DNA of 31,514 nt from a virus, in the IMG/VR virus record IMGVR_UViG_3300032334_000465, positions 1 to 31,514 of that record. One strand, written 5' to 3'. Under the pieces are notes generated by a model that did not search any database, was not told where the DNA came from, and was given only the letters and a program-made list of their open reading frames with translations. Position 1 is the first letter of the stretch. Every line of letters starts with the position of its first letter. A program made the position numbers and the translations under genes. Below, one piece after another: positions 1-31,514 of this stretch.

Positions 1-123
1 CAATGGAACTACTTACAAAATCAAAAAGAGAACTTACTCAAATGACTATTGAGCAAATTGATGAGATTCTTAACCAATCAGAAGTTGATGTTGCTTTAGT
101 ATTAAACAAGGATTTAAAAAAGC
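1..123. repeat. Terminal direct repeat (5' copy)
   Basis: Bases 1-123 are identical to 31392-31514. This is what an assembly of a circular or circularly permuted molecule looks like, and gives a unit of 31,391 bp. The repeat boundary falls two bases before a start codon and has no special structure, so it is more likely an assembly overlap than a biological terminal repeat. Confidence 0.9.
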
Positions 124-194
124 TACAAATGTGGAATCAGATATGTGGAATGCTTATTGATATCAGATGTCAAAAATTAGGAATCAAAATCTAA
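3..194 (+). CDS. Hypothetical protein, 63 aa
   Basis: First gene of the early-type operon once the genome is closed into a circle. Its ATG lies 19 bases after the promoter box TATCTTTG at 31367-31374, on the other side of the junction. The protein is charged and probably helical, with a Glu/Gln-rich first half (TIEQIDEIL) and a C-terminal half containing two Cys. I recognise no domain. The promoter and the A-rich leader make the gene call reasonably secure. The function is unknown. Confidence 0.7.
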   Translation: MELLTKSKRELTQMTIEQIDEILNQSEVDVALVLNKDLKKLQMWNQICGMLIDIRCQKLGIKI

Positions 195-199
195 ACAAT

Positions 200-298
200 A
201 TGGAAAAGTTAATTGAGAACGCAACACAGAAGCAAGTCATTATCGGAGCATTAGTATTGGTAATTTTATTCTGCTTAGCAGATAACTTATTTAATTAA
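200..298 (+). CDS. Small membrane peptide, 32 aa
   Basis: A short ORF fills the gap between the 63-aa and 68-aa genes, starting 6 bases after one stop and ending one base before the next ATG. Its N-terminus is polar (MEKLIENATQKQ), followed by one hydrophobic segment of about 17 residues (VIIGALVLVILFCLA), so it looks like a single-span inner-membrane peptide. The tight packing and clear topology support it, but such a short ORF could arise by chance. Confidence 0.45.
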   Translation: MEKLIENATQKQVIIGALVLVILFCLADNLFN

Positions 299-299
299 T

Positions 300-506
300 A
301 TGAAAACAACACACAAAATCAGCGAGTACATTAACCGCAATGCGGAACGCAAGAACGCACATTGGACAATCAAGGGAGAATCTAAGATGTTTATGCACGA
401 TGGGATGTGGTATGATGAATCTGTCTTTGATAAGATATTGAGCCTTTATGAATATGTTAAGTTTAATAACAAGGGAGAGAATCCCGATAAAACTAAAATA
501 AAATGA
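300..506 (+). CDS. Hypothetical protein, 68 aa, MWYD motif
   Basis: Small basic protein that overlaps the methyltransferase start by 4 bases, so translation is probably coupled. It contains HDGMWYDESVFDKILSLYE around residues 33-51. A closely similar pattern (HNMWYDKDRFNIIMSLLE) occurs in the 65-aa protein at 19093-19290. No known domain is recognised. The C-terminus is Lys/Asn rich. Confidence 0.65.
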   Translation: MKTTHKISEYINRNAERKNAHWTIKGESKMFMHDGMWYDESVFDKILSLYEYVKFNNKGENPDKTKIK

Positions 507-1135
507 AAATACTATTAGCTTGTGAGGAAAGCCAAGCAGTATGCATAAGATTAAGGGAAAAAGGACACGAAGCATTTTCTTGCGATATTCAAGATTGTTC
601 TGGAGGTCATCCGGAATGGCACATAAAAGATGATGTTTTAAAAGTAATAAATCAAGGTTGGGATATGATGATTGCATTTCCACCCTGCACTCATTTAGCG
701 GTAAGTGGAGCAAGACATTTTGAACAAAAGAAAAAAGATGGTAGGCAGCAGGAAGGTATAGATTTCTTTATGTCAATGGTCAACGCACCAATAGATAAAA
801 TAGCAATAGAGAATCCTATTGGTATTATGAGTAAGATATATAGAAAGCCTGACCAAATCATTCAACCTTATTATTTTGGAGACCCATTTACTAAATCAAC
901 TTGTCTATGGCTAAAGAACTTACCTAAATTAATTCATTCTAAATCAGATGATTTATTTAATAATAAAACATTCACAGAAAAAGGAGATTTTAAAGAATGG
1001 GTAGATATAAAAACAGGTAAAGTTAAAAGACAAGCTATGTGGTATTATAAATCTTGGGGTAAAGAAGGTGGCAAATTAAGAAGTAAAACCTTTTCAGGCA
1101 TTGCTACTGCAATGACAAATCAATGGACTAAATAA
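503..1135 (+). CDS. Orphan DNA cytosine methyltransferase-like protein
   Basis: Probable C5-cytosine DNA methyltransferase (SAM-dependent), acting on phage or host DNA. The N-terminus MKILLACEESQ is a motif I-like SAM-binding segment. FPPC at residues 59-62 is motif IV with the catalytic Cys62. ENP at 103-105 takes the place of the ENV of motif VI. The C-terminal FSGIATAMTNQW resembles motif X. At 210 aa it is much shorter than Dcm-type enzymes and leaves little room for a target-recognition domain. No restriction enzyme is adjacent, so a role in protecting phage DNA is likely. It belongs to a compact phage-associated branch, and its activity cannot be confirmed from sequence. Confidence 0.7.
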   Translation: MKILLACEESQAVCIRLREKGHEAFSCDIQDCSGGHPEWHIKDDVLKVINQGWDMMIAFPPCTHLAVSGARHFEQKKKDGRQQEGIDFFMSMVNAPIDKIAIENPIGIMSKIYRKPDQIIQPYYFGDPFTKSTCLWLKNLPKLIHSKSDDLFNNKTFTEKGDFKEWVDIKTGKVKRQAMWYYKSWGKEGGKLRSKTFSGIATAMTNQWTK

Positions 1136-1147
1136 AACTAAAATAAA

Positions 1148-1423
1148 ATGATATACGCAATCCAAACAGAAAAGACCTGCCTAATAACTAAACAAGTTAA
1201 CGGAGTAAAGAAAATGATAACAAGGGTAGTGCCTATGTGGGTAGGTATAGTCAGCCCATTCAACCATCCTTTGATTATGTTTACCAGAAGTGCAAATGAA
1301 ACAATACTGCACACCCACGAGGATATCCTGATGGTAACTGAGATTCTACATCAAAAAGGAATTAAACATAAGGTTACACAGGTAGAAAAAACATTTAAAA
1401 ATTTCAGAACATTATTAAAATAA
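1148..1423 (+). CDS. Hypothetical protein, 91 aa
   Basis: Small basic protein 12 bases downstream of the methyltransferase, in the same operon; its ATG follows an A-rich stretch (AAAACTAAAATAAAATG). It is probably mixed alpha/beta, with a segment PMWVGIVSPFNHPLIMF and a Lys-rich C-terminus. No domain is recognised. Confidence 0.6.
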   Translation: MIYAIQTEKTCLITKQVNGVKKMITRVVPMWVGIVSPFNHPLIMFTRSANETILHTHEDILMVTEILHQKGIKHKVTQVEKTFKNFRTLLK

Positions 1424-1427
1424 AGAT

Positions 1428-1435
1428 TATATTTG
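1428..1435 (+). promoter_or_regulatory. Weak Bacteroidetes -7-like box
   Basis: TATATTTG fits the Bacteroidetes -7 consensus TAnnTTTG and lies 15 bases upstream of ATG 1451. No convincing -33 TTTG is seen at the expected distance, so this is a weak call. Confidence 0.3.
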
Positions 1436-1450
1436 CTAAAACCTACAACT

Positions 1451-1645
1451 ATGGATTTACAAACTAAAAATGCCTTTTTATTAGGATGCTACAAATCTTG
1501 GATGAATTTTACCATTGATGCATTAAGAGGTAAAACTGCCTTGAATGGAGAGCAACTTGCTGATTATTTAGAGGAACGAATTAAAGAGATAAATAAAGAA
1601 CTTAATCAAATACCAATCACAAATGAACATCGGAACAATTCTTAA
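1451..1645 (+). CDS. Hypothetical protein, 64 aa
   Basis: I place the start at ATG 1451. An in-frame TTG at 1433 lies inside a promoter-like TATATTTG sequence and is a poor start. The protein is helical and ends in a charged coiled-coil-like stretch (ADYLEERIKEINKELNQI). Its end overlaps the next gene by 23 bases. No known domain. Confidence 0.55.
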   Translation: MDLQTKNAFLLGCYKSWMNFTIDALRGKTALNGEQLADYLEERIKEINKELNQIPITNEHRNNS

Positions 1646-1838
1646 GGAAACAAGGAAATCACAGAACTTAACACAGAAGCAGTTGCAGGAGAAATCTAAA
1701 ATCTCTTTTGTAACTATCAACAGAATTGAGGGAGGCTCAAACCCAAGATTAAACGTAATTAACAAATTGTTTAATGCAATGGGTAAGAATGTAAATCTTC
1801 AAGTAACTGACCAAAACGAAGCCAATGTCTTGGGATAA
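1623..1838 (+). CDS. HipB/XRE-type HTH regulator
   Basis: 71-aa DNA-binding protein with a Cro/CI-type helix-turn-helix: ILKETRKSQNLTQKQLQEKS followed by the recognition helix region FVTINRIEGG and a third helix NVINKLFNAM. The C-terminal strand GKNVNLQV is like that of HipB proteins. It is probably a transcriptional regulator of early or late phage genes. It overlaps the previous gene by 23 bases and the tail chaperone gene by 14 bases. No partner toxin or integrase is present, so neither a toxin-antitoxin nor a lysogeny role is supported. Confidence 0.8.
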   Translation: MNIGTILKETRKSQNLTQKQLQEKSKISFVTINRIEGGSNPRLNVINKLFNAMGKNVNLQVTDQNEANVLG

Positions 1839-2490
1839 GATTAACGTTTTTCAATATCAGCAATTAGTACCTGCTTTGGGCATACAAGATGCTACTGACC
1901 AGAATATGCGTTTAATAGCCATCTTAAACGGATGGACAGAGAATCAAGTCGATTCCCTATCTGTTGAAGAATATGCCAATGAGAAGGCTAAAATCGGCTT
2001 CCTAAGTGAATCTATTGAAGGTAAACCTGTAAAGTACATTAAAGTAAACGGCAAGAGGTACAAATGCGTTTATGATGTCAGGAAGTTGCCATCTGGAAGG
2101 TACATTGAATCAAAGGTATTCAGTCAGGACTTGGTTGGCAATCTTCACAAGTTGGCAGCATCAATGGTTATCCCTATGAAGAAAACCATCTTTGGTTGGA
2201 GAGAGGACAAGTACGATGCAAGTAAACACGAAGACTATTCAAATGATATGCTTGAGGCAAGGTTTGTTGATGTTTACCATTCGATTGTTTTTTTTTATCA
2301 AGTTTACAGAAATTGGATGGAAATTACAAAGGATTATTTGATACAGAAGATAGTGGAGATGGGCAAGAGCCATTCGGAGGCAGAAAAGGAGGTAGCAAAT
2401 TTATTGAATATTTTGGATGGCAGTATTGCTCCAAAATTGTTGCCGACTTCCACAATATCAGATATAATGAAGCATTTGAACTTCAAGTAA
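1825..2490 (+). CDS. Tail assembly chaperone (G-like, zero-frame product)
   Basis: 221-aa protein at the head of the tail module. In siphophages, two chaperone forms made by ribosomal frameshifting bind the tape measure protein before tube assembly. The N-terminal part (FQYQQLVPALGIQDATDQNMRLIAILNG in outline) resembles Bacteroidetes phage chaperones. The gene contains a nine-T run read as GTT TTT TTT TAT at 2287-2298. A second open frame overlaps it from there and extends beyond its stop. The zero-frame C-terminus (ITKDYLIQKIVEMGKSHSEA) is an alternative ending for the shorter form. It differs from the classical layout in that three genes separate it from the tape measure. Confidence 0.7.
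   Translation: MSWDKINVFQYQQLVPALGIQDATDQNMRLIAILNGWTENQVDSLSVEEYANEKAKIGFLSESIEGKPVKYIKVNGKRYKCVYDVRKLPSGRYIESKVFSQDLVGNLHKLAASMVIPMKKTIFGWREDKYDASKHEDYSNDMLEARFVDVYHSIVFFYQVYRNWMEITKDYLIQKIVEMGKSHSEAEKEVANLLNILDGSIAPKLLPTSTISDIMKHLNFK
2289..2295 (+). promoter_or_regulatory. -1 ribosomal frameshift slippery heptamer
   Basis: T_TTT_TTT in the zero frame of the chaperone gene matches X_XXY_YYZ exactly. It lies inside a run of nine T (2288-2296). A -1 slip moves ribosomes into a frame that stays open to 2546. A homopolymer length error in the assembly would create a similar picture and is the main alternative. Confidence 0.65.
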
Positions 2491-2546
2491 TAGAATACCT
2501 TAACACTCTGTCCTATCTAAAAGCAGAGAGAGATTTTAAAAAGTAA
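2295..2546 (+). CDS. Tail assembly chaperone T-like extension (-1 frame)
   Basis: Open -1 frame that overlaps the chaperone gene and ends 56 bases after it. Read from the slippery site it adds 83 residues to the first 157, giving a 240-aa fusion. The end WQYCSKIVADFHNIRYNEAF followed by VIEYLNTLSYLKAERDF matches the T-domain pattern of chaperone fusions: an aromatic-rich helix pair ending in an L-x-Y-x-K-like segment. There is no plausible independent start; the first candidate, TTG 2313, has no ribosome-binding context. The region 2296-2490 therefore codes in two frames. Confidence 0.65.
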   Translation, partial: LSSLQKLDGNYKGLFDTEDSGDGQEPFGGRKGGSKFIEYFGWQYCSKIVADFHNIRYNEAFELQVIEYLNTLSYLKAERDFKK

Positions 2547-2569
2547 GTTCAGCAGGTGTCTGATTACTT

Positions 2570-2598
2570 CCCCTGTCCTTTATTGGATGGGGTTTTTT
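2570..2598 (+). terminator. Rho-independent terminator
   Basis: CCCC at 2570-2573 pairs with GGGG at 2589-2592. TCC/GGA forms an inner stem, and a run of six T follows. It lies 24 bases after the chaperone extension and before the gene at 2638. Confidence 0.6.
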
Positions 2599-2624
2599 AT
2601 TTCAGTTACTTTCCTTATTTCTGG

Positions 2625-2637
2625 ACATTTATAATAG
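2625..2637 (+). promoter_or_regulatory. Recurrent ACATTTATA start-codon element (copy 1)
   Basis: ACATTTATAATAG directly abuts ATG 2638. Near-identical copies precede the starts at 8255, 8871 and 11066. It is either a translation-initiation element or part of a phage-specific promoter. Confidence 0.4.
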
Positions 2638-3291
2638 ATGAATAAGGCACAAGCACAGGGATTAATTGCAGCAGAATTTAATCGGTTGATTAATTCGCAG
2701 TATAGTATTGTTGACCCTAATGCCTTACCATTGCTTGAAAAAATACTTTATTATATAGGATTTGAATTTACTGAGAAGGCTAAAGAAAACTTAACCAAAT
2801 CAAAAGCCATTGCTTCAGGTAAGCTATTTGATTTATCATTGCCTATTGTTTATCAGAATAATATTGGAGGATATACTCTGGAGGTTGGTTATCCAATAGG
2901 CTCAAAGGCAGATAAGTATTATGACTTTGTAAATAAGGGTGTTAAGGGAACTAAAAATAAAAAACAGAATCAAGGCACACCATATTCATACAAGTCAGGT
3001 AAAAAGAGCATCCCTGTAAAACCTATACAGGATTGGTTAGCCTTCAATAAAAGCAGGGCAGTAACATTTAAAAAATATAGAAAGTTAGGTGTTGAAGCTA
3101 AAGCAATAGATGGAAAAAAAAGTTTAGCATTTGCAATAGCAAGGGGAATACACAGAGACGGATTAAGGGCAACAAAGTATTTCGATGATGCTCTGAAGGT
3201 GTTACAGAATAAAGATTTTTTAGATGCTTTAGCAGTAGCATTGGAAGGAGATATAACTATACAAGTTAATAGAATACAAAAAGAACAATAA
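2638..3291 (+). CDS. Neck/tail-completion-like protein (HK97 gp10-like)
   Basis: 217-aa protein that starts a new transcription unit after the terminator at 2570-2598. The middle part (YYDFVNKGVKGTKNKKQN) and C-terminal part (SLAFAIARGIHRDGLRATKY) follow the pattern of HK97 gp10-type tail completion or virion morphogenesis proteins: a 'YxxxVxxG' segment, then a short helix before an 'I+xxG+xxTxF' segment. Position in the tail module agrees. Homology is judged by pattern only, so the specific role at the head-tail joint or tail terminator is inferred. Its stop overlaps the next start by one base. Confidence 0.5.
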   Translation: MNKAQAQGLIAAEFNRLINSQYSIVDPNALPLLEKILYYIGFEFTEKAKENLTKSKAIASGKLFDLSLPIVYQNNIGGYTLEVGYPIGSKADKYYDFVNKGVKGTKNKKQNQGTPYSYKSGKKSIPVKPIQDWLAFNKSRAVTFKKYRKLGVEAKAIDGKKSLAFAIARGIHRDGLRATKYFDDALKVLQNKDFLDALAVALEGDITIQVNRIQKEQ

Positions 3292-4517
3292 TGGCAATTA
3301 CGATTTTAGACACACCTGCGACATATTCTTCGATGCATACAGACCTATGGTTTGTTTCATCTTCTACGAATGCAGGAACTACCAATTTTAAATTTGTTTA
3401 CGATGTAAAAGTAAATGGAAGTTTAGTTGCAAGGTCAAAAGTTTTCCCAGATGTAAGCGGAAACTATGGAGTATTTAATGCTGCTCCTGTGGTTAGGGCA
3501 TTCACATCAAATTACTTTGAGCCTTCAGGTAGTTCAATTCTTGTTGCATCAAACAACAAGATGAAAACTGATTATGTGTTGGAGGTCAGAGAAGAAGTAT
3601 CTGGAAGCATAGCAGTATTACCAGATGCAAGTGGAACATTCTCTGCTTACAACTACTATCCACCATTGTTTGCTGATATGATTGATATTGGGAATGAAAT
3701 TCCTTTGGTATTGGATGATTACTATGAGAATCTTTTGGTTGAAAACTATTCAGATAATTGGTTAACTGATAGGGATTTTGATAAAATTGAAATGGAGTTT
3801 GGAGACCAATGCTTCATATCCTATTTCAGAAAGACAACAGGGGGAACATATACTGCAACTATTGATGTGGTTAATGAAGCAGGAAGTGTTTTATCAAGCT
3901 ATACAGGTGCATTAACATTGTCAGGAGAGTTTAATTTATTTAGTTTACAGGGAGCAGCAATAAACACATTTGCAGGAAGCACATTAATTACAGAGGACAC
4001 ATTCGGTTATCATTTATACATCAACTATTCAGCAGGTGCAGGTTCATTTGTTACAAGTAAAGTTAAAGTTAAGCAGGTATGTTATCCTAAATATAGGCAG
4101 TACAATATCCATTTTTTAAATAGATTGGGTGGATGGGATACTATGAAGTTTGCTTTAGTAAATAAAAGAAACACAGAGTTTACAAGGTCATCATATCGCA
4201 GGAGTGAATGGCAGTTATCTGGAAGCAGTATGTCAAATGTAGATGCTTATAATCGTTATAACGAAACAACTCTTAACTATTCGATTCAGCATAAAGACAG
4301 AATGAAGTTGGTATCTGATTGGGTAAGTGAAAATGATTATGAATGGTTGGCACAATTAGTAGGTTCAAGCATTTGTTATATTGAGGTTTTATCTGGTTAT
4401 TTCCCTTGTGTGATTGCATCAACTAACTATGAATACAAGTTAGCATCAAGTGATAAGCTATTCAATTTTGAGGTGGATATTGAGGTTGGTAAATATATAA
4501 ATAGTCAATACAGATGA
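3291..4517 (+). CDS. Conserved tail protein, probable tail tip/baseplate component
   Basis: 408-aa, beta-rich, Ser/Asn/Tyr-rich virion protein without signal peptide or membrane segment. The N-terminal TDLWFVSSSTNAGTTNFKFV followed by NYGVFNAAPVVRAF resembles a family found next to tail-hub proteins in Bacteroidetes siphophages. The middle part contains a well-spaced VCYPKYRQYNIHFLNRLGGWD segment. It is coupled to both neighbours (1-base overlap before it, 4-base overlap after it), which suggests a stoichiometric partnership with the 676-aa protein. The exact structural role is inferred from context. Confidence 0.5.
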   Translation: MAITILDTPATYSSMHTDLWFVSSSTNAGTTNFKFVYDVKVNGSLVARSKVFPDVSGNYGVFNAAPVVRAFTSNYFEPSGSSILVASNNKMKTDYVLEVREEVSGSIAVLPDASGTFSAYNYYPPLFADMIDIGNEIPLVLDDYYENLLVENYSDNWLTDRDFDKIEMEFGDQCFISYFRKTTGGTYTATIDVVNEAGSVLSSYTGALTLSGEFNLFSLQGAAINTFAGSTLITEDTFGYHLYINYSAGAGSFVTSKVKVKQVCYPKYRQYNIHFLNRLGGWDTMKFALVNKRNTEFTRSSYRRSEWQLSGSSMSNVDAYNRYNETTLNYSIQHKDRMKLVSDWVSENDYEWLAQLVGSSICYIEVLSGYFPCVIASTNYEYKLASSDKLFNFEVDIEVGKYINSQYR

Positions 4518-6544
4518 TTAGTACAGAAATATATATTGAGAATTATCAGGTGGATTTGGTTGAGGATATATCAACTGATTTCACTTATACCATTGATGAC
4601 ATTAACGACTTTGGAGCAAAGAATACATCATTCAGTAAGACAATAACTTTAGTAGGTACTGCTAAGAATAACAAGATATTTGGTTTTGTTTTTGATTTGG
4701 GGAATGCGAATGTTACTAACGATGCCTTGCCAAATGTTAATTCAAACTTTAATGCTGCTAAGACTGCTCAATGTAGAATACTGATTGATAAAATACAAAT
4801 ATTTAAAGGGGTTATTAGGCTTTTAGAGATTGTTAATCAGTCAGGAACAATAGAATATCAATGTAATGTTAACGGAGATTTAGGAGGATTTATTTCTGAA
4901 TTAGGAAAGGCTAAACTTGAAAATTTAGATTTTAGTGATTATGATGAAACTTGGACACACGAAAATATAGAAGCATCTTGGACAAGTGTAAGCGGTTATG
5001 GTATTTACTATCCTTTAATTGATATCGGAGGAGTAACTACAAATGATTTAGATTTTCAGTATGAAGCATTCAAACCTGCTTTATATGTTAAGGAGTATTT
5101 AGAGAAGATATTAGCAGGAACAGATTATACTTGGGATTTTCCTTTACTATCAACTGATTTATTTAAAAGATTAATAATTCCTTGTAATCAAAAGATACTA
5201 AGTAAATATTCAAATATTGCTTTGGAAGCTAATCCTACTGCTAATACTTATAATAATCCTTCAAATGTTCATTATACTGCAACAACTTTAGGAAATTTTA
5301 CTTTAGGTGGAGGTAATCAAGAATTTACTTATACTCCTGCTTCTCCAATGAATGATGATATTATATGTTCAGTATTTGGACAAATTAATTCTGTTCATAG
5401 TGGAACTACTGCAACATTTACTTTATATAAAGGTGCAGCAATATTAGAACAACAAACAATTTCAGTTGCTTCATTACCTGCATTCTTTAATGTTGATTTA
5501 TCTACAAATGGAATCACATTTAATCAGAATGATGTATTAAGAGTAGGTATTACTTCAAATGTTCAACAAATACAACAATATGGTGGACAATTACAGGTTA
5601 TAAGTTTATTACCTACATCCGTGAATATAGGATATGGAGATATGATAACAATTAATGATGCAATTCCACACGGAATTTATCAAAAGGATTTTTTTATAAG
5701 TATTTGTAAGATGTTTAATCTTTATGTTTATGATGACCAATTTGATGAGAAAAAACTTCATATAAAGCCATATATTGACTTCTATTCAGGAACTATACAA
5801 GATTGGACTAATAAGGTAGACAGGTCAAAGGCTTGGTCAATAAAGCCAATGAGTGAACTTAATAGTAGATTCTATCAGTTTAAGTATAAGCCTGATAATG
5901 ATTACTATAATGAGAATTATCGTAAAAGATATAATGAAGGATATGGAGATAGATTGTATGATTCAGAATTTCAATTTGCTAATAATACAAGTAGCACAGA
6001 GGTAATATTTTCAGCCACTCCATTATATCAAGCAACAGGAAGAGATAAAGTTTATTCTGCAATCTATAAAAAATCAAATGATAATGCAGCAAAAGACCAG
6101 ATGGATTTTAATATTAGAATCCTTCAAGCACAAAAAATAACAGGTAGAACGAATTGGAAAATAAAAAATGGTGCATCAAACTTAATAACATTAAATGCTT
6201 ATGGTTATGCAGGGCATTTGCAATTTAACAATTCATTATTACCATTGAATGATATCAATTTTGGAGCTCCAAATGAGCTTTATTTTACTGCAGAATCATA
6301 TCCTACTACTAACCTATTCAATGCCTATTATAGTGATTATATGGCTGAAATTACGGATAAAGATAGTAAGTTATTAACCTGTCAAGTTTTATTAAATGCT
6401 CTTGATATTCAACAACTTGATTTCAGTAGATTAGTTTGGATAGATGGCATATTATTCAGGATAAACAAAGTGATAAACTATAATCCTATGAATTACACTA
6501 CAACAAAAGTGGAATTACTTAAAGTGATAACAAAAACATTCTAA
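4514..6544 (+). CDS. Large tail hub-like structural protein
   Basis: 676-aa protein directly before the tape measure gene, with no gap. The N-terminus (DINDFGAKNTSFSKTITLVG) and central region (FFISICKMFNLYVYDDQFDE, then IDFYSGTIQDWTNKVDRSKA) resemble a large protein conserved in Bacteroidetes siphophages and thought to form the tail tip or hub. About residues 230-370 are a Thr/Asn-rich beta domain of low complexity that may be a separate insertion. No lysin motif is visible. In most siphophages tip proteins follow the tape measure, whereas here they precede it. Confidence 0.5.
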   Translation: MISTEIYIENYQVDLVEDISTDFTYTIDDINDFGAKNTSFSKTITLVGTAKNNKIFGFVFDLGNANVTNDALPNVNSNFNAAKTAQCRILIDKIQIFKGVIRLLEIVNQSGTIEYQCNVNGDLGGFISELGKAKLENLDFSDYDETWTHENIEASWTSVSGYGIYYPLIDIGGVTTNDLDFQYEAFKPALYVKEYLEKILAGTDYTWDFPLLSTDLFKRLIIPCNQKILSKYSNIALEANPTANTYNNPSNVHYTATTLGNFTLGGGNQEFTYTPASPMNDDIICSVFGQINSVHSGTTATFTLYKGAAILEQQTISVASLPAFFNVDLSTNGITFNQNDVLRVGITSNVQQIQQYGGQLQVISLLPTSVNIGYGDMITINDAIPHGIYQKDFFISICKMFNLYVYDDQFDEKKLHIKPYIDFYSGTIQDWTNKVDRSKAWSIKPMSELNSRFYQFKYKPDNDYYNENYRKRYNEGYGDRLYDSEFQFANNTSSTEVIFSATPLYQATGRDKVYSAIYKKSNDNAAKDQMDFNIRILQAQKITGRTNWKIKNGASNLITLNAYGYAGHLQFNNSLLPLNDINFGAPNELYFTAESYPTTNLFNAYYSDYMAEITDKDSKLLTCQVLLNALDIQQLDFSRLVWIDGILFRINKVINYNPMNYTTTKVELLKVITKTF

Positions 6545-8224
6545 ATGGCACAATTAGATTTTCAAATAAATGTTGGTGGTAATGCAGGAGAAGCAGTTGG
6601 CTCACTTAAAAAACAATTAAGAGAAGCACAGGCAGAAGTTACCATTTTAGCTGATAAGTTTGGTGCAACATCAAAAGAAGCTATTGAGGCAGCAAAAAGA
6701 GCAGCACAATTAAGGGATAGAATTGGAGATGCCAAAGCATTAACAGATGCTTTTAATCCAGATGCTAAATTTAAAGCATTAACATCATCTTTATCTGGAG
6801 TGGCAGGTGGATTTGCAGCAGTTCAGGGCTCAATAGGTTTATTTGGTGGAGAAGCAAAGAATGTTGAGAAGGCACTTTTAAAGGTGCAATCTGCAATGGC
6901 ACTTTCGCAAGGTTTACAAGCTATTGGAGAATCAGTTGATTCATTTAAACAACTAAAAGCAGTTGTTATTGATGTAGGAACTAAAGCATTTGGTTCATTA
7001 AGAGCAGCAATTATATCAACAGGAATAGGTGCATTAGCTATTGCTTTAGGTTTACTAATAGCAAACTTTGATGCAGTAAAAAAATATGTACTTAATTTAA
7101 TACCTGCACTTGGCAAGGTTGCTGATTTTGTTGGGAATCTTGTAAATAAGATAACTGATTTTGTTGGTATAACAAGTGAAGCAGGAAGGGCAACTGCTAA
7201 ACTTATTAAAGATAATGAGAAGGCAATAAAGGAAGGAGAAAGATTTCTTGATTTAAATGCTGATAAATACGATGCTTACACTCAAAGAAAAATAAAGGCT
7301 AACCTTGAATTTAAGAAAAAGCAAAACGAGTTTTTGAATGATGAGGCTTTAAGTGAATCCGAAAAGATAAAGTTTGTTAAAGAGGCAAGGGATAAAGCTA
7401 ACAGAGAAATATTAGCTTCAGATGAGGAAAGAAATGCTAAACAAAATGAAGCAAACCAAAAGGCTTATGAAGAGCAACAAAAGATATTAAAAGATAGAAG
7501 AGATGCTGAATTAAAAGCAGAAGAAGATTACCAGAAGCAAAATAAAGAAAATGCTGATAGAAGGAAAGCGGATTTAGCAAAAGGACAAGAAGATATTGAT
7601 AAAGAAAGTGCTGCTAAAAAAGAAGAACAAGCAAAGATTGATGCTGATTTATTAGAAAGGTTAGGGGATAGAGGTAAGGCAACAATACAAATTGCTGAAG
7701 ATACTATTGACACAAATCAAAGAATTGCACAATCAAAAGTTGCTTTAGCTGATTTAGAAAAACAAAAGACACAGGAGCAAACTAATATGGCATTGCAATC
7801 CCTTGATATATTAAGCGGATTGGTAGATAAAAATAGTATTGCAGGCAAGGCTATCGCAGTTGCTCAATCAATTATAAATACTTATCAGGGTGCATCAAAA
7901 GCTATTGCACAGGGTGGAACTTTCGGACCAATACTTGCAGGTGTAACAATAGCAGCAGGTTTATTAAATGTAAAGAAAATTATCAGTACCAAAGTACCTT
8001 CTGCCAAAGGCGGTGGAGATGTTGGAGGCGGAGGCTCTGTTCCTTCAATTTCTTCTGCTGCACCTATACAAGCACAGATTCCACAGGCACAAATGACACA
8101 ACTTAATTCATCAACAATTAATGCTTTAGGGAATCAAGCAATTAAAGCCTATGTAGTTGAAACAGATGTAACAACTAACCAACAGAGAATCAAAGCCATA
8201 CAACAAAGAGCAAGGTTTGATTGA
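6545..8224 (+). CDS. Tape measure protein
   Basis: 559-aa protein that sets tail length. The N-terminus is Ala/Lys-rich and coiled-coil-like (GSLKKQLREAQAEVTILADK). Hydrophobic segments lie around residues 155-175 (GIGALAIALGLLIANF) and 430-480 (AIAVAQSIINTYQGASKAIA). Between them is a long charged helical region rich in Glu/Lys/Gln. The C-terminal region is Gly/Ser/Gln-rich. At roughly 0.15 nm per residue it would correspond to a short tail of about 80 nm. It begins immediately after the previous stop. The chaperone gene is about 4 kb upstream rather than adjacent. Confidence 0.85.
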   Translation: MAQLDFQINVGGNAGEAVGSLKKQLREAQAEVTILADKFGATSKEAIEAAKRAAQLRDRIGDAKALTDAFNPDAKFKALTSSLSGVAGGFAAVQGSIGLFGGEAKNVEKALLKVQSAMALSQGLQAIGESVDSFKQLKAVVIDVGTKAFGSLRAAIISTGIGALAIALGLLIANFDAVKKYVLNLIPALGKVADFVGNLVNKITDFVGITSEAGRATAKLIKDNEKAIKEGERFLDLNADKYDAYTQRKIKANLEFKKKQNEFLNDEALSESEKIKFVKEARDKANREILASDEERNAKQNEANQKAYEEQQKILKDRRDAELKAEEDYQKQNKENADRRKADLAKGQEDIDKESAAKKEEQAKIDADLLERLGDRGKATIQIAEDTIDTNQRIAQSKVALADLEKQKTQEQTNMALQSLDILSGLVDKNSIAGKAIAVAQSIINTYQGASKAIAQGGTFGPILAGVTIAAGLLNVKKIISTKVPSAKGGGDVGGGGSVPSISSAAPIQAQIPQAQMTQLNSSTINALGNQAIKAYVVETDVTTNQQRIKAIQQRARFD

Positions 8225-8242
8225 TAAATAATAATATTTTAA

Positions 8243-8254
8243 ACATTTATAGTT
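8243..8254 (+). promoter_or_regulatory. Recurrent ACATTTATA start-codon element (copy 2)
   Basis: ACATTTATAGTT immediately precedes ATG 8255, in a 30-base gap after the tape measure gene. Confidence 0.4.
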
Positions 8255-8839
8255 ATGGAATTACCTATTTACGAATTAATGATAAACGAAGATATGCAAG
8301 ATGATGCTGAGGTATCATTCATTGCTTTGGTAGATAAACCTGCAATACAAAGAAATTGGAATGCGTTTAAAGAGAATGTTAAGTTTCAAATCGTTTCTGA
8401 AGATAAGCAAATTATCTCTGGTCCTGTTATGTTGGCTGATAGCCCTATCTATCGCAATGATGCTACTAATGGGGAGTATTATGTGGTTTTTAGCAAAGAC
8501 ACTATTTTTAAGATTGCTCAAAAGTTTTTCAAGAAAGGATATCAAGCTAATGTAAACTTAATGCACGATAGCAATCAGCAGGTAAGCGGAGTAACAATGT
8601 TTGAATCTTTTATTAGTGATACTGAAAGAGGCATATTACCAATGAAGGGTTTTGAAGATGCACCTGATGGAAGTTGGTTTGGTAGCTTTAAAGTAGAGAA
8701 TGAAGAGGTTTGGAAAATGATTAAGGAAGGTAATTTTAAAGGATTTTCAGTTGAGGGAATATTTGAATATTCAAAGGCTAAAACAAAAGAAGCACAATTA
8801 ATAGATAGCATTAAAGATATTCTGCTATCAGTTAAGTGA
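8255..8839 (+). CDS. XkdF-like prohead serine protease
   Basis: 194-aa protein of the phage XkdF-type protease family, predicted to process scaffold and capsid during prohead maturation. Visible features are ISGPVMLADSPIYR (residues 54-67), a conserved strand region; NLMHD with His104 as the likely catalytic His; and GNFKGFSVEGIF with Ser166 as the likely nucleophile. It lies directly before the scaffold-like and capsid genes, the classical order. Activity is not proven, since XkdF relatives are annotated by homology. Confidence 0.75.
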   Translation: MELPIYELMINEDMQDDAEVSFIALVDKPAIQRNWNAFKENVKFQIVSEDKQIISGPVMLADSPIYRNDATNGEYYVVFSKDTIFKIAQKFFKKGYQANVNLMHDSNQQVSGVTMFESFISDTERGILPMKGFEDAPDGSWFGSFKVENEEVWKMIKEGNFKGFSVEGIFEYSKAKTKEAQLIDSIKDILLSVK

Positions 8840-8858
8840 TAAACATTAAATAAAATAA

Positions 8859-8870
8859 ACATTTACAATT
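8859..8870 (+). promoter_or_regulatory. Recurrent ACATTTATA start-codon element (copy 3, variant)
   Basis: ACATTTACAATT immediately precedes ATG 8871, in a 31-base gap after the protease gene. It differs from copy 2 at two positions. Confidence 0.35.
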
Positions 8871-9449
8871 ATGAACGCAAAAGACGCAATCTTAAAAATT
8901 AGGGCATTATTTGAAGATATGCCTGTTGAGCCAAAAGAGGATATGCCAAAAGAAACGAAAGTTGAAATGGCTGAATATGTTTTGGAAGATGGAACAAAGG
9001 TTATGGTATCTGAACTTGCCGTTGGCGGTCAGGTAACTTTGGAAGATGGAAGCAAAGCTCCAGATGCAGAACACAAACTTGCAGATGGCTCAAGCATTGT
9101 TACACTTGATGGTGTTATCACAGAAATCAAACAAGAAGAGCCAGAGATTGAAGTTGAGATTGAGAGTAAAGATTATGAAAAAAAGATTGAAGAGATGGCT
9201 TCTGCTTATGATGAAAAAATCAATCAGTTGCTTCAAGCAAATGCTGAATTGGTTGAAAAGATAAAAGATATTGAGTTCAAAAATAAAGAAGGTTTTAGTT
9301 TGGTGGTATCAATGATGGAAGAGTTTTCAAAAGTTCCTTCAGTTGACCCTATTGCATCTACAAAATCTTTTAAATTTGAAAGCACAAACGATATTAAGGC
9401 TGATAGGCTTAATAAATATAGAAACGCAATTTTAAACAATAAAAATTAA
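8871..9449 (+). CDS. Scaffold-like protein
   Basis: 192-aa acidic protein between protease and major capsid protein, the usual place of the head scaffold. Residues 40-85 form a Gly/Asp-rich beta region with repeats of the type LEDGTKVMVSELAVGGQV and LADGSSIVTLDGVI. Residues 95-145 form a strong coiled coil (YEKKIEEMASAYDEKINQLL). The C-terminus is basic and could contact capsid. The combination of beta-hairpin repeats and coiled coil is typical of Bacteroidetes phage scaffold or head-core proteins. The function is inferred from position and coiled coil. Confidence 0.55.
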   Translation: MNAKDAILKIRALFEDMPVEPKEDMPKETKVEMAEYVLEDGTKVMVSELAVGGQVTLEDGSKAPDAEHKLADGSSIVTLDGVITEIKQEEPEIEVEIESKDYEKKIEEMASAYDEKINQLLQANAELVEKIKDIEFKNKEGFSLVVSMMEEFSKVPSVDPIASTKSFKFESTNDIKADRLNKYRNAILNNKN

Positions 9450-9454
9450 ATACA

Positions 9455-10408
9455 ATGGCATTTAGCGTAAGTTCATTAGCAGATTATACAAGAGAGAACG
9501 AAGCATTGCTCGTTACCAACTCTGTACTTGGTGCAAAAACTGCTGCCTTGATTAAATCTTCTGGCAATGTAATGGTAGGAGTGAAATCAAGTGAGCAAAT
9601 CAATGTTATGGATACAGATGCATTCTTTCAAGCAGGTGGAACTTGCGGATTTAATGCTTCAGGTACAACTTCTTTCACACAAAGACCTGTTGTAGTAGGT
9701 AAAATTAAAGTTAACGAAGCACTTTGTCCAAAGGCTTTGGAAGCTAAGTATCTTCAGAAGGCATTGCCAACAGGAAGCAGATATGATTCTATTCCTTTTG
9801 AACAAGAATACTCTGAGAAGAAGGCTTCTGTTATTGCTGCACAACTTGAAACTGCAATATGGCAGGGTTCTTTATTGAGTGCTGATGGTAACTTGAACAA
9901 GTTTAAAGGATTTATTAGGCATTCATTAGAGGCTTCTGCTTCTATCATTGCTGCAAATAGTGCAACTTATATCTCAGGCGGTCCTGTTGCTTCAATCACT
10001 TCTGCAAACGTTATCGCAGTATTTGATGCAGTTTACTTGGCTATCCCTGCAAAGGTTGTTGCTAAAGATGATATGACTATCTTCTGTGGTCAAGACCTTT
10101 TCAGAACTTATACCATTGCTCTTAAGAATGCAAATAGTTTTCATTATCAAGTTGATGCAAAAGCAGATAGCGAGTTCATCCTTCCAGCCACTTCAATAAA
10201 AGTTATCGCAGTTGCAGGTTTGAATGGTACAAACAAAATTTATGCTTGTCGTTTGAGCAATATGTTCTTGGGAACAGATTTGTTGAACGAAGAAGAAAAA
10301 TTTGAAATCTTCTACGCAAAAGAAGCAGACGAAGTTCGTTTTGTATCTGAGTTCAAGATGGGTGTAAACTTTGCATTCCCAGACGAGTGGGTTGAATTTA
10401 AACTCTAA
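9455..10408 (+). CDS. Major capsid protein
   Basis: 317-aa protein that probably forms the icosahedral shell. It follows protease and scaffold by 5 bases and is followed directly by a strong terminator, as expected for an abundantly made product. Pattern segments include SLADYTRENEALLVTNSVLG at the start, IAAQLETAIWQGS around 127-139, typical of Bacteroidetes phage capsids, and an acidic C-terminal region (EEEKFEIFYAKEADEVRFVS). An HK97 fold is expected for this family but cannot be read from the sequence. No N-terminal delta domain is evident, consistent with a separate scaffold. Confidence 0.75.
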   Translation: MAFSVSSLADYTRENEALLVTNSVLGAKTAALIKSSGNVMVGVKSSEQINVMDTDAFFQAGGTCGFNASGTTSFTQRPVVVGKIKVNEALCPKALEAKYLQKALPTGSRYDSIPFEQEYSEKKASVIAAQLETAIWQGSLLSADGNLNKFKGFIRHSLEASASIIAANSATYISGGPVASITSANVIAVFDAVYLAIPAKVVAKDDMTIFCGQDLFRTYTIALKNANSFHYQVDAKADSEFILPATSIKVIAVAGLNGTNKIYACRLSNMFLGTDLLNEEEKFEIFYAKEADEVRFVSEFKMGVNFAFPDEWVEFKL

Positions 10409-10414
10409 TTAATT

Positions 10415-10437
10415 GGGGAGGTAAAACTCCCCTTTTT
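10415..10437 (+). terminator. Rho-independent terminator after capsid gene
   Basis: Perfect stem GGGGAG (10415-10420) and CTCCCC (10427-10432), loop GTAAAA, then five T. It lies 6 bases after the capsid stop. Confidence 0.85.
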
Positions 10438-10459
10438 ATAATCTTATAAATTAAATAAT

Positions 10460-10978
10460 ATGCCGTGTGCTTTAACTCAAGGTTACACACTTGATTGTAG
10501 GGATTCTTTAGGTGGTTTAACGGAGGTTTACTTCATTGAAGCATCTAATGTTACATCTTATACAGAAGCAAGTGGTGTAATTACTGCCCTCGTAAAGGCA
10601 ACAGGAAAGAGATTCTACAAATACGAACTCGTAAAAGGCACATCCTCATTTGTTGAGAATATAAATTCATCTGTTGAAAATGGAACTATCTTCTATCAAC
10701 AAGAATTGACTTTAATTCTTAACAAACTTCAAGTTAATACAAGAAATGAAATTTTGCTACTTGCCAAAAATCTTTTGGATGTTGTCGTTAAAGATAACAA
10801 TGGTAATTTCTGGTATCTTGGTTTAACAAGGAGTATGGATGTTACTGCAGGTTCAAGTCAGTCAGGTACTGCCGAAGGAGATAGAAGTGGTTACACTTTG
10901 ACATTTACAGGTAAAGAGCCTACAATGGCTCATAGTGTTGCTTCAGGTGTTGCAGCAGTTCTAACTACTGCAGGTTAA
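10460..10978 (+). CDS. Probable major tail tube protein
   Basis: 172-aa structural protein of a family common in Bacteroidetes phages, recognised from the N-terminus LTQGYTLDCRDSLGGL and the middle ENGTIFYQQELTLILNKLQ. It ends in GYTLTFTGKEPTMAH. Size, beta-rich composition and an isolated transcription unit flanked by strong terminators (10415-10437 and 11001-11032) fit an abundant tube subunit. A head-decoration role is the main alternative. Confidence 0.5.
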   Translation: MPCALTQGYTLDCRDSLGGLTEVYFIEASNVTSYTEASGVITALVKATGKRFYKYELVKGTSSFVENINSSVENGTIFYQQELTLILNKLQVNTRNEILLLAKNLLDVVVKDNNGNFWYLGLTRSMDVTAGSSQSGTAEGDRSGYTLTFTGKEPTMAHSVASGVAAVLTTAG

Positions 10979-11000
10979 GTTTGAATAATATATATAGAAG

Positions 11001-11032
11001 TGCCTTACCTTAATTGGTAGGGCATTTTTTTT
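11001..11032 (+). terminator. Strong rho-independent terminator
   Basis: TGCCTTACC (11001-11009) pairs over nine positions, including one G-U, with GGTAGGGCA (11016-11024) across loop TTAATT. Eight T follow. Confidence 0.85.
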
Positions 11033-11052
11033 GTTAAATACTACAACTATTG

Positions 11053-11065
11053 ACATTTATAGTTG
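11053..11065 (+). promoter_or_regulatory. Recurrent ACATTTATA start-codon element (copy 4)
   Basis: ACATTTATAGTTG abuts ATG 11066 and closely matches the element at 2625-2637. Both follow a terminator. The match shows that the start is ATG 11066, not the in-frame TTG at 11063. Confidence 0.45.
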
Positions 11066-11440
11066 ATGATACAATTAACAAAGGGTGTTACCCAATTTAT
11101 GTATTTAACTTTAACTGAAAAGGAATTGCTTACAAATCCTAACTATCTTTTTATTTTCAGAAGTAGAAGTACAAATACAGAAGTTAAATTTGTCTTGTTA
11201 AATAATGCAGATATTAGCCTATTTAAAGAAAGGTATAATAAGTTCAGTTTAGTTACTAACACTTATTTTAATACTTCATTAATAGGTCAATATACTTATG
11301 AAATATATGAACAAACAAGTTCATCAAACACAAATCCATCTGGATTGAATATGTTAGAGAGTGGAATAATGATGTTAAATCAAGCATCAACAATATTTAC
11401 TTCATATCAAACGACAGATACTTATAAAATTAGACAATGA
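11066..11440 (+). CDS. Conserved phage protein upstream of portal, 124 aa
   Basis: Beta-rich small protein (MIQLTKGVTQFMYLTLTEKE; FSLVTNTYFNTSLIGQYTYE; IYEQTSSSNTNPSG). Similar short proteins sit near portal or structural genes in Bacteroidetes phages, but I know no function for them. The start is ATG 11066, fixed by the ACATTTATAGTTG element. It overlaps the portal start by 4 bases, which implies translational coupling. It could be a minor head or fibre-base protein. Confidence 0.55.
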   Translation: MIQLTKGVTQFMYLTLTEKELLTNPNYLFIFRSRSTNTEVKFVLLNNADISLFKERYNKFSLVTNTYFNTSLIGQYTYEIYEQTSSSNTNPSGLNMLESGIMMLNQASTIFTSYQTTDTYKIRQ

Positions 11441-13194
11441 GTTTTCAAATAATACAATTTGCAGAAGCTAAGCAGCCTGAATATAAAGAAAAGAAAGGCG
11501 AAGGATATATTCAGTATGGAGAGAAGAATGATTATCCTATATATCTGATTGATTTATTTAATAAATCAGCTAAACATAATGCTATTGTAAAAAGTAAAGT
11601 ACATTATATTAATGGAAATGGTTGGTCTGGTAGTGAGCAATTTATTCAGCACATTAATAGAACAGAAACTTTAAATGATTTAAGCAGAAAAGTATCTTTA
11701 GATATTGAACTATTTGGAGGTGCTTATTTAGAAGTTATTTGGGGAGTAGGTAAGATTGCTGAGATATGGCATTGCGACTATTCTAAATTTAGAACAAATA
11801 AAGATAATACTCAATATTGGTATAAAGAGGATTGGAAAGATAGAAATGAACAATATCAAGTTTATCCTTCATTTAATCCTAAGAATCCTGTTGGCAAACA
11901 GATATACTATATAAAAGAATACAGACCTAATCAGGGTGCTTATTCGTTACCTGCATACTTTGGTGCTTTAAATTACATAGAATCTGATATTGAGGTAAGT
12001 AAGCACGTTTTAGGTAATGCAAAAACAGGGTTTTCTGCAAGTAAACTTATTACCTTACCAAATGGAGAGCCATCTCCAGAAGAGCAAAGAGTTGTACATA
12101 ATAAATTTAAAAACACATATACAGGGGCAGATGGCATAAAGTATATGTTAGCTTTTGTTAATGATGCTTCAAGAAAGCCTATTGTTGATGATTTAGGACA
12201 ATCTGATTTAACTAAAGAAGATTTTGGTAGGGTTGATTCACTTATTCAAGTTAACATTTTTAGTGGTCATCAAATTACTACTCCTTCAATCTTTGGTATT
12301 GCAGAAGCAGGTAAGTTGGGAAGTAGAACTGAAATGAGGGATGGATATGAGATTTTTAAGAACACTTACGTTAATGCAAAACAGATTGAGTTAGAATCTG
12401 TGTTTAATATGTTGGCAGGATTTGCAGGATATCCAGAGGACTTGAAAATTATACCTTGTGAGCCTATTGGAATGGAGTTAACAGAGCAAACTTTATTACA
12501 AATAGCACCTAAAGAATGGTTGCTTGAAAAAGCAGGTATAGATATTACTAAATATCAGCAACCACAAGTGCCTATCCAACAATCTTTCGCAGAAGATTTT
12601 AGTTGTTTATATGAATTTGGAGATGACAAAAACAAGTACAATATCTGGAAGCAAAGGTCAGTTTTTGAGGAAGCTAATTTTGCAGATGTAACACAATTAC
12701 AAGGAAATGTCTTGGACTTGATAAGTAAAGATAAAAGAATCACTCCTGAGGTCATTGCAGAGACATTAGGAGAAGATATTGGAGTAATTAAGAGGGTAAT
12801 ATCAAATCTTGCAGATAAGGGATTTTTGGACATTAAAGATGTTAAAATAGGAGAAGGCATTGATTCTAATGTTCAAACTGAAAGAATATTAACTGATTCT
12901 TTAAGTAAGATATTAGAAAAGATTAAACCAATAACAAGAGAGATGCTGATAAGATATTCTTATGAGTGGAAAACAGGATTTAGTGATAAGGACAAGCCTA
13001 ATTCAAGACCTTTTTGTGTAGAAATGATGAATGCTAATAAACTTTATAGCAGGTCAGAGATTGAACAATTAAGTGCAAGGCTTGGATATTCTGTTTGGGA
13101 TAGAAAAGGTGGTTGGTACACAAAGCCAAATACTAATATTCATTTAGAATCTTGTAGGCACGAATGGAAGTCTAACATTGTAACACGCAAATAA
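11437..13194 (+). CDS. Portal protein with C-terminal wHTH and Cys/His module
   Basis: 585-aa portal, predicted to form the dodecameric DNA channel at the capsid vertex and to dock terminase. Residues 1-385 look like a phage portal: KNDYPIYLIDLFNKSAKHNA near the start, LDIELFGGAYLEVIW at 88-102, and LESVFNMLAGFAGYP in the helical part. The protein then continues with an unusual tail. Residues 421-470 read as a winged-helix domain (VLDLISKDKRITPEVIAETL; ISNLADKGFLDI). Residues 505-580 contain RPFCVEMMNANKLYS and an ending with HLESCRHEWKS, giving Cys527, Cys573 and His575 as possible metal ligands. The C-terminal part resembles ends seen in some Bacteroidetes phage portal or head-morphogenesis proteins. 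Confidence 0.8.
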   Translation: MSFQIIQFAEAKQPEYKEKKGEGYIQYGEKNDYPIYLIDLFNKSAKHNAIVKSKVHYINGNGWSGSEQFIQHINRTETLNDLSRKVSLDIELFGGAYLEVIWGVGKIAEIWHCDYSKFRTNKDNTQYWYKEDWKDRNEQYQVYPSFNPKNPVGKQIYYIKEYRPNQGAYSLPAYFGALNYIESDIEVSKHVLGNAKTGFSASKLITLPNGEPSPEEQRVVHNKFKNTYTGADGIKYMLAFVNDASRKPIVDDLGQSDLTKEDFGRVDSLIQVNIFSGHQITTPSIFGIAEAGKLGSRTEMRDGYEIFKNTYVNAKQIELESVFNMLAGFAGYPEDLKIIPCEPIGMELTEQTLLQIAPKEWLLEKAGIDITKYQQPQVPIQQSFAEDFSCLYEFGDDKNKYNIWKQRSVFEEANFADVTQLQGNVLDLISKDKRITPEVIAETLGEDIGVIKRVISNLADKGFLDIKDVKIGEGIDSNVQTERILTDSLSKILEKIKPITREMLIRYSYEWKTGFSDKDKPNSRPFCVEMMNANKLYSRSEIEQLSARLGYSVWDRKGGWYTKPNTNIHLESCRHEWKSNIVTRK

Positions 13195-13195
13195 A

Positions 13196-13777
13196 ATGAG
13201 TTTAAACGTACTATTCATATCAGTTGATACTATCAAAGATAGAAGTGGATTACATAACAATCTTGATGAGAAATTAGTATTCCCAGAGATTAAGGCTGCA
13301 CAGGATATTTATATTTTACCTGCACTTGGCTCTGCTTTATATAATAGATTGCAAGATGGAATCACAAATAATAATTTAACAGGATTAGAAACAACATTAC
13401 TTAACAATTATGTTGTAGATACATTGATAAACTTTGTTTTATCTGAACTTCCACAAGGAATTAGTTATCAGTTTTACAATAAAGGTTTGTTAAGAAAGGC
13501 AGGAGATAATAGCGAATATCCTTCTATGCAGGATATGATTGATGTGGCAAATCGTTATAAAGCAAGAGCAGAGTTTTACAAACAAAGATTGATTAAATAT
13601 TTAAGGCAGAACATTGTTGATTATCCTTTATATTCTAATTATGGAAGTGGTATAGATGCTATAAAGCCTGAAAGAGATGCTTATAATGCTTCTATTTGGT
13701 TAGGAGATGCAGGTTGTTGTGGAGATTTTAAAACATACGAAGAAAAATATCAAGGCAATAATCCAAATTGTTGTTAA
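13196..13777 (+). CDS. Head-tail connector-like protein, 193 aa
   Basis: Follows the portal by one base. It is a helical protein (EIKAAQDIYILPALGSALYN; DTLINFVLSELPQGISYQFY; MIDVANRYKARAEFYKQRLI) that resembles the DUF6712-like connector proteins of Bacteroidetes phages. Connectors of this kind attach under the portal and lead to the tail. The C-terminus is Cys/Gly-rich (DAGCCGDF and NCC at the very end), which is odd for a cytosolic virion protein and may bind metal or form disulfides. The identification rests on position, size and helical pattern. Confidence 0.55.
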   Translation: MSLNVLFISVDTIKDRSGLHNNLDEKLVFPEIKAAQDIYILPALGSALYNRLQDGITNNNLTGLETTLLNNYVVDTLINFVLSELPQGISYQFYNKGLLRKAGDNSEYPSMQDMIDVANRYKARAEFYKQRLIKYLRQNIVDYPLYSNYGSGIDAIKPERDAYNASIWLGDAGCCGDFKTYEEKYQGNNPNCC

Positions 13778-13899
13778 TGAGTAAAGAGGCTAACATTAAA
13801 AATCAACAAAAGTTAAAGGTTTATTTAAGCAAAAAAAATGACATTAAACCAAATAGTAAAAAAAGTAACGGATTACGGAAGCCAACATCCACAAATTAA
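13777..13899 (+). CDS. Small basic peptide, 40 aa (tentative)
   Basis: ORF whose ATG overlaps the stop of the connector gene (TAATG). It reads MSKEANIKNQQKLKVYLSKK and continues Lys/Asn/Ser-rich. It overlaps the next gene by 62 bases. The stop-start coupling is the main support; otherwise the 60-base gap before 13838 would be unexplained. Confidence 0.35.
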   Translation: MSKEANIKNQQKLKVYLSKKNDIKPNSKKSNGLRKPTSTN

Positions 13900-14260
13900 T
13901 TTTGTGTTGTATGGGGATATTTATGACCATCTTTCACAAGGAGAGGTTAATTATCCTGCTATGTTTTTTAATATAGAAGATGTAAGTATATCTGCTAAAC
14001 AGATTCAATATACTTTTGGTTTATATTTTATGGATAGGCAGATTGAAAATACAGAGGAATTGGAAGTGATGTCTGACCAAATATTAACTGCACAGGATAT
14101 TGTTGCACAGATAAGAAATAATGCAAATGAGTGGATTGTTGGAGATAGCATTCCAATGGTTTTATTTGTTGAGAGTGAGCCTGATGTTTTAGCAGGTGTT
14201 AAAGCATCAATAAGTTTAGTGTTACCATCTATTAATAATCGTTGTCAAATACCTACATAA
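13838..14260 (+). CDS. Probable tail terminator/completion protein, 140 aa
   Basis: Alpha/beta protein of tail-terminator size. The features are an N-terminal helix, FVLYGDIYDHLSQGEVNYPA, a strand pair around YTFGLYFMDRQIENTEELEV, and a helix DQILTAQDIVAQIRNNANEW. This layout and the position between connector and fibre resemble tail terminator or stopper proteins of Bacteroidetes siphophages. No catalytic motif. It overlaps the fibre start by one base (TAATG). Confidence 0.45.
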   Translation: MTLNQIVKKVTDYGSQHPQINFVLYGDIYDHLSQGEVNYPAMFFNIEDVSISAKQIQYTFGLYFMDRQIENTEELEVMSDQILTAQDIVAQIRNNANEWIVGDSIPMVLFVESEPDVLAGVKASISLVLPSINNRCQIPT

Positions 14261-16842
14261 TGTATTCAAAAAAGATTAATCAGTTAGCTACAAATCTTAA
14301 TCCGCAAGAAACAGATTTACTTCCTATTGGAGATGCTGAAACAGGTCAATTAAAGACAACTACTTTCGGAAGTGTTTCTGGTATTACAGGAGATGGTGTT
14401 ATTAGTGGAGGGATTGTTACTTGGACAGGTACAGGATTGATATTTAATATTTCTGCTTGTACTTATATTTTAAACGGAATTAGATATTCAAGTCCATTTA
14501 GCACAAAAACACTTGCCGCAGCAGACCCCACTAATGCAAGAATTGATGTTTTTGCAGTTAATACAAGTGGACAAGTTGAGGTTATTCAAGGCACACCTGC
14601 TTCAAATCCTGTTGAGCCTGAAGGAGATACTGCGACAACATTAGGTTTAACAAATGTAACAATCAATGCAGGGGCAACTACTCCTAATAATGTTACAAGA
14701 GATTTAATATATGATGAAAATGTAGAAACTTGGACTAAAACACAAACTGTTACAGGTTCATTTGATTATAATAATACTGCTTTTGCTTATACAGGAAGTA
14801 AATCTATTCTTGTTACAATGAGTGCAGGAATTGCTTATTTCAATTTTAGCAAAGCAGTAGCTTTAGATATTTCAAATTATAAAAGTTTATCATTTGCTAT
14901 TAGATGCAATTCTGCTTGGACATCAAACACAATACTCGGAGTTAGATTTTTAAATGGGAGTAATAATGTATCAAATTTATTTCAAATTAATGCATCTAAT
15001 AATGTTGGCTTTAATAGAAATTTAGCAGGTCAATGGCAGTTAATTACTATACCTTTTAACAATACAAATTTAAAGTTTACTAATAACGCATTTACAACAA
15101 TTAGAATATCAACACAGAATGCTGCGGTAACATATAGGCTTGATACTATCCAACTAAATGGAGGTATTAGTAATCCAACAGGAGGAGGTACAACACCATC
15201 TAATTCATTTGGTTTTGTTAATGGAAGTACAGGAACTGCAAGTTCAACAACTGCAACAGATACTTTAAGTGTTGTCGGTAGTGGATTGATAACAACAAGT
15301 GCAACAGGTAAGACATTAACTATTGCTTCTAATCAGATTGCAACAAGTTCAATATTAGGAAGGGTTACGGCTTCAACAGGAAACATAGAAACACTTACAG
15401 GCACACAGGCAACTACTTTGCTTAATGTATTTACATCATCATTAAAAGGTCTTGCTCCTGCAAGTGGTGGAGGTACTACTAACTTTTTAAGAGCAGATGG
15501 AACTTGGGCAGCACCTTCAGGTGGAGGTGGTATGTCTCTTAATGGACTCACTGCACAAGTGCAATACTTTGCAACTGGTACAAGTGGAACAGACTTTGCA
15601 ATTAGTTCAGCAACAGATACACATACATTCAATTTGCCAACTGCATCTGCAACAAATCGTGGTGCATTAAGTAGTGCTGATTGGACAACATTCAATAGTA
15701 AAGTTTCAAGCAATATTTACACTGCGGATGGTACATTAACTTCTGCAAGAACATTAACAAGTGGTGGATATAATCTAACATTTACTGGTAGCAATACTGC
15801 ATCAAGTGCAATAGCAAGAGGAGTGCTAATGAATCATACACTTCTTGCATCTGCAAATAGTGATGTGTTAGTTGGGTTAGATATTAACCCTATATTTACA
15901 AATGGTGCATTTACGGGAGTTGCCAATTATGCTGCCAGATTTAATGGTGCTTTTGGTTCAAATAGTAATTTAAGTATATCAAGAAATTTATCAAGTAATA
16001 CTGCATTAAATGTGATATTTGCAGATAATAGTGAAACATCAATACAAAATACATCAACTAATGCAAGTATAAGGTTCACTTTGGGTGGTGTAAATTATGG
16101 CAGATTTATGCCCTCCACAGGCAACCTCCTTCTCCAAAACGGAGGCACATTCACAGATGCAGGATTTAGGCTTGATGTAAATGGAACAACAAGATTAAAT
16201 GGTAATTTAACAACAAATTTAACATTAGGAAGTGTAACATTTATTAGTACAAGTGGATTATTAGCACAAGATAATGCAAATTTCTTTTGGGATGATACGA
16301 ATAATAGGTTGGGTATTGGAACGGCAACACCAACTGCTGATATTGATATAACAAAAGGTGTAAATGCTGCAGTTGTACATCAAATTAAAAATACAACAAC
16401 AGGAACATCTGCACAAGCAGTTATGAATTTTATAGCAGATACAAATAAAACTGCACAAATGCAAAAGTTATCTACAAGTTTTGGAACACCAGTTGCTCCA
16501 CTTTTAGGAGGTGATTTTGCAATAACAAATTTCTCTTCAGGGAATATGGTTTTTGTTAACAATTTTGGAACAGGAAATATAAAGTTTACAAGTGGTGGTG
16601 GTTCGGTTGCACAAATGACATTAACTGCTGCGGCAAGAGTTCTTATTGGAACAACAACAGAAGATACATCAGCATTACTTAATGTAACATCAACAACAAA
16701 TGGCTTTCTTCCACCAAGAATGACTACAACACAAAAGAATGCAATAGGAACACCTGCAGCAGGACTTATAGTTTATGATACGACACTTGCAAAACTTTGT
16801 GTTCGTACTGCTTCTGCTTGGGAAACAATAACAAGTTTATAA
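14260..16842 (+). CDS. Tail fibre / receptor-binding protein, 860 aa
   Basis: Largest gene of the phage. I set the start at ATG 14260, which overlaps the upstream stop; the in-frame TTG 14242 is less likely. Domains in order: an N-terminal virion-attachment part (MYSKKINQLATNLNPQETDL); a beta-jelly-roll-like domain at about 145-301 that resembles carbohydrate-binding modules (YDENVETWTKTQTVTGSFDY; WQLITIPFNNTNLKF); a Gly/Thr/Ala-rich shaft; the GALSSADWTTFNSK motif (about 467-480) common in Bacteroidetes phage fibres; LGIGTATPTADIDI (about 683); and a C-terminal LNVTSTTNGFLPPRMTTTQ (about 806-824). It probably forms a trimer and binds host surface polysaccharide. Confidence 0.7.
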   Translation: MYSKKINQLATNLNPQETDLLPIGDAETGQLKTTTFGSVSGITGDGVISGGIVTWTGTGLIFNISACTYILNGIRYSSPFSTKTLAAADPTNARIDVFAVNTSGQVEVIQGTPASNPVEPEGDTATTLGLTNVTINAGATTPNNVTRDLIYDENVETWTKTQTVTGSFDYNNTAFAYTGSKSILVTMSAGIAYFNFSKAVALDISNYKSLSFAIRCNSAWTSNTILGVRFLNGSNNVSNLFQINASNNVGFNRNLAGQWQLITIPFNNTNLKFTNNAFTTIRISTQNAAVTYRLDTIQLNGGISNPTGGGTTPSNSFGFVNGSTGTASSTTATDTLSVVGSGLITTSATGKTLTIASNQIATSSILGRVTASTGNIETLTGTQATTLLNVFTSSLKGLAPASGGGTTNFLRADGTWAAPSGGGGMSLNGLTAQVQYFATGTSGTDFAISSATDTHTFNLPTASATNRGALSSADWTTFNSKVSSNIYTADGTLTSARTLTSGGYNLTFTGSNTASSAIARGVLMNHTLLASANSDVLVGLDINPIFTNGAFTGVANYAARFNGAFGSNSNLSISRNLSSNTALNVIFADNSETSIQNTSTNASIRFTLGGVNYGRFMPSTGNLLLQNGGTFTDAGFRLDVNGTTRLNGNLTTNLTLGSVTFISTSGLLAQDNANFFWDDTNNRLGIGTATPTADIDITKGVNAAVVHQIKNTTTGTSAQAVMNFIADTNKTAQMQKLSTSFGTPVAPLLGGDFAITNFSSGNMVFVNNFGTGNIKFTSGGGSVAQMTLTAAARVLIGTTTEDTSALLNVTSTTNGFLPPRMTTTQKNAIGTPAAGLIVYDTTLAKLCVRTASAWETITSL

Positions 16843-16857
16843 TAAATCAAAATAAAT

Positions 16858-17133
16858 ATGAAACAAATTCAACCGATTAGCATTTGGATTAATGGAGAAA
16901 TTAAAATAGCTGAATTTTTAAATGCTAATGGAATTAATGTAACACTTGGAGTATCTGCAACTTTTTATTGGCAGTTATTTACAAAGGTTACTGATTCAGA
17001 AGGCAATGAAGTAGCAGGAGAATCAGTATCACAAGGTAATTTATTAATGGATGGAGAAGATTATCAAAATTGGAATCAAGATATATTTGCTTGGGATTGG
17101 ATTGCAAATAAATTAAATTTAGTAATTTTGTAA
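16858..17133 (+). CDS. Hypothetical protein downstream of fibre, 91 aa
   Basis: Acidic, Trp-rich beta protein (ISIWINGEIKIAEFLNANGI; ATFYWQLFTKV; WDWIANKLNLVIL) 15 bases after the fibre gene. It may be a virion accessory or fibre-associated protein. No motif is recognised, and position is the only guide. Confidence 0.55.
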   Translation: MKQIQPISIWINGEIKIAEFLNANGINVTLGVSATFYWQLFTKVTDSEGNEVAGESVSQGNLLMDGEDYQNWNQDIFAWDWIANKLNLVIL

Positions 17134-17145
17134 AAATTAAACATT

Positions 17146-17289
17146 ATGAATATTACAGAGTTAAAAGCTAAAGCATACGATACTTTAGCACAAATAGAGT
17201 ACCTACAAAAAAAGCTACAAGAATTAAATCAACAAATTGCAAAAGCACTACAAGATGAACAAGCTAATACTGATTCTGTTAGCGAGTAG
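17146..17289 (+). CDS. Small coiled-coil protein, 47 aa
   Basis: Starts 12 bases after the previous stop in an A-rich context (AAATTAAACATTATG). It reads MNITELKAKAYDTLAQIEYL followed by QKKLQELNQQIAKAL, a strong heptad coiled coil over nearly the whole length, and ends acidic. It overlaps the spanin gene by 35 bases. Such small coiled-coil proteins are common near fibre genes. I do not know its function. Confidence 0.55.
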   Translation: MNITELKAKAYDTLAQIEYLQKKLQELNQQIAKALQDEQANTDSVSE

Positions 17290-17749
17290 TTTAAGCGGAT
17301 GCCTTTCTCAAAATAAACTTGCGAAAGTCTGCTCAGAAAGATTTCCTATAAAAGAGGAGATTAAAGAAGTTTTAGTGATTGATACTATACTTACGCAAGG
17401 GGATACTATTGTAATTCATTTTAAGGATAGTTCCTTGCCTGTTATCTGTCCACCTAATAAGATTATCACTAAAATAAAAGAGGTCAAAATAACGTCTGAA
17501 AACACCGCTAAAACGTATCTGGTAAAACAAGACCATCAAAATGAAATAAATAAACTAAATGATGATTGCGATAATCAGATTAGTAAACTAAATGCTGAAT
17601 CCAAAAAGCATATTAAAGAAATTGACAATTTAAACATAAAGTTAGAAAATGTCAAAAAGTTTAAACGTAGGTTTTATCTACTATTATCAGGAATTATACT
17701 TTACTTTGCATTGAAATTTGGAATTAAGAGATTATTGTCATCATTTTAG
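17255..17749 (+). CDS. Candidate unimolecular spanin (lipoprotein with C-terminal TM)
   Basis: 164-aa protein. I use ATG 17255, because it places MNKLILILLASSLSGC as a lipoprotein signal peptide with lipobox LSGC (lipidated Cys16). A periplasmic region follows, ending in a coiled coil of about 55 residues (NEINKLNDDCDNQISKLNAE; IKEIDNLNIKLENVKK). A basic-flanked transmembrane segment (RRFYLLLSGIILYFALKFGI) lies at the C-terminus. Outer-membrane lipoprotein at one end and inner-membrane anchor at the other is the architecture of u-spanins such as T1 gp11, which fuse the two membranes at the last step of lysis. It lies about 7.7 kb before the holin and endolysin genes, an unusual separation. 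Confidence 0.65.
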   Translation: MNKLILILLASSLSGCLSQNKLAKVCSERFPIKEEIKEVLVIDTILTQGDTIVIHFKDSSLPVICPPNKIITKIKEVKITSENTAKTYLVKQDHQNEINKLNDDCDNQISKLNAESKKHIKEIDNLNIKLENVKKFKRRFYLLLSGIILYFALKFGIKRLLSSF

Positions 17750-17763
17750 TTGTTAGGTTTTGG

Positions 17764-17792
17764 AATCCCTGCCATTCTTGGTGGGGATTTTT
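17764..17792 (+). terminator. Rho-independent terminator
   Basis: AATCCC (17764-17769) pairs with GGGATT (17784-17789). The inner TGCCA/TGGTG pairing extends the stem to 11 positions including two G-U, and T bases follow. It ends the virion/lysis transcript just before the next promoter. Confidence 0.75.
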
Positions 17793-17829
17793 ATTATACA
17801 AAATATTTTTCAAACAAAAAAATAAAGTT

Positions 17830-17863
17830 TTTATTAGTTTTTAAACTATTAGGTTTATCTTTG
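17830..17863 (+). promoter_or_regulatory. Bacteroidetes promoter of replication operon
   Basis: The -7 box TATCTTTG is at 17856-17863. The surrounding AGGTTTATCTTTGTG and the following AACAAAACC and AACAATG are shared with the promoter at 31341-31374. No clear TTTG -33 box is seen at the expected distance. Confidence 0.7.
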
Positions 17864-17884
17864 TGCAAACAAAACCTAATAACA

Positions 17885-18157
17885 ATGACAATTAAAAACA
17901 TTAAGTCCAATGTCTATGAGGTTATCATAGGCGATTATTACTGCGAGTATTTCACAGAAAGGGAACTAATCCAATTAATTAAGTACAATGACATTGCCGA
18001 TGTTGTAAAACATCCACTTGGCTATGTTGTAAACACAGACAGAGGTATTCTGCTTCCAAATCAGTACCTGCGTGTTATGTCTGATTCTGCAAAGGAACTT
18101 TTAGCAATTACTTTACTAAACAATAAAACCAACAATTATGAAGGCAGTATCAATTAA
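17885..18157 (+). CDS. Hypothetical early protein, 90 aa
   Basis: First gene of the second operon. The start is ATG 17885, 21 bases after the -7 box; longer readings from TTG 17750 would run through the promoter and cannot be right. The protein is mixed alpha/beta (MTIKNIKSNVYEVIIGDYYC; ELIQLIKYNDIADVVKHPLG). No domain is recognised. It overlaps the annealing-like gene by 20 bases. Confidence 0.65.
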   Translation: MTIKNIKSNVYEVIIGDYYCEYFTERELIQLIKYNDIADVVKHPLGYVVNTDRGILLPNQYLRVMSDSAKELLAITLLNNKTNNYEGSIN

Positions 18158-18728
18158 GGGAAAGCAATACATCCCTGTTTCAGAAAGATTAAAGTTTTTA
18201 TCGGACAATTTCAATTACTCAATCCAAAGCAGTTATGAGTATTTCCCAGAACGAAAAATGTGGGTAGTTAAAGCCATTTTGCGAATTGAGAAAGGCGAAG
18301 AATCATTTACTTACACAGGACTTGCACAGGAGATTGAAAGTGCTAATTACAAAGAAGTCAATTTTACTTCTGCATTGGAAAACGCAGAAACAAGTGCAGT
18401 AGGTAGAGCCTGTGCAATGGCAGGGATAGGAATTGATGGTGGCATAGCTTCAGCAGATGAAGTTAAAAAAGCAATAGTAAGGTCAGAAGTTGATGAGGTT
18501 GGAGATGATAAAAGAATGTACCTTTTAACCTTGCTTGAAAACACCACTTACGAAGAAAGGCAGAAGGAACAACTTGCAATCAAAATTGATAACTTAAAAT
18601 TTGAGACAGATTATGAAAAGGCTTACAATACTTTACAGGCTAATCAGATACAAGATAAAGACAGAATTGCTATGGGTTTAAATTACTCAGCAACAGATAT
18701 TAAAAAAACTTTAAAAAACCTTAAATAA
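18138..18728 (+). CDS. Putative ssDNA-annealing/recombination protein
   Basis: 196-aa protein in the recombination/replication operon. The segment NFTSALENAETSAVGRACAM (about 75-94) followed by AGIGIDGGIASADEV matches a signature shared by a broad group of phage proteins linked to single-strand annealing or ssDNA metabolism (ERF/Sak-like in my judgement). The N-terminal half is beta-rich (MWVVKAILRIEKGEESFTYT). The C-terminal half is helical and charged. The nearby SSB-like protein with an LPF tail supports a recombination role. I cannot assign an exact superfamily from sequence alone. Confidence 0.5.
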   Translation: MKAVSIKGKQYIPVSERLKFLSDNFNYSIQSSYEYFPERKMWVVKAILRIEKGEESFTYTGLAQEIESANYKEVNFTSALENAETSAVGRACAMAGIGIDGGIASADEVKKAIVRSEVDEVGDDKRMYLLTLLENTTYEERQKEQLAIKIDNLKFETDYEKAYNTLQANQIQDKDRIAMGLNYSATDIKKTLKNLK

Positions 18729-19096
18729 TGGAATTGTTAGATTACCAAACTAAATACGAATCAATGCTTAAATTCCTTGAACAACCATTGGATAAAGAAT
18801 ATGATTCTTTAATAACCAGAATGGAACATTTAGGAATCTTACTTGCAAGAGCAGGGGAATATATGACAGAGGCTGCATACAGGATTGATGAGGTTGTGGA
18901 TATAGAATGTAAAGTTAATCTTGAACTTCTGGACAAGTATTCTGCATCAACATTCAATATGATGATAAAAGCAAAGGCAAAGGATTGGAACAAATTAAAG
19001 TTAGGTTTTGAAAGATGTTGCAGTTCAGCAGTTCATCAAATAGATAGCATACGCACAATTATTTCATTTGAAAAAGCAAAACTTCAATTATTATGA
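18728..19096 (+). CDS. Hypothetical helical protein, 122 aa
   Basis: Almost all-helical protein (MELLDYQTKYESMLKFLEQP; LITRMEHLGILLARAGEYMT). It is coupled to both neighbours: one base shared upstream, 4 bases downstream. Two adjacent Cys (RCCSS) lie in the C-terminal helix. Possibly a partner of the annealing-like protein, but this is only by context. Confidence 0.6.
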   Translation: MELLDYQTKYESMLKFLEQPLDKEYDSLITRMEHLGILLARAGEYMTEAAYRIDEVVDIECKVNLELLDKYSASTFNMMIKAKAKDWNKLKLGFERCCSSAVHQIDSIRTIISFEKAKLQLL

Positions 19097-19290
19097 CTGA
19101 TTTCAAAAAAGTTATACCTACGGAGAGAGGACTTATCATTGCAAAGTTGTACCATAATATGTGGTATGATAAAGATAGATTTAATATTATTATGAGTTTG
19201 CTTGAGGCTTGGGATAAAGAGCCTGTTAGAGAAGCAAAATATTTAGATGAAATACAGGAAGCAGTAAACATTAATGATTTAATAAATTAA
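19093..19290 (+). CDS. Hypothetical protein, 65 aa, MWYD motif
   Basis: Small acidic protein with HNMWYDKDRFNIIMSLLE (about 21-38), similar to HDGMWYDESVFDKILSLYE in the protein at 300-506. The shared pattern suggests a small conserved fold present in both early operons. Function unknown. Confidence 0.6.
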   Translation: MTDFKKVIPTERGLIIAKLYHNMWYDKDRFNIIMSLLEAWDKEPVREAKYLDEIQEAVNINDLIN

Positions 19291-19295
19291 ACAAA

Positions 19296-19541
19296 ATGGA
19301 AAAAAGAGAATTTGCTAAAGGAATCTTTATCACAGAGAAGGAAAGTAAGTCAGGGAAAACGTATCTGGAGATAGCTATCGGAGAAAATGGTGCATATAAA
19401 AAGTATGTTGCATTTAAAGGCACAAAGGAGGCGAAATACGGAGGTTTAATATATTCTGTGTATGATAAGACAGAACAACCTAAAGAGGCTGAAATTAAGC
19501 CTATGACAGACCACAGATTAAATAATGATTTACCATTCTAA
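19296..19541 (+). CDS. SSB-like OB-fold protein with LPF tail
   Basis: 81-aa protein that probably coats single-stranded phage DNA. The N-terminal 60 residues read as beta strands of an OB fold (FAKGIFITEKESKSGKTYLE; KKYVAFKGTKEAKYGG), with aromatic and basic residues suited to ssDNA contact. A flexible linker leads to the C-terminal NNDLPF, equivalent to the DDIPF/DDLPF tip with which SSB proteins recruit replication and repair enzymes. It is about half the length of cellular SSB. Neighbouring annealing-like and DnaA-like proteins support the role. The fold is inferred. Confidence 0.55.
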   Translation: MEKREFAKGIFITEKESKSGKTYLEIAIGENGAYKKYVAFKGTKEAKYGGLIYSVYDKTEQPKEAEIKPMTDHRLNNDLPF

Positions 19542-19551
19542 AACCAAACAA

Positions 19552-19938
19552 ATGAGAACGCAAGAAATAAAAGGACTTATCAAGAGCCATCATAATATGA
19601 TTTATAGGCTTGAAAAAATGCTGAAGGAACAACCTAAACAAATAAACGAAGTTAGATTTCCATCTGAGAGGATTGTACAGGAAGTTAACAATAGGTTTAA
19701 AGTTGATATTACACAGATTACCAGAAAGAAAAAAGTAATGTATGCCAGACACGCAGCAGTATATCTTCTAAAAACCCATACTAACTTAATATGGCAGGAT
19801 ATAGCAGTAAGTGTTGGCAATACCCATCATACATCGGTCATTCATTCCTTTAAGGCTGCAAAGGACATAATGGAAACCGATAATGAATACTTACAAACAA
19901 TTAATGAGATAAAAGAAAGATTAGTTAATTTAAAATAG
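19552..19938 (+). CDS. Stand-alone DnaA domain IV DNA-binding protein
   Basis: 128-aa protein starting at ATG 19552 after ACCAAACAA; an in-frame ATG at 19525 would overlap the SSB-like gene and is less likely. Residues 36-125 match the C-terminal DnaA domain: FPSERIVQEVNNRFKVDITQ, RHAAVYLLKTHTNLIWQDIA, and the signature-like GNTHHTSVIHS (89-99) in place of GRDHTTVLHA. The ATPase domain III is absent. An N-terminal helix of about 30 residues may take the place of domains I-II. It is predicted to bind a DnaA-box-like sequence and to help the phage origin, or to compete with host DnaA. The gene ends just before the promoter/RNA element and the origin-containing initiator gene. Confidence 0.8.
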   Translation: MRTQEIKGLIKSHHNMIYRLEKMLKEQPKQINEVRFPSERIVQEVNNRFKVDITQITRKKKVMYARHAAVYLLKTHTNLIWQDIAVSVGNTHHTSVIHSFKAAKDIMETDNEYLQTINEIKERLVNLK

Positions 19939-19946
19939 TATCTTTG
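19918..19946 (+). promoter_or_regulatory. Bacteroidetes promoter of the kissing-loop RNA / initiator gene
   Basis: The -7 box TATCTTTG is at 19939-19946, overlapping the end of the DnaA-like gene. A transcript would start near 19952, exactly where hairpin 1 begins. The -33 region is not a clear TTTG. Confidence 0.6.
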
Positions 19947-19951
19947 TAGAA

Positions 19952-20029
19952 ATGAAGGTGTCCGACTTCATATTATTAAAATCTTGCTATCCTAATGGGG
20001 TGCGGTACGGACATACCAATCCCTGTTAG
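19952..20029 (+). CDS. Possible 25-aa leader peptide (tentative)
   Basis: The ATG of hairpin 1 opens a 25-codon frame (MKVSDFILLKSCYPN..., stop TAG 20027-20029) that ends inside the closing stem of hairpin 2. If translated, ribosomes would disrupt the hairpins, as in attenuation. The start would lie at or next to the mRNA 5' end. An ORF of this length can occur by chance. Confidence 0.25.
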   Translation: MKVSDFILLKSCYPNGVRYGHTNPC

Positions 20030-20036
20030 GATTTTT
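19952..20036 (+). ncRNA. Structured RNA with complementary hairpin loops (candidate sRNA or attenuator leader)
   Basis: Hairpin 1: ATGAAG (19952-19957) pairs with CTTCAT (19966-19971), loop GTGTCCGA. Hairpin 2: ATCCTAATGGGG (19989-20000) pairs with CCCTGTTAGGAT (20021-20032) including two G-U. It has a 3 x 3 internal loop and an upper stem GGTA (20004-20007)/TACC (20014-20017), closed by loop CGGACA (20008-20013). The whole loop of hairpin 2 is complementary to TGTCCG (19959-19964) in the loop of hairpin 1, so a six-base-pair kissing interaction is possible. Hairpin 2 is followed by five T (20032-20036), so it also looks like an intrinsic terminator. The element starts at the expected transcription start and ends 5 bases before the initiator ATG. 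I match it to no known RNA family. Confidence 0.6.
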
Positions 20037-20041
20037 ATATT

Positions 20042-20806
20042 ATGGAACATCACTTTGATAAAGATTTTGCAGTTGATTATGGTTTGGATGAATCTATAAT
20101 GTTAAATCATTTGATATTCTGGATAGAAAAAAACAGAGCAAATAAACGTAACTTTATAAATGGTTATCATTGGACTTATTCAACTTATAAGGCTTTTACT
20201 GAAATATTTCCATATTGGAAGGAATTAAAGATAAAGAGAATTTTAGATTCACTTGTTAAACAGGAAGTTATATTAAGAGAAAATCACAATAAAGCAGGTT
20301 ATGATAGGACTTGTTGGTATGCCTTAAAAAATGAAGAATCCATATTTCAAAAACGAAATATCCATATTTCAAAAATGAAAGATGCATCTATCAAAAATGA
20401 AAGACCTATACCATATAATCTAACATATAATAATACATATAATAATACAAATACAGAGCTAACATTTTTTTCTTCTGATTATCAAAGTTTATGGTTAGAT
20501 TGGATTGAATACAAAAAATCAGAGTTTAAAGATAACTTTAAAAGTAAAAAAGCAGAACAAACTGCAATTAACCAGCTTCAAAAAATTTCAAATAATGACA
20601 TTGAAATTGCAAAAGAAATAGTAAATTTATCTATATCAAACAGATGGAAAGGATTATTTAAATTAAAAACCGAAAAAACAACTAAACAAAATGGAAAAAC
20701 AACTTCAGACTATTATCGAGAAAACTATCAGCAAAACCTTAAGTGGGCAAACGAATGGGATGCAGCAGAAGGAAAACAACCTTTTTTTACAGGCGAAGAA
20801 AACTGA
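20042..20806 (+). CDS. Replication initiator-like protein containing the origin
   Basis: 254-aa protein, probably the phage replisome organiser (lambda O / DnaD-like role). Residues 1-96 have a winged-helix pattern common to phage replication proteins (YGLDESIMLNHLIFWIEKNR; KIKRILDSLVKQEVILREN; CWYALKNEE). Residues about 100-135 form a linker encoded by DNA repeats: three 22-bp iterons and a duplicated AT-rich 12-mer. The C-terminal part (SLWLDWIEYKKSEFKDNFKS; AINQLQKISNNDIEIAKEIV; NRWKGLFKLK) is the helical domain seen in loader-binding initiators. The gene follows the kissing-loop RNA and overlaps the next gene. Confidence 0.7.
   Translation: MEHHFDKDFAVDYGLDESIMLNHLIFWIEKNRANKRNFINGYHWTYSTYKAFTEIFPYWKELKIKRILDSLVKQEVILRENHNKAGYDRTCWYALKNEESIFQKRNIHISKMKDASIKNERPIPYNLTYNNTYNNTNTELTFFSSDYQSLWLDWIEYKKSEFKDNFKSKKAEQTAINQLQKISNNDIEIAKEIVNLSISNRWKGLFKLKTEKTTKQNGKTTSDYYRENYQQNLKWANEWDAAEGKQPFFTGEEN
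20338..20403 (+). repeat. Three tandem 22-bp iterons (putative replication origin)
   Basis: Copies at 20338-20359, 20360-20381 and 20382-20403 share the core TTTCAAAAATGAAAG (third copy CTATCAAAAATGAAAG; first copy has CG for TG). A degenerate copy (CTTAAAAAATGAAGA) lies in register at 20323-20337. The period of 22 is not a multiple of three, so the encoded residues do not repeat and the conservation is at DNA level. Confidence 0.75.
20411..20454 (+). repeat. AT-rich region with duplicated 12-mer (putative DNA unwinding element)
   Basis: ACATATAATAAT occurs twice in tandem at 20423-20446 within a stretch almost free of G/C, eight bases after the last iteron. The order iterons then AT-rich DNA matches the lambda origin inside gene O. 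The repeat also encodes the tandem TYNNTYNN. Confidence 0.6.
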
Positions 20807-21440
20807 AAAACTAAAAGCAGTTAATATCCCTGTAATCCTGCAAGTGATTGAAAAGGGATTGATGCTATTGGGAATAAAAGGAGAGAAGCATCCAGATGAG
20901 ATATCAATGAAATTAATAGTGGCTGAACTTAGAAGCCATTATGTAAACTTAACGATTGGAGAATTAGACCTTGCATTTACATTAGCATCCAGAGGTCAAC
21001 TTGATTATGATAATGAAACGTATCAATCCTTTTCTGTTTTATACCTAAACAGAATGCTTTCGGCTTACGCAAGATGGGCAGCACATAAACACTTTGTAGA
21101 AGAAGTAAAAGAGCCACAATTACCAAGACCTGCACTCCCTGAGGATGATGTGATTGAGATGGCTCTTGATAGTTACAAAAAGTTTAAACAATGGTGGTCA
21201 ATATTCAACTGCTTAAAAACCTTTAATATATTATACTCAAGAGGTCTTGTTGGTCAAGATATTGATTTTATTATAAACAAAACTGAAGAGGCAATGCAGA
21301 GAAGAATAGACAGAGCAGACCACGAAGATAAAAAGGATTTAATTGCTGAATTTAAAGATGATGACCAAATGGAATTAAATTGTCGCAGAATGGCAGTAGC
21401 TTTGTACTTTAACAAGAAAATTAATGAACTTACTACTTGA
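20691..21440 (+). CDS. Putative helicase loader-like replication protein
   Basis: 249-aa mostly helical protein that overlaps the initiator gene by 116 bases if ATG 20691 is used (context CTAAACAAAATGG). ATG 20760, with a 47-base overlap, is the alternative. The segment MKLIVAELRSHYVNLTIGEL, then ETYQSFSVLYLNRMLSAYAR, resembles phage replication proteins placed just after the initiator. Those are thought to bring in DnaB-type helicase, like lambda P. No helicase, primase or polymerase gene is seen in the genome, so the phage must recruit host enzymes. The role is inferred from position and pattern. Confidence 0.45.
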   Translation: MEKQLQTIIEKTISKTLSGQTNGMQQKENNLFLQAKKTEKLKAVNIPVILQVIEKGLMLLGIKGEKHPDEISMKLIVAELRSHYVNLTIGELDLAFTLASRGQLDYDNETYQSFSVLYLNRMLSAYARWAAHKHFVEEVKEPQLPRPALPEDDVIEMALDSYKKFKQWWSIFNCLKTFNILYSRGLVGQDIDFIINKTEEAMQRRIDRADHEDKKDLIAEFKDDDQMELNCRRMAVALYFNKKINELTT

Positions 21441-21657
21441 TGTTTATTGCCACACAGAAACTACGGAGTTAATGAGCAATGTAGGTTTAGAAGTTGATTG
21501 GAATACTCTGGAAACAAAATCTGTATTATTTAGAAATATAGATTTAGCAATGTCAGTACAGATAGGAGATAAAGAATATACAGAGATTCACGTTGGCGGA
21601 AATTCATACATAGCTAAAATAAAATTTGTAGAATTTGTAAAGCAATCCCTTTCCTAA
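21424..21657 (+). CDS. Hypothetical protein, 77 aa
   Basis: Overlaps the loader-like gene by 17 bases. Acidic beta-rich protein (EVDWNTLETKSVLFRNIDLA; VQIGDKEYTEIHVGG). No domain is recognised. A TAGCTTTG sequence (21397-21404) that resembles a -7 box lies 20 bases upstream but has no clear -33 partner. Confidence 0.55.
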   Translation: MNLLLDVYCHTETTELMSNVGLEVDWNTLETKSVLFRNIDLAMSVQIGDKEYTEIHVGGNSYIAKIKFVEFVKQSLS

Positions 21658-21669
21658 AATTAATTTTAG
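21654..21669. repeat. 16-bp perfect palindrome
   Basis: CTAAAATTAATTTTAG lies across the stop codon of the 77-aa gene and the 31-base gap before 21689. It could be an operator or a weak hairpin. It has no T tract strong enough for a terminator. Confidence 0.45.
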
Positions 21670-21688
21670 TAAACCTAAACATTGACAA

Positions 21689-21916
21689 ATGAAAGCAATA
21701 TTAGAATTTAACCTACCAGATGACCAACAAGATTATGACCTTGCGAATAATGGACTAAACTTTTGGCACGTTTTATGGGAACTTGACCAAGAATTAAGAG
21801 CCAATACAAAGTATGCTCCAGATGATATGACAGATGATGATTATGATGCTTACCAAAAGATTAGAGATAAGCTACACGAATTGATGAATAATTATAATGT
21901 AAACTTAGAAAAATGA
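21689..21916 (+). CDS. Conserved phage protein, 75 aa
   Basis: Begins MKAILEFNLPDDQQDYDLAN. This start with an aromatic/acidic helix and a middle LWELDQELRANTKYAPD matches a small phage protein family that I know only as hypothetical. It overlaps the next start by 4 bases. Confidence 0.6.
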   Translation: MKAILEFNLPDDQQDYDLANNGLNFWHVLWELDQELRANTKYAPDDMTDDDYDAYQKIRDKLHELMNNYNVNLEK

Positions 21917-22122
21917 AAGATAAAATACTTGAAGCATTAATTGATAAATACAAAGAAAGAGCCGAGAAAGGTCAGTTGAAATATGGCACTACTCTGGATA
22001 GAAACGACATTGAATTATTAGAATGGGTAAACCACGCACAGGAAGAGGCAATGGATTACTGCCTGTATTTAGAAAAGATAAAACAAATGTTATCTAATCC
22101 TAAAGGAATAAATATATTTTAA
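21913..22122 (+). CDS. Conserved phage protein, 69 aa (DUF5664-like pattern)
   Basis: All-helical protein with KYGTTLDRNDIELLEWVNHA followed by QEEAMDYCLYLEKIK. The pattern of acidic residues in paired helices resembles the N-terminal part of DUF5664/MazG-like phage nucleotide hydrolases, but the protein is much shorter and may only be a relative. It shares one base with the next start. Confidence 0.5.
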   Translation: MKDKILEALIDKYKERAEKGQLKYGTTLDRNDIELLEWVNHAQEEAMDYCLYLEKIKQMLSNPKGINIF

Positions 22123-22436
22123 TGGACATATCAGCAAATGAGTTAACCAAATGGGCAAAGGATTACTGCAAGAAACTGAATTGGCGAGTAACAAGAATGA
22201 ACAACACTCCTATCCAGAGAAGGAAAGGAACGATTGAAAAGGGATGGTGCGATTTAATTGGTTACACAGATACAGGAATATTTGTAGGTATTGAAGTTAA
22301 AAAGATAGGGGATAGATTAAGTCTTGAACAACAGGACAGAATTAAAGATATTATTAGTTGTGGAGGAAAGGCTTACCTTTGTACTGAAGAAAATGGTAAA
22401 CCGATTTTAATACAATGGGAAGGAACGAAATTTTAA
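22122..22436 (+). CDS. VRR-NUC domain nuclease
   Basis: 104-aa protein of the VRR-NUC group of PD-(D/E)xK nucleases, probably acting on branched replication or recombination intermediates. Catalytic pattern: GWCDLIG with Asp44, EVK with Glu58 and Lys60, and Gln70/Gln71 in LSLEQQDRI. The C-terminal GGKAYLCTEE strand completes the fold. It overlaps the sigma-like gene by 22 bases. Confidence 0.75.
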   Translation: MDISANELTKWAKDYCKKLNWRVTRMNNTPIQRRKGTIEKGWCDLIGYTDTGIFVGIEVKKIGDRLSLEQQDRIKDIISCGGKAYLCTEENGKPILIQWEGTKF

Positions 22437-22903
22437 TTGAATTTTGGCAATCTGAAGAAGTTAACAAAGCCTTTAGTAAGATGCACCCTATTGAACTACA
22501 AGATGATTTAAAAAGTGAAGTATTTTTAATATTAGCTGAATTACCAGATGAGAAATTAATAATGCTTTATGATAAAAAAGAATTAAGATTTTATGTAGTA
22601 AGGATAATGTTAAACCTTGTTCAGAATAGTAACAATCAATTTTATAAAAAGTACAGAAACTTTGTTGAATATAGTGCGAATGAAGTAGCTGAAAACCATC
22701 AAGAAGATTTAACTTCCAAAGTACAATCTTCAATACAAGATTTACATTGGTATAAAAAAGAATTACTAAGGCTTTACACAGAAGAATTTAATTGTAACGC
22801 AAAGGCACTGAGCAGAGATACAGGCATACCATATATGAGTATTATTAGGACTTTAAATATCACTAAATCAGAATTAAAATCAAAAATTAGAAACAATGAT
22901 TGA
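22415..22903 (+). CDS. Sigma-factor-like HTH protein
   Basis: 162-aa protein resembling the small sigma-70-like proteins of Bacteroidetes phages. The N-terminal helices (PIELQDDLKSEVFLILAELP; LRFYVVRIMLNLVQ) could represent region 2. The C-terminal DLHWYKKELLRLYTEEFNCN and LSRDTGIPYMSIIRTLN form a region-4-like helix-turn-helix. It is a candidate activator of late virion promoters. It contains none of the strictly conserved aromatic motifs of housekeeping sigma region 2, so an anti-sigma or repressor role is possible. Confidence 0.5.
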   Translation: MGRNEILIEFWQSEEVNKAFSKMHPIELQDDLKSEVFLILAELPDEKLIMLYDKKELRFYVVRIMLNLVQNSNNQFYKKYRNFVEYSANEVAENHQEDLTSKVQSSIQDLHWYKKELLRLYTEEFNCNAKALSRDTGIPYMSIIRTLNITKSELKSKIRNND

Positions 22904-23141
22904 AATTATCACAGGAATTTGCTTTGCGTTTTTTTTTACAGAGATGCATCAATTTCACAAAAAATTAAAGTTAGATTTCAGACCATTTAACTGCGTAAGT
23001 TGTTTGGCTGCTTGGACATCCTTAATAGTTTATTTCTTGCCTGATTTTATAAAGATGCCTTTGATGGCAATGTTTGTATCTGGAGCAATAGCACCTTTAT
23101 TTGTAAAACTTTATAACCAATTATTTTATGGAACAAAATGA
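22896..23141 (+). CDS. Small membrane protein with CxxC
   Basis: 81 aa with about three hydrophobic segments: residues 1-15, 37-50 and 53-73. NCVSC (Cys33, Cys36) lies at the start of the second segment. The motif PFNCVSCLAAW is a recognisable feature of small phage membrane proteins of unknown function. It overlaps both neighbours (8 and 14 bases). Confidence 0.6.
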   Translation: MIEIITGICFAFFFTEMHQFHKKLKLDFRPFNCVSCLAAWTSLIVYFLPDFIKMPLMAMFVSGAIAPLFVKLYNQLFYGTK

Positions 23142-23400
23142 TAAGGACTTTTTAGAAGCCAACATAAATAATTACCACACCATAAGTCAAGCAGGGTTTG
23201 TCAGAAATATTGAACTACCTGTTTTGAATCAATATGAGGCACTATACAGGAAGTATTTGAATCCGACTTACATAATGTGTAAGTATTGCAAGGATGATAT
23301 ATTTGGGGCATTGGAAAGATTATATCAATTTTATTTAGAACTTCCACAAGAAGATGTACAGAATCTTGTACAGAAAAAAAGAGGCAGACCTAAAAAATGA
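23128..23400 (+). CDS. Hypothetical protein with CxxC and AT-hook-like tail, 90 aa
   Basis: Helical protein with MCKYC (CxxC) around residues 50-54 and a C-terminal KKRGRPKK, the core of an AT-hook (RGRP). It may bind AT-rich minor groove, which would suit this AT-rich genome. Overlaps neighbours by 14 and 4 bases. Confidence 0.6.
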   Translation: MEQNDKDFLEANINNYHTISQAGFVRNIELPVLNQYEALYRKYLNPTYIMCKYCKDDIFGALERLYQFYLELPQEDVQNLVQKKRGRPKK

Positions 23401-23768
23401 AATATAGCAGTTCATTTTATTATGACCTTGAATTAGGAGAAAAGTCAGAAACTTGGCTTAACGAACTATTTTCAGATGGAAAGAAGATAGAAGTAAAGAC
23501 AGATTTGATGGCTGATAAAACTAAAAACATTTACATAGAAATATATTCAAGGGGTAAAAAAAGTGGGTTAACTACAACACAGGCTGAATATTGGATATTC
23601 AAATTAACTAATGTTTCAATAATTATATCTACAAAAAATCTAAAAGATATTGTTAGGCTTTGTTATAATATAAACGGATATAAAAAAGGAGGGGATAATA
23701 ATACTTCTTTAGGTGTTTTAGTACCAATTAATTTACTATTTAATGAGAATATTAGCGATAACATCTAA
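23397..23768 (+). CDS. Putative PD-(D/E)xK endonuclease
   Basis: 123 aa. The N-terminal ETWLNELFSDGKKIEVKTDL has EVK (Glu32-Lys34) after an upstream acidic/helical segment, followed by IYIEIYSRGKKSGLTTTQAE and YWIF. This resembles a phage resolvase-like PD-(D/E)xK family (Y-x-SRGK-x-SG-x-xTT-x-AxYW). It probably acts on recombination junctions. The catalytic Asp upstream is not certain. Confidence 0.55.
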   Translation: MKYSSSFYYDLELGEKSETWLNELFSDGKKIEVKTDLMADKTKNIYIEIYSRGKKSGLTTTQAEYWIFKLTNVSIIISTKNLKDIVRLCYNINGYKKGGDNNTSLGVLVPINLLFNENISDNI

Positions 23769-24735
23769 GCACTCTGGAGTTGGATATCACAGGATAATGA
23801 TGCCATTGGTACATTTGCATAAGGAATACGCAATGGTAACTGATACTTTAAGCCACGAAATGATTGATAACAATTATGATATACTTTTAATCAACAGAGT
23901 ATTATCAAATATTAGTGTTGAAGCAGTTTGCGAATTGCGAAAGCAGTATGGGTTTAAGTTAGTAGTTGATAATGATGATTTTTGGGAATTAGACACACAT
24001 CACGTTTTATATGAAAGTTATAAGCAGTTAGGTATTGTTGACAGAATAAAAGGATTTATACAGGAGGCTGACCTTTGCACCTGCACTCACGAAAGACTTG
24101 CAGATGAGATATATAAGATAAATAAAAATGTACACATCCTTCCAAATGCGTTGCCTTATGGAAAGGAGCAGTTTTTAGATAACAAAGTTGAATCAGACAA
24201 GGTAAGGTTGTTCTGGTCAGGTAGTGCAACACACGAACACGATTTAGCCATATTAAGAAATCCTATGAAGAGATTGTTGGGAATGCCTGTTAAAGCAGTT
24301 ATTGCAGGATATAATGAAGTAGAAAAACATTTATGGGATAGAATGATAGCATCCTTTACCTGCTCATTGAGGCTTAACCCAACTATTTACAATTATAACG
24401 AGGTTACCAAATATATGGCTGCCTATGCTGATTCAGATATCAGCTTAATTCCTTTGCTTGAAACAAAGTTTACAGGGATGAAATCAAATCTGAAGGTTTT
24501 GGAAACGGCTTCCAAAAAGAATCCTGCAATAGTAAGCCACATTAACCCATATTTAAACTTACCTGTACATTATGTCAAAAAGCAATCTGATTGGTTTAAA
24601 CACATAAACGATTTGGTAAATGATAAGCAAATGCGAAAAGAATCTGGAGAGCAATTATTTGAGTATTGTAACAAGCATTTTAACTTTGATGTGATAAATA
24701 CCAAAAGAAAAGACATTTATCAACAAATACTCTAA
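23743..24735 (+). CDS. GT-B glycosyltransferase-like protein
   Basis: 330-aa protein with two Rossmann-like halves. The first half starts MRILAITSKHSGVGYHRIMM and includes KLVVDNDDFWELD and NVHILPNALPYG. The second half has RLFWSGSATHEHDLAI, then YMAAYADSDISLIPLLETKF and KSNLKVLETASKKNPAIVS, the GT4-type sugar-nucleotide binding region with Glu in LET/VLE. Predicted targets are a virion protein, phage DNA bases or host envelope sugars. It overlaps the nuclease gene by 26 bases. It is the first of three glycosyltransferase-like genes in this third of the genome. Confidence 0.7.
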   Translation: MRILAITSKHSGVGYHRIMMPLVHLHKEYAMVTDTLSHEMIDNNYDILLINRVLSNISVEAVCELRKQYGFKLVVDNDDFWELDTHHVLYESYKQLGIVDRIKGFIQEADLCTCTHERLADEIYKINKNVHILPNALPYGKEQFLDNKVESDKVRLFWSGSATHEHDLAILRNPMKRLLGMPVKAVIAGYNEVEKHLWDRMIASFTCSLRLNPTIYNYNEVTKYMAAYADSDISLIPLLETKFTGMKSNLKVLETASKKNPAIVSHINPYLNLPVHYVKKQSDWFKHINDLVNDKQMRKESGEQLFEYCNKHFNFDVINTKRKDIYQQIL

Positions 24736-24737
24736 TT

Positions 24738-25472
24738 GTGCCTGTAATAAAATGTTCAAATGGAAATTATCGGATTGGTTCAGGGGCTTGTATATATGAT
24801 TCAGAGGATAAAGCAACTAAAGTTTGGCAGGCAATTTTAGCTTCAGGAAAATATAAAGCAGATGCAAATAAAGTATCTTATGATTATGATGATACTTTAA
24901 GCACAGAAAGAGGACAAAAACAGGCGATTTTAGACATTAAAGAAGGTAAACAGGTATATATCATCACACGCAGGTCAAAGAGCCAAGAAGTCCTTGATAT
25001 GGCTTCTAAATTAGGAATCCCACAAAGCAGGGTAATCTTCACAAACGGCTCTTTAAAATGGTCAGCAGTTGCACATTACGGAATTGGTACACATTATGAT
25101 AATAATTCCAATGAAGTAGAACAAATCAATAAACGTACAGATACAAAAGGAGTGAAGTTTGCTTTTGCTGATTCATATAATGATTATCCAGAAGCAGCGG
25201 TCAATAATGCTAAAAGAGCCTTAAAATGGGCAGAAGAAAACGGATGGGGAACTTGTGGAGAAGCTACAGGTAAAGAAAGAGCCAATCAATTAGCTAATAA
25301 AGAAAATATTACCAGAGATACTATTGCGAGGATGGCTTCATTTAAAAGACATCAACAAAATAAAGATGTACCTTATTCAGAAGGATGTGGCGGTTTAATG
25401 TGGGATGCTTGGGGTGGAGATGCAGGTATTGAATGGGCAAGTAGAAAACTTAAAGAAATTGATAATGGATAA
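24738..25472 (+). CDS. HAD phosphatase-like / RANQLA-domain fusion protein
   Basis: 244 aa, probably starting with GTG 24738 (no ATG nearby). Three parts. Residues 1-45 contain IKCSNGNYRIGSGACIYDSE, a short phage module. Residues 46-145 form a HAD-like domain with DYDDTLS (Asp49, Asp51), ITRRS (Thr77), Lys107 and Asp121. Residues 149-241 have DYPEAAVNNAKRALKWAEEN, ERANQLANKENITRDTI and LMWDAWGGDAGIEWA. That last pattern is found in proteins linked to phage prohead protease and capsid genes. It precedes the holin candidates and overlaps the next gene by 8 bases. The function of the fusion is unknown. Confidence 0.6.
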   Translation: MPVIKCSNGNYRIGSGACIYDSEDKATKVWQAILASGKYKADANKVSYDYDDTLSTERGQKQAILDIKEGKQVYIITRRSKSQEVLDMASKLGIPQSRVIFTNGSLKWSAVAHYGIGTHYDNNSNEVEQINKRTDTKGVKFAFADSYNDYPEAAVNNAKRALKWAEENGWGTCGEATGKERANQLANKENITRDTIARMASFKRHQQNKDVPYSEGCGGLMWDAWGGDAGIEWASRKLKEIDNG

Positions 25473-25623
25473 TAAAAGTATTGGACTTTGTTTGTCCACT
25501 ATGTTTTTAAAGGTATTTGCAGATGTAAGCACGAATGATGTGGCAATGTATGTGGCAATAGTAGCAGGAATAACAACCATTATTTATAATATTTATAAGA
25601 TATTTCACGAATTTAAGAAATGA
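25465..25623 (+). CDS. Small membrane protein, holin or antiholin candidate
   Basis: 52 aa, start ATG 25465 overlapping the previous stop by 8 bases. The N-terminal half is amphipathic, then one membrane segment of about 20 residues (VAMYVAIVAGITTIIYNIYK) and a basic tail. Placed immediately before the next small membrane protein and the endolysin. Confidence 0.55.
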   Translation: MDNKSIGLCLSTMFLKVFADVSTNDVAMYVAIVAGITTIIYNIYKIFHEFKK

Positions 25624-25859
25624 AACAATTCTTCACAGAAGAGAACAACAGATTCTCAATGAAAAGATTGTGTGGATTTATAGCGACAATTACTCTTTGC
25701 GGAAAATTAATACATACACCAACAGAGGCTTTAGTTTATGCGGTTGGTGGTTTAGCAATGGCATCATTAGGATTAACGGCAGCAGAAAAGATATTTAAAA
25801 AATATGAAGATAAGCCAACACCTGACATTAGCGGAACTGATAAGGAGCGAATCGGCTAA
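25620..25859 (+). CDS. Holin candidate, 79 aa
   Basis: Two predicted membrane segments (about 17-33 and 37-55: CGFIATITLCGKLIH; LVYAVGGLAMASLGLTA) followed by a charged C-terminal tail with KKYEDKP. It overlaps the endolysin gene by 56 bases, the usual arrangement for a holin that times lysis by forming inner-membrane holes. It overlaps the 52-aa membrane protein by 4 bases, so the two may work as a pair. Confidence 0.6.
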   Translation: MKQFFTEENNRFSMKRLCGFIATITLCGKLIHTPTEALVYAVGGLAMASLGLTAAEKIFKKYEDKPTPDISGTDKERIG

Positions 25860-26253
25860 GAGGTTAGGTATCTCTAATATGCCAATTCAAGAACATTTAG
25901 AAAACTTAAAGGGATTAGCGGAGAACATATTTGAGCCGATTAGAAATCATTTCGGCTCACCAATTTACATTAGTTCTGGATATAGAAGTCAGAAGTTAAA
26001 TGCAGCGATAGGAGGCTCAATGAATAGTCAGCATAGCAGAGGGATGGCTATTGATATTGATATGGATGGGACAGATATAAAAAATAGTGCTATCTTTGAG
26101 TATGCAAAAACTTTACCATTTGACCAACTTATCTGGGAGTTTGGAACAAAAGACAATCCTGATTGGGTGCATATAAGTTATTCTCCATTAAATAGAAAAC
26201 AAATACTTTATGCAACAAAAAGAAACGGAAAAACCATTTACAACAAAGGCTAA
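25804..26253 (+). CDS. Endolysin, M15-type peptidase
   Basis: 149-aa peptidoglycan peptidase of the M15 family (D-Ala-D-Ala carboxypeptidase/endopeptidase-like). The N-terminus LAELIRSESAKRLGISN fits M15_3 enzymes and fixes the start at 25804. Zinc ligands are visible in SQHSRGMAIDID (His77, Asp84) and WVHIS (His123), with Glu112 as the catalytic base candidate (WEFG). No signal peptide, so release depends on a holin. Overlaps the metallophosphoesterase gene by 44 bases. Confidence 0.85.
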   Translation: MKISQHLTLAELIRSESAKRLGISNMPIQEHLENLKGLAENIFEPIRNHFGSPIYISSGYRSQKLNAAIGGSMNSQHSRGMAIDIDMDGTDIKNSAIFEYAKTLPFDQLIWEFGTKDNPDWVHISYSPLNRKQILYATKRNGKTIYNKG

Positions 26254-27205
26254 TCTTTGTGTTGAATACAGGGAAAAGTATGGATGGGAAATGCCAACTT
26301 TGAAACTTGCGAGGATTGTTTACAATGATAATAAATTATTGTTTACTAATGTTGAAAGAGTAAGGGATATATTGAGAGGCATTGAAGGTAAAAGAGGTAA
26401 GAGCAACAGGAGAATAATAAAGCAAGTAGAGAACAGACCATTAAACCCATATAACCTTCCATCAAGTGATGAAACTATTTACGAGCCTTTTAAGATTAAT
26501 GCACAAAGGTTGCTTGTACTTTCTGACATACATATACCTTACCATTCTGTTAATTCGCTTACGATTGCGTTCGATTGGGCGAAAAAACAAAAACCAGATG
26601 CCATTCTTTTAAATGGAGATACATTGGACTTTTTCGGATTAAGCAGATATGCTAAAGACCCAAAGAAAAGGAGTTTTAGTTCAGAGTTGGAATCGTTTAA
26701 AGATTTCATTACTATATTGAAAAAAACTTTTGATGCAAAGATTTATTTTAAGATAGGTAATCACGAAGAGAGGTATGAGCATTATCTTTGGATGAAAGCA
26801 GGAGAGTTATCAGGAATAGATGATTTTGAGTTAGGAAATATAATAAAGGCAAGGGCAGAAGGAATTGAGATAATAGCGGACAAGAGAATTATGAAGGCAG
26901 GGGAACTAAATATAATTCACGGACACGAATACTTTGGCTCATTCAGTCCTGTAAACATTGCCAGAGGTTTATTTACAAAAGGTAAGGTTAGTGCTATGCA
27001 AGGACACAATCATCAAACAAGTGAACACACAGAAGCAGATATGAATGGTAAGATTACAACTACTTGGAGTGTTGGTTGTTTATCTGAATTGCATCCTATG
27101 TATATGCCACTTAATAAGTGGAATCACGGATTTGCATTTATTGAAATAGATGGAGAGGATTTTCAAGTTCAAAATAAAAGAATATATAAAGGTAAAGTTT
27201 TATGA
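26210..27205 (+). CDS. Calcineurin-like metallophosphoesterase
   Basis: 331 aa. Residues 1-75 are basic and helical, with a possible HTH (TLKLARIVYNDNKLL; VERVRDILRGI). The catalytic domain follows with all metal-site motifs: LSDIHIPYH (Asp106, His108), NGDTLD (Asp137), GNHEERY (Asn184, His185), HGHE (His237, His239) and QGHNH (His266, His268). It could be a phosphodiesterase on nucleic acids or small phosphates. Phage genes of this type are common next to lysis or packaging genes, and the target is not known. Confidence 0.8.
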   Translation: MQQKETEKPFTTKANLCVEYREKYGWEMPTLKLARIVYNDNKLLFTNVERVRDILRGIEGKRGKSNRRIIKQVENRPLNPYNLPSSDETIYEPFKINAQRLLVLSDIHIPYHSVNSLTIAFDWAKKQKPDAILLNGDTLDFFGLSRYAKDPKKRSFSSELESFKDFITILKKTFDAKIYFKIGNHEERYEHYLWMKAGELSGIDDFELGNIIKARAEGIEIIADKRIMKAGELNIIHGHEYFGSFSPVNIARGLFTKGKVSAMQGHNHQTSEHTEADMNGKITTTWSVGCLSELHPMYMPLNKWNHGFAFIEIDGEDFQVQNKRIYKGKVL

Positions 27206-27390
27206 TTCCAAAAAAAGTAAACAAGATGACCTTAGAGCAACAGGAAGCATTTTTATTAGAAAGGCTGATGGACTTACAAAACAAAGAGCAGGTGTACAGA
27301 AGAGCATTAGCACAGGTCAGAGGCAAAACAAAGATTGAAGTCAGTGAAGCTGAAAGGATGGACTTATTAGAATTAAAGGGTGGAGATTAA
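27202..27390 (+). CDS. Small coiled-coil protein, 62 aa
   Basis: Begins at ATG 27202, overlapping the previous stop by 4 bases. Charged helical sequence (EQQEAFLLERLMDLQNKEQV). Unknown function. Confidence 0.55.
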   Translation: MIPKKVNKMTLEQQEAFLLERLMDLQNKEQVYRRALAQVRGKTKIEVSEAERMDLLELKGGD

Positions 27391-27649
27391 AGTTATATAT
27401 AAAAAGTTAGGCAAAGAGAAAGTTTGGGGTTTAGCAGATTCCACAGGCATAGTATATTTAGATAGCAGATTAAAAGGGAAGAAACATTTAGAGATACTTA
27501 TTCACGAAACATTGCATCTGTTATATCCAGAAGCAGAAGAGGATGAAATCGTAAACAAAAGCATATCTTTGTGTAACATTATTTGGAAGCAGAGGTATAG
27601 AAGGATTGAGGATGATAAAAAAGAGCCATTGCAAGATGGTACTTTATGA
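27380..27649 (+). CDS. HExxH mini metallopeptidase-like protein
   Basis: 89 aa starting with GTG 27380, overlapping the previous gene by 11 bases. ILIHETLHLLYPEAEEDEIV contains the zinc motif HETLH (His42, Glu43, His46); acidic residues follow within ten positions and could give a third ligand. It is a minimal gluzincin-like scaffold known from phage and defence contexts. Substrate unknown. Confidence 0.6.
   Translation: MEIKVIYKKLGKEKVWGLADSTGIVYLDSRLKGKKHLEILIHETLHLLYPEAEEDEIVNKSISLCNIIWKQRYRRIEDDKKEPLQDGTL
27564..27578 (+). promoter_or_regulatory. Possible internal promoter copy
   Basis: TATCTTTGTGTAACA is identical over 15 bases to the promoter at 31367-31381, but sits within the HExxH gene and lacks a visible -33 box. 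A promoter here would serve the HNH and glycosyltransferase genes. Confidence 0.25.
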
Positions 27650-27912
27650 AGAAACATACAAAGTTATATTTAGATTATTTTGGATATGTCAAAGATGATT
27701 TTATGTGTTGCGAAGTCTGTGGTGGAAGAATGGTGGACATTCATCATATTGATTGCAGGGGTATGGGTAGCAGCAAGAATAAAGATGAAATCAAAAATCT
27801 GATGGGTTTGTGCAGGAGTTGTCATCTGGAGTATGGAGATAAAAAACAACATACAGAATTTCTTAAAGAAAAGCATCAAGCATTTATAGAAAGTTATGGG
27901 AAAACCTACTGA
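27646..27912 (+). CDS. HNH endonuclease
   Basis: 88-aa HNH nuclease: CEVC (Cys22, Cys25), DIHHID (His33/His34), NLMGLCRSCH (Asn51, Cys56, Cys59, His60). The Cys pairs form a structural zinc site, and HH plus Asn and His form the nicking site. In many cos/HK97-type phages an HNH protein aids terminase in cutting DNA during packaging. Here it lies about 1.8 kb before the small terminase, separated by sugar-modification genes. It overlaps both neighbours (4 and 17 bases). Confidence 0.8.
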   Translation: MKKHTKLYLDYFGYVKDDFMCCEVCGGRMVDIHHIDCRGMGSSKNKDEIKNLMGLCRSCHLEYGDKKQHTEFLKEKHQAFIESYGKTY

Positions 27913-28537
27913 CATATTTGTAGCAGTTTATACAAACAAGGTTAAAAGCTATTGTGATGTTGAATTTTTCAATGCCTTGCAAAACAATATAAGCACAGAT
28001 GATATCTATATTGTTGATAATACAAACGATAACGGCAATTATGCAAATGAATTGAGAAATATAATTGACTGCAATATTGTAAATGTAGATATACCAGAAG
28101 AGCCTAACACTACAAGATTCCACAGGAAAGTAACAGAATCGGTTTTGTTCTTGCGTGATATTTTTTTAAAGTATAATTATAAATACTTTCTAATAGCTGA
28201 AAGTGATGTCATTATTCCACCAAACACAATAGATACTCTTTTAGAAAATATTGAAACCCTGCCTTCGGACACAGGAGCAGTAGGTGCATTATATTATGAG
28301 GGATATCATAACTACGGATTAACAGGCATACAATATACTGACCACGTTTTATCTGGATGTACAATTTATAAGCGGAGTATGATAGAGAAATACCCATTCC
28401 GCTATCAAGAGGATTATTTACAGGCATTCCCAGATGCTTTTATTTGCATAGATGCTATCAATGAATTTAAATATTATAACAACCACGAATTAAAGTGCAA
28501 ACACGCACATTCAAGTAACGGCTCAAGATATATATAA
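27896..28537 (+). CDS. GT-A glycosyltransferase-like protein
   Basis: 213 aa. N-terminal strand DIFVAVYTNK, then a helix-strand pattern, KYFLIAESDVIIPPNTIDTL with ESD in place of the DxD metal motif, and a later VLSGCTIYKRSMIEKYPFRY that resembles the acceptor side. This is a GT-A nucleotide-sugar transferase fold. Partner of the methyltransferase and second glycosyltransferase that follow directly; shares one base with the next gene. Confidence 0.6.
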   Translation: MGKPTDIFVAVYTNKVKSYCDVEFFNALQNNISTDDIYIVDNTNDNGNYANELRNIIDCNIVNVDIPEEPNTTRFHRKVTESVLFLRDIFLKYNYKYFLIAESDVIIPPNTIDTLLENIETLPSDTGAVGALYYEGYHNYGLTGIQYTDHVLSGCTIYKRSMIEKYPFRYQEDYLQAFPDAFICIDAINEFKYYNNHELKCKHAHSSNGSRYI

Positions 28538-29181
28538 TGAAAATAAATAGTATTTCAATAGATTCAACCAATTCAATAACAGATTTATGTTTGCTTGGGG
28601 TAAAGTATCCAACAGATAAATCCCCTTACAACACAGATGCTAACTTGCACAAACACGCATACACATCAATATACAATCTATTATTTTCTAACATTAGGTA
28701 TAAAGATATTAAACTTGGAGAATTAGGAATCTTAGATAACAATTCAATGCTATCTTGGAGAGAGTTTTTCCCAAATGCTAAACTTTATGGTTTTGAGTGG
28801 TTTGATGCCAGATTAGATAAGGCAAAAGCAGATGGTATTGATTGCACATATATAAAGATGAATGTAAAAGATGTTAATTCAATCTCTGAAGGACTATCTG
28901 TTGCAGGTAAGTTCGATATATTAATAGAGGATTCAACACATCTATTTGAAGACCAAATAAAGTTTATAAATGAGGCTTACAAACATTTGAATACAGGAGG
29001 AATTTTAATAATTGAAGATATCTTTATAAATACTAATGAAGAGGATTATTGTAATGCTATCAATCCTGATTACTTTTCTTCTGCAACATTTATATTTGCT
29101 AACCATAACTTAAAGAATTCTTTAGGATGGAATAACGATAAACTATTGGTGTTACATAAAAACGATAATCAATGTTCTTAA
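28537..29181 (+). CDS. SAM-dependent methyltransferase, likely on a sugar
   Basis: 214-aa class I methyltransferase. GVKYPTDKSPYNTDANLHKH is the lead segment of the sugar/macrolide O-methyltransferase group. LGELGILDNNSMLSWREFFP is motif I, followed by KLYGFEWFD. FDILIEDSTHLFEDQIKFIN contains the D-x-S-H active-site region. It lies between two glycosyltransferases in one coupled operon, so it probably methylates the transferred sugar. Overlaps the next gene by 10 bases. Confidence 0.65.
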   Translation: MKINSISIDSTNSITDLCLLGVKYPTDKSPYNTDANLHKHAYTSIYNLLFSNIRYKDIKLGELGILDNNSMLSWREFFPNAKLYGFEWFDARLDKAKADGIDCTYIKMNVKDVNSISEGLSVAGKFDILIEDSTHLFEDQIKFINEAYKHLNTGGILIIEDIFINTNEEDYCNAINPDYFSSATFIFANHNLKNSLGWNNDKLLVLHKNDNQCS

Positions 29182-29717
29182 ATATTATAACACCTTGTAC
29201 AAGACCACAGAATTTAAAAGTAATTGCTGAAAGCATACCTGAATATTGCAGATGGATTGTTGTATTTGATGGATTAGAATTGCAGGATGTACCTGATACA
29301 GAATTGCAAGATGTACCTGATAATTGTGAAGCATATTATTTAAAGGATGTTAATAGTATATATGGAAACGCACAAAGAAACTTTGCTCTTAACTTAGTTA
29401 CTGAAGGACATATTTATTTTAATGATGACGATACGATTATTCATCCAGACTTATGGAATGAGGTAAAAGATAAGGATGCAGACTTTATATCATTTAAACA
29501 ATCTAACAAAGATGGCTCATTAAGATTAGAGGGAATAAAAATATTACCTAATTTTATAGATAGTCATAACTTTATAGTATCTTCTAAATGTGTAAATACA
29601 AGATGGGTTTTAGATAGATACGATGCAGATGCGTATTTTGCGATGGATTGTTATAAAAATGCAAAACAAAGTTTATATATCCCTAAAGTCTTATCTGTTT
29701 ATAATTCCTTAAAATAA
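29172..29717 (+). CDS. GT-A (family 2-like) glycosyltransferase
   Basis: 181 aa. N-terminal MFLNIITPCTRPQNLKVIAE is the nucleotide-binding start of GT2-type enzymes. IYFNDDDTIIHPDLW gives the DDD metal motif. The residues ELQDVPDT are repeated as ELQDVPDN, encoded by a 24-base tandem repeat at 29277-29324 in a surface loop. It probably acts with the upstream methyltransferase and glycosyltransferase. Confidence 0.7.
   Translation: MFLNIITPCTRPQNLKVIAESIPEYCRWIVVFDGLELQDVPDTELQDVPDNCEAYYLKDVNSIYGNAQRNFALNLVTEGHIYFNDDDTIIHPDLWNEVKDKDADFISFKQSNKDGSLRLEGIKILPNFIDSHNFIVSSKCVNTRWVLDRYDADAYFAMDCYKNAKQSLYIPKVLSVYNSLK
29277..29324 (+). repeat. 24-bp tandem duplication within a glycosyltransferase gene
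   Basis: Two copies (29277-29300 and 29301-29324) differ at three positions and keep the frame, giving ELQDVPDT/ELQDVPDN. It looks like a recent slippage duplication. Confidence 0.8.
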
Positions 29718-29722
29718 TAAAA

Positions 29723-30136
29723 ATGATAGATACAATTACAGAGGGCAAGGTAGGTAGACCCACAGATTATAAGCCAGAGTATTGCGAGATGTTAATTGAA
29801 CATATGTCAGAAGGATATTCTTTTAAATCTTTTGGAGGAATTATAGGTGTAGCTGAAAGCACATTGCATAAATGGAAAAGTGAACATCTTGAATTTTCGG
29901 AGTCCATTAATATAGGCTCTTTAAAATCTATGGTATTTTGGGAAAAGATAGGTAGAAAGGGAATGATGAATGATATACCTTTCTTTAACGACAGGATATG
30001 GAGATTGAATATGATTAACAGATTTAGAAGTGATTGGATAGATGGAACAAAGAATGAGAATAACGACAAAGTAAAAACAGAAATAATTGTCAGATACGAA
30101 GGAGATACTTCTAACGATTCAGAAGCCACACAATAA
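29723..30136 (+). CDS. Terminase small subunit
   Basis: 137-aa DNA-packaging protein. N-terminal GRPTDYKPEYCEMLIEHMSE, then an HTH (SFKSFGGIIGVAESTLHKWK) typical of small terminases of this group, then a helical oligomerisation part and an acidic C-terminal end. It recognises the packaging start on phage DNA. Overlaps the large subunit by 50 bases if that uses TTG 30087. Confidence 0.8.
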   Translation: MIDTITEGKVGRPTDYKPEYCEMLIEHMSEGYSFKSFGGIIGVAESTLHKWKSEHLEFSESINIGSLKSMVFWEKIGRKGMMNDIPFFNDRIWRLNMINRFRSDWIDGTKNENNDKVKTEIIVRYEGDTSNDSEATQ

Positions 30137-31262
30137 CCAACAACTTGTTTTAAATAGTAAAGCAAGGTTTATAGTTATGATGGCAGGGAGAAGATGGGGT
30201 AAATCTCTAATCAGCCAAACCATTGCCATTAGGAACGCATTAGATGGCAAATTAGTGGCTTATGTTACTCCAACATATCAACTATCTAAAGTTTTCTTTG
30301 AGGACATTTTAAAGAGGTTACCAAGCGAAGCAATCAATGCTAACAAGTCAGACCTAACGATTGAATTCATTACAGGTGGCAAGATTAGATTCTTTACAGG
30401 AGAAAGACTTGATAACTTCAGAGGATTGAAGTTTCACATTGCTATAATAGATGAGGCTTCATACATAGCCAATTTGGAGGATGGTTGGCTCAACTCAATA
30501 AGACCTACACTAACTGACTACAAAGGCAGGGCATTGTTCCTGTCAACTCCCAGAGGCAAGAATTACTTTTATTCCCTATTTATGAAAGATGAGCAAGGTT
30601 GGGAATCATTCAAGTTTACTACATATGATAATCCATATATTGACAAGACAGAGATAGATGAGGCAAGAACGCAACTACCAGAGGCGGTATTTGAGCAGGA
30701 GTATATGGCGAATCCAATGGAGAATGCAGCGAATCCTTTTGGCTCATCACATATTAGAAGTTGCATTCAACCATTATCAACAAGGGAGATAGTTAGCTTT
30801 GGAATTGACCTTGCGAAATCAACTGACTTCACGGCTATTATAGGATTGGATTCTGGAGGCAATGTATCTTATTTTGACAGGTTTCAAATGGATTGGAATA
30901 GCACTAAACAAGCTATCCTGCAACTGCCTAAAAAACCTATGCTAATCGATTCCACAGGAGTTGGAGACCCTATTGTAGAGGACTTACAAAGGGAGGGTAG
31001 GCACATTATGGGATTAAAGTTCACACAGGTATCAAAGCAACAATTAATGTTAGGACTACAAACTGCGATTCAGAGCAGAAAGGTTGGCTTTCCAGAAGGG
31101 CATATTGTAAAAGAGTTGGAAGTTTTTGAATATCAATATAGTGCCACAGGGGTAAAGTATTCTGCACCAAGCGGATTTCACGATGATTGCGTTATGGCAC
31201 TTGCACTTGCCTATCAGAATTTAAGTCAAAATACAGGCTCAGGCAGATATTCATTCCTATAA
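30087..31262 (+). CDS. terL: Terminase large subunit
   Basis: 391 aa from TTG 30087; the only ATG codons before the ATPase motif lie just in front of it, so an alternative start is unlikely. ATPase: AGRRWGKS (Walker A, residues 33-40) and IAIIDEAS (Walker B, 118-125). Nuclease: FGIDLAKSTD (Asp241), LIDSTGVGD (Asp288) and GFHDDCVMALA (Asp366, Asp367). It drives DNA into the prohead and cuts it. Its stop overlaps an inverted repeat at 31261-31294. Confidence 0.9.
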   Translation: MSDTKEILLTIQKPHNNQQLVLNSKARFIVMMAGRRWGKSLISQTIAIRNALDGKLVAYVTPTYQLSKVFFEDILKRLPSEAINANKSDLTIEFITGGKIRFFTGERLDNFRGLKFHIAIIDEASYIANLEDGWLNSIRPTLTDYKGRALFLSTPRGKNYFYSLFMKDEQGWESFKFTTYDNPYIDKTEIDEARTQLPEAVFEQEYMANPMENAANPFGSSHIRSCIQPLSTREIVSFGIDLAKSTDFTAIIGLDSGGNVSYFDRFQMDWNSTKQAILQLPKKPMLIDSTGVGDPIVEDLQREGRHIMGLKFTQVSKQQLMLGLQTAIQSRKVGFPEGHIVKELEVFEYQYSATGVKYSAPSGFHDDCVMALALAYQNLSQNTGSGRYSFL

Positions 31263-31311
31263 TGTCAAGTTTTCTGCTCCATTTACTTGACATTTAGCTA
31301 AATTCTTTAGC
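31261..31311. repeat. Inverted repeats downstream of terL
   Basis: AATGTCAAGT (31261-31270) and ACTTGACATT (31285-31294) are a perfect 10-bp inverted repeat around a 14-base loop. It is followed by GCTAAA (31297-31302) and TTTAGC (31306-31311). There is no good T tract, so it is a poor terminator. A packaging or regulator-binding site is possible. An A-rich tract follows (31312-31332). Confidence 0.7.
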
Positions 31312-31340
31312 AAAAAAATAAATAAAAAAAAGTTTAGGAA

Positions 31341-31374
31341 ATTGATTTTTGTATTATCAAAAGGTTTATCTTTG
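31341..31374 (+). promoter_or_regulatory. Bacteroidetes promoter of first operon
   Basis: -33-like ATTG (31341-31344) and -7 box TATCTTTG (31367-31374), 22 bases apart. The downstream TGTAACAAAACC resembles the leader of the promoter at 17830-17863. The first ATG, at 31394 (equivalent to 3), is 19 bases away. Confidence 0.75.
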
Positions 31375-31391
31375 TGTAACAAAACCAAAAA

Positions 31392-31514
31392 CAATGGAAC
31401 TACTTACAAAATCAAAAAGAGAACTTACTCAAATGACTATTGAGCAAATTGATGAGATTCTTAACCAATCAGAAGTTGATGTTGCTTTAGTATTAAACAA
31501 GGATTTAAAAAAGC
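31392..31514. repeat. Terminal direct repeat (3' copy)
   Basis: Second copy of bases 1-123. It holds the truncated second copy of the 63-aa gene beginning at ATG 31394. Confidence 0.9.

Follow-up and report, generated by a model that had tools for sequence, protein, structure and literature searches.

The antisense rep attenuators of pT181 and pIP501 and the kissing copy control of ColE1 and R1 act on a replication initiator or primer through loop-loop contacts, and their loops are type-specific. The put antitermination RNA of HK022 opens an early phage transcript with two hairpins and lets the polymerase pass downstream terminators; it is not known to have self-complementary loops or a terminator of its own. 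Phage phiR73 shows heteroimmunity relative to the immunity exerted by the CI RNA of P4. As outlined in the excerpted text of PMC4825925, this CI RNA is short and untranslated, originates in the replication-operon leader and has short complementary segments; premature termination silences the replication genes, and the processed RNA pairs with two separate flanking sequences in the lysogen. The same excerpt presents IsrK of Gifsy-1 as prophage sRNA and leader at once, with a short terminated RNA and a read-through mRNA originating from one promoter (PMC4825925), and RNAII/repB of pMV158, as far as the excerpt of PMC4485353 describes it, is a related plasmid antisense case.

The RNA analysed here lies in a virus record of 31.5 kb (the window, i.e. 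the whole stretch of DNA under study), which encodes a phage terminase and other phage genes. Like the P4 CI RNA, it would lead a phage replication operon and combine complementary segments with a terminator, the latter assigned by sequence; unlike in P4, the segments that pair both sit in hairpin loops of a single RNA, and one of these loops is that of the terminator. The two also differ with respect to lysogeny, as the window family is devoid of integrase: PF00589 was found neither in the window nor in its relatives, and is present in Freya, Danklef and phi46:3. A short terminated RNA and a read-through mRNA from one promoter, as proposed below, would be shared with IsrK, for which the excerpt of PMC4825925 describes no kissing-loop terminator and a different context. 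Loop-loop contact, a replication initiator as target and loops varying by type are common to the plasmid antisense systems and the window RNA, but the former use a counter-transcribed antisense RNA, whereas both complementary loops of the latter are in the sense RNA. With HK022 put it has in common two hairpins near the transcript start, and it differs in its self-complementary loops and its own putative terminator. The initial annotation had further drawn a comparison to purine riboswitches, which holds for the motif of two hairpins joined by loop-loop contacts but not beyond it, since the RNA has no P1 or other closing helix between its ends, no three-way junction, no conserved core and no Rfam match, and its loops are hypervariable.

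Structure and setting of the RNA

The intergenic gap of 103 bases between the upstream ORF and the initiator gene accommodates a promoter-like box, hairpin 1, a linker, hairpin 2 and a T tract (Table 1), and the initiator ATG follows at 20042, 5 nt past the T tract. The box, both hairpins, the T tract and the TGTCCG/CGGACA complementarity of the loops had been reported in the initial annotation and are present as claimed. The 85 nt from 19952 to 20036 fold better than 200 of 200 shuffles (z -3.6), and hairpin 1 is expected, from the sequence, to lie near the 5' end of the RNA. Hairpin 2 is a stable, G+C-containing hairpin immediately followed by a T tract, as in intrinsic terminators; a generic terminator scan did not call it because its stem is broken by the internal loop, and the T tract of the window, at 5 T, is short. 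A scan against Rfam 15 gave no match at the gathering score in the window, where a weak CRISPR repeat match stayed far under the cut-off, and tRNAs only in the relatives, in agreement with the earlier statement that the RNA matches no known family.

Table 1. Positions of the RNA elements and neighbouring genes in the window.
Feature	Position	Strand	Basis or remark
Upstream ORF, DnaA C-terminal (domain IV) helix-turn-helix	19525..19938	+	PF08299, E 5e-13
Putative promoter box TATCTTTG, Bacteroidota-type -7	19939..19946	+	Directly 3' of upstream ORF stop codon; activity predicted
Hairpin 1, ATGAAG/CTTCAT 6 bp, 8-nt loop GTGTCCGA	19952..19971	+	Folding and alignment
Kissing segment 1, TGTCCG, in loop 1	19959..19964	+	Watson-Crick partner of 20008-20013
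Linker, AT-rich	19972..19988	+	Conserved pairing absent in alignment
Hairpin 2, terminator-like, 12-bp lower stem, 3x3 internal loop TGC/AAT, 4-bp upper stem, 6-nt loop	19989..20032	+	Folding
Kissing segment 2, CGGACA, entire hairpin 2 loop	20008..20013	+	Covariation
T tract, 5 T, after hairpin 2	20032..20036	+	Sequence
Replication initiator ORF	20042..20806	+	phrog_11233 replication initiation, E 2e-27; phrog_6493 DnaD-like helicase loader
Three 43-nt direct repeats, 22-nt spacing, iteron-like, inside initiator gene	20324..20410	+	Sequence

The direct repeats in the initiator gene are probably the origin, judging from their sequence; the initiator of L003 (L numbers denote the compared records) contains a different repeated motif in its middle. 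An ORF for DnaA domain IV adjoins the RNA upstream also in L002, L011, L074 and L078. Strict dependence of the RNA on this gene was considered and rejected, as the elemo phages have the RNA without DnaA_C. A short ORF at 19296-19541 of the window carries an acidic DLPF tip similar to the tail of single-strand DNA binding proteins, and similar ORFs are found in L074, L078 and L080.

In shuffled sequences, two hairpins with GC-rich (at least 4 of 6) complementarity of 6-nt loops and a T run occur at a rate of about 0.08 per 31.5-kb strand, which falls to 0.04 once a TAnnTTTG box just upstream is required. The loop match in the window is by itself suggestive but short of proof, and the comparison with relatives is decisive.

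Covariation in related phages

With the initiator as query, one full-length relative and two loci matching its C-terminal end only were obtained, and the neighbouring conserved proteins led to 25 and 43 loci. Searches with nhmmer and with a covariance model derived from eight sequences located the RNA in 23 of 43 related records (whole contigs of uncultured phages), in one copy each, on the sense strand and with E values of 1e-9 to 1e-24; one weak antisense match at the same site was disregarded in this count. Many of the related records without a match are short or start downstream of the site, and in every relative recognized by the covariance model the RNA precedes the initiator. Close cultured relatives, sought by DNA and by neighbouring proteins, were not found, and five matches in GTDB genomes, scanned with a single pattern, were dismissed as chance.

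The model fitted the alignment to the stems while the kissing helix was left out of it, so that the pairing of this helix is an independent test. Across 19 distinct aligned sequences, 114 of 114 cells of the kissing helix are paired, all of them Watson-Crick, with compensatory double changes in five of the six pairs (36 cells) and no one-sided changes. By comparison with the 100% of the real alignment, column shuffles pair to 63% and slid registers to at most 43%, and the covariation score is 0.85 versus 0.17 in shuffles. Since the letters in contact change jointly from phage to phage, the loop-loop contact is real. The initial annotation had made it depend on covariation of the loops, as opposed to relatives keeping the spacer without it, and with 19 of 19 sequences paired it passed strongly. 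Loop pairs seen in the window family are TGTCCG/CGGACA, GTTCAG/CTGAAC, AGTCAG/CTGACT, TAGCCG/CGGCTA, TAGCAG/CTGCTA, AGGCAG/CTGCCT, ATGCAG/CTGCAT and GTGGCTT/AAGCCAC.

Pairing in the alignment amounts to 98% for the whole RNA structure, to 100% for hairpin 1 (double change in one pair) and to 98% for the lower stem of hairpin 2 (double changes in six of ten counted pairs). Both stems of hairpin 2 covary, and the G-U pairs of the stems occur on the + strand, which is therefore the RNA strand. All 20 aligned members show a TAnnTTTG-like box (0-1 mismatches) 4-6 nt 5' of hairpin 1, and in each of the relatives hairpin 2 is succeeded by a T-rich tract, which reaches 9 T in Freya_1, Gundel_1 and P12002L. 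We regard the RNA structure as secure, and transcription, termination and regulation as inferred. A leader peptide starting from the ATG in hairpin 1 was rejected, with the ATG lost in L030 and neither the stop position nor the peptide conserved.

The same anatomy in sequences that cannot be aligned

A scanner for hairpin pairs with complementary loops, the stricter version of which gives 0.04 false matches per 31.5-kb strand, was applied to further phages; some matches elsewhere lay inside coding sequence and were treated as background. Five related records (L074, L075, L076, L081 and L078) carry a divergent version at the same syntenic place, with the loops GTCGTAT/ATACGAC in L074 and GTCGCAT/ATGCGAC in L078, neither of which aligns with the window RNA. 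Cultured phages were surveyed, by inspection and with the stricter scanner, as a small, hand-chosen sample that gives no prevalence for the class, and the loops detected were GTGGAGG/CCTCCAC (elemoF), TGAGAGC/GCTCTCA (elemoA_7-9A), GTGAGATG/CATCTCAC (elemoA_2-5C), GTGGTGG/CCACCAC (Olleya Harreka_1), GGTGGAA/TTCCACC (Polaribacter Freya_1 and Danklef_3), GTAGGATTC/GAATCCTAC (Tenacibaculum Gundel_1) and GGTCGTAG/CTACGACC (Polaribacter P12002L). Two further IMG/VR lineages contain GTTGCGCT/AGCGCAAC (L129) and GTCGGAG/CTCCGAC (L130).

Most of these unalignable versions again have a hairpin 2 whose long lower stem is separated by an internal loop from a short upper stem with the kissing loop, and a T tract behind it; some show a less regular hairpin 1. 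A promoter-like box is located shortly 5' of the first element in the cultured-phage versions too, and a replication gene is the next gene or among the next few downstream, e.g. DnaD-like in Freya_1, phrog_11233 in elemoF and a primosomal protein in Gundel_1. No kissing RNA was found near the replication genes of RAP44, BF766P4, L080 and Vibrio 1.247.A, in Ingeline_1 or Leef_1, or directly upstream in L127 and L128. Because of the covariation and the anatomy recurring in sequences that cannot be aligned, the kissing-hairpin leader seems to form a class of structured RNA not described before; the literature, covered in part, yielded no description of such an RNA, which does not prove that there is none.

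Two elements of different appearance were observed besides. In the Cellulophaga phage phi46:3 (L100 ~2108-2210), the complementarity CTCTCACAA/TTGTGAGAG spans 9 bp and the second hairpin is T-tailed, but there is no clear hairpin 1; the element sits upstream of an HNH endonuclease gene, which itself precedes a replication gene remnant. In the Bacteroides phage C3_41T2LP (L091 ~1608-1710), a box TATATTTG is followed by a 5' segment TGGTGGCGA complementary to TCGCCACCA in a large hairpin loop. An HTH gene and the initiator lie downstream, and a T tract is absent; from its sequence, this is possibly a related pseudoknot leader.

Exchange of loops and initiators

Between the window and L003, 8 of 84 RNA positions differ, all in or beside the two loops, at an upstream identity of 92%. 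L004 and L019 are 95% identical upstream and 97% downstream, yet differ at 18 of 84 RNA positions, which are spread over the two loops, the linker and the upper stem and leave the pairing intact. The same joint loop replacement distinguishes L017 from L036, and in other close phage pairs the loops are unchanged. Either selection or recombination may have given rise to the loop changes. In distant pairs the RNA is better conserved than the flanking coding DNA, as in L008 and L011 (4 differences in 84 nt versus 66% upstream identity), and it is retained where the initiator gene has been replaced (L003, L004). Most mismatched loop pairs would, by computation, kiss weakly or not at all, while the related types TAGCAG, AGGCAG and ATGCAG retain partial cross-affinity, down to -6 kcal/mol. 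A tie between loop type and initiator type was rejected, as L003 and L004 have the same RNA and different initiators, and L004 and L019 the same initiator and different loops.

The start codon immediately 3' of the RNA (window 20042; L003 2374; L004 2371) marks the point where N-terminal modules of the initiator have been swapped. By sequence, this start codon is a modular junction, with both flanks still homologous.

Possible function

The initial annotation had offered two functions, an ~85-nt sRNA with a terminator of its own or an attenuator acting on the initiator, and both can hold because a leader that is terminated is itself a small RNA. The leader or attenuator is favoured since the element is always beside replication genes and is kept through initiator swaps, and no separate target site recurred among 14 phage genomes. 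We consider it fairly probable that the RNA is a leader whose upstream hairpin controls the terminator via the kissing contact and limits read-through into the initiator. The putative promoter beside hairpin 1 would start a transcript at ~19952; hairpin 1 would fold first, and upon emergence of hairpin 2 the loops would form a Watson-Crick kissing helix of 6-9 bp. The linker, ~15 nt or more across the versions examined, is judged long enough for the two loops to meet in cis. Through this contact hairpin 2 may form faster, become more stable or be gated. Most transcripts would then stop at the T tract as an ~85-nt RNA and the read-through fraction would be the mRNA of the replication initiator. 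Since the probable origin is inside the initiator gene, read-through would also carry transcription to the origin, and the element would limit and tune both this transcription and initiator synthesis, besides insulating the initiator from upstream transcription. When folded without the 3' arm of hairpin 2, the 5' region pairs long-range with the 5' side of hairpin 2 in most sequences (-10 to -20 kcal/mol). In the folding model, this duplex is a possible antiterminator intermediate, with a kinetic choice between terminator and antiterminator; the fold arises as a side effect of the complementary loops.

As both partners lie in one RNA, terminated RNAs might also kiss, in trans, nascent leaders that share their loop type. 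This speculative action would resemble that of the P4 CI RNA and would make control dose-sensitive and specific for the loop type. Taken further, and only tentatively, the loops may be recognition barcodes by which terminated RNAs enforce termination on nascent leaders of their own type. If so, each phage would count its own copies and block co-infecting phages with the same loops, and selection for escape would explain the joint replacement of both loops in near-identical phages; this would amount to an incompatibility or superinfection system of one self-complementary RNA, spread over unrelated Bacteroidota phages. The lack of integrase in the window family makes lysogenic immunity unlikely there and leaves copy control or co-infection exclusion as the alternative.

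A constitutive stable terminator would look much like a regulated leader. The kiss would then merely stabilise the 3' end and block read-through from the upstream operon without regulation, which suits the position between two co-directional gene blocks and is reminiscent of L080, the most distant relative, where a plain strong terminator (6053-6129) occupies this place before the initiator and neither the DnaA domain-IV gene nor the kissing RNA is present. However, L080 also illustrates that a simple hairpin would suffice, and neither a dedicated promoter-like box at hairpin 1 nor repeated joint loop replacement with pairing kept would be expected, so that we think mere insulation unlikely. 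Quite unlikely, too, is that the ~85-nt RNA is itself the product, with one loop reading a phage or host target and the kiss serving as off state or stability device. Its own promoter-like box and T tract, the compact fold and the hairpins guarding both ends would fit, but 14 phage genomes revealed no recurrent third site of complementarity, the loops are almost wholly different between close relatives, which a fixed host target would forbid, and the element is never away from replication genes. Translational control, in which hairpin 2 and the kiss hinder the ribosome and the T run is incidental, draws on the short distance from hairpin 2 to the initiator AUG (9 nt in the window, ~9-12 nt in the window family); it is very improbable, given that small ORFs intervene between the RNA and the replication gene in elemo, Harreka_1 and L130, with the T tract kept. 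That a DNA element, such as a recombination hotspot or a single-strand origin structure, was mistaken for an RNA is hardly credible despite the swapping of initiator modules exactly at the 3' edge, in view of the stem G-U pairs on one strand only, the fixed spacing of the promoter-like box and the T tract.

The favoured leader RNA, carried by many viruses of Bacteroidota, is placed where these phages commit to DNA replication and probably sets the amount of replication protein made. Whereas terminators normally act by themselves, the terminator loop in this case is linked to a hairpin further upstream through a variable Watson-Crick code. As the RNA is present in the cultured phages Freya, Harreka, Gundel, elemo and P12002L, the mechanism can be tested directly. 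The loop pairs, being interchangeable, might find use as orthogonal RNA switches in Bacteroidota. In the elemo phages, a tRNA gene is situated just 5' of the RNA and varies between Met and Ala as annotated (L085 2426-2499, L087 1285-1360).
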